Made by a program: the position numbers and the translations under genes. A stretch of DNA of 64,000 nt from Mariniblastus sp. Its GTDB lineage: Bacteria > Planctomycetota > Planctomycetia > Pirellulales > Pirellulaceae. The notes below the pieces were generated by a model that was not told the DNA's origin, did not search any database, and worked only from the letters and a program-made list of their open reading frames with translations. This document shows positions 1 through 64,000 of the stretch, one piece after another. The stretch is taken from the NCBI GenBank assembly GCA_029247405.1, contig JAQWLH010000043.1:29657-93656 (forward strand), in the 5' to 3' direction. Every line of letters begins with the position of its first letter. Position 1 is the stretch's first letter.

Positions 1-1029
1 GATCCACGTGCTCCCAAAATGCACAAGATAATCGAAGGCAAAGAAATCGCTGAGAAGACAAATTTATCAGCCCCCCACACCGTCCATTGCCTAGCCGATG
101 GCAATATCATGATTTCGATGCTCGGTGATGCCCAAGGAGAGGGCCCCGGTGGCTTCCTTCTGCTCGATGACGAATTCAACGTTAAAGGACGATGGGAAAA
201 AGATGCGACAGGGATGAAATACAATTATGACTTTTGGTATCAACCACGCCACAACGTGATGATCTCAAGTGAATGGGGGGCACCCAACACTGTCTCTCAG
301 GGATTTAAACTTGATGACGTCAAGGCTGGAAAGTACGGCCAACAACTTCACTTCTGGGATTGGAAAGAACATACGATCAAGCAGACGCTCGACCTCGGTG
401 AGAAGGGAATGATTCCGCTTGAAGTCCGCTTCCATCATAACCCTGATAGCGTTCACGGATTTGTCGGCGCCGCGCTCAGCAGTACGATGTGGCATTGGTA
501 TCAAAAAGAAGGAAAATGGACTGCAGACACTGTCATCGCTGTCGATCCGGTAGAAACCGAAGGCTGGCCGTTCCCGGTTCCCGGGTTGATTACCGATCTC
601 GTGCTTTCAATGGACGATAAATGGCTTTACTTTTCGAATTGGTTGCATGGCGACCTTCGTCAATACGATGTCAGCGATCCGGCTAATCCCAAACTGACGG
701 GTCAGGTTTGGTTGGGAGGCGTCATCGGCAAGGGCGAACCGGTCAATGGAAAGAAACTGGGTGGCGGGCCGCAAATGCTGCAACTTAGTCTCGATGGGAA
801 AAGACTCTATGTGACTAATTCGCTTTACAGCCCTTGGGACAATCAATTTTATCCTGACATGGCCAAAGCGGGTTCGTACTTGCTCGAAGTTGATTGCGAC
901 ACGAACAAAGGCGGACTAAAAGTCAACGAGAAATTCATGGTCGACTTTGGAAAAGAACCGGGCGGGGCAGCACGAGCCCATGAAATTCGCTTCCCGGGGG
1001 GTGATTGCACTTCGGATATCTGGATTTAA
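1..1029 (+). CDS. Selenium-binding protein / methanethiol oxidase (SBP56 family), 5' end truncated by the window
   Basis: Open in frame 1 from base 1 ([13 protein letters not shown]...). SBP56-like motifs: [30 protein letters not shown]-terminal [17 protein letters not shown]. Confidence 0.9.
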
Positions 1030-1463
1030 AAATTGCTGGCAGTCCTGCTTCATCCGTGGTGCACGCTGGGTAACAAAAGTCACACTCGATTAGGTGAATT
1101 GAACGATTTTAGACCAGAAGCCGGTATTTACACCACAAAAATGACGCACTCGAAATAAGAACGTCAATTTTCTGCGCGATTACCGTTCACTGATTCACTT
1201 GTTGATTTAGGATAGAGGTGTTCCTGTGCGTTTCGGCTCGCTTGAACTTTGCTGTCGATAAAGTGGTTGATAACGGATCGAGTTGAGCTTGGTAAATCAA
1301 CTCAAACTATTGAATTCGAAGCATGACCCTTATAGACTCAAATCGGTTCTCCGGCCTTTTTGAGGGCGCTAATCGTGACTCAATTACGACCGACGCTCAC
1401 AGTCGGGCCGGGCACGGTGGTCGAATGATGAATCCATCACAAAATGAAAGAAATATAAAAAGC

Positions 1464-4400
1464 ATGAATCGCAATCTTTATCCCGTGCGAAAGAGACGTC
1501 TCTCTCTGATGTTGTTCCTTTTCGTTTTACCCCTGTTGTTTACATTTCAGTCTGCCTCCGCTCAACAATTTGCCTTTAAACAAAATGACGTCGTCGCTGT
1601 TTATGGCAATGGCCTTGCTGACAGAATGCAGCACTCGCCTTGGGTTGAAACCGTTCTTCAAAGCCACCTCAAAGGCATGAATGTCAGTTTCCGCAACATG
1701 AGTTTCTCCGGAGACATGGTCAACAAGCGCCCTCGAAACAAGGGTTTTACCAATGATGCCGAATACCTACAGCATGTCGCCCCAGACGTCGTATTCACGT
1801 TTTACGGGTACAACGAGTCTCACGCAGGTCCCGCCGGCGCGGCCGCTTATCACGATGAATTATTAAAACTGATTCAACGGTATTCCAAACTCCGCAAGGA
1901 AAAAGGCAAGGACGTGCGGTTCGTCCTGTTCAGCCCCGTTGCTTATCAAAATTTTGGTGATCGAAATCTCCCGGATGGAAACGAACTAAACAAAAACCTG
2001 GCAGCTTACACCGAGGCGACTCGAAAGGCGGCCGCCGAAGCCGACGTGACGTTCGTCGATCTTTTCACGCCGACCCTGAATTTGTTCAAAGCCAACTCCC
2101 AGCAACACACCGTCAACGGTATTCACCTGAATGCCAAGGGATATGAAGAACTTGCCGGAATCATCTCAGAATCACTCCTCGCCAAGGCGTCGCCGCAACG
2201 GGACGGCCTGGCCAGCATTTACGACGCCGTCAAAGACAAAAACTGGCATTGGCACAATCGCTATCATGCGACTGATGGTAATGACGTTTGGGGCGGTCGA
2301 TCGACCCTGACCTTTGTCGATGGTCAAAGCAACGCTGACGTGCTCAAGCACGAGTTAGTAATGCTGGATGTAATGACTGCCAATCGTGACAAAGCGATCT
2401 GGGCAGCTGCCAAGGGACAAAAGTACTCAGTCGATGACAGCAATGTTCCACCTCCCATTAAAGTCATTTCAAACGTGGGCGGGGGCAGCAAAAGTTCGAG
2501 TGCTGAGAAAGAAGGCAGTATCGATTATCTCTCGCCCGAAGAATCGCTGGCGAAGATCAATGTCCCCGAGGGTTACGAACTGAACCTCTTCGCCTCCGAA
2601 GTTCAATTTCCAGAATTGGCAAACCCGGTACAGATGCAGGTCGACACAAAAGGTCGACTTTGGGTCGCCAGCTGGAATACGTATCCCAAATGGGAACCCG
2701 GCAAAGAAATGAATGACAAGCTCATGATTTTTGAGGACACCGATCAAGACGGAAAGGCAGATACACGCAAAATCTTTGCTCATGTCCACAACCCGCTTGG
2801 ATTCGAGTTCTGGGGTGGTGGCGTAATCGTCACTTCCGGTCCTGATCTGTTATTCCTGAAGGATACCGATGGAGACGATAAAGCCGACGTGCGCTACCCG
2901 CTCTTGCAAGGCCTGGGAACCGCCGATACCCACCACGCGGCCAACAATTTAGTCATGGGTCCCGATGGCGGAATTTATTGGCAAAGTGGAATCTTTTTAG
3001 TTCATAACCACGAGACACCTTGGGACCAAAACCTGAACGTCGGTGGCTCTGGAATGTATCGCTTCGACCCTCGCACCTTCGCGATCACACCGCATGCCGC
3101 CAACTCTCCCAACCCGCACGGCACCAGTTTTGATCGCTGGGGTTACTGCTACGCCAATGACGGAACCGGAGGAAAGTCCTATCAGGTGCGTCCCGAAGGC
3201 AAGGGCTTCAAAATGCACATGTTGCTGACCAAGGAATTCCGGCCAGTCGCCGCGAACGCGATCCTTTCGTCAGAGCACTTCCCCGAGGAACTTCAAGACG
3301 ATTTCTTAATCTGTAATACGATCGGTTTTCTGGGCGTCAAACAATATGCCCTCGATCGAGATGGAAACGGTCTAAACCGAGAACTCGGCCAAGTTTGGGG
3401 AACTCCAGGGGTGGAATTACTCAACAGCGCTGATCGGAATTTTCGTCCGACTGATGCCGTCATCGGGGAAGACGGAGCTCTTTACGTTGCCGATTGGCAC
3501 AACGCCATCATTGGTCACATGCAACACAACATTCGCGACCCCAATCGTGACCATAAGCACGGCCGGATTTTCCGCTTGACGGTCAAAGATCGACCGTTGC
3601 AAAAGCCCGTGAAGATCCACGGTCAGCCCATCATGGCACTGCTTGAAAACCTCAAGCACCCAGTCAACGGGGTGCGTCACCGAACCCGTGTTGAGCTTAG
3701 TGCTCATGACTCCGATGCAGTCGTTTCTGCGACTCAACAATGGATGAAAGATTTTGACCCGAATGACGAAACCGAAGCTCATCATCTGCTTGAGGCACTT
3801 TGGCTGCACCAGCAGCATGGAGTGCGAAACGAAGAACTTTTGACAAAGCTTTTAAATTCTGACGTCAAGCATGCGGTTGTTGCAGCCAATACGGTCAAAC
3901 ACTTTTGGCACACCGTGAATGCCAAAAGCGGAGGTCAATTTGCCGCTCCGCCTGAATCTGAATTCGTCAAGTTCAAGGCTCCCAAGCATCTCAGCGCTGC
4001 AGACAAAAAAGTTTACAACCAGGGTGCCAAGATATACCAACGCGAGTCGCATTGCGCCACGTGTCACTTATCGCATGGTAAAGGAAGCCCTAATGTTTAC
4101 CCACCACTCGTGAATAGCCCTTGGGTTCTTGGCAGCGAAGAGCGGCTTATCAAAATGACCTTACACGGCGTGTGGGGGAAAATGGTTGTCAATGGAAAAA
4201 CCTACGACCCATCTCGTGGGGTGCCACCAATGACCGCGTTTCGATCGATTTTAAAAGACAATGAACTGGCAGCTGTTTTGACCTTTGTCCGAAACACATG
4301 GGGTAACAAGGCTTCACCCGTCAGCCCCGCCAGCGTCAAGAAAATCCGCAAACAAACAAGTGACCGCAGTGCGTTTTGGAAGCCAGAAGATTTGCTGGCC

Positions 4401-4958
4401 GAGCACCCGCTCGAAGCGGCTTTTGCTGGAAACAACGTCGAAGTCAAAGAGTTTATCAACAAGGCGTTGGAGGTTGAATTGCTGGCGACCCCATTAAGCG
4501 AACTGGCCAACGTCGCAATCGAGCGTGGAAATACCAACCGAGGCAAAATGCTCTTCTATCAGTCGGCCGCCGCCTGTTTCGCGTGTCACGATCCGCCTCG
4601 TGGCGCCGCTCGCTTGGGACCCGATTTGGCGAAAATGCCAGGCAAGCTCTCCAATGAGGAACTGGTCGATTCGATTCTTCGACCGTCCACATTGATCGAC
4701 AAGGAATATGCCCAAGTAAAGGTCTTAACCCTTGATGGCAAGATGCAAACAGGAATTCGGATTTCAGAAACTGACAAAGAGATTGTCCTCCGAAACCTGG
4801 CCGAACCTGATCCGATCACGATTGCCCAAGATGACATCGACGATGTCATGGAAGCAAAGCTTTCGTTGATGCCCGAAAATTTGGTAAGGCAATTAAAAAG
4901 CCGCCGAGAATTCGACGACTTGATGAAATACGTTCTTGAAATCAGACAGCGAAAGTAA
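1464..4958 (+). CDS. PVC-type heme-binding protein: N-terminal SGNH-like domain + membrane-bound dehydrogenase beta-propeller + two CxxCH cytochrome c sites
   Basis: ORF 1323..4958. Signal-peptide-like start [26 protein letters not shown] at 1464. Propeller segment with [25 protein letters not shown]; heme motifs CATCH and CFACH. Confidence 0.88.
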
Positions 4959-5313
4959 ACGCAATTTACGAGTGATCGCCGTGACTGGACTCCCAACACG
5001 GCATCACAAGTAGGCGTTTGCAATCCGGATTTCTCGTCACGGAGATACTGCCGCAGGCTAGATTATCACCTGCAAACCAAGGACTCACGCAATAACAATC
5101 GCGTGCGAGACGACCCTATACGCAGTCGTTGTTCAGTGCTTGGCAGGAGGATCTTTGTCAAGCGATAATTCCACCCCCGACTCAACCCAAACTTTAGATC
5201 CCCTTGCGCTCCGGCTCACATTTATTTCAGTCGAATGTGTGAACCCCTCGGGAACTGGTTATCATAAAGGACCGAACATGCTCGGTCTCGCCACCCACTC
5301 TCAGGATTGCAAC

Positions 5314-6549
5314 ATGAAATTTTTCCGTGTGTTACTCATCGCCACATTACTTGCCATTCCCTGTGTCCGATCCTCCAGTGCTGATGACTGGAAGAGTTTT
5401 CGCGGTCCCGGTGGTCAGGGTTACTCAAGCGAAACAAACTTGCCTGCTGAATGGAGCGATGACCAGAATCTCACCTGGAAGTTGAAATTGCCGGGTGCGG
5501 GCTCTTCGAGCCCAATTTCGTTGGGTGAAAAACTGTATGTGACTTCTTACAGCGGTTACGGCATCGGAGACAGTGGAGGCAGTTTAGAGGACTTAAAACT
5601 GCACCTCGTTTGCGTCAACCCTAAGAACGGAAGCATTGAATGGGACACCAAGATCAATGCGACGAAGGGCGAAAGCAAGCGTGTCCGGGATCATGGCTAT
5701 GCTGCCGCAACACCCACGACCGACGGAAAACATATTTATGTGTTTTTTGGGAAATCCGGTGTCGTGAAATACGACCTCCAAGGCCAAAGAATCTGGCAGA
5801 CCTCAGTAGGCGATGGTGTCCATGGCTGGGGTTGCGGCACGTCTCCTGTGCTTTACCAAAATCTTGTTATCGTCAATGCCAGTGTGGAGAGCGGTTCTAT
5901 TGTTGCAATCGACAAAGAATCAGGGGAGGAAAAATGGCGAGCCAAGAGTATGAACCGATCATGGAGCACCCCGCACCTTGTTGATATCAATGGGAAACAG
6001 GAATTGGTCGTCAATTCAAAAAATGAAATCCTCGCTTACGATCCGGCATCCGGAAAAGAACTCTGGAAATGTGAGGGAATTCCGGACTACGTTTGCCCCA
6101 GTATCGTCTCACACCAGGGAGTGGTTTACGTTCTCGGTGGACGCTCGTCGATGACCGTTGCCGTCAAAGCAGGAGGGCAGGGCGAAGTCAAAGAACTTTG
6201 GCGAGCTAACGTCGGCGCCAATGTTACTTCGCCTGTCGTTTTCGAAGATCACCTTTATTGGGTAAGCGATCGAAACAAAGTCGCTTACTGCTTGAAGCTG
6301 GCCGATGGAGAAGTTGTCTACAAGCAGCGAGTTGATTCGCAACCTTACGCCTCTTCGGTAATCGCTGACGGGAAGATCTATGTCGTCACTCGGCGGGGTG
6401 GAACAATCGTTCTGGCCGCCAAACCAGAGTTTGAAATACTCTCAAACAACAAACTCACCGATGACACGCAATTCAACGCCAGTCCGATTATTTCCAATGG
6501 AAAACTCTACTTACGCAGCGATCAAAATCTTTATTGCATTGCTAAGTAA
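5314..6549 (+). CDS. Exported PQQ-like beta-propeller repeat protein
   Basis: ORF 5140..6549. Likely start MKFFRVLLIATLLAIPCVRSSSADDW at 5314. Motifs FRGPGGQGYSSETNLPAEW and repeated propeller blades. Confidence 0.88.
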   Translation: MKFFRVLLIATLLAIPCVRSSSADDWKSFRGPGGQGYSSETNLPAEWSDDQNLTWKLKLPGAGSSSPISLGEKLYVTSYSGYGIGDSGGSLEDLKLHLVCVNPKNGSIEWDTKINATKGESKRVRDHGYAAATPTTDGKHIYVFFGKSGVVKYDLQGQRIWQTSVGDGVHGWGCGTSPVLYQNLVIVNASVESGSIVAIDKESGEEKWRAKSMNRSWSTPHLVDINGKQELVVNSKNEILAYDPASGKELWKCEGIPDYVCPSIVSHQGVVYVLGGRSSMTVAVKAGGQGEVKELWRANVGANVTSPVVFEDHLYWVSDRNKVAYCLKLADGEVVYKQRVDSQPYASSVIADGKIYVVTRRGGTIVLAAKPEFEILSNNKLTDDTQFNASPIISNGKLYLRSDQNLYCIAK

Positions 6550-6671
6550 ATCAACCATCTGGAAGAGTCAAATCAACACTGACTTGCCAACAACGGAAAT
6601 GTCCAGACCAGTGCAGGGCATGTGTTTCATTGGTCACCCAAAAAGCAGAACGCGGAGAAAAATTGCTGCAT

Positions 6672-7820
6672 TTATTTTGGCAATGCGGTGTTTGGTTTGA
6701 CTGCGTTTTTTGGATAGGGGTTTTTCTCTCCAAAAACCAGCATGGCTGCTCGGGTCTCAACAGTAACGAACGATTCGTCAATTTCTCCTTGCGAGTTCTG
6801 AACATGGCGGAGGTCTAAACGAAGATGCTCGGCTAGAAATGGATACGCAGCCATGCGTTTTGACACCCCGTAATCGTGTTCTTCCTTAGGAAAATGAGCG
6901 TTCTTGACTTTGTCAGCCGCATGATAAAGCTCGTAAACATGCTGGATATAAGGAAACTCATTCTCAGGGACCTTGTTGGTCCAGTCAGATCCATTGGAAA
7001 TCACCATCTGAGGCCGCGGGGCCGCCAACGCTGCAATCTCAGCGTTGTTGGTCTTGTGTTGGTCACTTTGATGGATGGGCATGCCGCTTTCGCAAACACA
7101 ACCACCGAAGAAATGAGCCGAAACTTGACACACCGGAACGCTTACCGCCACTCGTTCATCAATTGCCGCTAGAACGAAGGATTGCGTGCCACCTCCAGAA
7201 CATCCGGTGATGGCAAGTCGTTTTGCATCCACCCCGGGTAGGGAAACAAGAAAGTCAAGCGAACGGATGCTGTTCCAAGTTTGAAGCCTAAGCACCTCGG
7301 GGGTCTGTTTGTGTTTCCACCCCGCTTGCTTCCAATCGCCATAGCCGACCATGTCGTATTGAAAAACTGCAGCCCCACTGCGTGCTAAAACAGCACATCG
7401 TGTTTGCCGAGTAGGGACGAACCGACCGCCGTGTCCGTGCGGGCAAAGAATCCCAGCCAGATCCTCTTTGAATTTTGTTGGTCGATAAAGTGAACCTGTA
7501 ACAAAAAATCCAGGCGAACTTTCGAACGCAACACTCTCAACGGTATACCCGTCGTACACTCGCTTGTTTGAAAACTTTGGATTCAAAGGCGTTTTATCTG
7601 GCAAGATCGTCAATCCGGCGCCCCGCAAAACACCCTCAATGATCACCTGTTTCCGTTTTTTCCAACCTGCCAAATTCTTAAAAGACGATTTAAATTCTTC
7701 AAGTTCTGCGCGTGCTTCCTCCGGAGTTTGGGCATAACCTCGGCGAAGTTGCGTCTCCTGAGCTACAGTGACTCCCAACCACAGCCCCGTAAAAACAATC
7801 GAAAAGAACATTTTGTTCAT
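6672..7820 (-). CDS. Exported alpha/beta hydrolase, acetylxylan-esterase-like
   Basis: Signal peptide [21 protein letters not shown]; nucleophile elbow GCSGGG; late His in EEHDYG. Confidence 0.8.
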
Positions 7821-8165
7821 CTAAATCCTCCTTCAATTGGAATCAGCGTATTAGGCTTCGATGTATTAGGCTTCGATGTATCAGACTCACTATTTTAGCG
7901 AGGAGTTAGTCGATGCCAATCTAATTCGCAGTCATCAATTCAATGAAAAATCTCTTCGTGCGAGACCGGCGGTCAAATCAAAGAAAATTTAAGCAGCTAC
8001 TCTGCTTCTAGATCTCTCAAATCAACTTTGATTTTCAATAAAACGAGAGTGGATTAAGCTCCGGAGTACTTTGCTGATCAAACGCAATTTCCCCAATAAG
8101 CCGCACCACGTTTTCGAGCGACCGCTGTTGTTCACGGTCTGTCACACCCAAACCCATTGGCGTGA

Positions 8166-8579
8166 TCATTCACCGGCACCCGACTTGATCCGCGCAACTT
8201 CTCCCTCATCGAGCGTCCAGCCCCCACTCGGGCCTCGGGAAAGCAACGTCAGCTCAGCAAGCGAGGCGCAAGCTAGCTCGTCATTGGCATGGCTAATCTT
8301 CACGACCACATTACCTTTGAGTGTTCGTATGTTGTTTGGAGTGTTCTCCAAAACATCAGCATCCGTCGCATTTTCTTCAAATTGAAAGTCACCCAGAACA
8401 TTCCACATTTCAACAACGGGAGTACTATCAGGGACACCTCGAATTCCGTCGTACACGACCTTCCCATCCAGTTCGATCTGAACCGTCAAAAGTCGTTGGC
8501 CAGGTGGGCGTCCGCAAGACGATAGAGTTACCAACAGACACAGCAGTCCCGTCATGCAGAAGTATGTGAAGTATTTCAT
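8166..8579 (-). CDS. Small putative lipoprotein, unknown function
   Basis: Lipobox-like LLVTLSSCGRPPG after a hydrophobic leader. Confidence 0.65.
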   Translation of the reverse strand: MKYFTYFCMTGLLCLLVTLSSCGRPPGQRLLTVQIELDGKVVYDGIRGVPDSTPVVEMWNVLGDFQFEENATDADVLENTPNNIRTLKGNVVVKISHANDELACASLAELTLLSRGPSGGWTLDEGEVARIKSGAGE

Positions 8580-8886
8580 CCAACTTTTACCCTTTTTATA
8601 ATTGATTAAGTGTGGGTCAAATTCTTCAAGTCGAATGGTTTCAATTCAGCTCTTTGCCCATAAGACTCTAAGAATTATACCAGCTTTAGATCCGTTTCCT
8701 GCTGGATGAAAGAGGCAACCCAACTCACCCAATGGCCAAAATGGGCTCCGTCGCCAATCGCAACGACAAAGCAAGCTGGCTTTCAAGTCGATCTCAAATG
8801 AGTAACATGACATCGCCTGGACTGGACAGCCACTGGTATTTCATCACCCAAACAAACTCGCATAAAACGCAACGGCGATCTCGCAC

Positions 8887-10215
8887 ATGAATCTAAATTG
8901 GCACACCTTACTCAGCACTTCTCGGCATGGCGCCAAGCCAAACATGACAGCCAAGGGTCTCCCACGTTCGTTTCGAAGTCCGTTTGAAACGGACTATGAT
9001 CGTGCGGTCTATTCTTCGTCGTTTCGTCGACTGGGGAAAAAGACTCAAGTTCACCCGATGGAAAAAAATGCCCATGTCCACAATCGACTCACCCATTCTC
9101 TCGAGGTCGCATCAGTGGCACGATCGTTTGGTAGAAGGCTCGGACACTTGCTTGAAGAAAAGGGAGAGCTGCCGGATTCGGTCAATGAATACGATCTTGC
9201 ATTTTCGCTTATGGCGGCTTCGCTGGCACATGACATCGGCAATCCGCCCTTCGGGCACGCCGGTGAATACGCTATACGGGAATGGCTAGAAAGTCACTCC
9301 GACGAATTTTTTCCTGTTGATTTTCATGACGAGCACCTGATTGCTGACGTTTCAATCTTTGAAGGAAACGCTCAAGGGTTCAGGCTGGCCTCTCGAAAAG
9401 ACCTAGGCGAATTGGCGTATCTTCAGTTCACCTACTGCTCACTCGGAGCGATGGTGAAGTACCCGTGGACATCGACTGATCCAAGAGCGCAAGAAACGGG
9501 TAAATACAACTTTTTCTCCAGCGAAGCCAATTTAGCAACAGAGGTTTTCGGTGAGATGGGGTTGTTGGAAGGCAGCATGTTCAAAAGGCACCCCTTGTCC
9601 TTCTTGTCTGAAGCAGCAGATGACATTTGCTATCGGGTCATCGACATTGAAGATGCCGTGGAAATCAACGAACTAACCCACGGCGAAGCAATGATTCATT
9701 ACCTTGGATTACTCGGGGATTCCCAAAAAGAATATCACAAGACGATGGGCTTGCCCCAACTGCGTGCTGTTGTGATCGGTCGATTGATTGATGTATTCTG
9801 GAAAGTGTTTGTCGACAATTACGATCAGATCATAGCGGGCGAACGTGTCGACGATCTTAAAAAAGACTTGTCCCCGAGGGACGCTGATTGCTTTGCTTCT
9901 GTCAAAAATACAAATACGACCAAGATTTTCACGGCGGAAAGAAAGGTACGCGTCGAGATCGGTTCTTACCAAGTCATGGGGAGAATCTTGAAAGCTCTTG
10001 GGAAAGCAACCTTCGCTCTGTCAAAAAGCCAGAACCTGAAATCTGTACCTTTTATCGCCCAGCGATGTCTATCACTTGCCTGGAGTCAGGATTACATTAC
10101 CGATAATGCGCATCAACCGTTTTCCTGGTGGATTCATCCGATTTTAGATTTTATCTCCAGCATGACGGATGACCGGGCGATTGAGATATCGAATTCGATT
10201 AACGGATTTAACTGA
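8887..10215 (+). CDS. dgt: dGTPase-family deoxynucleoside triphosphohydrolase (HD domain)
   Basis: Motifs FETDYDRAVYSSSFRRLGKKTQV, RLTHSLEVASVARSFG, AHDIGNPPFGHAGE. Confidence 0.92.
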   Translation: MNLNWHTLLSTSRHGAKPNMTAKGLPRSFRSPFETDYDRAVYSSSFRRLGKKTQVHPMEKNAHVHNRLTHSLEVASVARSFGRRLGHLLEEKGELPDSVNEYDLAFSLMAASLAHDIGNPPFGHAGEYAIREWLESHSDEFFPVDFHDEHLIADVSIFEGNAQGFRLASRKDLGELAYLQFTYCSLGAMVKYPWTSTDPRAQETGKYNFFSSEANLATEVFGEMGLLEGSMFKRHPLSFLSEAADDICYRVIDIEDAVEINELTHGEAMIHYLGLLGDSQKEYHKTMGLPQLRAVVIGRLIDVFWKVFVDNYDQIIAGERVDDLKKDLSPRDADCFASVKNTNTTKIFTAERKVRVEIGSYQVMGRILKALGKATFALSKSQNLKSVPFIAQRCLSLAWSQDYITDNAHQPFSWWIHPILDFISSMTDDRAIEISNSINGFN

Positions 10216-10491
10216 GCCAAAAAAGCAGTTCCCAAGGCCCCCTCAACCATTCGGTTTTGTTTTTACGATCCGCTTCTGCCGATGAAGTAAAGTACAGAAG
10301 GCCCGTCGTCCCAATTGCAAAATGTCGAGCTCCAACAATGCCAGCCACGGACCGCATTGCACGAACGAAATTTCGTCAATAAGCAGCATGGGCGACAACT
10401 TGTTGGTGTGTGGCTGCGTTATGGTGGTTTTGAAGTCCGCCTTTATTTTCGAAGGTCTCAATAGCTTTGTTCGACACGAACCAATCTCAGC

Positions 10492-11367
10492 CTAACGACG
10501 ACGCTGAATCTTTACGATATTGATCTGGTCGCGATTTGTTTCTGAACGCGGACGACCTTGCCATTGCTCAAGATGCTCTTCTGCCATGTATCGAACCGTC
10601 CAGTCTGGGTCATCCAGCAACTCAGTTGCAACCTGAATCGAATCCGAGATGTCGCCGGTAATTGCATGAATCGCTTCTGCAGCAATCAATCGGGTACCGG
10701 CACTTTCGTTGTTCAATAGTCTCTTGAGAGCAGGAACCGAATCGCTTGCGGATTCCCCCAAACCTCCCAAAGCCATGATTGCGGTTATCTGGCCTTTACT
10801 TTTCTGTTCTGCTTCGACGGCGAGCAACTCCAACATGGGCTCTAACTTCGATGGATCTATCCGCGGGATATTCTCCATTGCCATCACTCGTACCATATCG
10901 TCGCTTGAATCAATCCAACGCTGCAAAACAGGAATGGCGGCCTTGGCCTTTTCTCCAAACCCAGCAACCGAAAGCATGGCCAGAGCCCTAACCTCACGGT
11001 TCGGGTCATCCAAAAGTAGCAGCATTTTCGGCAACAATGGTTCGGCGCTGTCTCCCAATTCTCTCAACACGCTTAAGCCAAGTTCACGGACCAGTTCGTT
11101 GGGGCAATCAAGAACTTCGCCCAGAGCGGGCAGCAACTGATCATCTTCAATTGAGACCGCATTTTGAGCATCAAAACAGATGCCGAGTTTCTTCAACGTT
11201 TTCTCAACAAGTCCCAGCCAATTCTCCTCTGCCGCAGTAGCGACGAGGGTATCAACGATTTTTCGCCGCTGCTTGACTGCTGCGTAAGCCGAAAAGAACG
11301 GGAAATTTTCTTGCTGAAGCAGTTTGTTCGACAACGTCAGTATCCTTCGTTCAAATTGGTAACCCAA
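10492..11367 (-). CDS. HEAT-repeat protein
   Basis: Multiple HEAT-like units (ELVRELGLSVLRELGDSAEPLLPKML, PNREVRALAMLSVAGFGEKAKAAIPVL). Confidence 0.75.
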   Translation of the reverse strand: MGYQFERRILTLSNKLLQQENFPFFSAYAAVKQRRKIVDTLVATAAEENWLGLVEKTLKKLGICFDAQNAVSIEDDQLLPALGEVLDCPNELVRELGLSVLRELGDSAEPLLPKMLLLLDDPNREVRALAMLSVAGFGEKAKAAIPVLQRWIDSSDDMVRVMAMENIPRIDPSKLEPMLELLAVEAEQKSKGQITAIMALGGLGESASDSVPALKRLLNNESAGTRLIAAEAIHAITGDISDSIQVATELLDDPDWTVRYMAEEHLEQWQGRPRSETNRDQINIVKIQRRR

Positions 11368-11513
11368 CCAGCTAGACTAAATAGCGTAGCTTGGCTTGAA
11401 ATCGACGAAAAGCCGATGTAAAGCCAAACCCAAAGCAAAAAGCCATCCATGCGATATTTTGTGCGGCATTTCAGCAGATAAATTTACAAAGCGAATCCCA
11501 ATTTGTTCAGCCA

Positions 11514-12176
11514 ATGAATACCAACGAAGACTCAAGTGAAGAATATTTCTGCCACAGCGAACTACTTGCTGATTTGTTCGTGAGATTTCAAGACCATTTG
11601 CCAAGACAACCGATTCCTCATGTCGAAGATGGAGATTATCAACCTCGTTGGCTGCCCAAAATTGTGGCAAGCCTGCTGAATCAGCTTGATGCTCCACCTC
11701 GATTGGTGGCTCACTTGGCGTTGGTGCATGATGCTGCCATCGAAATTATTGATGGTCTACTGGCTGCCTTTCCCCATATCAAAATTGATGCCGAAGCCAT
11801 AAGGTTCGGAGCGGCGACCCACGATCTTGGAAAGATTAAACACCCCAATGAATTAACTGGACCTGGCAATCAACATGAGATCGACGGGGCTTCACTGTTG
11901 ACGGACTTGGACGTGCCGGACCACCTCGCACGTTTTACAAGAACTCATGGAGCCTGGTCGACTGAATCATTGCCACTCGAGGATTTGTTGGTAGCGCTAT
12001 CCGATGCTGTCTGGAAAGGGAAAAGGCTGGAAGAACTAGAATCCCTGATCGTGGCAACCATCGCTCAATCGACTGAGACCGAGGCTTGGGAAACGTTCAG
12101 TCAGCTCGATGGCGTCCTGGAGCAAGTCGCAAGTCGAGGTGATGAGCGATTGGCTTGGCAAAGTCGTCGAGGATAA
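11514..12176 (+). CDS. HD-domain phosphohydrolase
   Basis: Motifs LVHDAAIE, FGAATHDLGKIKHPNE and HEIDGASLL consistent with HD metal ligands. Confidence 0.75.
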   Translation: MNTNEDSSEEYFCHSELLADLFVRFQDHLPRQPIPHVEDGDYQPRWLPKIVASLLNQLDAPPRLVAHLALVHDAAIEIIDGLLAAFPHIKIDAEAIRFGAATHDLGKIKHPNELTGPGNQHEIDGASLLTDLDVPDHLARFTRTHGAWSTESLPLEDLLVALSDAVWKGKRLEELESLIVATIAQSTETEAWETFSQLDGVLEQVASRGDERLAWQSRRG

Positions 12177-12434
12177 GTGGTCATTGAAATAGCTTTACCG
12201 ATTCTTACCCTGCAGAAAGACTATGATTACGGCTAACTCGGTTGTCACAGCGATACAAGACAACGCGTTGGTGAAAAAGACAGACTTCACAGACTCTGGA
12301 ACGCAGAACACATCGAAAAACGTTGGCTCAAACGCCCCAACCCACCTCACAAGTGTGACGCCAAATTCGACGCGATCAATGAATTTGACGCCGAATCGTC
12401 CAGCACTGACTCGCACGAATTCGCATTAAACCAA

Positions 12435-12480
12435 GTAAAAAACGCATTGCCCCAAATTTGCTTGGAGGGGCAATGCGTTT
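12435..12480 (-). terminator. Rho-independent terminator for tRNA-Val
   Basis: Perfect 13-bp inverted repeat AACGCATTGCCCC (12441-12453) / GGGGCAATGCGTT (12467-12479). Followed by a TTTTTT tract on the minus strand. Confidence 0.85.
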
Positions 12481-12483
12481 CAG

Positions 12484-12557
12484 TGGACGATATTGGACTT
12501 GAACCAACGACCTCCTCGATGTCAACGAGGCGCTCTAGCCAACTGAGCTAATCGTCC
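12484..12557 (-). tRNA. tRNA-Val(GAC)
   Basis: Minus-strand cloverleaf: acceptor GGACGAT/ATCGTCC, D arm TAGCTCAGTTGGCTAGAGC, anticodon arm CCTCG-TTGACAT-CGAGG, T arm GGTTCAAGTCC. Confidence 0.93.
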
Positions 12558-12935
12558 TGAATGCGTGGGATTATTTCCAATCTCACTTATCCTCCGGATT
12601 ATAACCGGAGACGCGTAGATTGAATATCGCCATTTTATCATGAATTCTTTATTCCGAACGACCGGATTGGGCCTCTCTGCGGGATGAATTTTATAACCCG
12701 CTTTTTTATTGGCAAAATATGCGTGGGCGACAAGGGATCTCACTCCCTTCTCATCTGAGAATCCAACATCGAATGAAACGGCTTGGATCTCAAATGAAGG
12801 GACCTGGGACGGGTGTGATGAAAACTCCGGCAGGCCACCTGAAAAAAGAGACCAGAGATCCCCCTAGGTTCAGCCAATTTCACTCCCAACAGCCGCTCAA
12901 ACGACTGTTACCAATTTGCTCTAGAACCCTACGAG

Positions 12936-13427
12936 CTACAATTTGGGCGCCGGTTTTTCGGCAAGCTTACAAATGACGTCAAACTGCTTTTTGGTCACCG
13001 GTTGAATCGAAAGGCGAGTTCCTTTTTGCAACAGAACCATGCCTTCAAGACTCTTAATCCCGCGCAGCTCATTGAGTGATAGCTCACGTTTAAACTTCTT
13101 TTGAAGCTTAATATCGACCATAAACCAACGTGGTTCAGCTTGTTTTGACTTGGGGTCGTAGTGCTTATCTTTGGGGTCAAACGCAGTAAAGTCCGGGTAC
13201 GATTCTTTGACAATTTTTGCCACCCCCGCAACACCCGGAGGTTTGGCATTGGAATGATAGAATAAAACCTGATGACCTTTTTTCATGTCATCTCGCATGA
13301 AGTTTCTGGCCTGGTAGTTGCGGACCCCATCCCAGTGGGTCGTTTTATTTTTTTCGGCAGCTAGGTCATCAATTGAAAAACAATCGGGTTCTGATTTCAT
13401 CAACCAGTATTTCATAGGTGCAGGCAT
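12936..13427 (-). CDS. EVE domain-containing protein
   Basis: MKYWLMKSEPDCFSIDDLA...HWDGVRNYQARNFMRDDMKKGHQVLFYHSN is the typical EVE signature. Confidence 0.92.
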   Translation of the reverse strand: MPAPMKYWLMKSEPDCFSIDDLAAEKNKTTHWDGVRNYQARNFMRDDMKKGHQVLFYHSNAKPPGVAGVAKIVKESYPDFTAFDPKDKHYDPKSKQAEPRWFMVDIKLQKKFKRELSLNELRGIKSLEGMVLLQKGTRLSIQPVTKKQFDVICKLAEKPAPKL

Positions 13428-13621
13428 AGTCTTTGGGGGGTTAAAGTTCTCTCAAGCCAATTAAGACGTGAAACAATTGATTGAGCCTTGCTCAAATTTG
13501 GCGACCGGCATAATGAAGTTTTCTGGGACCTATTCACAACGGCTGCGAAACTGCGGCGACGCCTGCCTGCAGGGATTCCATCGAACAATGACACTCAATT
13601 TAGGCAGAAGAAATCCTTCGA

Positions 13622-14647
13622 TTACTTTCCATTAACCATGGCCCGCATATTACCAGCGCGAAATGCTTCAGCCATCGCCTGAGGAACTTCCGCCTCAGCC
13701 ATGACCAGCTGGGCGCGTTGCAATGCAACATCAGCTTTCATTTCCTGCTCTTTAGCAATTGCATCGGCGCGACGTTTTTCCGCAGCTGCCTGAGCAACAC
13801 GCGTATCGGCTTCAGCCTGATCGGCCTGAAGTCGCGCCCCGATATTCTCACCGACGTCGATGTCGGCGATGTCGATCGAAACAATTTCAAAGGCGGTGTG
13901 GGCATCAAGACCACGTTCGAGAACCGCACGAGAAATGAGATCCGGATTTTCGAGAACTTGCTGGTGACGATCCGCAGATCCAATCGACGAAATGATTGAC
14001 TCGCCCACTCGTGCGATGATCGTTTCTTCGGTTGCGCCACCGATCAATTGCTCAAGGTTGGTTCGCACCGTTACACGGGCGCGAATCTTAAGCTCAACAC
14101 CATCTTTCGACATCGCACTCAAAAAGTTTTTGCCACTTCGTTGTGGATCAGGGCAGTCAATGACTTTGGGATACACCGATGTTCTGACGGCATCCATGAC
14201 ATCGCGGCCGGCCAAGTCAATGGCTGCCGAGCGATCGAAATCGAGATCAATGTTAGCTCGCTGCGCTGCGATGATCGAGTTAATGACTTTCATCACATCG
14301 CCACCTGCAAGATAATGCGCTTCAAGCTGTTCGGTGCTGATGCCGTCTTTGCGATCAACGTTAAGGCCAGCCTGCTTCGCCATCACTTTGGCTTTAACGA
14401 TCATGTCAGGACGGACTTTTCGAAACCCCATTCCGATGAGACTGAACATGCTGACATCAGCGCCCGACATGTAGGCTTGAAACCATAGCTTTCCGTAGGT
14501 CAGCAAAGCCATCCCCAGAGCGAGTGCCATCAGAACAAGCAGGGCAATTCCACCCCAGATTGCGTATCGGGTGATTTCGCCTTTATCTAGGTCTTCTAGT
14601 TGAGCAACAAACAAACTCAGCTCGATAAATCTTTGATCGAAGTGCAC
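13622..14647 (-). CDS. floA: Flotillin-like protein FloA
   Basis: N-terminal TM then [24 protein letters not shown]...[36 protein letters not shown], and C-terminal Ala/Glu-rich coiled coil. Confidence 0.93.
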
Positions 14648-14913
14648 AGCACTACCTCAGGTTTCTGGACTCAAATGAATATCCATCCATGATAACGACC
14701 TGATTGGTGAACTGCCAGTCAATCGGGGGAGGTTCTCGTTTGCAATCGACCTACTCAACTGGGAACCGACTCCAGTCTTTGCGATAGCATTTGGCTTTGC
14801 ACCTTTTGCCGAATAAGCACCCAATGACTGGCAGCCCGAGCCGCAAAAACTTGCTTTTTAGGTACACCGCACTGATGGCAAAACCGACCACAAAGTTCGT
14901 TTCGAAACCGCTT

Positions 14914-16059
14914 TTAGTCGATCCAGCCACCGCCGAGGACTTGGTCACCGAGATAACAGACCACTGCCTGCCCGGGAGCGACGCCATTTTGCGGGGTCTC
15001 AAATTCCACCCGGAGGCGACCGTCCGCAACAACCTCCGCCATGGCTGGCTTGGCCTGACTGTTGTATCGAATTTGCGCCAGGCATTGAAACCTTCCCGCC
15101 GGAGGATCGGTCAGCCAATTAGTGTCGCTACCCGTCAACTCCGCTCGACCCAGTTCATCAAGCCGCCCAATCACCACCCGCCGACTTTCAGTTTCGATTT
15201 TGACAACAAAGTAAGGCTCACCCATCGCCACTCCCAAACCTTTGCGCTGACCGATCGTAAACCGCTCAATGCCGGGATGCTGGCCAACAACCTTACCATC
15301 GGTCGTCACAATCTCACCCGCAAGTTCACCGCCTGACTCGCTGACAATATCGCCGCGACGCTGCCGAACAAATTCATCATGCTTACCAGAGGTCACGAAG
15401 CAAATTTCCTGACTGTCTTTTTTTTCGGCAACATTGAGCCCAAGCTCGCCAGCAATCTTGCGAATAAATGATTTGTCATATTGGCCAACAGGAAGCAACA
15501 TCCGTTCAAGGTATTTTCGTTTAATACCAAACAAGACGTACGATTGATCTTTGTCATCATCCACACCACGTATCAAACGCAGTTCACCTTCGTCACGCAG
15601 CAACTGGGCGTAATGGCCTGTCGCCAAATACTCGGCCCCTACGCTGTCAGCATAGTCAAACAACTTGCCAAACTTGATTTTGTTATTGCACATAACACAT
15701 GGATTGGGTGTACGGCCAATCGTGTACTCGTCAACAAAATAATCGATGATACCGCGAAACTCTTCCTCGAGGTTGAGTGCGTAAAATGGTATCCCCAAAC
15801 GCTCAGCCACGCGCCGTCCATCTTCGGCATCCGAAGCGCTGCAACAACCCTGTTTGTGATCGGCCCGATTATTAAGGATAGGAAGCAGTGGTGAAGAGCT
15901 GACCTTGCCATCAATCGCGCAAGCCTCAACCGCTTTTTCACCGTGACGCATAAACACGCCAATCACCTCGTGCCCCTGTTCGATCAACAGGTGGGCCGCA
16001 ACGCTGGAGTCGACGCCTCCAGACATGGCTAAAACTACACGGGCCAACCGACTCTCCAA
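14914..16059 (-). CDS. mnmA: tRNA-specific 2-thiouridylase MnmA
   Basis: PP-loop AMSGGVDSSVAA; NPCVMCNNKIKFG; ATGHYA; DQSYVLF; GQRKGLGVAMGEPYFV. Confidence 0.95.
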   Translation of the reverse strand: MESRLARVVLAMSGGVDSSVAAHLLIEQGHEVIGVFMRHGEKAVEACAIDGKVSSSPLLPILNNRADHKQGCCSASDAEDGRRVAERLGIPFYALNLEEEFRGIIDYFVDEYTIGRTPNPCVMCNNKIKFGKLFDYADSVGAEYLATGHYAQLLRDEGELRLIRGVDDDKDQSYVLFGIKRKYLERMLLPVGQYDKSFIRKIAGELGLNVAEKKDSQEICFVTSGKHDEFVRQRRGDIVSESGGELAGEIVTTDGKVVGQHPGIERFTIGQRKGLGVAMGEPYFVVKIETESRRVVIGRLDELGRAELTGSDTNWLTDPPAGRFQCLAQIRYNSQAKPAMAEVVADGRLRVEFETPQNGVAPGQAVVCYLGDQVLGGGWID

Positions 16060-16660
16060 TCATGGTTAATATTCTGTTTGCGTTTTAAACATTTGAAACG
16101 CCGTCTCTAGTTATATACAACGGCTGCTTTTTCGGAGGATCAATTTTAGAATTCACCGAGAGGATTATTAACCCCGACGACGCGACTTCCTCTTCCGTCT
16201 CCAAAAAACGCCCGAGTTCATCCATCAAAATTAATCACACAACTTTGGACTCGCCATTGAATGCCGCACTTCTGTTTCGCTGCCAGCTGACCGCTTCGAA
16301 ACCTTGGCTGAGAGCTTTGGCGGGAGCTCTTTGACATTCATTTAACCCATCAAAAGCGACAGCGAGGGCTGGTTTACCCTTCAACCGAAAAACCAAACAT
16401 TTGACGCTTCAGCCTAAGCTTAATTCTGCAGAAGTATAACAAAAGGCTAGCAATTCACCGACCATCACCAGGCCGCAAAGTCGTTGAAAGCCCACTCAAA
16501 AGTGGCCAACAGCAAGCCTCTTTACACTGACAGGTAAAAAAACCTCCATCGGATACCGCTCTAAGAGAAAGAGACTTCAAAACGATATTGATCAACTTTT
16601 GCAATTCTAAGATGCTCTACAGCATGTTGTTGCACCCGTACGCCGGTAAGTCTATTGAAT

Positions 16661-17839
16661 ATGATCACCAAGCCCCAACACGTAACCAAAGAACGCTCGA
16701 ACCTATTTCGTGCACTCGGGCCGTCGAATCCACCCGATCAAATTGAAATCAACAGCCGTTCGTATGCGCTCACTAAAATTGTAAAACACGACTCTTGGGC
16801 CGCGACGTCTTTCTACCAATCTGCCGACTCGGGGCCAAAGCACACAGTCGTTTGCAAACTCAATCGAATTCAGCCCATTGGCCTCATTCCGATGGCCTGG
16901 CTCGGACGGCGACTGGCGCAACGCGAAAGCCGGATGTATCAGGAGTTGAGCGATCTTCCCAATATTGCGGAAGGGTACAACGAAGTTTTGTTCCAAGGCA
17001 AAGTATTACCCAATGCGTGCGCCCATGACTTTCTCGATGGACATCCACTTCGCTGGCACGACAACGTTGATGATCTGTTTTTTGACGGACTAGACAACAC
17101 GCTTACTGCAATGCACCAGCGAAATATCGCTTACGTCGATATGAATAAATCAGAAAACGTGATCGTGAATCAACAGGGTGAACCCTGCCTGATCGACTTT
17201 CAAATCAGTGTGCGTTGGCACAACCGTTTGATGTCAGGTCTGTTGTCCATGCTCCAGAAAAGCGACCTCTACCATAGCTTCAAGCTCCGACGCCGGTTCC
17301 GCCCGGATCAAGTCGAGACCGACGACGCAAAAAATCGAGTGCCTTGGTGGATCCGAGGACACCGCATGATCGCTAACCCTTTTCGTGCGACTCGCCGTCG
17401 GTTGCTCGTCGCCCTGGGGATTCGCAGTGGCAATGGCAAACCTCAAAGCGAAGCATTTATCGAAGAAGCGTTGCAATCTTCGGGCGACAAAATCATTGGG
17501 AATGATCTGGAAAAACCGATCTTGAGGCTGTACCAGTTATTAAGAAGCCCACTCTACGTGGAGCGATTCGGATCGAGTCATGATTACGTCGCACAAATGG
17601 CAGCCGACTTGATTGGAGAAAACTCTGCTCAGCTGCCTGACCAAGATCTGCTGCAAAAAATCATCCGCACCAATGACCATGACAAGGTCGTTGAGTTGTT
17701 GAGATCCAAGATATTCTTCGTCTTGAGCGATTGCTGGGACTCGAACGCCTTAGAGGCGATCATAACGAGGATTGAAATGTCCTTGTCCCCTCAATCATCC
17801 GCGATTACGCCCCTCTCTTCGCCAATTATGGCTGCGTAG
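16661..17839 (+). CDS. Atypical protein-kinase-like protein (RIO/LPS-kinase-like fold)
   Basis: ATG at 16661 in the frame of ORF 16655..17839. VVCKLNR (possible ATP-binding Lys), HQRNIAYVDMNKSENVIVNQQGEPCLIDFQIS resembling catalytic and Mg-binding loops. Confidence 0.65.
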   Translation: MITKPQHVTKERSNLFRALGPSNPPDQIEINSRSYALTKIVKHDSWAATSFYQSADSGPKHTVVCKLNRIQPIGLIPMAWLGRRLAQRESRMYQELSDLPNIAEGYNEVLFQGKVLPNACAHDFLDGHPLRWHDNVDDLFFDGLDNTLTAMHQRNIAYVDMNKSENVIVNQQGEPCLIDFQISVRWHNRLMSGLLSMLQKSDLYHSFKLRRRFRPDQVETDDAKNRVPWWIRGHRMIANPFRATRRRLLVALGIRSGNGKPQSEAFIEEALQSSGDKIIGNDLEKPILRLYQLLRSPLYVERFGSSHDYVAQMAADLIGENSAQLPDQDLLQKIIRTNDHDKVVELLRSKIFFVLSDCWDSNALEAIITRIEMSLSPQSSAITPLSSPIMAA

Positions 17840-18142
17840 CGCCACGTCAAACCGGTGCTCAAGAACTACGATTGGCGACCATTTGAACCAGCTTTGGGCC
17901 GCCTGCACCGCTTCCAAACGGATCCCAAAATGCCTTGCAAATACCGATTTCGGCTATCGGAATCGATATTTGGCAGATATGATTCTGTCTCTTGATCTTC
18001 GGGCTCGCCACGCAATTCTCGACAAAGGATTGCGGCTAAATTCTAAGTGGCAATACGGGCGAGATCTACCGAGCAACCTGCGACCGAAAAAAACACATTT
18101 CGACCGTTCAAAGGTTACACCCCCTCACTCCAAAGCAGTTTC

Positions 18143-19966
18143 ATGACCGCACGAAAAGACATTCGCAACATCGTCATCATCGCCCACGTCGATCATGGCA
18201 AAACAACCCTCGTCGACTGCCTGTTGCATCAAAGCGGACAGTTTCGGGAATCACAACTACAGGGTGAGCGGATTCTCGACTCGGGAGATATCGAAAAAGA
18301 GCGAGGAATCACCATTCTCGCGAAGAACATCGCATTGCCCTACAAGGGCGTGAAGATCAACATCATTGATACGCCTGGTCACGCTGATTTTGGCGGCGAA
18401 GTGGAACGTGTCCTCAAGATGGCCGATGGCGCACTGCTGTTGGTCGATGCGGCCGAGGGCCCGATGCCCCAAACGCGTTTTGTCCTCGGCAAAGCTCTCG
18501 AAGCCGGACTCAAACCCATCGTCGTTGTCAACAAAGTTGACCGGCCTGATGCAAGAACCGCCGAAGTTGTCGACGAAGCGATGGAATTGATTCTGGAAAT
18601 GGGCGGTGAGGAATATCTGGATAACTTTCATTATATCTATGCATCAGCCAAAGACGGCTATGCGACGACCGAGCCAAACACCTTCGAAGGCAACATGGAA
18701 CCGCTTTTGGATCTGGTGCTGGAGCAAATCGAACCACCCGTTATTGAGCCTGGCAAGTTTCGGATGGGTGTAACCACCATGGACTGGTCCGAATTCGTCG
18801 GACGAATCGCAGTCGGAAAAATTGTCTCCGGTTTTGTTAAAAAAGGCCAATCGGTAAACGTGATTGGCTCCGATGGAAAATCACGGGTCTGTAAAATATC
18901 GACGCTTAACTCCTTTGACAAACTTGGGCGAGTCGAGGTGGAGCGCTGCGAGGCAGGTGAAGTTTGCGCGATCATTGGAATTGAAGACATCGAAATCGGC
19001 GATACGATTTGTGATCTGGAAATCACGGAACCACTACCGCGAATTTCAGTCGATGAACCAACATTGCAAATGGTGTTTTCCATCAACAGCTCTCCTTTGG
19101 TTGGTAAGGAAGGAAAATACGTCACCAGTCGTCAGTTGCGAGAAAGGCTGATGAAAGAGCTTGACCGAAACGTCGCCTTGCGAGTCGAGCCGATGGAAAG
19201 TGGTGACTCTTTTGCCGTTTCAGGACGCGGAATTCTGCATCTGGCCGTTTTGATCGAAACCATGCGGCGCGAGGGATTTGAATTGTCCGTCGGCAAACCA
19301 AAAGTCGTTATCAAAGAGATCGATGGGAAAAAACACGAGCCATTTGAAACGCTCGTCGTTGAAGTGCCCACCGATAAATTTGGGCCTGTCATGGAAATGG
19401 TCGGCAATCGACGGGGTGAAATGCAGGAAATGTCGACGCGAGGAGATTTCACCCTCGCGACATTCATTGTTCCATCCCGCGGCCTGATTGGAATGCGAAC
19501 CAAACTGCTAAACGCCACGCAAGGTACGGTAATCCTGAACCATCGCTTTTTTGAATTCAGACCGCTCGAAGGTGAAATCGCGGCACGCCCCAATGGAGTC
19601 ATGATCTCCATGGTGCCGGGCAAGGCAGTCGGATTCGCTCTCTCAACGCTCCAACAGCGAGCTGAAATGTTTGTTGCTCCCGGAGATGCAGTTTACGAGG
19701 GCATGATCGTCGGAGAAAACGCCCGATCGAACGACCTCCCCGTTAACCCCACACGAGCTAAACAACTAACCAACATGCGGGCCTCAGGGACCGACGAAAA
19801 CGTTCAACTCAAGCCGGCTCGTTTATTTTCACTCGAATCAGCATTGGAATATGTTGAAGACGATGAATGGGTTGAAATCACTCCCGGCTGTATTCGGTTG
19901 CGAAAGATGTTACTGAAAGAATCTGATCGCAAACGGGCAGGTCGAGCAGCACTTTCCGCCAATTAA
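18143..19966 (+). CDS. typA: Ribosome-associated GTPase TypA/BipA
   Basis: [32 protein letters not shown] start at 18143; G-motifs [16 protein letters not shown] and [10 protein letters not shown]-terminal [14 protein letters not shown]. Confidence 0.96.
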
Positions 19967-20106
19967 GAACCTGAGGATATTTGTTTTCCCTCAAAATTTG
20001 CCCTGATACTTAGCCGCTTTAGACACCCTTTGAGTCAAACGGAATTCTGGCGGATTGACCTTCAAGGCCCCTTCGCCGTTGTTCGCCGAGCCTAACGATT
20101 TTGCAT

Positions 20107-20140
20107 TGACCCCAGATTATCGTTAATTTCTCTGGGGTCA
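20107..20140. terminator. Stable hairpin between typA and the sulfatase; possible typA terminator or sulfatase leader structure
   Basis: 10-bp inverted repeat TGACCCCAGA (20107-20116) / TCTGGGGTCA (20131-20140). Only a weak T tract follows. Confidence 0.45.
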
Positions 20141-20174
20141 TTTGCCAGTGTCGTTTCCTTCCCAGAGACTCATC

Positions 20175-21596
20175 ATGAATCCCTGTTTTCGATCTATTAT
20201 TGCTTGCCTGATTTTCGTTTTAAGCTTGGCTTCCCCAAGCGAATCTGTCGCAGATGAATTGAATTCAGCAACCAAGCCAAATTTTGTCTTCATCATTGCT
20301 GATGATTGCACCCATCGTGACCTTGGCTGCTATGGCGGACAGGCACATACCCCCAACATTGACAAACTTGCAAAGCAGGGGATGCAGTTTAAAAAGTGCT
20401 TCCAAGCGGCCCCCATGTGCTCCCCCACACGGCACAATATTTACACAGGATTGTATCCGGTCAAGAGCGGGGCCTACCCCAATCATACCTTCGCCAAAAC
20501 CGGCACAAAAAGCATCGTTCAATACCTTCAACCGCATGGCTATCGCGTCGCGCTCTCTGGAAAAACACATATCTCTCCTAAGAATATTTTCGCTTTTGAA
20601 TACTCGGGCAAAAAAAATCCTGACCTTGATGCCATCGATAAACTTTTTGGTGAATGCAAAAAATCGTCGACCCCATTTTGCTTGTTCGCCTGTTCCAACG
20701 AACCTCATTCACCCTGGAACAAAGGTGACGCTTCTCGGTACCCACCTGAAGAAATCAAACTTCCTCCCTATTTTGTTGACACTTCAAAAATCCGCCAAGA
20801 CATGTCGGCTTATCTCGCTGAAATCACTTATTTCGATTGGCAAGTCGGGGAAATCCTTACCCGGCTTGAGAATCACGGACTGACCGACAACACGATGGTG
20901 GTTGTCGTCAGCGAGCAAGGCTCCGGCATGCCCTTCGCAAAATGGACTTGCTACGATGTGGGACTGCAAAGCGGCTGTATCGTCAAATGGCCCAATAAAA
21001 TACAGCCAGGATTAACGACCGAAGCGATGGTCGAGTACGTCGACATTCTGCCCACTTTTCTCGACGCCGCTCAGATCGAGCCGCCTGAAGTATTGGACGG
21101 AAAGAGCTTTTTACCCGTGCTTCGGGGCAAATCCAATCACCACAAAGATTTTGTCTATGGCATCATGACCACAAGCGGAATTATTAATGGCTCAAAGACA
21201 TTTGGAATTCGTTCGGTGCGCGGCAAACGATTCAAGTACATCTTAAATTTGACACCAGAAATTGAATTTACAAACGCGTGCACCAAAGGGGCAGCGTTCA
21301 AATCATGGGTAGCTCAAGCCCAATCAGGGGATGCTGACGCGGCAGATAAAGTTAAAAGATATTCATGGAGGCCGGCCGAAGAATTGTTCGACCTGGAAAC
21401 GGACGAATTTGAGTGGAATAACCTAGCTGAGGATCCGGCCTTTGCCGAAGTCAAATCTGAGTTAAAGCAAAAGCTTGCCAGCTGGATGGCGGAGCAAGGT
21501 GATGAGGGACAAAAAACCGAGCTGGAGGCACATGCACACCAAACTCGCAATCAAAAGAAAAGCAAATCGGGTTCCAAACAACGGAAGAACAAATAG
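20175..21596 (+). CDS. Exported sulfatase (formylglycine type)
   Basis: Signal peptide MNPCFRSIIACLIFVLSLASPSESVADE; NFVFIIADDCTHRDLGCYGG; Cys-type motif CSPTRHNIYTG. Confidence 0.92.
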   Translation: MNPCFRSIIACLIFVLSLASPSESVADELNSATKPNFVFIIADDCTHRDLGCYGGQAHTPNIDKLAKQGMQFKKCFQAAPMCSPTRHNIYTGLYPVKSGAYPNHTFAKTGTKSIVQYLQPHGYRVALSGKTHISPKNIFAFEYSGKKNPDLDAIDKLFGECKKSSTPFCLFACSNEPHSPWNKGDASRYPPEEIKLPPYFVDTSKIRQDMSAYLAEITYFDWQVGEILTRLENHGLTDNTMVVVVSEQGSGMPFAKWTCYDVGLQSGCIVKWPNKIQPGLTTEAMVEYVDILPTFLDAAQIEPPEVLDGKSFLPVLRGKSNHHKDFVYGIMTTSGIINGSKTFGIRSVRGKRFKYILNLTPEIEFTNACTKGAAFKSWVAQAQSGDADAADKVKRYSWRPAEELFDLETDEFEWNNLAEDPAFAEVKSELKQKLASWMAEQGDEGQKTELEAHAHQTRNQKKSKSGSKQRKNK

Positions 21597-21829
21597 CACG
21601 CTCTGATTTTGGGTGAGGTCTTTTCGATTCCCACCTCGGCACTTGGGGCTAGTGTCCACTTCACCAAGTTACCCCCGTTGCTGCGTTGTTGAATGTCAGC
21701 AGCAGACGCGACCTGCGACCTCACACTCGCTACCGCAGAGCCGCTCATCAATCCTCAACATTGAATCGAGCATCGAGCCCCCTGCCAGTTCACCTTCGCG
21801 GATGTTGGCACGCAGAAAGCGTGTACAAT

Positions 21830-22333
21830 TCAATGGCCAATTTTGACTGACGCGTCGCGAGAAAATTCGTCGAGCTCAGGAATCTGAATTCGAAAACGAA
21901 TCACAGACTGGGTCGCCTCAGCGGGGATCTGTAGATCACCTTGGGCATAGTGCGCAATTTCTTCATCGGTTCCCGGCTCATAAACAGTTTCAACTTCGTC
22001 TGTCAGGGCCGTCTCAATGTCATCCGGGTTGACTAATTGATTGAAGACTTTGGCATCAGCAAACGCTTGTCCGTTCTTCATAATAGCGACCGATGGTTCA
22101 ATGGTATCACCGCCATGAAAGTGGCTTCCGTGGTGGCCCAGCCAAATTTCAAAATCCGTATCAGCAATTTTTTCTTTGACTTCCCAAACCAGCTCATCCC
22201 CCGGTCCGTGCGAATGTGTCGCTTCATCCTTGTGTGTCTTGGGGGATTGGAGCTCTTCACCATCAATGCACCCCGCCGCACTGGAAAGTAAGGCAAGCAG
22301 AATAAGTGCAAAAAGTTGTTTTGAATATTTCAT
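21830..22333 (-). CDS. Putative lipoprotein, unknown function
   Basis: ORF 21830..22447. Likely true start MKYSKQLFALILLALLSSAAGCIDG at 22333 with lipobox SSAAGC. Confidence 0.7.
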   Translation of the reverse strand: MKYSKQLFALILLALLSSAAGCIDGEELQSPKTHKDEATHSHGPGDELVWEVKEKIADTDFEIWLGHHGSHFHGGDTIEPSVAIMKNGQAFADAKVFNQLVNPDDIETALTDEVETVYEPGTDEEIAHYAQGDLQIPAEATQSVIRFRIQIPELDEFSRDASVKIGH

Positions 22334-22468
22334 CGGACGTTTATTTTTCAATGTTGTTCTAGAACGCGAAATTATAGTTTTAATCTTATTTTGACATTCG
22401 CATCGATCAGTACCGCGAGTGCCTCGTGTGCCTCGTGTTTGCATCAAAGACCTTAAAACAGGGTGAGT

Positions 22469-23308
22469 TTACTTAGGCTCTTCCACATCACTTTCCAGCC
22501 ATGGATTCTCCCACTGACGGCATTGCCCCAAGTACTCGCCGTAAACTGGAAAATCCTCAGACCTCATTTCCAACCATTGCATCGAATCAGCGATTAACTC
22601 CTGCTCCTGTTCCAGCGACAACTCACCGGTCAAAACCTTGGTCCGCAAAAGTACAAAATATGTGTCTAAGACATCGCAACGGCAGTAGTCGTTTATTTTT
22701 TCAAGTTCCCCTTTGTTGTAAAGATCTTGAACCATGTGACCGGCGATTCCCATTTTCCCGGGCTTGCCAAGAATATTAGCAACTAAATTTAAACCACCAT
22801 TCAGCCGCGTCGCGCCATAGTTGGTCAGAACTTCCTGCAGATCAAAATGAGAGGCCTGATTGAACCGATTCCTTTTTTGATCGTATGTTCGATCTTGCAT
22901 ATTGAACCAGGCCGGCACACCAATTCCATATCGAAACGCTGACATCTCCATTAAGGGGATGTCGAATGTGCGACCATTGAAACTAACCAACGTTGGCATT
23001 TTGTAGGCTTTCCACCCGTCCCAAAAATGCTTGGTGATAATATGCGGCCGATATTTCGGAGCGTCTAAAGTCACGATGTCGATAATTTTCAGGTCGACAC
23101 CCACCTTGATGATCGCAACTGAGATCGGCAGGTGATAAGTGTAGGGAATAAACTCTGTCCCAAATTGCTCCAGCCTTTCCGAGCAGTAAACTTCGATCGC
23201 TTTTTCAGGAGAGTAATTCTCCGCGGGATAGCGAACATTCGAAATTAAATTGCCATCGGCGATGCTTTCGATATCGAAGACGAGATAGCTAACGGCGGGA
23301 GAAGACAT
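22469..23308 (-). CDS. PolB-like predicted 3'-5' exonuclease (DEDD fold)
   Basis: YLVFDIESIADG; LVSFNGRTFDIPLMEMSAFRYGI; HFDLQEVLTNYG; YCRCDVLDTYFVLLR. Confidence 0.88.
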   Translation of the reverse strand: MSSPAVSYLVFDIESIADGNLISNVRYPAENYSPEKAIEVYCSERLEQFGTEFIPYTYHLPISVAIIKVGVDLKIIDIVTLDAPKYRPHIITKHFWDGWKAYKMPTLVSFNGRTFDIPLMEMSAFRYGIGVPAWFNMQDRTYDQKRNRFNQASHFDLQEVLTNYGATRLNGGLNLVANILGKPGKMGIAGHMVQDLYNKGELEKINDYCRCDVLDTYFVLLRTKVLTGELSLEQEQELIADSMQWLEMRSEDFPVYGEYLGQCRQWENPWLESDVEEPK

Positions 23309-23545
23309 AAAACAATTTTTGGTTAGATATTCTACAAAAATTTGAGGACTTCATAATATCGCCAAGCCGATCATTTGAAAACTAAGCTGAAACTCAAAGT
23401 CGATTGTTTGAATGACCAGGAAGTACACGGGGATCAATTACAGCATCTTTGCCGACTGCGGGATTGAGGGTCTGACGGCGGTGCCCGCGAAACTTCCAAT
23501 GACAAACGCTGACTGGCATTCAAAGCGATTCAACGGTTAAGAGGG

Positions 23546-23593
23546 ATCTGCGTTTTTTTGAGGTAACCGCAGATTTGCTTTTTTTCAATCTGC
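23546..23593 (+). promoter_or_regulatory. Two mutually exclusive hairpins with T7 tracts upstream of the pepT-like gene (possible leader attenuator)
   Basis: ATCTGCG (23546-23552) can pair with CGCAGAT (23568-23574). Alternatively GCAGATT (23569-23575) pairs with AATCTGC (23587-23593). Each loop contains a 7-T run. Confidence 0.4.
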
Positions 23594-23686
23594 ATTTTGC
23601 CCACCACCCGCGAGACTAAATGCCAGATCGACTACACTGTTTGCATTGGTTTGCCGCATCAGCACCTTCAACCACCCCCATTTGAA

Positions 23687-24913
23687 ATGAATAAACAGCG
23701 ACTTCTCGAGAGATTCCTGCAGTATGTCAAAATCAATACGACGGCGATCGAGGACTCGGGAAATTATCCTAGCAGCCCCGGGCAATTGGAAATCGGAAAA
23801 CTGCTGGTCGAACAGATGATTGCAATGGGGATTACCGACGCCCAGCAAGATCAATGGGGAATCGTCTATGGAACGGTTAAGGGAAACGTCGAGGGCGCCC
23901 CAGTAATCGCATTCAATTCGCACGTCGACACGTCGCCGGAAACGACCGGAAACCTGGTCAATCCTCATGTAATCGAAGATTTTGACGGCAAGGATATCAT
24001 TCTCTCGGGTGACCCTTCTCAAATCATCACGGTTGACGATTGCCCGGAACTGGCTGGTGCAGCTGGCAAGACGATTATCACGACCGATGGAAAGACTTTA
24101 CTCGGCGGCGATGACAAGGCTGGTGTTGCGATCATCATGGAGCTGGCCAACGATTTACTGGAAAACCCTGACATTCCCCATGGTGATATTCGTATCTTCT
24201 TTACTTGTGATGAAGAGATTGGCCACGGGGTTGATCATGTCGACATCGAAGCCATCAATGCAACGGTTTGCTACAACTTCGATGGAGGAGGGCAGGGCGA
24301 CATTGATGAAGAGACATTTTCAGCCGACATGGCGATCATTACTTTCACCGGCGTCAACACTCACCCTGCCTACGGCAAAGACAAAATGGTCAACGCCAGT
24401 CGAGCCGCGGGGCACTTCCTCGCGAATCTACCTGCTGATTTATCCCCAGAACGAACCGAGGGGCGCGACGGCTTCCTTCACCCGTACACACTCGAGGGTG
24501 GGGTTGCCCAAGCAACAGTGAAGGTTTTAATTCGCGACTTTGACACCCAACAGCTTGGCAAGCACGCCGACATCCTCCAAACGACTGCTGCAAAAGTTGA
24601 GGAATGTTGTCCCGGAACAAAAGTTGAAATTGAAATCATTGAGCAGTATCGCAACATGGCGGATGGGCTGGTGAATGAACCACGTGCAGTTCAATATGCT
24701 GTCGAGGCTCACGAGCGGTTGGGATACAACTATAAACGGACCATCGTTCGAGGCGGGACCGATGGCTCCCGGCTGACCGAGCTTGGCTTACCCACCCCCA
24801 ACCTTTCGTCTGGCCAACATAACATTCACTCACCTCTTGAATGGGCCTGCTTGGATGAGATGGTTGCGGCGGTTGAAGTCGGTAAAGAATTGGCTAAACG
24901 CTGGGCAGAGTAG
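23687..24913 (+). CDS. pepT: Peptidase T-like M20 metallopeptidase
   Basis: Likely start MNKQRLLERFLQYVKINTTAIEDSGNYPSSPGQ at 23687; FNSHVDTSPE; LLGGDDKAGVAIIMELA; FFTCDEEIGHG; GGTDGSRLTELGLPTPNLSSGQHNIHSPLEW. Confidence 0.93.
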   Translation: MNKQRLLERFLQYVKINTTAIEDSGNYPSSPGQLEIGKLLVEQMIAMGITDAQQDQWGIVYGTVKGNVEGAPVIAFNSHVDTSPETTGNLVNPHVIEDFDGKDIILSGDPSQIITVDDCPELAGAAGKTIITTDGKTLLGGDDKAGVAIIMELANDLLENPDIPHGDIRIFFTCDEEIGHGVDHVDIEAINATVCYNFDGGGQGDIDEETFSADMAIITFTGVNTHPAYGKDKMVNASRAAGHFLANLPADLSPERTEGRDGFLHPYTLEGGVAQATVKVLIRDFDTQQLGKHADILQTTAAKVEECCPGTKVEIEIIEQYRNMADGLVNEPRAVQYAVEAHERLGYNYKRTIVRGGTDGSRLTELGLPTPNLSSGQHNIHSPLEWACLDEMVAAVEVGKELAKRWAE

Positions 24914-25023
24914 AAAGCTTCAGCTGAGCAAAAAACAGTTGATCGAAAATGAAACGAGCAAGTGTTAATATCCGGTTTGAATACGCTTGGGCACGATTGG
25001 ACTCATTGTAATGCGGCAACCAA

Positions 25024-25554
25024 TCACTCTTCATAGATTGGCAAATCTCCACCGGTATACTCAATCAACGTCCCACGGGGCGCTTGCAGCTCCACCAACT
25101 TTTTGCGGAGCAAATCGACGCCTTGAACAAAATCGTTCAGGTATACATCAAAGCCACACGAGTCGTTGATGGAATAACCGCGAACCACATGGCCTTGCCC
25201 CAGTTCTCGCAGGGCTACATCGATTGGTTTCTCAAGCTCGGCTCGCTTTTGTCGGTCGAGCAATACAGGGATAAAAACATACACCTCTTCGAGAAGTTTG
25301 ATCTCGCCCGCGAAGAACTTTTTGGCTGCGACAGGATCGTTGTTCTTTCCAGAAATCACATCTTCGAAATCTTTAAATTGTCGCTTACGTTTCCGCTCTT
25401 TAAAGTAGTCAACCAGTGTTTTCGCGCGCGTCATGGCCACCACCAGAAACAGGCCAGCCAATCCGGTTGCCGCAAAGTAATCGATCAAAGCAATTGGCAC
25501 CAAAAGGACACCACCCCCGGGACTCGTTATTCTTGCGAAATGTAAGATTATCAA
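25024..25554 (-). CDS. Hypothetical membrane-anchored protein
   Basis: Single long minus-strand frame with an N-terminal TM segment and charged C-terminal region. A competing 153-aa plus-strand ORF overlaps it and looks less protein-like. Confidence 0.55.
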   Translation of the reverse strand: MIILHFARITSPGGGVLLVPIALIDYFAATGLAGLFLVVAMTRAKTLVDYFKERKRKRQFKDFEDVISGKNNDPVAAKKFFAGEIKLLEEVYVFIPVLLDRQKRAELEKPIDVALRELGQGHVVRGYSINDSCGFDVYLNDFVQGVDLLRKKLVELQAPRGTLIEYTGGDLPIYEE

Positions 25555-25858
25555 CTTATGCTAATCATAGGCGGCCTTCGCTTGCCTCCAGCTGAATTAC
25601 CGTAAAAAACGTATTGCACTTGTGTTAGATTTATCTTTCGATCGAGAATCAGGCGAAATTAATCCTGATCAGAGGACTCGGGCAACATCCGGCGATAGCA
25701 GGTGAGAAAAAGCAAATAAGTCGATCGTTCGGTGAATCTAACAGGAACGGAACGACTTGAACGCGCAAATCGTGATCCAATCGTCCAAATTGCGGTGATC
25801 AGGATACCGATAGAGGTATGATAGAGCCACGTAAGCGGGCTTAAGCTGCACCCCTACT

Positions 25859-28759
25859 TTGCATGAATTTGAGGAATCGGTGGTCGGTAATTATTCGTAT
25901 CGTCTAAATTGGCAGATTAATTGGCTGGTGCTGGTTAATGCCATCCTTTTTGCGCTCTCATTAACGGCCGGTGCTGATGATAAATTTACCGCGAGGCAAT
26001 TAGATTTCTTTGAAGATAAGATCCGACCTCTCTTGGTCAACCACTGTCTCGAGTGCCATGGGGCCGATAAATCTGAAAGCGACCTTCGACTGGATTCTCG
26101 TTTAGCGGTTCTCAAAGGCGGTGAGAGCGGTGATGCAGCTGCCATCGCTGGCAAACCAGAAAAAAGTTTGCTGATTCGTTCGGTTAAGCACGTGGGCGAC
26201 TACGACATGCCACCCAGCAGCCGGCTTTCAGATGATGAAATTGCTGACCTCGCTAACTGGATCTCAATGGGTTTGCCATGGCCAAAGTCGCGGGCTTCTA
26301 TCTCCAAACGAACCATGGCGGAACTGCTGCAACAGCACCGAAAAGACCACTGGTCGTTTCAACCGGTTTCACCACCTGTCATTCCGCAGGCTGGTTTGAT
26401 TTCCAATTCACCACTCGACCAATTGATCCTTGCCAAACTGCAGACAAAGCAACTCACACCTTCGCCGCGGGCCAGCCGTCGTACGTTAATTCGACGAGCT
26501 TATTTTGACTTAATTGGCTTGCCCCCGACCTACGAAGAAGTCCAAGCGTTCATCTATAACGAATCTCCGGATGCCTACGAAAAATTAATCGACCAGTTGC
26601 TTGACTCGCCACACTACGGCGAGCGTTGGGCTCGACACTGGCTTGACGTCGCGCGGTACTCTGATACCAGCGGTTACAAATTGGCAGATGCAGACCGCAA
26701 CTACCCTTACGCGTACACCTACCGCGACTATGTTATTGACGCTTTCAATCAAGACCTACCCTATGACCAATTTATCCGTGAGCAATTGGCGGCCGATCAT
26801 CTCGAAATCCCCGAAGACAAAAAGACGCTTGCGGCGCTTGGCTTCATCACCGTCGGGCGAATCTACCTTGGCCGGCCTGAAACAATTGATGATCAAGTCG
26901 ACGTCGTTACTCGAGGGCTCATGGGCCTGACCGTCGGTTGTGCCCGGTGCCACGACCACAAATATGACGCCATCCCGACAGAAGACTATTATTCGCTGTA
27001 CAGTGTTTTTGAAAACAATGTTGTCCCCTCAGAGCTTCCCCTGATCGGCGCTCCGAGTGAACTTCACAAGTTCAAAGCTCACCTCGCTGAACTTGGAAAA
27101 CTAAAAAATAAACTTAAGAGCTATCGTAAGCAATGTTATGCTGACTTCAGAAAACATATCGAAACGTACACCGTTGAGTATGTGACTCGTTGCATTTTGT
27201 CGGGTCAGGAAGATCAGATCCAAAAGCAACCCTTTATCAATCTAACAAAACCCCAACTTCGCTCGGCCCTCATTGAAAAATGGCGAGTCTATCTGGCCAA
27301 GCGATCTAAAATCAGTCAGCCCATTCTGCTTCCGGCTGTCGAATTTCTAAAACTACCCGATGAAAATTTCGCGTCCCGTGCCAACCGCATGATCAAGACT
27401 TGGGATGACACCCAACAACCCGAACTGAACCCATTGGTACTTCAGGCACTCAAGGACCATCCCCCGAAGAACAAATTTGAAATTGGAAAAATCTACGGTG
27501 AACTCTTTGAAGGGGTCATCGACACTTGGAAATCCAATGGTGCAAAACCTTCTCCCATTGGGCAGTTTAAGGGCCCTGAAAAAGAGCTGGCGGAATTCGT
27601 TTTCAATAAAAGGGCACCCTTTGCCCTCAGTGAACGTCATCTCGACAACCACATGACCCCTCAAGAACGAAGACGTGCCAAGCAACTTGGCCGTGTCGTT
27701 GCTGATTACGAAGCAAAGGCTCCCGAGAATATTTCCCGCGCAATGGTGTTGAGAGACAAAGAAACTTTAAAGGATGAGCGGGTCATGATTCGCGGCAATG
27801 CTCACCAACGAGGAAAAGTCGCACCTCGTCGATTCGTCGCTTTGTTGAGCCCAAACAAACGTGCATTGTTTGAGAACAAAAGTGGACGACTGGATTTGGC
27901 CGAAAAAATCGCCACACCTGAGAATCCTCTGACGGCACGGGTCATGGTCAATCGCGTCTGGATGCACCATTTTTCAACTCCGCTTGTTGACACCCCAAGT
28001 GATTTTGGCATTCGATGTGACAAGCCTCTTCAACAAAAAGTCCTCGACTACCTTGCGTATGATTTCATGAAACACGGGTGGTCCTTGAAGCGACTCCATC
28101 GCCAAATCATGCTTTCCAACACCTATTGTCAGTCGAGCCTTCCGCGAGATGAGTGTGCAAGCGTTGATCCCGAAAATCGGCTGTATTGGAAAATGAATCG
28201 ACGACGCCTTGAATTTGAACCTCTTCGAGATTCTATCCTCGCGGTCACCCGGAGCCTCGATAAAAAAATGCATGGCAAATCCATCAATCTTTTGGAGGAA
28301 CCTTACAGTCATCGCCGAACGATCTACGGATTCATTGATCGACAAGATCTGCCAGGGCTGTTTCGCGTATTTGATTTGGCCAATCCTGACCAAAGCACCG
28401 CCAAGCGGATTCGCACAACTGTGCCCCAACAATCATTATTTATGATGAACTCCGAGATGGTAATGGAGCAGGCCGAACAACTGATTTTGTCGATCCCCAA
28501 TTTCAAGGAAAGTAGCCGCACCGACCGTATCGTCTCGCTGTATCGTGCCGCATTGCAACGAGATCCTTCTGAGCTTGAAATAAAGATTGGAAGTCTCTTT
28601 ATCCAAAATGCATTCGCCGAAATTGCGGATCAGATCACCGCCGAGGCAGAAGTAACAAAGACAGAAACGCGTGACGCAAATGCTTCCCTCCGGCTCAATC
28701 CGTGGCACCGACTGGCACAGACACTCTTGTGTACCAACGAATTTGAATTCATTGATTAA
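25859..28759 (+). CDS. DUF1549/DUF1553 planctomycete cytochrome C (PSCyt1/PSD1) protein
   Basis: LLVNHCLECHGADKSESDLRLDSRLAVLKGGESG; YGERWARHWLDVARYSDTSGY; GLTVGCARCHDHKYDAIP; NRVWMHHF. Start codon uncertain (TTG at 25859 or GTG at 25880). Confidence 0.95.
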   Translation: MHEFEESVVGNYSYRLNWQINWLVLVNAILFALSLTAGADDKFTARQLDFFEDKIRPLLVNHCLECHGADKSESDLRLDSRLAVLKGGESGDAAAIAGKPEKSLLIRSVKHVGDYDMPPSSRLSDDEIADLANWISMGLPWPKSRASISKRTMAELLQQHRKDHWSFQPVSPPVIPQAGLISNSPLDQLILAKLQTKQLTPSPRASRRTLIRRAYFDLIGLPPTYEEVQAFIYNESPDAYEKLIDQLLDSPHYGERWARHWLDVARYSDTSGYKLADADRNYPYAYTYRDYVIDAFNQDLPYDQFIREQLAADHLEIPEDKKTLAALGFITVGRIYLGRPETIDDQVDVVTRGLMGLTVGCARCHDHKYDAIPTEDYYSLYSVFENNVVPSELPLIGAPSELHKFKAHLAELGKLKNKLKSYRKQCYADFRKHIETYTVEYVTRCILSGQEDQIQKQPFINLTKPQLRSALIEKWRVYLAKRSKISQPILLPAVEFLKLPDENFASRANRMIKTWDDTQQPELNPLVLQALKDHPPKNKFEIGKIYGELFEGVIDTWKSNGAKPSPIGQFKGPEKELAEFVFNKRAPFALSERHLDNHMTPQERRRAKQLGRVVADYEAKAPENISRAMVLRDKETLKDERVMIRGNAHQRGKVAPRRFVALLSPNKRALFENKSGRLDLAEKIATPENPLTARVMVNRVWMHHFSTPLVDTPSDFGIRCDKPLQQKVLDYLAYDFMKHGWSLKRLHRQIMLSNTYCQSSLPRDECASVDPENRLYWKMNRRRLEFEPLRDSILAVTRSLDKKMHGKSINLLEEPYSHRRTIYGFIDRQDLPGLFRVFDLANPDQSTAKRIRTTVPQQSLFMMNSEMVMEQAEQLILSIPNFKESSRTDRIVSLYRAALQRDPSELEIKIGSLFIQNAFAEIADQITAEAEVTKTETRDANASLRLNPWHRLAQTLLCTNEFEFID

Positions 28760-28772
28760 CTAAATATTTACC

Positions 28773-30230
28773 ATGCGATCAAATCAGACTAACAATCCTT
28801 GCTCTCTTTCCAGACGCAGTCTCTTGCGACGCTGTGGAACGGGGATGGCGGCATTTGGACTCGCAGGATTACTGGGCGACGATGGGATGCTGTCGGGGGC
28901 AAGTTTCGATCTGGAGTCTCACTCCAATGCCAACCCACTCGTGCCACGCCCGACTCACTTCCCCGGCACCGCCAAGCGTGTCATTCACTTGTTCATGAAT
29001 GGCGGGCCCTCACAAGTGGATACTTTTGACTACAAACCGGAGCTGCAAAAAAGAGATGGCCAAGCGCTTCCGATGAAACTGAAAACGGAACGTAAGACGG
29101 GTGTCGCAATGCGGTCCCCCTTCAAGTTCAGTCAATACGGCCAGAACGGGACCTACGTTAGCGAGCTGTTTAAACATACCGCTCGGCACATGGATGAAAT
29201 TGCTGTTATCAATTCGATGCAGGCTGATGTCCCCAATCATGAGCCTTCATTACTTTTAATGAACTGCGGTGAATCGCGTTTGGTACGGCCCAGTGTTGGC
29301 TCTTGGGTGACTTACGGGATGGGTTCGGAAAACCAGAACTTGCCGGGTTTTATTGCGCTATGCCCAGATGGATACCCGATTAAACAGACTCAAAACTGGC
29401 AGGCCGCATTTCTGCCCGGCGTCTTCCAAGGCACACATGTTGATACCCGCCACCAAACAATCGAGCGATTGATTGAAAATGTGGCCAACCAAAGAGTCAC
29501 AAAAGCCCAACAACGGCAACAACTTGACGTCCTCAATCAGTTGAATCAGTTGCACCAGGAACAGCGTGGTTCCGATCCGGCACTTCAGGCAAGAATCCAA
29601 TCCTACGAACTTGCCTATCGGATGCAAATGGAAGCCACCGACGCATTTGATGTTTCCAAAGAGCCTCAACATGTTCTCGATGCCTACGGCGAAGGTGTGA
29701 ACGCACGCCAGATCTTAATCGCGCGAAGACTGGTCGAACGAGGGGTACGTTACGTCCAAGTATTCCATGGCCAAGGGCAGCCATGGGACAACCACGACGA
29801 CCTCGAAATCAACCACAAACGGCTTGCAGGTCAATGCGACCAAGCGATCAGTGCGCTTCTGACGGACCTCAAACAGAGCGGTCTACTGGACGAAACACTT
29901 GTGATCTGGGGCGGTGAATTCGGCCGAACCCCAGTCGTTGAACTTCCCAAAACGGGTTCCAACGAAGGTAAAATCAACGGTCGAGATCACAATCACTGGG
30001 GTTTCACCGTTTGGATGGCTGGGGGTGGCGTCAAAGGCGGAACGGTTTACGGCTCAACTGACGAGTTCGGTTTTCGCGTTGCAGAGAATCCCGTTCACGT
30101 TCACGATCTCCACGCCACCATGTTGCACTTACTAGGATTCGACCACAAACGATTAACCTACCGGTACGCCGGTCGAGATTTCAGGTTAACCGATGTCCAT
30201 GGCAACGTCGTAAAAGATTTAATCGCCTAA
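28773..30230 (+). CDS. DUF1501 domain-containing protein
   Basis: Twin-Arg-like SRRSLLRRCGTGMAAFGLAGLL; HLFMNGGPSQVDTFDYKP; WGGEFGRTPVVE; GRDHNHWGFTVWMAGGGVKGG. Starts 13 nt after the DUF1549/1553 gene. Confidence 0.95.
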   Translation: MRSNQTNNPCSLSRRSLLRRCGTGMAAFGLAGLLGDDGMLSGASFDLESHSNANPLVPRPTHFPGTAKRVIHLFMNGGPSQVDTFDYKPELQKRDGQALPMKLKTERKTGVAMRSPFKFSQYGQNGTYVSELFKHTARHMDEIAVINSMQADVPNHEPSLLLMNCGESRLVRPSVGSWVTYGMGSENQNLPGFIALCPDGYPIKQTQNWQAAFLPGVFQGTHVDTRHQTIERLIENVANQRVTKAQQRQQLDVLNQLNQLHQEQRGSDPALQARIQSYELAYRMQMEATDAFDVSKEPQHVLDAYGEGVNARQILIARRLVERGVRYVQVFHGQGQPWDNHDDLEINHKRLAGQCDQAISALLTDLKQSGLLDETLVIWGGEFGRTPVVELPKTGSNEGKINGRDHNHWGFTVWMAGGGVKGGTVYGSTDEFGFRVAENPVHVHDLHATMLHLLGFDHKRLTYRYAGRDFRLTDVHGNVVKDLIA

Positions 30231-30388
30231 TCTACAAGGGCGTTTGTAATCGCTTATTGCCCCTGACTCAATTTTCGCTGGCCCCCTCCTCAGTGGAGGG
30301 CACGGCGACACGCTTTGGCAAAAATAGTTTGGCGGCTTTGAGTGAAAACAACTGGAGCAGAAGACCTGATGCGAATTCAATTTCGCAA

Positions 30389-32281
30389 TCACTTCTTATT
30401 GGGTTTGCTGAATACCACAAAAGCGACAACGATCGCGATCGCCCCTGCAATTGAAATCCCCATCACCACTTGGTCCGACACTCCGAGTTTCAAAGCCTTG
30501 AGGCCGAAAGCAGCTAACATGGCGATTCCAACGGCGGTCAGTGCCTCACCGGCAATGACTCCGGATGAAAACAAAACACCCCGATGCAGCGTCTGTTCTT
30601 GCTGCTCCTCGGGTACTTTGCGCGTATAAAAATGAGCGATGAGTCCTCCAATCAGAATTGGCGTCGCCAGCCCAAAGGGTAAATACATGCCGACCGCGAT
30701 TGGCATCAAATGCGCGCGAAACTTAAATTCATTTCGCTTCAAGAACTCATCGATCACTAAAATCACCAAACCCAGCACTGCCCCGATTCCAATCAAAGTC
30801 CATGGCAAATCTCCTTCACCGGAAAACCCTTGCGCCAGACTGGCAAACAGTCCCGCTTGCGGCGCTGCCAAGTTCTCTCCCCCGATACCACCTTCTGTGT
30901 TTTGGTGAAGTAGAGTCAGTACCGGTGCCATGACGAGACTGGCAACAAACACACCGGCAATCTGCATGATTTGCTGCCGGAATGGCGAAGCCCCCACGAT
31001 CGAACCCGTTTTTAAATCGTTGCAGACATCTCCGCTGGTACAAGCAATACAGCAAACAATGGCAGCGATACCGAGCGTTGCAACCATGCCGTCCATCCCG
31101 GTGTAATTGAACAGCCAAAGTAACGCTCCAGCAACCAGAACCGCTGTAATGGTCATCCCAGAAACGGGACTATTGGAATTACCGACCAGACCGACGATGT
31201 AACTGGCCACTGCCGTAAAAAAGAAACCCATCACCAACATGATTAACGTCGAAAGAATCGTAACTCCAGCATTCCCTGTGAACGTGTAATTCACGTAAGA
31301 CAGAAGCAAAACACATAAAAACCCAAACCCCAAAATCACTGAGGATGGAATATCTTTTTCGGAGTCAGAATCCACTTCATCTTTTTCACCCTTGATCCCA
31401 TGCCAGAGGTGGACAATCGCGGCCCAAAGTCCATAACGCACCGATATCAGTGCAGCAAAACCACCGACAACCATCGCACCGACACCCACAAACCGGATCT
31501 TGGACTTCCACAACTGACCTGCTTGTTCGACCGCCGATGCAGCTTCGACGCCAACCTCCGCGCCGCCAAGCAGAGGAATTCCAATTAGCCATGCCATTGC
31601 ACCGCCAATAAAAATCAAAATGGCAACATTGAGCCGGACAATGAATCCGACGGCGACCAGCATGGGAGAAAGATCACCGCCAAAATATAAGATCCGAGAA
31701 CCAACGATTTTGCCGACTTCTAAGCTACCCGAAACCAGCCCCAAAAAACCGCCAGCAACTTTAAAAATCGCCCCAAGAACTCCACCCATAATCAGGCTTT
31801 TAGCTGCCGAGTCATCCGCATCATGTTCTTCCCCAGCTTCGAGAACCGCAGCGCAAGCCACTCCTTCTGGATAAATCAATTCCTCATTGTCGACCACGAA
31901 TACTTTACGCATCGGAATCATAAATAATATTCCCAGCACACCGCCCGTAAACGCGATGATCGTGATCATCAAATAATCAAATTTGTCCCAGAATCCAATG
32001 ATGATCATTGCCGGCATCGTGAAAATAATTCCAGCCGCCAAAGATTCGCCAGCCGATGCGCAAGTCTGGACTTGATTGGCCTCCAAAATGCTCGAGTTCT
32101 TGAATAGCATTTTGAACAACAACATGGCCATCACCGCCGCAGGAATCGACGCGGAAACCGTCATGCCAGCTTTGAGTCCGACGTACACGTTCGCCGCTCC
32201 CATCACCACCGAGAGAATCAACCCCAAAACAATCACACGAAGAGTCAGTTCGGGCTTGGTTTTTATTTCAGCGTTCGCCAT
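30389..32281 (-). CDS. OPT-family oligopeptide transporter
   Basis: Polytopic protein: ELTLRVIVLGLILSVVMGAANVYVGLKAGMTVSASIPAAVMAML; YPEGVACAAVLEAGEE. Likely start MANAEIKTKPE at 32281. Confidence 0.9.
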   Translation of the reverse strand: MANAEIKTKPELTLRVIVLGLILSVVMGAANVYVGLKAGMTVSASIPAAVMAMLLFKMLFKNSSILEANQVQTCASAGESLAAGIIFTMPAMIIIGFWDKFDYLMITIIAFTGGVLGILFMIPMRKVFVVDNEELIYPEGVACAAVLEAGEEHDADDSAAKSLIMGGVLGAIFKVAGGFLGLVSGSLEVGKIVGSRILYFGGDLSPMLVAVGFIVRLNVAILIFIGGAMAWLIGIPLLGGAEVGVEAASAVEQAGQLWKSKIRFVGVGAMVVGGFAALISVRYGLWAAIVHLWHGIKGEKDEVDSDSEKDIPSSVILGFGFLCVLLLSYVNYTFTGNAGVTILSTLIMLVMGFFFTAVASYIVGLVGNSNSPVSGMTITAVLVAGALLWLFNYTGMDGMVATLGIAAIVCCIACTSGDVCNDLKTGSIVGASPFRQQIMQIAGVFVASLVMAPVLTLLHQNTEGGIGGENLAAPQAGLFASLAQGFSGEGDLPWTLIGIGAVLGLVILVIDEFLKRNEFKFRAHLMPIAVGMYLPFGLATPILIGGLIAHFYTRKVPEEQQEQTLHRGVLFSSGVIAGEALTAVGIAMLAAFGLKALKLGVSDQVVMGISIAGAIAIVVAFVVFSKPNKK

Positions 32282-32663
32282 GGTTATATCCAAAGTTCAA
32301 CAGGGATTCCAAAAGCAGGGCTCGTCCGAGGGCCCCAATGAATCCCACCAATGTAAGTGTTTGACACCCAAGTAGTTTAGTGGCTAGCCGGACGAGGCAA
32401 CAGCAACGGCTAACTTAGGTTGCTTAAAGCGATTTCCAACGTTTTTTAAACGTTTCCTCGATCCAATCGCCCGGCCAGCAAGACGCTTCAAGTGTTTAGA
32501 AAGAGCTAGCATTGCTGAAACTTGATTATCGTCCGAACTCGCTAGCGTTATTGCGTCAAGTTTCTATTCGCCTTCTACGGCTTGGTTACGACATCTAAAA
32601 TCCACAAACAGTCGGGGCTGACCTCGTCCCACAAAAGATCAGACAGCCAATGCAGGAAGCAGA

Positions 32664-35600
32664 ATGTCACGATACGAGTCTGAACACCCATTCGAAGATA
32701 CCGAAGCGTCGCGAGATCGTCGAAACCGCTCTGATCCCAAGATTTACGAAGCCGTTCCGCCGCGTCCCAAGCGAAAAAAGTGGCCCTTGGTCCTGCTGAT
32801 GCTGCTAACCGTTTTAGTTCTGCTTCCCAATCTGATCGGATGGTTGGGTTTGCAACAGCGTGCCATCAACGTTGCTCTCACACATTTTAATGGACGCGTA
32901 TCTGTTGAGCACGTATCTCTTGGTTGGTTTCAACCAATCAAACTCACCAACGTAACGGCCGTTGATTCGCAAGGCGCTCCATTATTCGAAGTTGCCACAG
33001 CGACGACTTCAAAGCCGCTTTATCATTTCCTCATCTCAAACAATTACGGCGAATTCAACGTCCAAAGCCCCACCGCACACCTTCAACTTCGCCCCGGTGG
33101 AAGCAACCTCGAAGATGCCATCGCCCACTATCTTCAACCTACTGGACCGACGCCAGTCGACAACAACCCGGTTGCGACGCCAGCCCAACCGCTGCCACAA
33201 ATGACGATCAACATTGTGGATGGAACAGCCCATGTTTCATCTACATCAGAAGCCCGCACGTGGCAGATCGACCAACTCAATTTGGTGGCAGAAACCTCAA
33301 CTGAATCAGCTCCACTGATGATCGATGCGCAATGTCGAATCGCCACATCAACAACAGATCCAGAACAGCCGCCAAGGACGGAGACGGGCGAGATTGCGTT
33401 TGTTTCCCACATCGATTCTGGATCGGAGATCTTGAATTTCAACGCTGCTGATCTGCGACTTGAGATGCAGGATTTACCGATGTCGTTTGCCGCTCCCTTA
33501 CTCCAGCGATTGATTGGCCCGACAGTCACGACCGGCCGGATAAATGGAAAGATCCAAAGCTCGTACTCTGCTGAATCTAATTCGGTTGCGATGCAAGTCG
33601 AACAACTGAACCTACGCGAATTCGCAATTGTCGCACCGCAATTGATCGGGCAGGATCAATTTTCCTTACAGCACGTCACAGCTAATGGGGTCATTGAGGC
33701 TTCTCCCAATCTTGTTTCAGCCCAACAATTTAACTTACAAAGCGACGTCGGCTCGCTTAAAGCCGAAGGAAGCTTGGACCTCAATCAAGTAACAGCTTTA
33801 GCCACCCGCGGCCAACTCCTTGAGACCCCCTTTGAAATGCATGGCGAAGTCGACCTTGCCGCCTTGATCGGGATGCTTCCATCGACGTTCCAATTACACC
33901 AGGACCTAACGATCAACTCGGGGACTGTGACTTTTCAAGCCGCCAGTCAAAACAACGTCGAAGGCAGACGGCTTGTCGTTAACCTTGATACCGCCAACTT
34001 GAATGCCAAGCGTGGGCAACAAAACATTGTATGGGCAAAACCCCTGCGTTTATTCGGTACGGTTAAGGAAGTCGAGGGGCGATTGGCGCTCGAAGAAGTT
34101 AATTGCGTTTCTGATTTTCTGAATATTCGCGGTAACGCTAATCTGAAGACAGCATCATTCGTCGCTCAAGGTGATCTGCAGAAACTCATGGAACAGGTTA
34201 GCCAATTTGTGGATCTTCAAAATGCTAAATTGGCGGGCACGTTGGATGGAAGATTTGGCTGGCAGATGGTTGACTCAGAACCACCAGGATCACCCCAGGC
34301 AGGTGGAACCGACAACCTTCCCATTCAAATTGGAGGGAGTTTCGTCGTCGACAATCCGGTCATCGAATTGCCGGGCATGCCGCGATGGCAACAGCCTCAG
34401 ATGTCAATCAAACTATCAGGCTCAGGTCAATCACAATCAGGAGGCAAGCTGCGGCTGGAACAGGGCGGTGTGCAAATTGACATCGGGACCGAGCAATTGC
34501 TGGCGACACTTGCTCAACCTGTCGTGGACGCATTCACCAACCAGATTTGGAATACAAATTGTCAAATGACTGGCTCGATGGCGGGCTGGGTCGGGCACAT
34601 TCAAAACTTTGTTGATCTCGGCAATATTCGTACAGAGGGTGACCTGAATCTCATTTGCTCAGCCAGCCTCAATCCAAAAAACATCCAGTTTTCTGGCATT
34701 GAGTATGCAGTGCAACAACTCGCTTTCGACGGCTATGGAATGAAAATTCGAGAGGCGAAAACTCAAGGTGCCGGTGCCGCGGTATACGACCTAACCACGG
34801 GCAGCATCCTGTTTCCTGAATTGACTGTAAATTCAAGCTCCATCACAGCTCGCGGTCAACAAGTTCAGTTCTCCTTTCCTTCCAATATGCGGGCAGACGG
34901 GACGGTTAGTTTTAGAGCAGACGTCAACAAAGTTGCTGATTGGTACGAACTCTCTCCAACTTCTGATCATTTATTTTGGTTCGGCAGTTGGGAAGGCACT
35001 GCTCAACTTGTTTCAAACGAGAACGGGATCGGCGCGCGTGTCAATTCAACCGTCTCAGACTTGGTTGCAGCAATGCAGAGGCAACCGCAAATGGCCGAGG
35101 GCAATGCACAAGGTCAATTCAGGCAAGCCTCCAGTACTCAAACCGGCTGGCAAGAAATATTGCGTGAATCGAAAGTTGGAATCTCCGGAGATTTTACTTT
35201 GGGAAATGATTTCAACGCATTAGGCTTTCAGAATTTCCTTCTAGATTCTTCTATCCTCAAGGCCAATGCAAATGGCTCTTTGACCGATTTGGCTGGAAAA
35301 ATGGTGGCGGATATCAAAGGAGTTTGGCTACATGATTGGCAAAAGGTCAATCTACTTCTGGCCTCTCACACTGGTGATCTAATTAAGTTTGCCGGTCAAC
35401 GGCAGCATCAGTTCGTGATTGCGGGCCCGATCTTTGAAACCACCCCCACTCAACCGGGCCAACCGGAACCTTGGATTTCTCCCTCCCTTAAAGCCTCGGC
35501 GACATTTGGCTGGGACCAAGGCCAAATCTTGAACCTCCCCGTTGGCAAAAGCGACCTGGCCGTCAACCTCTCTCAGAGTATCGGGTTCGTCGAAACGAAA

Positions 35601-36512
35601 GGGATTCCGTTCGCAGGTGGACTAATACAGTTCGCCCCCCAGATTGACCTCCGCGGTGAGGCACCCGCGATCACGATGGGCCAAACCCGAGTCATCAACA
35701 ACGTGACTCTTCAGCCCAGCACAGCGCGGCAATGGCTGAGATTCGTGGCTCCACTAGCAGCTGATGCGACTAGCGCCCAAGGCAATTTTTCGGTCGATGT
35801 GGGCGGAGCGAATATTCCGCTTTTTGACCCACTGAAGATGGAGGCCCGCGGGGCAATTCGACTATCCAATGTCGTCATTGGTGCCGGACCCACTGCACAA
35901 CAGTTGCTGGCCACTGTCACACAGCTGCGCGCAATTCTTAAACCAGGCTCTTCTGAACAGAATCTAAACACGTGGCTTCAATTGGAAGATCAAACAGTTC
36001 CGGTTTTAGTGCGAGAGGGTCGCATCTTTCACGAAAACCTTCGCTTCCGCCACAAAGACCTGACCATACAAACCCGCGGCAGCGTTGGTTTGGATCAATC
36101 GCTAAATATGGTCGCCCAAATCCCTATCGCCGATGACTGGATTGCTGGCAAAGATTTTCTCTCAAGTCTGCGCGGCAAGTTCATTTCAATTCCAATTGGA
36201 GGTACGGTTTCAAATCCAATTCTCGACAAAAGTGCAATCCAAAATCTCTCACGTGAACTTGTCAGAGACGCAGCTGGCAACGCACTCAACAAGGCCATCG
36301 GTGACCAGTTGACACCGAAAATGAATCAATTTCAGGACCAACTCAACAATAAAATAGGTGATGAGTTGAACAAGCTCCAAGGCAAACTGGGCGATGGTAT
36401 ATTTCCGAATCAGCCAAACGGATCCAACCCCGGAGGCCAACCAACCCAAGACCCGTTGGGGGATAAACTAAAAGAAGAATTCAACAAGGGAATCGGTGGG
36501 TTATTCAAGTAG
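32664..36512 (+). CDS. Large AsmA/TamB-like envelope protein
   Basis: Cytoplasmic basic N-terminus plus one TM (KKWPLVLLMLLTVLVLLPNLIGWLGL), then about 1200 aa of beta-rich AsmA-like sequence. Confidence 0.65.
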   Translation: MSRYESEHPFEDTEASRDRRNRSDPKIYEAVPPRPKRKKWPLVLLMLLTVLVLLPNLIGWLGLQQRAINVALTHFNGRVSVEHVSLGWFQPIKLTNVTAVDSQGAPLFEVATATTSKPLYHFLISNNYGEFNVQSPTAHLQLRPGGSNLEDAIAHYLQPTGPTPVDNNPVATPAQPLPQMTINIVDGTAHVSSTSEARTWQIDQLNLVAETSTESAPLMIDAQCRIATSTTDPEQPPRTETGEIAFVSHIDSGSEILNFNAADLRLEMQDLPMSFAAPLLQRLIGPTVTTGRINGKIQSSYSAESNSVAMQVEQLNLREFAIVAPQLIGQDQFSLQHVTANGVIEASPNLVSAQQFNLQSDVGSLKAEGSLDLNQVTALATRGQLLETPFEMHGEVDLAALIGMLPSTFQLHQDLTINSGTVTFQAASQNNVEGRRLVVNLDTANLNAKRGQQNIVWAKPLRLFGTVKEVEGRLALEEVNCVSDFLNIRGNANLKTASFVAQGDLQKLMEQVSQFVDLQNAKLAGTLDGRFGWQMVDSEPPGSPQAGGTDNLPIQIGGSFVVDNPVIELPGMPRWQQPQMSIKLSGSGQSQSGGKLRLEQGGVQIDIGTEQLLATLAQPVVDAFTNQIWNTNCQMTGSMAGWVGHIQNFVDLGNIRTEGDLNLICSASLNPKNIQFSGIEYAVQQLAFDGYGMKIREAKTQGAGAAVYDLTTGSILFPELTVNSSSITARGQQVQFSFPSNMRADGTVSFRADVNKVADWYELSPTSDHLFWFGSWEGTAQLVSNENGIGARVNSTVSDLVAAMQRQPQMAEGNAQGQFRQASSTQTGWQEILRESKVGISGDFTLGNDFNALGFQNFLLDSSILKANANGSLTDLAGKMVADIKGVWLHDWQKVNLLLASHTGDLIKFAGQRQHQFVIAGPIFETTPTQPGQPEPWISPSLKASATFGWDQGQILNLPVGKSDLAVNLSQSIGFVETKGIPFAGGLIQFAPQIDLRGEAPAITMGQTRVINNVTLQPSTARQWLRFVAPLAADATSAQGNFSVDVGGANIPLFDPLKMEARGAIRLSNVVIGAGPTAQQLLATVTQLRAILKPGSSEQNLNTWLQLEDQTVPVLVREGRIFHENLRFRHKDLTIQTRGSVGLDQSLNMVAQIPIADDWIAGKDFLSSLRGKFISIPIGGTVSNPILDKSAIQNLSRELVRDAAGNALNKAIGDQLTPKMNQFQDQLNNKIGDELNKLQGKLGDGIFPNQPNGSNPGGQPTQDPLGDKLKEEFNKGIGGLFK

Positions 36513-36688
36513 CCGTTTCGAGCTTGGAGATTCCATGGGAGGATCACTTAAGCTGCTGAACTTACATTACCGCCGGAAAACCAAACTGATGCTATATCTC
36601 AATCGAACCTCTCCGCTCAACCCGAGGGTAGATTCCTCCTCGCTGCTGAATAGAATTTGCAAATTGAAACTTTCTCCGAGTATGTGAC

Positions 36689-37444
36689 GTGAAATTTCAT
36701 TTCCTAGGCACAACGGGTTACCACCCCAACAATCGTCGCCAAACCGCCTGCATGATGCTGCCTGAATTAGGCGTGGTATTTGACGCTGGGACCGGCATGT
36801 TTCGCGTCCGCGATTTGATCCAAACCGAAACGCTTGACATCTTTATGTCGCACGTGCATTTGGATCATTCCGTTGGACTGACCTTTCTCTACGATGTGCT
36901 TTACCAAAAAGAAATGTCTCGCGTCACCGTACATGTGGATCAGTCAAAAATTGACGTGATCAAAAATCAGCTGTACAACGAATTACTATTTCCCGTCAAA
37001 CCCAACTTCGAATTACAACCGCTTGCCGAACGCGTCGAATTGATTGACGGTTCAACGGTGGCGTCGATACCCCTTGAGCATCCGGGGGGATCGCATGGAT
37101 TTCGAATTGACTGGAATTCAGGCCAACGCCAGGGAAGAAGCCTCGCCTACATCACAGACACGACCGCACGTGTTGATGCCGACTATGTGCTGTCTCTCAA
37201 TGAAGTCGAGACACTCGTCCACGAATGCAATTTCCCGGATGGCTGGGAAGAACACGCCGAGTTGACGGGCCATAGTTGCCTAACTCCTGTCGCGCAGGTG
37301 GCGGAAAAAGCCAAAGCCAAGCGACTGTACTTGGTTCACGTTAACCCACTCGATGAAACAGAAACGCCCTTGGATCTTGACGTGATCAAGGGCATTTTTT
37401 CCGAAACAACCGTCGCTTACGACCAAATGGTCATCGACGTTTGA
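36689..37444 (+). CDS. MBL-fold metallo-hydrolase (RNase Z-like)
   Basis: FLGTTGYHPNNRRQTACMMLPELGVVFDAGTG; MSHVHLDHSVGL; TDTTA; LVHECNFPDG; GHSCLTPVAQVA; LVHVNP. Confidence 0.88.
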   Translation: MKFHFLGTTGYHPNNRRQTACMMLPELGVVFDAGTGMFRVRDLIQTETLDIFMSHVHLDHSVGLTFLYDVLYQKEMSRVTVHVDQSKIDVIKNQLYNELLFPVKPNFELQPLAERVELIDGSTVASIPLEHPGGSHGFRIDWNSGQRQGRSLAYITDTTARVDADYVLSLNEVETLVHECNFPDGWEEHAELTGHSCLTPVAQVAEKAKAKRLYLVHVNPLDETETPLDLDVIKGIFSETTVAYDQMVIDV

Positions 37445-37544
37445 ATCGAATTTGGATTTGGCTAGTTCAACGCTTACCTTTGTGCGGTGGCCGAGTCTGT
37501 AATTCCCTCGACGCAACTACACCAACGCTCAACTCAGTTTCCGG

Positions 37545-38108
37545 CTACTTAAGTGCCTTCTCGATTGCTGAGACAAACTCCTTGCTACCAGGGTTGACGC
37601 TGGAAGCGAACCTCCCAACCGGATTTCCTTTTCGATCCAGAATGAATTTTTCGAAATTCCATTTGACCGCTCCCTTGCCCTTCGGCTTGATGTCGAGGCC
37701 ATTAAGGTACTTGTAAAGATCGCATTGTTTTTTCCCATTTACATCGACTTTGGACATCATATCGAACTCGACACCGTATTTATCTTTGCAAAACGCAAGG
37801 ATCTCGGCATCAGTGCCTGGCTCTTGCCGTAAAAATTGATTGCACGGCACGCCAACGATTGCGACGCCCTTATCAGCATAGGTCTCATGAAGTTTTTGGA
37901 GTTGTTCGTATTGCGAGGTGTAGCCACACCGACTGGCAACATTGACGAACACAACTACCTTGCCAGCATATTTTGAAAGCGGAACTTCCTTGCCTTCAAT
38001 CGACTTCATAGTGAAGTTAAGTGCTGCGGGAGTTTCCTGCGCGGAAACATTGGTTGAGAAGCAACAAGGGGCCATCAAGGCAAGCAGGATCGCTAATTTT
38101 ATCTTCAT
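37545..38108 (-). CDS. Exported glutathione peroxidase-family protein
   Basis: Start MKIKLAILLALMAPCCFSTNVSAQ at 38108; VVFVNVASRCGYTSQYEQLQKLHE; GVPCNQFLRQEPGTDAEI; VKWNFEKFILDRKGNPVGRF. Confidence 0.93.
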   Translation of the reverse strand: MKIKLAILLALMAPCCFSTNVSAQETPAALNFTMKSIEGKEVPLSKYAGKVVVFVNVASRCGYTSQYEQLQKLHETYADKGVAIVGVPCNQFLRQEPGTDAEILAFCKDKYGVEFDMMSKVDVNGKKQCDLYKYLNGLDIKPKGKGAVKWNFEKFILDRKGNPVGRFASSVNPGSKEFVSAIEKALK

Positions 38109-38259
38109 AGTTTTATGCTCATGGTTATTGAACGGAGAAAGCAAGCAGGAGGCAATTCGGGCACTCGCTGGTCCACTCTTACAAAAAGACCTGCAAAAAC
38201 TGCAGTGGTGACAACGAACAACCTGCACAGGAAAGTCATGACACCTACCTGATTGGGCG

Positions 38260-39726
38260 TTAACCGTGATTAAGTGCTTTAACTAACCGTCCGATTGCCT
38301 CAAAACCACTTTCGATACATGCGGGGATGCCGACGCCGTGATAGCTGTTGCCAGCCAACTCCAAGCCAGCATAACTGGAAACGAGGGCTTCTATTTTCGA
38401 AACTCGTTGCAAATGTCCGAGGTGATACTGAGGCATACAGTTTCGCCAGCGATAAACACGGGACAATTCAGGCTCGCCCGAGAATCCCACTGTTCTCTCC
38501 AATTCCTCGGTCGCAAGTTTGATCAACTCACAATCATCCAACTCGACTAGTTCTGGCTGAAGTGCGCCCCCAATGAATGAGCGAATCAAGACTTTGCCCT
38601 CACCCGTGCGACCCTCAAATTTATTACTCGCAAAACTGGTCGCGATCACATTTCGGTTGAGCACTGACGGCACGATGATTCCATATCCATCAAATTGCCT
38701 GGAAAATTGACGTTGGTCCAACCCCAAAACGACGATCGCGGAGCTTGCAGCTTTTATGGTTGATAACAATCCCGAAAGTTCACCATCCAATTCACTCAGA
38801 ACTTTTGCAGAAACGCGAGCGGGGGTGGCCAGCACCAACCCGTCCGCTTGAATAGTTTCCGGGTCGTTCGCATGCCCTGTTCGAAATTGAATCGACCATT
38901 TGGAATCTTTTTTGACAACCGCTTCAACTTTGCAGGATGTCCTCAATGTCGTTCGCTTTAATGCATCGACAATCCAACCGACCAATTGGCTCATCCCTTT
39001 TTCTGGGGCTCGAAACAGCCCATACCGAGCACCACTGGTTTCGTTATCCGCATTTTCGGAAGCGACAACGAGGGGCTTTTTATTTTTGGCGTTCGCAAAT
39101 TCAGCCGCCCGGATCAAGCTTCCATGTTCACGTTCCATTTCAACAAACCGCGCCATCGTCGCATGCATACTTAACTTTTTTGGATCGGCGGTATAAATCC
39201 CGCTCACCAAAGGCTGGATCAACTGCTCAAACACCGATTGGCCAAATCGACGAACGGCAAACGACTCCAAGGATTCGTCTTCGTCTGAAGAACGAGCCAC
39301 GACGTCGCGCTCTTGGGCGAACCGTCGTTTGGCCGCTTCATCAAGTAATGGCGATTTCAAGACGGCTTCCAGTTTGTTGGGAAGCATCAAAGAAAGCCCG
39401 CGGGGCACCGGATGAATCAAATCCTTCGTTGCGACGTAGGCACGATCAATCGTCGGTTTGGTTCTAAGCAGTTGGTCAGTTTTGCCGAGTTGCTCAATGA
39501 GTTGCATCGCCGAGGGCGGATCACTCACGAACATGTCAGCACTTTGCTCTATCAAATACTCTCCGCCATTGCATTGAATCTTTTCGGTTTGCAACACACC
39601 GCCGACTCGATCATTGGCTTCAAGCAAAATGACCGAAGCATCCGGCAGCGACGATTGAGCTTGAAAAGCAGCAGCCAAGCCACTGACACCGCCTCCAATA
39701 ATTACAATGGTTTTTGAGTGACTCAT
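38260..39726 (-). CDS. hemY: Protoporphyrinogen/coproporphyrinogen oxidase (HemY type)
   Basis: IGGGVSGLAAAFQAQ; LLEANDRVGGVLQTE; FVSDPPSAMQLI; QLIQPLVSGIYTADPKKLSMHATMARF; GNSYHGVGIPACIESG. Confidence 0.9.
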   Translation of the reverse strand: MSHSKTIVIIGGGVSGLAAAFQAQSSLPDASVILLEANDRVGGVLQTEKIQCNGGEYLIEQSADMFVSDPPSAMQLIEQLGKTDQLLRTKPTIDRAYVATKDLIHPVPRGLSLMLPNKLEAVLKSPLLDEAAKRRFAQERDVVARSSDEDESLESFAVRRFGQSVFEQLIQPLVSGIYTADPKKLSMHATMARFVEMEREHGSLIRAAEFANAKNKKPLVVASENADNETSGARYGLFRAPEKGMSQLVGWIVDALKRTTLRTSCKVEAVVKKDSKWSIQFRTGHANDPETIQADGLVLATPARVSAKVLSELDGELSGLLSTIKAASSAIVVLGLDQRQFSRQFDGYGIIVPSVLNRNVIATSFASNKFEGRTGEGKVLIRSFIGGALQPELVELDDCELIKLATEELERTVGFSGEPELSRVYRWRNCMPQYHLGHLQRVSKIEALVSSYAGLELAGNSYHGVGIPACIESGFEAIGRLVKALNHG

Positions 39727-39762
39727 TGGTTCCTATTCGACCAATCGTTTGGATTCTAGACT

Positions 39763-41028
39763 TTAAACAAATCGCGACGCTGAAAAATGCGAAGGGTCGA
39801 TGTGTGGTTCTTCGCCAAGCATCAGTTCTTTGATGAGTCGACCGGTCCCCGTCGCCATACTTAACCCAAGCATGTTATGCCCGGCAGCAATCCATGTATT
39901 CTTCATGGCAGGACTTTGGTCAATGATGGGTTTCCCGTCCCAAGTCATCGGCCGCCAACCATACCACTCTTCTTCGACTGGATCGCAGTGCGGCTCGTAA
40001 AGGTACTTTTCCGCAGCCGACTTCAGGATAGATAATCTGCGAGGATGAATTGATTTGTCGTAGCCCACGAATTCCATCGTCGAGCCAATTCTGTATTTTG
40101 ATTTCATCGGTGTAATTGCAACATGACTATCCTCAAAAATAATCGGTATCTTAGGCATGCGGGCTGGTGTGGGCATCGTGATTGAGTAGCCCTTGCCCGG
40201 CTCAATCGGGACATTCACACCAAGGTGCTGATTCAAGAAGGGCGTCATTGCACCGGTCGCCACGACAAAATGATCGGCCTCAATTGACTGGCCATTTCCG
40301 AGCACGGATTTTGCCATTCCTTTCTCACGAACAAACTGGAGGACAGGAAAATCCTCGACGATGCTGACACCCCGTTCTTCCAGTTTATTCCGCATTTGAG
40401 ACATCAACTTGTCTGGACGCATATGGCAGTCGCCCTCGTAATGCCAAGCTCCACCAAAACCGGGTTTGATTGCAGGCTCCAGCTCAATGAGTTGCTTTCC
40501 ATCATAAGGCGTCGCGGAAACACCAAAGTTTTCTCGGATGATTGATTCGGTTTTACCAAATAAAGAAAATGATTTCTCATCGTCATAAACAAAAAGCAGT
40601 CCAACTTCTTGCCATTCACACTCGATATTTTCTGACGCAATCAGTTCCTGATAAAGCTGTTTTGAAGATTGCAAGATCGCATGTCGACCATGCCCAGCGG
40701 CCATCATGTCGTGATGGTTACACTTGCGAGAAAAATTCCAAAACCAACTAAAAAAGCTCGACTCCATTCTCAACCGAACCGCGAAAGGAGAATTCGGTTT
40801 CATCATCGCCTTGAGTGTTTTAGAAATGGCTCCAGGCTGGCACAAAGGAAAAACATGACTCGGAGAAATGTAGCCGCAATTGCCATGCGAACAAGCTGCA
40901 CCAAACTTTTCGCGATCGACGATGGTTACTGAAAATCCAGCATTGACCAGGTTCCAGGCGCACATGGTGCCGATCACACCACCACCAATCACAACGACCC
41001 GATCCCCCGACTTCACTGATGAACTCAT
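39763..41028 (-). CDS. FAD-dependent D-amino-acid dehydrogenase-like oxidase (predicted D-hydroxyproline dehydrogenase)
   Basis: VVVIGGGVIGTMCAWNLVNAGFSVTIVDRE; ACSHGNCGYISPSHVFPLCQPG; GWRPMTWDGKPIIDQSP. Start ATG at 41028 overlaps the upstream epimerase stop (ATGA). Confidence 0.85.
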   Translation of the reverse strand: MSSSVKSGDRVVVIGGGVIGTMCAWNLVNAGFSVTIVDREKFGAACSHGNCGYISPSHVFPLCQPGAISKTLKAMMKPNSPFAVRLRMESSFFSWFWNFSRKCNHHDMMAAGHGRHAILQSSKQLYQELIASENIECEWQEVGLLFVYDDEKSFSLFGKTESIIRENFGVSATPYDGKQLIELEPAIKPGFGGAWHYEGDCHMRPDKLMSQMRNKLEERGVSIVEDFPVLQFVREKGMAKSVLGNGQSIEADHFVVATGAMTPFLNQHLGVNVPIEPGKGYSITMPTPARMPKIPIIFEDSHVAITPMKSKYRIGSTMEFVGYDKSIHPRRLSILKSAAEKYLYEPHCDPVEEEWYGWRPMTWDGKPIIDQSPAMKNTWIAAGHNMLGLSMATGTGRLIKELMLGEEPHIDPSHFSASRFV

Positions 41029-41975
41029 TTCCTTATCCCCATGCAAAACTGATCGGCCGGGTCCATCATCAGTTTCGACTCCCCACATATGAAAGCTTCG
41101 CCAATAATCGTCGGGCAAATTTGCGGAATTCCATCGGTAGTTTTTCCCATGGGCTGGTAAGAGCATTCAAATACGCTTCCCACTATGCTCTCCTGCCGCC
41201 AAATTTCCCCCGGGTCAAGTTTGCCATCAGCGGCCAAACAAGCCAACTTCGCACTAGTTCCAGTTCCGCAAGGCGATCGGTCGTAAGCCCCGCCGGGACA
41301 CAACACAAAATTGCGGCTTTGGTTGTTCGGATCTACGGGCGAATCAAAAAGTTCAATATGATCGATCACAGCCCCTTGTCCTGTAATGTTTTGGTCTTCA
41401 AGCGCACATCGAATTTGCTTGGTGAAATGTGTTAGTTGCTCAACACGTGATACCCTTAATTGCTCGGAGGAATTTTTGACCAGAAAAAACCAGTTCCCCC
41501 CCCAAGCCACATCGCCGATCACCGCACCGTAACCCGGCACATCAACCTCGACGTTAGCGTGCAAACAAAAACTGGCAACATTTTGGACAACAACTCGGCT
41601 GCCCAAAAGTTCAGCACCAACTACCCCAACAGGGGTCTCGATCACGTGAGGCCCGTCTTTGATTCGGCCAAGATGCTTGAGTGTTACCATCAATCCGATG
41701 GTCCCGTGACCGCACATCCCGAGATAACCGGTATTGTTAAAAAAAATAATTCCAGTTGTATACTCAGGTTTTGTCGGCTCCACAAGCAAGCCCCCCACGA
41801 CGACTTCGGATCCGCGTGGCTCGTTGACGACGGCACTTCGGATTTCGTCAAATCCCGCTCGAAAACGTTCAACTCGGTCTGATAACGAACCCAGCCCTAA
41901 ATCGGGGCCACCCTCAACGATGATCCGCGTTGGTTCACCGCCCGTATGAGAGTCAATAACGTCAATGGTTTTCAT
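41025..41975 (-). CDS. 4-hydroxyproline 2-epimerase / proline racemase family
   Basis: MKTIDVIDSHTGGEPTRII; Cys acid/base motifs MCGHGTIG and DRSPCGTGTSAK. Confidence 0.92.
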   Translation of the reverse strand: MKTIDVIDSHTGGEPTRIIVEGGPDLGLGSLSDRVERFRAGFDEIRSAVVNEPRGSEVVVGGLLVEPTKPEYTTGIIFFNNTGYLGMCGHGTIGLMVTLKHLGRIKDGPHVIETPVGVVGAELLGSRVVVQNVASFCLHANVEVDVPGYGAVIGDVAWGGNWFFLVKNSSEQLRVSRVEQLTHFTKQIRCALEDQNITGQGAVIDHIELFDSPVDPNNQSRNFVLCPGGAYDRSPCGTGTSAKLACLAADGKLDPGEIWRQESIVGSVFECSYQPMGKTTDGIPQICPTIIGEAFICGESKLMMDPADQFCMGIRK

Positions 41976-42128
41976 ATATGGATGACTTGAAAACGGTAAA
42001 TGGTTACGTTGGCTGCGATAGGATGATAGACAATTTAAGATGAACTGCGTACATTTGGAACGAATTCAGCAATGAATTACGCCCTCCATTTATACCAAAC
42101 AAATACATCGTTAAGAGAATAACCCAAG

Positions 42129-43718
42129 ATGGCAACTCACCAAGTCCTAATTAATGGTCAATGGCGCGATTCTGATTCAACGGGCACTTTCCAGGCAAAT
42201 GACCCGCGCGCAGCGACTGCAATCCCTGAGGATTATCCAATCAGCAGCTGGGCTGAATGCGAAGCAGCCTTGGACTCGGCAGTGGTTGCTTTTGAAAAGC
42301 TACGGCAGATGCCACGGGAGAACATCGCTGATTTCCTCGAGAAATATGCCGACCGAATTGACGCTCGTTCAGAAGAAATAAGAACGCTGGCTCACCAAGA
42401 GACCGCGCTTCCACTTGACACTCGACTTGTCGGTGAACTCGGTCGCACCAGCGGTCAGCTTCGACAAGCGGCGGCCGCCACCCGCTCAGCAAGCTGGTGT
42501 ATGCCGGTCATTGACTCTGCAACTAACATTCGCTCTTGCTACGCAGCTATCGGCCCGGTCGCTGTGTTCGGCCCCAATAATTTCCCTTTGGCATTTGGCA
42601 GTATTTCAGGTGGTGATTTTGCTGCAGCTATTGCCGCTGGAAACCCCGTAATTGGAAAAGCCAACTCGATGCATCCAGGGACAACCCGTCTGCTGGCCGA
42701 AGAAGCTCAAATCGCAGCGGACGAAACAAAAATGCCAGCCGGCACCGTCCAGATGATCTATCGCATTGCCCACGCCGATGGTGAAAAACTGGCGCGAGAC
42801 CCAAGGCTCGCTGCAATCGGATACACCGGAAGCCGACATGCAGGCTTGGTTTTGAAACAGGCGGCTGACTCAGTTGGAAAACCAATTTATTTGGAGCTTT
42901 CTTCGGTGAATCCAATTGTCGTTCTACCCGGTGCGCTGGATGAACGTTGCGAAGAAATTGCTGATGAGTTGACCGGGAGCTGCTTGATGGGGTCGGGACA
43001 ATTCTGCACCAACCCAGGCATGATCGTTGTTCAAGCCGGTGAAAAGGCTGACCAATTCATTGCCTCGATTGCTTCCCGATTCAGCGGAGCCCCTGTTGGC
43101 ACATTGTTTTCCCAATCCGGGCAAACAGGTTTAGAAAATGCAGTCGACCAACTCAAATCAGCAGGCGCTGAACAAGTCTGCGGTGGAACACCGGGTGGTG
43201 GTGAGGGCTACAGTTATGCCAATACGGTTTTAAAAGTCAGCGGCGACGCTTTCGTTACCAACCCGGAGCAACTTCAAACTGAGGCTTTCGGAGCATCAAC
43301 CCTTGTCGTTGTTGCCGATTCAATTGGACAAATCAACGAGGTCTTGGGCCAACTTGAGGGCAATCTGACCGGCTGCATCTATTCTGCTCAAGACGGCAGT
43401 GACGACCCCCATTACGACGAGATTGTTCCAAATCTGCGTCAACGAGTGGGAAGACTGCTGAACGATAAAATGCCAACGGGTGTCGCTGTATCGCCAGCCA
43501 TGAATCATGGTGGGCCGTTCCCGGCCACGGGACATCCCGGCTTTACTGCCGTTGGCGCCCCTGGTTCTTTGCTGCGGTTTTCAATGCTTCAGTGCTTTGA
43601 TGATATTCGCCCACACCGCCTTCCAGATTTGCTTAAAAACAAAAACCCCGGTAACGTCTGGCGAAATATCGACGGCCAGTGGACTCAGGCAGATGTCGAG
43701 GCCCCTGTTAAGGACTAA
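42129..43718 (+). CDS. Aldehyde dehydrogenase, alpha-ketoglutaric semialdehyde dehydrogenase type
   Basis: FGPNNFPLAFGSISGGDFAAAIAAGNPVIGKANSMHPGT; ELSSVNPIVVLPGAL; GQFCTNPGMIVV (catalytic Cys); VSPAMNHGGPFPATGHPGFTAVG. Confidence 0.92.
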   Translation: MATHQVLINGQWRDSDSTGTFQANDPRAATAIPEDYPISSWAECEAALDSAVVAFEKLRQMPRENIADFLEKYADRIDARSEEIRTLAHQETALPLDTRLVGELGRTSGQLRQAAAATRSASWCMPVIDSATNIRSCYAAIGPVAVFGPNNFPLAFGSISGGDFAAAIAAGNPVIGKANSMHPGTTRLLAEEAQIAADETKMPAGTVQMIYRIAHADGEKLARDPRLAAIGYTGSRHAGLVLKQAADSVGKPIYLELSSVNPIVVLPGALDERCEEIADELTGSCLMGSGQFCTNPGMIVVQAGEKADQFIASIASRFSGAPVGTLFSQSGQTGLENAVDQLKSAGAEQVCGGTPGGGEGYSYANTVLKVSGDAFVTNPEQLQTEAFGASTLVVVADSIGQINEVLGQLEGNLTGCIYSAQDGSDDPHYDEIVPNLRQRVGRLLNDKMPTGVAVSPAMNHGGPFPATGHPGFTAVGAPGSLLRFSMLQCFDDIRPHRLPDLLKNKNPGNVWRNIDGQWTQADVEAPVKD

Positions 43719-44042
43719 CGCATCGTCCAATGAAATAGCAGGAGTTTGCGGTTCCCTCATGGCCCACCCGTTACTCCTGCTGCGTTGATAATCGGACAGG
43801 TTGTTGTATTTCCACGAGTGTCACTTCGCGAGGAGAGTTCCGGTTTCGATTCCGGCCTACATTAACCATGCTAGATATGGCTTCTCGGCGTGATTCAAGA
43901 CAATCTCAGATTGGAGAGGTCCGTTGCGTCATGCGCTGCAAGTCTCTTTGGGCGATCAAAGGATGGCATTTTATCTCGACTGCCGGCCGAACAAATCAGG
44001 TAGACTGACGTGTCAACACATGCCTCTTGCAGGAACTCAAAC

Positions 44043-44690
44043 ATGCCGATCCAAGCAGCCGCCTATCGATTCTTTGTTGCAAGCACCTTAACGCTTTCAA
44101 TTTTTTCGACACCTGCCATTTCTCAGGAGAGTCAGGCAAAACCTTTCGCCAACATGTCTCTTCCCGCTTTATTCAACAAGAAGATCCAAGCCGAATTGGA
44201 GCTTGCTGAAAACCAAAAAGGCCAATTAGAAGGATTATTGGAGGGGCTTCAAAAACAAAGAAATCAATTAGCAAACGAGCTTAAAGCATTCCAGCAATCA
44301 GGCGTTGATCAAGCCAAAATTGAGGCTAGACGAATCGAGTGGGTCAATGAGCTTGAAACTGAAAAACAAATTGTGTTGATGAAAGCCATGGACGTCTTGC
44401 TTCCGCATCAGAATAAACGTTTGGAGCAGGCGACGGTTCAATACATGATGCGGGAAACCGCCAAAAAGAAAAACTTGCCCACCGGCATCCTTGCCCCCGA
44501 AATTCGCAAATATCTGGATATCGACGATTCGCAAGCCGCCAAGATCAAAGAACGAAGTTTTCAAATCAAAGCGGAGCTAATGAAAAAAATCAAAAAACTG
44601 AGCGAGCAAGCACAGGCCCAGTTATTAAATGAACTTTCGAAAGACCAAAAATCAAAACTTGATGAATTGATCGGCGAACGAATCGACTAG
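44043..44690 (+). CDS. Exported Lys/Glu/Gln-rich coiled-coil hypothetical protein
   Basis: Signal-like MPIQAAAYRFFVASTLTLSIFSTPAISQES followed by charged helical repeats. Confidence 0.6.
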   Translation: MPIQAAAYRFFVASTLTLSIFSTPAISQESQAKPFANMSLPALFNKKIQAELELAENQKGQLEGLLEGLQKQRNQLANELKAFQQSGVDQAKIEARRIEWVNELETEKQIVLMKAMDVLLPHQNKRLEQATVQYMMRETAKKKNLPTGILAPEIRKYLDIDDSQAAKIKERSFQIKAELMKKIKKLSEQAQAQLLNELSKDQKSKLDELIGERID

Positions 44691-44809
44691 CACTCAGCGG
44701 TCCGCGCAAAATACACGCCTCTTGAAACCAGCTCTCAAGTACTCTTGGTCAATTGAGAGAGAAATCGTCATCCGCCCCGTTGAGGGCCAATGTGCCAAGG
44801 CAATTCACA

Positions 44810-45757
44810 TTAAACGCCATATGCTTTCCCAGGCCAGCTTGCCCACCATTTCTTGAACAAGTCGTATTGCGACTCAACAAAATGTTTTTGACTCGCACTC
44901 AAGCCGTCTGTTTCGTTGAAATGCAATTGGTACTCGGGTTCGCCGTTTAGCACCAAAAGATATTTATAAAACAGCACGAGATCCGGTCCCTCGTCATAAG
45001 TTGACAAAACAAAAAGCGCGTCATTAAGTTCTTTTGCCAGTCGCCGCGCTTCGAAATCTCCTGATGCGGCGAGCTCACAAAGATTCACGAACTGCAACAC
45101 AACTTTGGGAATTGCATTTCCGATTCCTGTGATTGCACCCCCGGCACCGCAGTTGACATAGCCATGAAAGACCTGAGTATCAACGCCAACCATCAGTGTC
45201 AAAGATTCATCAGCACCGGTAATGTGCTCAGCGGCATAACTTAGAGACGGCCCGCCACCAAATTCTTTGAAGCCGACAAGATTTGGAAATTCATTGCGGA
45301 GATCAAAAAACAACTCGGCTTTTGTTTCGTAACCGTAGTATGGGCTGTTGTAAATTACCGCTGGTACATTTGGCGCTGCGGCCAAAATAGCAGCAAAGTG
45401 ATTTCGTTGGGCCGAGGCTGAGGTACCACGTGAAAGCACTCGTGGAATGACCATTAGGCCCTTGGCTCCAACCGCAGCCGCGTGTGCTGTGTGATCAACC
45501 GCCGAGCTTGTATTCACGGCGCCGGTTCCAACCACCACAGGTACACCAGCCTCGCAAAGTGCTGCCACACCTTCTTTTCGTTGATCATCGGTTAGCAATG
45601 GCCAATCGCCCATCGAACCACAGTAAACGACGCCATTCATTCCGGCTTCCATCATTTCTTTCCCCTTTTTGACTAAACCTCCAAAATGGGGAGTCCGGTC
45701 GGAATTACAGGGGGTCATCAACGCGGGAATACAACCGCTAAAGATACTTGTGTCCAT
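44810..45757 (-). CDS. DHDPS/NAL-family aldolase or deaminase (predicted pyrroline-4-hydroxy-2-carboxylate deaminase)
   Basis: GCIPALMTPCN; VVYCGSMGDWPLLTDDQR; IYNSPYYGYETK; VGFKEFGGG (Schiff-base Lys). Confidence 0.87.
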   Translation of the reverse strand: MDTSIFSGCIPALMTPCNSDRTPHFGGLVKKGKEMMEAGMNGVVYCGSMGDWPLLTDDQRKEGVAALCEAGVPVVVGTGAVNTSSAVDHTAHAAAVGAKGLMVIPRVLSRGTSASAQRNHFAAILAAAPNVPAVIYNSPYYGYETKAELFFDLRNEFPNLVGFKEFGGGPSLSYAAEHITGADESLTLMVGVDTQVFHGYVNCGAGGAITGIGNAIPKVVLQFVNLCELAASGDFEARRLAKELNDALFVLSTYDEGPDLVLFYKYLLVLNGEPEYQLHFNETDGLSASQKHFVESQYDLFKKWWASWPGKAYGV

Positions 45758-46218
45758 TTTCTATCGCCATGAGTGGTTTACAGGGAAGGCGACATTGTAG
45801 TCGAGCAAGCGATTGGCTCAAGCGTCGACGCTCTCAAGATTTCCCGGTTTCTCGATCAGGACCCCTCCATTCAACCAACCATTCCACCGAGATAACTCTC
45901 GCACAGTGAATGTACGCGACCCGCACAAAAGAATAGATAACCTCAATTTGATACTGCTGAGTTACAAACTTCCATAAACTTCCATTCCACGTAGTCGGAC
46001 TCTGGTCCCAGATAGAAACCATACGCATCGCCGCCCATGCCAAGTAGCAATCCGCAGCCTAATACGATTGAAAACCCAACGGCAATCTGTCGGTATGCAT
46101 GTGACCGGCTTTGGGCCGGGGACCAGCCTTCTCGCCAGAAACCACGCGTTCACCCTCCCCACCCACCAAGTCGCCAGGAGGCAAATCCTTGCGAGGCAGA
46201 GACCAGATGACACTCAAG

Positions 46219-46374
46219 TTAACGACCTCCGCCACTGCGACTCTTAGGGAAAATAGCGAGGTGTTGCTTGAACGCTTCTTCGGTCAGCTCCGCTTTTTCA
46301 ACTTGCTTTCGAAGAGGGTAAATCAGTGCGGATCTCCAGATTGAGTCTTCACGTGATCGCTTGTCTTTTCCCAT
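46219..46374 (-). CDS. Small ORF of 51 aa, not in the supplied ORF track
   Basis: Manual minus-strand translation: MGKDKRSREDSIWRSALIYPLRKQVEKAELTEEAFKQHLAIFPKSRSGGGR*. Soluble, protein-like composition. Confidence 0.35.
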   Translation of the reverse strand: MGKDKRSREDSIWRSALIYPLRKQVEKAELTEEAFKQHLAIFPKSRSGGGR

Positions 46375-46997
46375 TTTCCACGTTGGAATCGACTAGGCGG
46401 TCAAGGTCACATCCTCTCAGGGCATAGTGAATGAGATCGACCGGTTGGTAGGAATACCAATATCGATTGCATTTGAACTTGATTTCCAAATCATGAACTT
46501 GTCGTTGTCGCTATTGGCATCGGCGGTGATCTTCGCGGTATCGCCTGGCGCTAGTGCTTCAGAGATTGCGGTGCCTCCCATGGCGGGTAGTTTACGAGAA
46601 GCACCTTAAACTGCTGAAATTCAAACACGTGATCCACGGCGCAATGCAACACCCAAACTGCCGTTCCAAGAGTCTTGCCGTACTTGCGAGGCTTCCCCCG
46701 CTTCACCTCATTCCAACCTCAGGCACTCATCGACGTTTTCAAGATTTATTAGGGTCCGTGTTACGCCAAATTCATCGCCAAAACTACTCATAAAAAACAG
46801 GGCAAAAGAGATTAGCCGGGGTGATGGCATTGAGGTGTTAACTTTCGGATCGCAGGCAAATATTGAATTTAGTTTTACTCAAACGATATTTTGGATGTTT
46901 AAAACTTGATAGTCAAAAAAAGCAAGATTGACGAGTGCCCGATGCAGCGAGTTGGTAGTGACCAATTGGCCCGCACCTCAGCAATTTGCGTTTGCGT

Positions 46998-49900
46998 TTA
47001 CTCGCCCCGTTCTTGATTTCCTTTTGTCTTCACGACGCTTTCTCGGAGTAGCTTGGCGATTCGAGGACGCTCCCTTTTGATTTGCTCAAGATCCAATTCA
47101 AGCCCGACAACACTTGCGATCGAGCGATAAGATTTCTCGAGACCCTTACTCCAGGGCAACGAAACTACATCAATCGGTGTTTCACCGCGTCGATTTTTTG
47201 TCAGGGCGGAACTACCGTTTTTCAAGAGTAAAGTCACCACCGCCGTACGGCCAAAAAAGGCAGCCGTGTGTAATGGCGTGCTGCCGTCGCGGTTGGTCGC
47301 CTCCACATTCGCTCGATGCTTAAGTAAATATTCGATGATTTTGATGCGATTGTGTCGAGCCGCGATACTCAACGGTGTTGAACTGCCGCCTCGACGTAGA
47401 GCGTCGAGCGGTGCTCCTCGGCGACGAAGATTTTTCGTTTCCTGCAAATCGCCACTCGATATTGCACGCGCCAATGCAGTTCTCCAATCAACGTGTGCTC
47501 GATCCAATCGTCGCTTAAGTTCACCAGCAGCCGCTTCATCCTCAGTCACGTGAAAAATAAAGTCGTTGCTGAACAGTCCATTGGGATTCTGCAACTGCAA
47601 CAAATGCATGCCAATAGACGGCAATGACGCAAGTTCAATAACCACTTGTTCCTCATCTTTCAAGCTTACGCTGCCCGCCACCCGCCTTCCGTCTACCACC
47701 ACATTGGCATCCTCAAGAATATGCCGGCCACTAATCGTCATGGTTTGGTTGTCTGAATGTAAAATCGGAAACTTCTGGCGTCCGCGTTGCTTCTCGATCG
47801 GCCCCAGTGTCCAAAGCGCTGGTTGGGGATGATCCACGTCGGAGTGTTCGCCGTGACGCGCAGTAAACTGGCCTACGAACCTGTCTGCCGCAGCGAGTGC
47901 AGAAAGTTCTTTTCGAGAAAAGGCCTGCCTGCCACCGTTTACTTCCACGTAGGCACCACCCCTGAAGTCGCAATCGTATTGCAACACGATCTTCTTCGTG
48001 TTCTCTTCGTCAATGAGCACACCTTCACACTGAAGCACGATGCCGTCTTCGCTGTCAGAAAGTTCGAGTGCGTCCAAGAGATCGTTGGTCAAATCATCAT
48101 CTACCGACGTCGAATTGACGGTAACCTGCCTAGCAAAAGATCCAGAGAATCCCGTACTTCCCTCGAGCACCATGTTCCAAACCGGGTCGAAACGGCGGCG
48201 TCCCCCCCATGAAAATTTCCAAATATTTTGCTCAGGAATACCGCGCTCGGCCACCCGTTTATAAAAATCGAAATCAATGATGTTCAGCCGTCCTTGTGGC
48301 AGTATCAGCCAACGATCATAAGCGCCTCGCCAAGTAGGCGCGTCCATTCCAGTGCCGGGCGTATTGGTGCTAACCAAGAATGGCATTCGATGACAGTTTC
48401 CGCAAACGTTGGGCTTTGGTTTTCGTTCCAAGTCACCCTTGATATGGAACAACTCGAAGCCATCTTTCGCAGCATCGGAGAGCTCATTGGTGTAGGCACG
48501 GCGTTGGGCAGGTGGATAGGTCACGCCTAATAGAAATTTTGCCATGTCGTCGCGTTGGGCACCTGTCAAAGCGCCCGCCATTCCTTCATCATTTTCCGAC
48601 GAGTCCCCCTCCAAGCTCATTGTCGATGCCAGGGCGCCGTCTACCAAATGCCGTGTGCTACTTTCTGGTTTATCGATTTGACTATTCGGTTTAACATGGC
48701 CACCGATATTGGCACTGTTGTTTCCACCGTAGGGATCTCCCGGTATGCCATCCCAATGAAACGGTGCTGTATCACGGAGACCGCGAACTGGCATCGTCGA
48801 GCGTGGCATGATCTGGTCGCCGCGCGTGACGACTGGGGTCTTCAGAACCCAAAGTAATTGGTCGGTATGGCCATCAGGATGACAGCTCGCACAAGAAAAA
48901 GTACCAGTGGTCGACGCCAAAGCACTATTAAAAGCAATCCGACCACGCTTGAAAGCTGCATGGGACGGGTCCTCAAGTGGAATCGTCACTACGAGTGTAG
49001 GGTCGGCCGGCACCGAGACATCGACCAGTGACACCGAGTTGTCAACAGCATTGAGAACCCAAGCTTTTGAAGACTCTCCATTGGCAGCTGACTCCAATGC
49101 GATCCCGCGCGGGACAGCCCCGACGTCTGCACGACCTAGCACATCTCCACTGACGGCATCCATAGTAAAAATTTTATTGGATCCTGCTGCAGAGACGACT
49201 AGCATCGAATCGTCTTTACTTATTTGAATTGCGAACGGCGTTGCCAAGGCATCGCTTGGCTGGGGCTGTTGAGGTGGAAGCGGTTCGAGGTCAATGAATG
49301 CGGTCCTACCTTCATCACCAAAATCCACCGTTGATACTTGATTCAGAAAAGCCCGGTTTTCCAATTCTGCCAACCCATGACTTTTCGTTCCGGCGCGTCC
49401 GTTGGCATCGTTTCGAGCATCAGTTTGAGCAATAAAAACTTTTCCATGCGAATCGACCGCCAGCCCATAAAGTAAAGTTCCTAGCGTATCAACGGACTGA
49501 ATGAGTTTGTCTGTCTTGGTGTCAAATACAAACAAATCTCGATCGGGAACCAACGGATGTTTGACGATGTCCACAACGTGCCCCAGCGACAACACGTTGT
49601 TATTGGCGATCGAATGGTCCCACGCATCAAACGTCACAAGATCACCGTCGATGTCTTTCTTGGATCCTCCAGAAAGCTGCGTTTTATTGTTAGATTCAAA
49701 AGGGATCACGTACAGGCGGTCATCACGCACGACGATAGCACGAGGATCTTGCGAGGGGATGTTGAGGTGTTTCTTGATCGCGCGGCTCGCGACATCAATC
49801 ACTGCAATTCTGTTCTCTGACGAAAGTGCAACATACGCTTTTTCATCACTGGCAAACGCAATCCCCACCGGTTCATCAAATTGAGTCGCCTTTGTGCTCA

Positions 49901-50336
49901 AATCAAAATCTTGGACGGTCGCGATGACTTGGAGGTAGGTCAAACTTTCTTGATCCGTATCGATGATACTGACCGAATCCGAAACATGATTGGAAACCCA
50001 GAGTTCTTTGCCATCGGGACGAACGGCAATCCCCACCGGGTCAATCCCAACACTAATACGTGCCTCAATCTGGTGAGTCTGCGAATTGATCACATCAACG
50101 GTATCTGATGGTGTATTGACTGCGAAAACATACTCTCCACTGACAGCGATTGGTGAAGCGTGGGGGCTCATCAATGAGGGATACCCAATTTTGGCAGGTG
50201 GTTTGGGGACACCCGTTTCTTCCATTGCCCTTAAAGCTGACGTCCTTTCCAAAGTTGTCTCTTCGGAATCAAAGTTTCTCGATCCGATTATCAAACCGAT
50301 CATGCAGGATACAAATACGAGTGCAATTTTTATCAT
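46998..50336 (-). CDS. YVTN-type beta-propeller + CxxCH cytochrome-like + C-terminal ankyrin-repeat protein
   Basis: YVFAVNTPSDTVDVINSQTHQIEARISVGIDPVGIAVRPDGKELWVSNHVSDSVS; CASCHPDGHTDQLLW; CGNCHRMPF; ankyrin STPLSIAARHNRIKIIEYLLKHRANVEATNRDGSTPLHTAAFFGRTAVVTLLLKNG. Confidence 0.88.
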   Translation of the reverse strand: MIKIALVFVSCMIGLIIGSRNFDSEETTLERTSALRAMEETGVPKPPAKIGYPSLMSPHASPIAVSGEYVFAVNTPSDTVDVINSQTHQIEARISVGIDPVGIAVRPDGKELWVSNHVSDSVSIIDTDQESLTYLQVIATVQDFDLSTKATQFDEPVGIAFASDEKAYVALSSENRIAVIDVASRAIKKHLNIPSQDPRAIVVRDDRLYVIPFESNNKTQLSGGSKKDIDGDLVTFDAWDHSIANNNVLSLGHVVDIVKHPLVPDRDLFVFDTKTDKLIQSVDTLGTLLYGLAVDSHGKVFIAQTDARNDANGRAGTKSHGLAELENRAFLNQVSTVDFGDEGRTAFIDLEPLPPQQPQPSDALATPFAIQISKDDSMLVVSAAGSNKIFTMDAVSGDVLGRADVGAVPRGIALESAANGESSKAWVLNAVDNSVSLVDVSVPADPTLVVTIPLEDPSHAAFKRGRIAFNSALASTTGTFSCASCHPDGHTDQLLWVLKTPVVTRGDQIMPRSTMPVRGLRDTAPFHWDGIPGDPYGGNNSANIGGHVKPNSQIDKPESSTRHLVDGALASTMSLEGDSSENDEGMAGALTGAQRDDMAKFLLGVTYPPAQRRAYTNELSDAAKDGFELFHIKGDLERKPKPNVCGNCHRMPFLVSTNTPGTGMDAPTWRGAYDRWLILPQGRLNIIDFDFYKRVAERGIPEQNIWKFSWGGRRRFDPVWNMVLEGSTGFSGSFARQVTVNSTSVDDDLTNDLLDALELSDSEDGIVLQCEGVLIDEENTKKIVLQYDCDFRGGAYVEVNGGRQAFSRKELSALAAADRFVGQFTARHGEHSDVDHPQPALWTLGPIEKQRGRQKFPILHSDNQTMTISGRHILEDANVVVDGRRVAGSVSLKDEEQVVIELASLPSIGMHLLQLQNPNGLFSNDFIFHVTEDEAAAGELKRRLDRAHVDWRTALARAISSGDLQETKNLRRRGAPLDALRRGGSSTPLSIAARHNRIKIIEYLLKHRANVEATNRDGSTPLHTAAFFGRTAVVTLLLKNGSSALTKNRRGETPIDVVSLPWSKGLEKSYRSIASVVGLELDLEQIKRERPRIAKLLRESVVKTKGNQERGE

Positions 50337-50641
50337 GCCAAAGGTCCCTCGTTTGCGTGGCTAAGTGCTGGCTCAATTGAGATTATGAATCGATTCGCCC
50401 TTAAAACATACCCAAGAAAAAATTGATTCGTGGACAATTGAATCGCGATTGAGCAAGTCAATTGCTGACTTTAATATGTTTTTATATATATTTTCATGTG
50501 CGCCAGCCCAACTGAGAACGACGGCACCGGAGACAACCAAGTTGGCCTGTTGCGAGCCGATCAACACGACCAAATTCGACGCATTCCAAGGAAACCACTC
50601 CCCTTGAGCAAGCCCTTTAGAGTGATCGTTAACGGTTTCTG

Positions 50642-51451
50642 TTATTTGGCAATAAAAAGTTCGTTGGCAGTAATAAAAATTGCCATACATAAAAGAAACC
50701 AACCAAACAGCGTCTTAAGTTTTTCGCCATCGACTTTGTTGGAAATGACGGTGCCAATCAACACACCAAGAATCATCACAGCTCCAAAACCAAAAAGAAA
50801 TTGGTACTCGAGAACCAGGCCAAGCTTGATTAAGTCTCCGCAAAATCCAAAAAATGATTTGCAAACGACAATTGCCAACGTGGTCCCGACCACTGTCTTG
50901 ATTGGTAAACCAAAAAAGATAACCAGCAATGGCACAATCAAGACCCCACCTCCTGCCCCCGCCAGAGCAGGACCAACCCCCATCAACAGGCCACAGAACG
51001 TTAACGTCAGGTAATAGGCGAGCGGATTTTCATATTTCAAGTTTGCCTTGGATTTGATGTTCTTGCCAATCAAGCCGACCATCGTAGCCCAGGAGAGAAG
51101 CAACAAGACGGCAATCACCAAGAGCACAAAACTCTTTTTAGAAATGCCAATAACCGGAATCATGTCGGGGATAGCATGGATCAACCAGACCCTCGTCAGC
51201 AAGGTGCTAATTGAAACTGGAATTCCGAGGGCAAGTACTGTGGGCCAATCAACCAGTTTCATGCGAATTCTGGGCATTAAGGCAAACAATGCGCTGACAC
51301 CAACGAGAATGGTAACGTAAGCCGACCCGGTAACGGCTGACTTGTCGAAAATCAGCAACATTGGGACGGCCAACAGGGAGCCGCCGCCACCAAGCAGTCC
51401 AAGCACAACGCCCACAATCAAGCCAACGAGATATCCGAGAAAGTCAATCAT
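50642..51451 (-). CDS. TauE/SafE-family sulfite exporter-like membrane protein
   Basis: GVVLGLLGGGGSLLAVPMLL; GVGPALAGAGGGVLIVPLLVIFFGLPIKTVVGTTLAIV. Confidence 0.88.
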   Translation of the reverse strand: MIDFLGYLVGLIVGVVLGLLGGGGSLLAVPMLLIFDKSAVTGSAYVTILVGVSALFALMPRIRMKLVDWPTVLALGIPVSISTLLTRVWLIHAIPDMIPVIGISKKSFVLLVIAVLLLLSWATMVGLIGKNIKSKANLKYENPLAYYLTLTFCGLLMGVGPALAGAGGGVLIVPLLVIFFGLPIKTVVGTTLAIVVCKSFFGFCGDLIKLGLVLEYQFLFGFGAVMILGVLIGTVISNKVDGEKLKTLFGWFLLCMAIFITANELFIAK

Positions 51452-51691
51452 GATCGTTGAGAAAAGAGGATTTACTGCCTATAAAACGGTTCGCTGAGAT
51501 TTCGTCTATTTGTATCGGCAAGCTTGTTTAACGCAATCAACCTGAATGCGGTGTCGCACTCGAGATCAAAGGGAAAACCACAACTTTGCGATCTAGATTA
51601 TCCGCTTTGACTGGCAAGCAATCACGATGCAAGTTATTTTAGCTACCAATGTCGGAAACCGTCACCCAATCCTTTTTTTGCTCACCTCATC

Positions 51692-53284
51692 ATGAAAAAA
51701 CCGCCTCAAACATCTATTCGGATCGCATGTTGGGCCATCCTGATTGGCATCTTTTCGTACGCAATCGGAAACAATGAGCTTGATGCTCAGCAAAAACCCC
51801 GTCGTTATAAGCAAGGAGCTGATTCACAGCGAAACGAGGACATCCCCAAGGGCAGGGTTACCGAACACACTTGGCTGGAGAGTAAAGTCTTCCCCGGCAC
51901 CAAACGGCGCTATTACGTTTACGTTCCTGCGCAATATAACGAAAACACGCCAGCTGCTTTGATGGTTTTTCAAGATGGTTTTAAATATGTTAACGAAAAG
52001 GGTGAGTACCGCGCTCCAATCGTGCTTGACAATCTGATTCATCGGAAAGAGCTTCCCGTGACGATCGGTGTGTTTATTGCCCCTGGACACAAAACAAAAT
52101 TACTCCCTGAAAAACTTGTCCGGCAACCCAAACCGGCAAATCGCAGCCTAGAGTACGATTCGCTCAACGCTGACTATTCAAAATTCCTACTCGAAGAAAT
52201 TTTACCGGAAGTCAAAAAGAAATATAAAATCACGGACGATCCGAATAGCCGAGCAATTTGCGGTGCGAGCAGCGGAGGTATCTGTGCCTTTACCGTGGCT
52301 TGGGAACGGCCCGATCAGTTCGGCAAAGTCCTCAGTCACATCGGCAGCTTCACTAACATCCGCCACGGCGACACTTACCCGGGCATCATTCGAAAGACGG
52401 ACAAAAAACCCATCCGTATTTACCTACAAGATGGCGAAAATGATCTGGACAACGAACACGGAAACTGGCCCCTTGCGAACAAGCAAATGTTTGCCGCACT
52501 TAAGTACAAGGGCTACGACGTACGACTTGATTGGGGCGAGGGCGGCCATGACGGAAATCATGCCGGTTCTCTTTTCCCTGACGCCATGCGTTGGCTGTGG
52601 CGGGACCACGAAGATGTTGAGCCAATTCTTGCCATAGGGTCTGAAATCCAAACCGCTCCATGGGCCGTCAGCTGGTGGATGCCGCGACACGAAGAGAAAC
52701 TTGCTCAACGCAAGCTGATGAAACAAGTCGAATTACTAATGGTTGGCGACTCAATCACCCACAGTTGGGAAAATGGGGGCCAGCAAGTCTGGGACAAATA
52801 CTATGCCAACCGAAAAGCATTAAACATTGGCTTCAGTGGCGATCGAACTGAACACGTCATTTGGCGTTTCCAGAACGGCGCAATTGACGACATCAATCCT
52901 AAACTTGCTGTCGTCATGATCGGCACCAACAACACCGGACATCGCAAAGAAAAACCCGAACATACTGCGCTTGGCATTAAGCGAATCATCGACGAGTTGG
53001 CTTTGCGGCTTCCCAAGACCAAAGTGCTCCTCCTTGGAATCTTTCCACGCGGCAACGACAACAATGACGAGCTGCGAAAAATCAATTTGGCGATCAACGA
53101 AATTATCAAAGGATATGCTGACGACAAAAATGTCTGGTACCTCGACATAAGCAACAAATTTTTGGAAAAGGGCAATATTCTTCCCAAATCAATCATGCCT
53201 GATCTTCTACACCCTAATCAAAAGGGATACCAAATCTGGGCCGACGCGATGGAACCGATGATTGTAAAGTTAATGGGCGAGTAG
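51692..53284 (+). CDS. Bifunctional esterase: esterase-D-like domain + SGNH/PAF-acetylhydrolase-like domain
   Basis: N-domain elbow ICGASSGGICAF with GGHDGNHAG; C-domain LLMVGDSITHSWENGG, LNIGFSGDRTEHVIWRF, VVMIGTNNTGH, DLLHPNQKGY. Confidence 0.85.
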   Translation: MKKPPQTSIRIACWAILIGIFSYAIGNNELDAQQKPRRYKQGADSQRNEDIPKGRVTEHTWLESKVFPGTKRRYYVYVPAQYNENTPAALMVFQDGFKYVNEKGEYRAPIVLDNLIHRKELPVTIGVFIAPGHKTKLLPEKLVRQPKPANRSLEYDSLNADYSKFLLEEILPEVKKKYKITDDPNSRAICGASSGGICAFTVAWERPDQFGKVLSHIGSFTNIRHGDTYPGIIRKTDKKPIRIYLQDGENDLDNEHGNWPLANKQMFAALKYKGYDVRLDWGEGGHDGNHAGSLFPDAMRWLWRDHEDVEPILAIGSEIQTAPWAVSWWMPRHEEKLAQRKLMKQVELLMVGDSITHSWENGGQQVWDKYYANRKALNIGFSGDRTEHVIWRFQNGAIDDINPKLAVVMIGTNNTGHRKEKPEHTALGIKRIIDELALRLPKTKVLLLGIFPRGNDNNDELRKINLAINEIIKGYADDKNVWYLDISNKFLEKGNILPKSIMPDLLHPNQKGYQIWADAMEPMIVKLMGE

Positions 53285-53842
53285 CAGCCAAAAAATGACG
53301 CCCCAGGATCGCCGAGCCAGTTCTGAGCAGAGTGTTACCCAATATGAGAGCAAATACTTCAGGCTAGATTGGTACAGCACAACCTTCGCCAACCATACCA
53401 CCAGGCGTTAACCACGGCTTCGATGAATTGATGAGAGACTTGTCCTTCAAAGTGAGATTGGAATCCATTCCAACAAACACAGCATCCAAACGGACCCTTG
53501 GTATTCCCCTTGAAACATACAATCGTTTGCGGAGTCTAAATACAAAACGGACACTCGATCGAACGTGATTGTTTCAGCTCCAATTGAATGGATGACTCGG
53601 AACTGAACACAACATCGTTAATCATCATCGACCGCTCGTTTCACTGCAACAACGTATGAGCTACAATAAGTGCTGTCCGTTGGAAGCCCTTAAATCGGAA
53701 AGATTTACTTTCTCACATGTGCTCTTATCCTACGGCGTCCTCTAGTTTTTGGCCCACACTTCGTGCTAAAACTCCTGAGGTCCGTTTCCACGTGAACGCC
53801 TCATAAAACAAAATCAAACACAACACCCGGACAGGGATTCAA

Positions 53843-54676
53843 ATGAAAACCGCCAACCCAACTCTACGACGCTTGCTACTGATTCTGCTGATTGTTGTGA
53901 CGGTCCATTCCAGCCTGAACAGCACAGCTAATTCGACCGAGCCAAAGAACGACAATCCGGCAGCGAATTCAAATGCAGATCAAGAATACTATGAAATTCG
54001 AGTCTACAAGATTTACGACTTTGATAAGCAACAGGCAGCTGAATCTTATCTTGAGAACGCGTTGGTTCCAGCACTTAATCGCATGGGTCTCGACCGCATC
54101 GGTGTCTTCACCAATCTTGGTGATGAAAATGACCACTCCATGTACATGCTGATTCCCTACCCGTCGGTGGAAAAGTTTACCGCGATGAATGAAACATTAG
54201 CGGCGGACAAGGAATATCAGGCAGCGTCCGCAAATTACTTTGCACGAAAGTTAAAGGATCCGGTATTTGATCGAATCGAGAGCCGATTTTTGAAAGCTTT
54301 TTCCGGCATGCCAGTGATCGAAACCCCCGCCGTTTCAAAAGAAAAAAAAGAACGCATCTTCGAGCTCAGACTTTACCAAAGCCACACAGAAGATCACGCA
54401 CGTCGAAAAGTAAAAATGTTCAATGAAGGTGAAATTCAAATCATGCGTGACACCGAATTGGGTCCCGTCTTTTTTGGTGAAACCCTCATTGGCCCTGACG
54501 TGCCTAACCTCGTTTACATGCTTTCGAGTAGCGATGAAGAATCCCACAAACAGCACTGGAAAAGTTTCTTAGGCCACCCGGAATGGAAACGGATCAAAGA
54601 CCTCGAAGAATATAAAGGAACAGTTTCCAAAATCCAAAAGTGGTTCCTTCAACCGACCAAGTATTCTCAACTTTAG
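53843..54676 (+). CDS. Exported NIPSNAP-family protein with two NIPSNAP-like domains
   Basis: YYEIRVYKIYDFDKQQAAESYLENALVPALNRMG and a second FELRLYQSHTEDHARRKVKMFNEGEIQIM...FFGETLIGPDVPNLVYML. Confidence 0.85.
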   Translation: MKTANPTLRRLLLILLIVVTVHSSLNSTANSTEPKNDNPAANSNADQEYYEIRVYKIYDFDKQQAAESYLENALVPALNRMGLDRIGVFTNLGDENDHSMYMLIPYPSVEKFTAMNETLAADKEYQAASANYFARKLKDPVFDRIESRFLKAFSGMPVIETPAVSKEKKERIFELRLYQSHTEDHARRKVKMFNEGEIQIMRDTELGPVFFGETLIGPDVPNLVYMLSSSDEESHKQHWKSFLGHPEWKRIKDLEEYKGTVSKIQKWFLQPTKYSQL

Positions 54677-54752
54677 ATCACACACCCATCGCGCTGCTGG
54701 CGAGCACCGAAGTTAAGTATTATCAGCTCCTCCGTCCCCAAAGTTTACTGTT

Positions 54753-55178
54753 GTGACCGAAGAAGCCCGAACATCCATACCTGCGGCTTGCCGAAAGATC
54801 ATGGTCGTTGACGACAACGAAGAGGTCCGCGCCGTATTTAGCATTGGTCTGGAAATCCAAAACCATGAGGTCATCCAATGCGCTAATGGCCATGAGGCAA
54901 TTGAACTTTTCCAAAAGGAAATGCCCGAAATCGTCATCCTCGATCAATCACTTCCCGACACCCAAGGAATCGATGTCGGTAAACAAATCCGGAATCTCAA
55001 AAACGGACAGAATACTGTTGTAGCACTCATCACCGGCACACACGATGCAACACTGCGTCAAGCAACCGAGGACGCTGGATTGGATGACTTTTTGCTTAAA
55101 CCGCTCAGTATTAAGGAACTTGCGTGCTGGGTAAACAAAGTCAGCCTAGATCCAAATTCACGACTTAACCGAAATTGA
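54753..55178 (+). CDS. Single-domain response regulator (REC)
   Basis: MVVDDNEEVRAVF; phospho-acceptor region IVILDQSLPDTQGID; DDFLLKPLS. GTG start. Confidence 0.85.
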   Translation: MTEEARTSIPAACRKIMVVDDNEEVRAVFSIGLEIQNHEVIQCANGHEAIELFQKEMPEIVILDQSLPDTQGIDVGKQIRNLKNGQNTVVALITGTHDATLRQATEDAGLDDFLLKPLSIKELACWVNKVSLDPNSRLNRN

Positions 55179-55183
55179 TTGAC

Positions 55184-55723
55184 ATGCCAAATTCTTTGAC
55201 GGTTGCAAAATACTCAAACGATGGCGATTTGCTGGAAACTTGCGAAACCCAAATGGGCGACCTGAACTCACAGCACATCGAGTACTTCAAAAACAAGTTC
55301 ACACACCTGACTGGTGATCTGGAACTGCCCTACGAATCAGTCCTGCCAGGGGACAACCCCTTTTTGGAGTTTCGAATTGGTTCTGATTTGCATGGCGCCT
55401 ACGTACTTTACTATTTTCACGATGAAATCATTTTCTCTTCGTTACTCCTGAGTGGAACGAATGAAGAAAGCGAAAGAGATTTGATGGATATTATCAAGTT
55501 TCTCCTTTTAGATTCGGAAGATAACGAAGATCCTACGGAAGAAGAAATTGACGCAGCGCTGGCTAGTCACAAATTCCAATTTGAGAAAATTGAAAGTCGA
55601 CCTGCGGTGCACGAAATACCAAACGCCAATGGCCCCGAAGAAGCGAGCCAGTGCGAAGTCATCGAGCAGATGAACCAATGTCTAGCCGCTGCATTTTTCG
55701 CCATCCAGCGCGAGTCATCCTGA
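55184..55723 (+). CDS. Hypothetical acidic protein, next to the response regulator
   Basis: ORF 55175..55723 with ATG at 55184, 5 nt after the response-regulator stop. Coherent protein-like sequence. Confidence 0.6.
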   Translation: MPNSLTVAKYSNDGDLLETCETQMGDLNSQHIEYFKNKFTHLTGDLELPYESVLPGDNPFLEFRIGSDLHGAYVLYYFHDEIIFSSLLLSGTNEESERDLMDIIKFLLLDSEDNEDPTEEEIDAALASHKFQFEKIESRPAVHEIPNANGPEEASQCEVIEQMNQCLAAAFFAIQRESS

Positions 55724-55809
55724 AATGACCATCTGCAGCAGATATTCACCAGAAGACGCCGCAACTTTTGGATTAGCCGCCCAGAATCCAACAACCCGCC
55801 TAATGTGAG

Positions 55810-57708
55810 TTAACGCTGAGCGTTATTTACAAACTGCTTAAGAACTGTTTTGGGGATCACATAGCTTCGGACCCGACTGGACCTCGCAATATTGACACCT
55901 AAGAATTGCCCGTTCAGATCAAATACCGGCCCTCCGCAGTCTTCAGGCTTTAAATCAGCATCATGAGCGATGGCTAAACTAAAACCATCGCGACGAAGAC
56001 TCTTTCCACCAATCAAGTTGTCAGCGACATGGCCGGTCATATCCGGGCGATTCCCCAAAACGATTGTCTTTTCAATCTGTTCTCCATTACGCTCGAGCAG
56101 AGCCGTAATCGTGCTGTTCGGGTCTTTGGTGCGAAGGAAATTCCGCACATCACCCTGTCTTCTGATTTCAACATCGTCCATACGAAGCACGATATCGCCC
56201 GACTCAACCCCTGCTGCCTTGGCGGCACCATCTCTGACTCGCGCAAATACAACTCGACCAGCGTTGGGCTGAACCGCCATTTCCACACCTAAAAAGCCCC
56301 CGCTCATCAGGGTCCGATTAACTGCAAAATACTTTGAACCCCAAACGCTAATTTCACCACCATCTTTCGAACTCGGTGTGATCAAGAGTTTGCCAGGTTT
56401 TTCTTCGACGTCTCCATAAACTCGTCTCAGATCAATCCCGGTTGTGCCAGGTAGATTTGCACGGAGTAAGACCAGATCGTTCTTCGAGTCCCGCGAAACA
56501 ATGTCTGCGGAAACGAATCCACCCGTGGATAATTCAACTCTGGGATTCGTTCCAATTCTTGAACTTTTGCTGATCAGGTTTCCACGGCCATCAATTTTGA
56601 CACGAGTTCCGCAGACCGTGACAGATTTTTTTCCGATCTGACTCCGAATCACGAACATGTTGTCATCTAACTTCGACTCAAGCTTGGCAAACTTGGACAC
56701 CAACTCGGGAAGTTCAGGATAGGCGGTCGGCGTCGGAAACTGATCATCCATCAATTTAAATCGAATGGACATCTTCTTGTCGCCACGGTTAACGTTAACA
56801 AAACACTCGTCGACTCCGTCGGACCGCAATTTAAATAAGCGACTATATATCTGGCTTGCCCTTTTAACGCCCAACCCGCCCACGCTTGTCACAAAGTCGT
56901 TTGGCTGTAGACCGAACTGTTCCGCCTGCCCGCCCTCATAGACCTTGAGCACTTTAACTCCCAGGTCGTCTCCGGTACCCCGGAAGCCCAACTTCGGCAA
57001 ACTTGGATAGCCGTTGACGAAGAACTCTTTGGGAGTCAGTAAATCATTCCAGTGTTTCCGAAACGAATCGACCGGGACGTCGTAGTTGGACTTTTCATCT
57101 CGCCTAATGTTACTGTGAATCCCGATAACTTTGCCATCAAGATCGACCAACGGTCCTCCCGAATCACCCGGTTCCATCTTCGCAGTAGATTTAATCATCC
57201 CTTCGTTGGACGTGACCGGTTGTAAGATGTGGCCAAATCTAACAATCGGACCACGGTTAGCATCATAAAGCCCAGGGTGACTGACACCGACACACGGTTG
57301 ATTCCTAACAACGACCGAAGAGTGTCCCATCTCAGCAAACGGCAAATCTTGGTCTGACGAAATCTTCAGCATCGCCATGTCGACCCGTTTGTTGGATCCA
57401 AGACCCTTTGTCCGAAATCGGCGACCATCGGCAAGCATCACGGTGTAGACGCGTTTAGGACTAACAGCGTGTCCGGCGGTGAGCACATGGCCTTCTTTGG
57501 AGACGATGACACCGCTGAAAATTGCCCCGCGGTCGCTGATGGCGACAACTGCTGGCATAACTTTATCGACCGCAGAAAAAATCTGAGACTGTAAACGGTT
57601 GATGTCGAGTTCTTCGGAATTGACTCGACATGGAAGCCCGACCAAGACCACGCAAAAAACAATCGTGAGAAGGTAAGATGAATTCTTGAGGCAGTAGAGT
57701 GATCGCAT
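55810..57708 (-). CDS. HtrA-like protein: active-type trypsin domain + PDZ + degenerate second protease domain + PDZ
   Basis: Domain 1: VLTAGHAV, VDMAMLKI, GDSGGPLVDLDGKVIGIHSN. Domain 2: ISKSSRIG, NDLVLLRA, PEDCGGPVFDLNGQFLGVNIA. Two PDZ-like segments. Likely start MRSLYCLKNSSYLLTIVFCVVLV at 57708. Confidence 0.85.
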   Translation of the reverse strand: MRSLYCLKNSSYLLTIVFCVVLVGLPCRVNSEELDINRLQSQIFSAVDKVMPAVVAISDRGAIFSGVIVSKEGHVLTAGHAVSPKRVYTVMLADGRRFRTKGLGSNKRVDMAMLKISSDQDLPFAEMGHSSVVVRNQPCVGVSHPGLYDANRGPIVRFGHILQPVTSNEGMIKSTAKMEPGDSGGPLVDLDGKVIGIHSNIRRDEKSNYDVPVDSFRKHWNDLLTPKEFFVNGYPSLPKLGFRGTGDDLGVKVLKVYEGGQAEQFGLQPNDFVTSVGGLGVKRASQIYSRLFKLRSDGVDECFVNVNRGDKKMSIRFKLMDDQFPTPTAYPELPELVSKFAKLESKLDDNMFVIRSQIGKKSVTVCGTRVKIDGRGNLISKSSRIGTNPRVELSTGGFVSADIVSRDSKNDLVLLRANLPGTTGIDLRRVYGDVEEKPGKLLITPSSKDGGEISVWGSKYFAVNRTLMSGGFLGVEMAVQPNAGRVVFARVRDGAAKAAGVESGDIVLRMDDVEIRRQGDVRNFLRTKDPNSTITALLERNGEQIEKTIVLGNRPDMTGHVADNLIGGKSLRRDGFSLAIAHDADLKPEDCGGPVFDLNGQFLGVNIARSSRVRSYVIPKTVLKQFVNNAQR

Positions 57709-57901
57709 AAGAAATCGCTTCTGTAAAGTAAGTCTGTCACTTATGAAAATAGTCCAATGCACGCCAAAATTCAAATTTTATGTCCTTCACCCTTTACGAA
57801 TTGACATTTGGCGTAGCCTACGTTTAACCGAAATCACACGAGAAAACTAACTCCGGTCACTCAAAACTCTTGAAAACTCACATTTCCAACCACGACGACA
57901 C

Positions 57902-59176
57902 TTATTTCTTACCCAGGCAGTAAAGCCACTGATGATCACTTCCAGTACTGCTGTCTCCCACTCTCGTATAAATCTGATTGTCACAAAACGCGGGTGTGGC
58001 AAAAGCCTTATCACCCAGTTTGTTTCGAGCGACCTCTTTAAATTCTTTCGGGTCAAGTTTGACGACAACCGTTTCCCCATTCTCCGCCGTGAAGTAAATA
58101 TTTCCATTCGCTAATACAGGCGACACGCTGACCGGATTCTTCCTCGAACCAAACCGATTCTTCCACATCTCTTGCCCATCTGCAGCACGCCAACAATACA
58201 GCACCCCGCTGTCGCTATGCGCGTAGATATAACCATTTACTGCCAGTAGAGATTGCTCATACGATTTGACATTGTTTTCCCAAACGAGTTTTCCGTCAGA
58301 TGCGTTCAGTGCGAGCGTTTGCTGAGCCGGATAACCACCGCTGATAAAAACCATATTTTCATCCCAAACCATCGTTCCACAACTGACTTTCCAGTCCGTA
58401 GGTGTTTCCCAATTTTGGGCACCGGTCTTGGGGTCGTAACTTTTTACTTTACTGCCGCCGCTGATTAGCAATTGCTCTTTACCAGAAACCTTGGCCACCA
58501 CCGGTGTTGAATAACTGCTAACTCCATTTCGATCAATCTTCCAAATTTGACTGCCTGTTTTAAGATCGAATGCATAGATTCCAGAGTCAACTTTACTTTC
58601 GGTCGTCACAATTATTTTCCCATTGTGGATAATCGGACTGGCACCAAAACCAAATTTATAAAACGGGTCGTAATTCCCAACTTTTTTCTTCCAGACAATC
58701 TCGCCATCAAAACCAAGCTTCGTCAAATCGACAGCACCGTGGTGGTTGAACACAGCGAACACGTGGTTTCCATCGGTCGCCACAGTCGATGAGGCATGAG
58801 TATTCTTAGGATAGATTTTTTTCGGGAACTCACCGTTGTTAACTTCTGTTTGCCAAAGTTGGCTTCCTGATTGACGATCAAAGCAAACCACAGACTGACT
58901 TTGACTCTTAAGCTCCGCCGTCGCAAGAAAAATTTTATCAGCAAAAATAATTGGAGAAGCGTGTCCGGTGCCGGGCACCTTGGACTTCCAAATGACGCTT
59001 TCCGTTGCACTCCAACTTGTGGGGGGTTTTTGATCCGCTGAAGCAATGGCGTTACCGGTCGGACCTCGCCAACGTGCCCAATCTTTCGAGTTAGACTGAG
59101 CCTCTTGAGCGAAAGAAAAATGAGGAAAGACAATTGTGGCGATTGCAAAACAAAAACAAGCGACAGTGCGGTTCAT
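57902..59176 (-). CDS. Exported PQQ-like beta-propeller repeat protein
   Basis: MNRTVACFCFAIATIVFPHFSFAQ start at 59176; WARWRGPTGNAIAS; repeated blades. Similar layout to 5314..6549. Confidence 0.88.
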   Translation of the reverse strand: MNRTVACFCFAIATIVFPHFSFAQEAQSNSKDWARWRGPTGNAIASADQKPPTSWSATESVIWKSKVPGTGHASPIIFADKIFLATAELKSQSQSVVCFDRQSGSQLWQTEVNNGEFPKKIYPKNTHASSTVATDGNHVFAVFNHHGAVDLTKLGFDGEIVWKKKVGNYDPFYKFGFGASPIIHNGKIIVTTESKVDSGIYAFDLKTGSQIWKIDRNGVSSYSTPVVAKVSGKEQLLISGGSKVKSYDPKTGAQNWETPTDWKVSCGTMVWDENMVFISGGYPAQQTLALNASDGKLVWENNVKSYEQSLLAVNGYIYAHSDSGVLYCWRAADGQEMWKNRFGSRKNPVSVSPVLANGNIYFTAENGETVVVKLDPKEFKEVARNKLGDKAFATPAFCDNQIYTRVGDSSTGSDHQWLYCLGKK

Positions 59177-59618
59177 AGTATTCCAGTTTGAAAGTACGTT
59201 TAAGCCACGCCAATATTGGACGACATGACAACTGCAAGGATATACGATTTCCTCTTCAAGCAATACATGAACTGCTCCTCATGAGAGCCTGAAGAGAGGA
59301 AACTTTCCTGTCCAACGTATCGTCATTTACAAACAAGAGATGGCATTCGAAAATCTGATCAACAAATCAAAGTCAACCAAACCTGACCGGAGTGACGACA
59401 CCTCAGAAATCAAATCGCAGACGCCGAGACACAAGTTCTTTCGTTGGCAAACGAACCTCCAGCGGACGGAGGATCCAAAACAGGTGGAAACGTTCGGGAA
59501 CCGCCCGCTCTTTGGTGAACAACAAATGTACCCTCGCGAAAATCACGCGGGCAAAAGCGACGTGACGATCGGCGGTTGTCCGCGGGCGCTAAACGACCCC
59601 TTGCCCACAACAATGGCA

Positions 59619-61274
59619 TCACTTCTTTTTCTTTTGCTCGTCAAGCATCGCTTCGCGACGCTTTTTAAAATCTTGACTAATCGAAACAGCCTTGGCACGG
59701 TCAACTGCATCGTAATCCCAAAACTCCTGAACGATTTTCTCACACTCCGAATGATGGCTACCGTCATCACCAATGTTTTTTCGCAGCTTCGCGAACTGAA
59801 TTTTCAACGAATCTCGAATCAGGGCATACTCCGGATCGTCGTAAACATTGACAAGCTCATGAGGATCTTTTTTCAAGTCGTAAAGTTCCCAAGCGGCGGG
59901 CGTTTGATCTTTGCCTTTGTAGTTGCATCCGTAAAAGTAGATCAATTTGTGAGTCTTGGTACGGATCGCCATTTCCCCTGGATTGTCATGGTGAGCCATA
60001 TGCATCCAATAGCGATAGTAGACAGCTTTTTTCCAACCAGACGGTTCGGTTCCAGTTTCACAGATGCTTCGAAATGACTTGCCCTGCATTGTTTCAGGAA
60101 TTTTTGCGCCCGCAAAATCCAGCATCATCGCTGGGTAATCGACGTTTTCAATCATTGCGTCGCTTCGGACGCCTGCCTTGACGGCTTTGGGGTACCGAAC
60201 AATAAACGGCATTCGCTGAGACTCATCGTACGCCCAGCGCTTGTCCTGATAATCTTTTTCACCCAGCCAGAAACCCTGATCGCCGGTATAGATAATCAGC
60301 GTATTATCGTACAGGCCTTCGGCCTTAAGGTAGTCGAACAACCGCTTCAAATTATCATCGACCCCCTTCACACAGCGAAGATATTTTTTCAGATACGCTT
60401 GATAGGCCAAACGTTTGATTTCAACATCAGACAAGTTGGGATCATTGTAGTCCCACTTAAACTCCTGAGGAAATTTCCTGGGCAAATCACGTGCGTACGA
60501 CCGACGTGGATTGCGTCGGCCAATGGAAGTGCCGATGTGTGGTTCCAGTTCGTTTTTGTAACCCTTGGTCGCCAACGAACCAAACGTATCAGGCACTTCC
60601 CACAGCGTCTCCGGTTCTGGAATATCTATATCGGCAAGGTAACTGTCGTACCGTGGAGCACTTTCAAAATAATCGTGCGGAGCCTTGTATTGGTGACACA
60701 GAAAAAAAGGCTTGTTGGGATCGCGTTTATTCTTGAACCAATCCAAAGTCGAATCAGTTATCGCATCCGAAGAATGTGAACCGTCATGCGCAACTTTATT
60801 TCTGGGCCAAGGCTTGTCACCCTGAATTCGAAATTCGGTATTAAAGTATTTACCCTGGCCTGGGAGCACTTTGTAGTAATCAAAATTCGGCTCAGCTTTT
60901 AAATGCCATTTACCTACGATCGCAGTTTGATAACCTGCTTCACGCATCGCGATTGGCAAGGCCTGTTTTGCAGGAAGAATCTTGCCACCCAAGTCGAATA
61001 CACCATTCACGTGGTTGTACTGGCCAGTAATGATACAGGCTCTCGAAGGTGTACAAATTCCGTTGGTGCAAAACGCGTTATCAAAAACTATCCCTTCTTT
61101 CGCAAGTGTGTCTATCGTTGGCGTTGGATCGAGTTCTTTTAAAAGCGTCGCATAGGCTCCGACTGCCTGGGCCGTATGATCATCCGACATGATGAAGAGA
61201 ATGTTCGGTTGATCCCCACGTATCGGAGACACAAAACAAACAACAGCAAGCAGGGCCAAAAGTATTTTTTGCAT
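59619..61274 (-). CDS. Exported sulfatase (formylglycine type)
   Basis: MQKILLALLAVVCFVSPIRGDQPNILFIMSDDHTAQAVGAY; motif CTPSRACIITGQ; IVGKWHLK; IYTGDQGFWLGEK. Confidence 0.93.
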   Translation of the reverse strand: MQKILLALLAVVCFVSPIRGDQPNILFIMSDDHTAQAVGAYATLLKELDPTPTIDTLAKEGIVFDNAFCTNGICTPSRACIITGQYNHVNGVFDLGGKILPAKQALPIAMREAGYQTAIVGKWHLKAEPNFDYYKVLPGQGKYFNTEFRIQGDKPWPRNKVAHDGSHSSDAITDSTLDWFKNKRDPNKPFFLCHQYKAPHDYFESAPRYDSYLADIDIPEPETLWEVPDTFGSLATKGYKNELEPHIGTSIGRRNPRRSYARDLPRKFPQEFKWDYNDPNLSDVEIKRLAYQAYLKKYLRCVKGVDDNLKRLFDYLKAEGLYDNTLIIYTGDQGFWLGEKDYQDKRWAYDESQRMPFIVRYPKAVKAGVRSDAMIENVDYPAMMLDFAGAKIPETMQGKSFRSICETGTEPSGWKKAVYYRYWMHMAHHDNPGEMAIRTKTHKLIYFYGCNYKGKDQTPAAWELYDLKKDPHELVNVYDDPEYALIRDSLKIQFAKLRKNIGDDGSHHSECEKIVQEFWDYDAVDRAKAVSISQDFKKRREAMLDEQKKKK

Positions 61275-61381
61275 TATCACAAGTGTGGGCTGGGTGAGTT
61301 TTCATTCGCTTCAAATTATACATTCAAATTATACACAAACTCAGCACCAAACTTGTCGGCCTTTTCCCTACCATTCAACCT

Positions 61382-61413
61382 AAAAAAGAAGGGAGCCAAC
61401 ATAAGCCCCCTTC
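61382..61413 (-). terminator. Rho-independent terminator downstream of the HNH gene
   Basis: Minus strand GAAGGGGGC-TTATGTTG-GCTCCCTTC followed by TTTTTT. Confidence 0.8.
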
Positions 61414-61491
61414 CTTGATCGATAGTTTTGGACAGCTTGCAGCATCTTCGCAATCTGTCGCCATGAACCGGTTAAATCCCCGACGATCTGC

Positions 61492-62088
61492 TTAAGCTTC
61501 CAATTCAGCATCCCAGTATGTGTCACTGATAAACTTGGACCAGCTTTCGTATCGAGCTGAATGCTGGGAATAAATTGGATTCCAAGTTGGCTGCTTGGGA
61601 ACGTTCAACAATTTCATACCGGCGCGATCCGGGGTCCGATCCGCTTTACCATGGTTACAGGAGATACAAGCTAAAACGCAGTTTTCCCAAGTCGATCCGC
61701 CGCCGTGCGATCGCGGCGTAACATGATCAATCGTTAGCTCATCACCCTTCAACCGGCGCCCACAGTACTGGCACGACATTCGGTCACGTTTGAAAATATT
61801 ACGTCGACTAAAGGAAACTGTCGTTGAGGGAAGTCGGTTGAAGTCGTTAAGGGTGATGACTTCAGGAACACGAATTCGCTGAGAGACCGCCTGAACGAAC
61901 GCTTCGTCGCCGGTTGGGTCGAGTCGAGCCCAATCATCCCAGTCGTACAACTGGTAGTTTGCGGGATCCACAACACGGGCAGTGTCACTCCAGATCATCA
62001 CCAAAGCACGTGAAACTGTCGCGACGTTGACAGGTTGCCAACTTCGGTTCAGTACCAGCGTTGGTCGTTGGAGAACCTGAGAAACCAT
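61492..62088 (-). CDS. HNH endonuclease family protein
   Basis: MVSQVLQRPTLVLNRSWQPVNVATVSRAL; CQYCGRRLKGDELTIDHVTPRSHGGGSTWENCVLACISCNHGKADRTP. Confidence 0.93.
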   Translation of the reverse strand: MVSQVLQRPTLVLNRSWQPVNVATVSRALVMIWSDTARVVDPANYQLYDWDDWARLDPTGDEAFVQAVSQRIRVPEVITLNDFNRLPSTTVSFSRRNIFKRDRMSCQYCGRRLKGDELTIDHVTPRSHGGGSTWENCVLACISCNHGKADRTPDRAGMKLLNVPKQPTWNPIYSQHSARYESWSKFISDTYWDAELEA

Positions 62089-62137
62089 GTTGCAAACTCC
62101 TTTGCTTACGATGTCGAAACGAACAATCACATTGGAG

Positions 62138-62210
62138 GGTGACCGACCGGAATCGAACCGGCATGAACTTGGCTCACAACCAAGCGCTTTACCCTTAAGC
62201 TACGGACACC
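62138..62210 (-). tRNA. tRNA-His(GTG)
   Basis: Minus strand: G-1 opposite C73, acceptor GTGTCCG/CGGTCAC (one U-U mismatch), anticodon arm CTTGG-TTGTGAG-CCAAG, T arm GCCGG-TTCGATT-CCGGT. Confidence 0.9.
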
Positions 62211-62557
62211 ACCATTATGATTGAATTGAATTTTTTGAAAACCTGAACAGCGAACCAGTTTTGCGGTTTGTGCGTGAAATCAACAAAAGCTTCAAAACTT
62301 TTTTGCGTTGGACACCATTTTTCATACCTTTAGAGGCCATTTCAGTAGAGATGTTCACAAAAATCTTAATCCCATATTTGGTTCAGCTTTTTAAGACTCA
62401 CTTCAAATACGGCTTCGAAGAGCAAATCGCAACACCTCGAAACGAGGCGAATTCCCAAGGCGTTCATCTCGTTAAAGCATTAAGAATCACCTTTGCACAG
62501 AGATTCCTAATGAACAGCTTCTAAATCAAGCCGGTTCCAATTCGTTTTCGCAAACAG

Positions 62558-62626
62558 CTGCAGACTTCGGAATTGAACCGAACCAATCGGCCATATAAAA
62601 GCCAACTGAGCTCCGGCTCGTCTGCA
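62558..62626 (-). other. Non-canonical tRNA-like element, anticodon UAU, replaced D-arm
   Basis: Minus strand: acceptor TGCAGAC/GTCTGCA (7 bp); GAGC-CGGA-GCTC mini-hairpin; anticodon arm TGGCT-TTTATAT-GGCCG; variable ATTGG; T arm TTCGG-TTCAATT-CCGAA. Confidence 0.5.
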
Positions 62627-63310
62627 AAAAATGAATAGCTAGAGACTCGACCTCTTCTCTGGTTGCCTCCCAATGCTGAGACTGAGTAAAACCCGTTAGT
62701 TCAAGGTGGTCCTAAACAGGTTCACACCGTCGATTTGATGCTTATCAAACAGCATCCCCAAGTCACGGGAGCGGGAACCGTTCGATTGACGCCACACGAT
62801 TTCCGACTTCGCCCAACTGCCCCAAGCCAGGCATGCATTGATTACCTTGCAGCGACAAATATTTCACTCACGTTCTAATTCAGCTTCACGTCTGAAAATT
62901 CTTACTACTTGGTTTCACGGGATTGACCTCAATTAAATCAGTCATGGCAGCGACTTGGACCGCAGAGCTATTGTGCGATACGGGACCTCACAACGCCGAA
63001 GCACCAAAGATTCATGATCAGAATCCTGGTTAAATTGGACACGTGTGAGTCAGTTTATGTCGACAAGGAATGTTCTTGAGAAAATTAATCGCCAGTCTCA
63101 TCCCAACAGCGTATCGGTCCAAAACTTTGCATCAAGTTTGGTGGACTGGTGTATTTGGATAGACAAACCACCTGATTTTTAGCAAATGTCAATCAACAAC
63201 TTTGAGATTCTTTTCCAGAATTGTTGATCATTTCATCTCTACCATTAACATAGGTAAATTAATGCGTAGAAGTTCTTTGCCCCAAGTCCACCCCTGCTCG
63301 GAATTCATCC

Positions 63311-63922
63311 ATGTCTAGCGCCGGAAAAATCGGTTTTTGGATGCTCCTGATTGGAGTCGTTCTGGCTAGCAGCTTGTGGATCCTTGGGGGCAAACGGCAT
63401 GAACACTCAACTGGGCTTGAGATTAGCGCCAGCCCCAGTTCCGTATTCGAATTTCTGATTGACTCCGAAAACCAAAAGAAATGGAATACCGGCCTCACTG
63501 AAGTTGGGCAATTTGGTCCCCTCCAAAAAGACGGCAGCAGGACGCGAGTCGTCAAAACCCCAAGGGTCGTGACACTCGAGGGAGGCAAACAAGTCAAATA
63601 CGAAGATCAAGTGATCCGATTTGAACCCAACCAAACACTCACAGTTCAGTCAGCCAATCAGCAAGCGGTGATCACCACGATTTTTCAACTCGAAAGTCGA
63701 GGTCAGAAAACTTTTCTGACTTTTCGCGTTAAATCAAAAAGCCGTGGACTGGGTCGTTTTCTGGCACCGTTAACTACTGTCGAAACCCAATCGCGAATCG
63801 ACAACGACATTAAAAAACTGAAAGAATTAGTCGAAAGCTCCCAACCACCCGAGGATCCGATTGCGGACTCTCCCAACGCTGCTCCTCCAATCAATTCTCC
63901 CACGTTCAGTTTTCAAGAATAA
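63311..63922 (+). CDS. Membrane-anchored SRPBCC/polyketide-cyclase-like protein
   Basis: N-terminal TM (GFWMLLIGVVLASSLWIL) then ISASPSSVFEFLIDSENQKKWNTGLTEVGQFGP and YEDQVIRFEPNQTLTVQ, typical of the SRPBCC fold. Confidence 0.75.
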   Translation: MSSAGKIGFWMLLIGVVLASSLWILGGKRHEHSTGLEISASPSSVFEFLIDSENQKKWNTGLTEVGQFGPLQKDGSRTRVVKTPRVVTLEGGKQVKYEDQVIRFEPNQTLTVQSANQQAVITTIFQLESRGQKTFLTFRVKSKSRGLGRFLAPLTTVETQSRIDNDIKKLKELVESSQPPEDPIADSPNAAPPINSPTFSFQE

Positions 63923-64000
63923 TGTGGCTGTTCGCTTTGCGTTGTTTCGATCTTGTTTGATCCACAAACACCATTGCCGCCGGTTTGGTCAATCCAAGGG

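Follow-up and report, generated by a model that had tools for sequence, protein, structure and literature searches.

What is the 69-nt tRNA-like element on the minus strand at 62558–62626, and is it still a working tRNA? The element lies in the window, the 64,000-nt stretch of Mariniblastus sp. DNA analyzed here. The sequence-only reading of this DNA, which had already placed it at these coordinates, offered three possibilities: an armless-type tRNA, a regulatory tRNA mimic, or a decaying tRNA gene. In the reading that we prefer, and to which we assign a probability of roughly 0.7, it is a surviving, altered member of a mostly lost tRNA array, a compact tRNA-Met(CAU) relic that is probably becoming a pseudogene. 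Its homology, array context, and structural conservation, together with its unique anticodon and discriminator, are matters of observation; charging and function in the family, and the loss of function in this copy, are inferred.

A compact cloverleaf

The 7-bp acceptor stem, the GAGC-CGGA-GCTC hairpin, the TTTATAT loop, and the T arm with its TTCAATT loop are all present as originally noted. The middle can be refined: the anticodon stem (GTTGGCT/GGCCGAT) extends to 7 bp instead of 5 and thereby leaves a 3-nt variable loop (TGG) in place of the 5-nt variable region. A single A connects the mini D-arm to this stem, and the discriminator is G73, at 62558 (Table 1). All 23 pairs of the layout form, the next best 69-mer on either strand of the 64-kb window reaching 20, and folding energy gives a z-score of –5.5. 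The cloverleaf is not the minimum-energy fold, however: a rod lies 4.7 kcal/mol lower, a gap that is the third largest among 53 family sequences.

Table 1. Positions of the element, its arms, and neighboring array features in the window.
Feature	Position	Strand	Remarks
Focal element	62558–62626	–	Compact tRNA gene of the array tRNA-Met(CAU) family; anticodon TAT, discriminator G
Acceptor stem, 5' strand (TGCAGAC)	62620–62626	–	Pairs with 62559–62565 (GTCTGCA), 7 bp
Mini D-arm (GAGC-CGGA-GCTC)	62608–62619	–	Abuts acceptor stem, no nt 8–9; GG in loop
Anticodon arm, 7 bp (5 + 2 extension), loop TTTATAT	62586–62606	–	Anticodon TAT at 62595–62597
T arm (TTCGG-TTCAATT-CCGAA)	62566–62582	–	From sequence and family pairing
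tRNA-His(GTG), array tRNA	62137–62209	–	348 bp from focal element; syntenic with L002
HNH endonuclease gene, 212 aa	61492–62130	–	Usually after tRNA-His in planctomycete tRNA arrays
Decayed array tRNA-Val(TAC)	62706–62770	–	Local score 139 (maximum 123 in 30 dinucleotide shuffles); 8-nt deletion
Possible decayed array tRNA-Arg(TCG)	62789–62854	–	Score 113 (shuffle maximum 123), not significant alone

The sequence-only reading had proposed running tRNA finders over the element. ARAGORN in its default mode did not call it, nor did the Rfam tRNA model with the threshold relaxed to E ≤ 10, where the sole Rfam match was a spurious one, Plastid-ycf2, on the opposite strand. ARAGORN in its metazoan-mitochondrial mode called it as Ile/Met with anticodon TAT; very permissive settings gave mostly noise. 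Since default ARAGORN and Rfam miss the window copy, similar genes may be unannotated elsewhere. Promoter and terminator scans gave no signal above shuffles.

A family with a conserved mini D-arm

When 40 related genomes were searched at the DNA level, homologues turned up in three further members of the genus, each inside a tRNA array of 10–12 genes. Within the genus, a covariance model built from four copies matched 12 of 28 genomes strongly (E below 1e-9); it also gave strong matches in other families of the phylum, where many weaker ones are ordinary tRNAs. Pattern scans then matched 44 GTDB contigs, nearly all from Planctomycetota (one is labelled Chthoniobacterales), and nine viral contigs. 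Together with the window copy, 39 sequences from the GTDB scan, a further 5 from planctomycete genomes, and 8 viral ones make up a set of 53 distinct sequences. Thus 52 distinct relatives share the focal layout, 44 of them bacterial (nearly all Planctomycetota) and 8 from viral contigs, and the conservation in relatives for which the sequence-only reading had proposed looking is there, with covariation in every arm. Copies of this mini-D family nearly always lie amid tRNA genes, of which one stretch has as many as 35; a single copy (L093) has no such neighbors.

The focal sequence itself gave no BLAST match among phage records. BLAST with the viral-contig relatives matched a Bacillus phage (OQ884030, L172:1501–1569) and a prophage-like plasmid of Bacillus altitudinis (NZ_CP101507, L173:3001–3069). 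Both hold a mini-D CAU tRNA-like sequence where no feature is annotated, although the gene table of the plasmid lists no RNA genes anyway, which suggests that mini-D tRNAs are overlooked.

Family members have a 7-bp acceptor stem, 0–1 nt between it and the D stem, a D stem of 3–4 bp closed by a 4–5-nt loop with GG, an anticodon stem of 6–7 bp, a variable loop of 2–3 nt, and a normal 5-bp T arm, a layout into which the window copy fits throughout. Pairing was compared with a control in which 3' strands were dealt among the 53 sequences; with these shuffles, which ignore relatedness, paired cells amounted to 98% versus 87% in the acceptor stem, 85% versus 70% in the D stem, 98.5% versus 77% in the anticodon stem, 82% versus 64% in its 2-bp extension, and 99.6% versus 80% in the T stem. 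The search pattern constrained spacing, acceptor ends, anticodon loop, and some of the T arm, and left free the D-arm, base 73, and the choice of C or U at position 34; D-arm pairing, the loop GG, CAU, and A73 are therefore independent observations. The label of an armless-type tRNA does not hold: both arms are present, and the short hairpin is a mini D-arm that keeps GG in 52 of 53 copies and pairs above shuffles. The compact D-arm design is old and conserved, with covariation in every arm across the 53 sequences.

Among the ARAGORN calls at the GTDB loci, a shortened 5' side is seen in 43 of 48 Met(CAU) genes (not a rate, the loci having been chosen for a short Met gene), versus 26 of 679 other tRNAs. 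None of the dispersed tRNAs in two genomes of the genus is short on this side. A second mini-D CAU tRNA occurs in the same arrays (L002:1402–1470, L034:1608–1677, L060:1579–1647, and L115:4166–4235, all on the plus strand); several of these have a 1:72 mismatch, as in an initiator-like acceptor, and the T-loop TGCGACN, so that residue 55 is G and not U. Array tRNA-Ile(GAU) genes with an unusual D-arm of the GGTAGTC-GAGGGCTGG type were also seen (L046:1501–1571 and L097:6160–6231 on the minus strand, L115:1078–1150 on the plus strand); reduced D-arms are therefore not confined to Met.

Amino-acid identity and the remnant of an array

All 52 relatives have the anticodon CAU, though the pattern also allowed UAU, and the discriminator is A73 in 48 of 53. 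In bacteria, the identity elements of tRNA-Met are A73, G2-C71, C3-G70, and C34-A35-U36 (PMC9976931). With CAU, G2-C71, C3-G70 and, in most copies, A73, the mini-D family matches them, and ARAGORN calls most relatives tRNA-Met; judged by these bases, the family is tRNA-Met(CAU). It may act as elongator or as initiator: its acceptor begins with U1-A72, as in the likely initiator tRNA of a genus mate (G040, L168), and some copies have a 1:72 mismatch. Initiator anticodon stems typically have three G-C pairs, and these are absent from the mini-D family.

Set against this array tRNA-Met(CAU) type, the window copy has neither the CAU anticodon nor A73; its UAU (62595–62597) and G73, both known from one draft assembly, occur in no other member of the family. 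The UAU anticodon is thus as unusual as the sequence-only reading held, being unique among the 53, but it is no mark of tRNA-Ile, because the family to which the element belongs is tRNA-Met(CAU). In eight of nine planctomycete arrays examined, tRNA-Ile(UAU) is a gene of its own with a normal D-arm. Assignment of the window copy to that type was rejected, since array Ile(UAU) genes differ from it in their acceptor and in having a canonical D-arm. By the anticodon comparison, the window copy is a descendant of the array tRNA-Met family rather than a working member of it.

The surroundings of the element were compared with L002, an intact array in which a mini-D element, tRNA-His, and an HNH endonuclease gene follow in the same order and on the same strand. 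The reported distance to tRNA-His was borne out. This tRNA-His is the second of the genome, another, canonical one lying elsewhere (L013); its acceptor stem has a T-T mismatch, also present in L002, so that this gene may itself be partly degenerate. Aligned with L002, the focal element is identical at 61/70 positions, tRNA-His at 66/74, and the tRNA-Val remnant, which lies upstream of the element in the order found in L002, at 47/75; the spacer aligns poorly. Among the upstream tRNA remnants only the tRNA-Val scored above shuffles; Arg(TCG) genes from five loci align to the same place and strand as the possible tRNA-Arg remnant. Inspection by eye suggested a decayed tRNA-Leu(CAA) between the element and the tRNA-Val remnant; this candidate was rejected, its alignment being mostly gaps.

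In L002, and in most of the array loci with a close relative of the HNH gene, that gene comes after tRNA-His; more distant relatives are found in viral tRNA-bearing contigs (L133, L138, and L139). The gene was rejected as an array-specific gene and is taken as an associated one only, since it is present in 189 of 246 genomes of the phylum, often without tRNAs nearby. The dense tRNA cluster of a tRNA array unit is seen at the homologous loci and not in the window, where tRNA-His is the sole tRNA near the element. Because a second tRNA-His, an adjoining HNH gene, and a tRNA-Val remnant stand in L002 order, the window is the shrunken end, or residue, of a supernumerary tRNA array, of the kind carried by many planctomycetes and some phages.

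A probable relic tRNA-Met and its closest known systems

In intact arrays, the mini-D tRNA would most likely adopt an L shape in which the GG of the D-loop docks on T-loop residues 55 and 56; MetRS would charge it, and it would bring Met into translation as a member of a near-complete second set of tRNAs. In the window copy, the changes C34 to U and A73 to G have removed two main Met identity elements, and it probably no longer works as a tRNA-Met and is a young pseudogene with intact stems. That the stems are kept while the Met determinants are gone probably reflects a recent loss of function. Against the pseudogene reading stand the intact pairing, unlike that of an old pseudogene, and a similarity to its relative about equal to that of the retained tRNA-His; the chance that 5–8 random substitutions break no pair is 0.2–2% under uniform mutation and 2–9% with transition bias.

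Intact stems and an identity to L002 similar to that of tRNA-His would also suit a working tRNA of switched specificity, its UAU reading AUA with Ile or another charge and replacing the array's lost tRNA-Ile(UAU). A UAU tRNA-Ile is a usual array member, and this incomplete genome yielded no other. However, G73 fits neither Met nor Ile, both of which have A73 in bacteria (PMC9976931), and the energy gap between cloverleaf and rod is among the largest of the family. Moreover, the host genome holds TilS and a canonical CAU tRNA (L010) resembling tRNA-Ile2, so AUA is presumably read already and a UAU tRNA is probably not needed for it; we regard a switch as rather unlikely. We give slightly less credence to a view in which mini-D tRNA-Met is a functional structural class spread by arrays on bacterial chromosomes and phages, with the window copy live, recoded to UAU, and reading AUA with a changed amino-acid identity.

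Decay of a canonical tRNA by deletion of its D-arm in this lineage might be read from GAGCTCAGTTGG, which resembles the beginning of an ordinary D-arm, and degraded tRNAs have been reported in planctomycete clusters (PMC4807772). Yet the same mini D-arm, with compensatory changes, recurs in 52 distinct relatives, viral-contig copies included, which makes this origin very improbable. The earlier suggestion of a decaying gene therefore holds for this copy, in its C34 and A73 changes and its lost array neighbors, and fails for the D-arm, whose reduced form is ancestral and conserved. The failure of default ARAGORN and Rfam to call the element would fit a tRNA-like RNA outside translation, such as a regulatory mimic or a site of processing or integration. 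Against it, the family lies amid tRNA genes, ARAGORN names most relatives tRNA-Met, and the Met identity bases are conserved; unsystematic inspection gave no sign of an integration site or linked regulator, and nothing supported the regulatory mimic once proposed. We hold such a role to be just as improbable as the deletion, and return to the relic of an array tRNA-Met as our preferred reading.

The reduced D-arm as a mark of a conserved tRNA class rather than of degradation is apparently new; nowhere in the open-access literature searched (most subscription journals lie outside it) was mini-D tRNA-Met found described as a conserved class. Covariation indicates that a bacterial tRNA-Met without nt 8–9 and with a D-loop of 4–5 nt is selectively maintained in bacterial arrays and phage contigs. 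The family would offer a testable system for the minimal size of a bacterial tRNA, and its arrays one for whether they supply nuclease-resistant spare tRNAs, as in the anti-nuclease role proposed for phage tRNAs (PMC10264068).

The arrays resemble the tRNA array units, or gene clusters, of Mycobacterium (PMC5966550, PMC12803027) and viruses (PMC6409571) in packing together supernumerary tRNA genes that duplicate the chromosomal set, on chromosomes, phages, and plasmids; those of M. avium include one HNH endonuclease gene and altered D-arms (PMC12803027). The present array differs in being planctomycete and nearly lost, and in the specific, conserved mini D-arm of its methionine tRNA. The degenerate tRNA gene clusters described in Planctomycetes in 2016, in which partially degraded tRNAs are accompanied by one canonical tRNA-Ile(UAU) (PMC4807772), belong to the same phylum and are of the same kind. 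The UAU gene of the window is not that Ile(UAU) gene, and whereas the odd members of planctomycete arrays have so far been treated as degraded, one of them, the mini-D tRNA-Met, is a conserved structural type.

In shape, the family recalls tRNA-Pyl, especially the Methanomethylophilus alvus type (PMC7609411), which likewise has no acceptor-D connector, a 4-nt D-loop, a lengthened anticodon stem, and a small variable loop. The resemblance is one of shape only: tRNA-Pyl has anticodon CUA and lacks G18-G19 and T-Psi-C, while the mini-D family keeps GG, TTC in the T-loop of most copies, and CAU. Membership was accordingly rejected for an element with UAU or CAU, a D-loop GG, and the T-loop TTCAATT. 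The nearest structural analogue is mammalian mitochondrial tRNA-Ser(UCN) (PMC7609411), with a short connector, a small D-loop, GG and T-Psi-C retained, an elongated anticodon stem, and a 3-nt variable loop; it is of unrelated origin, serves another amino acid, and has a connector of one nucleotide where the element has none.
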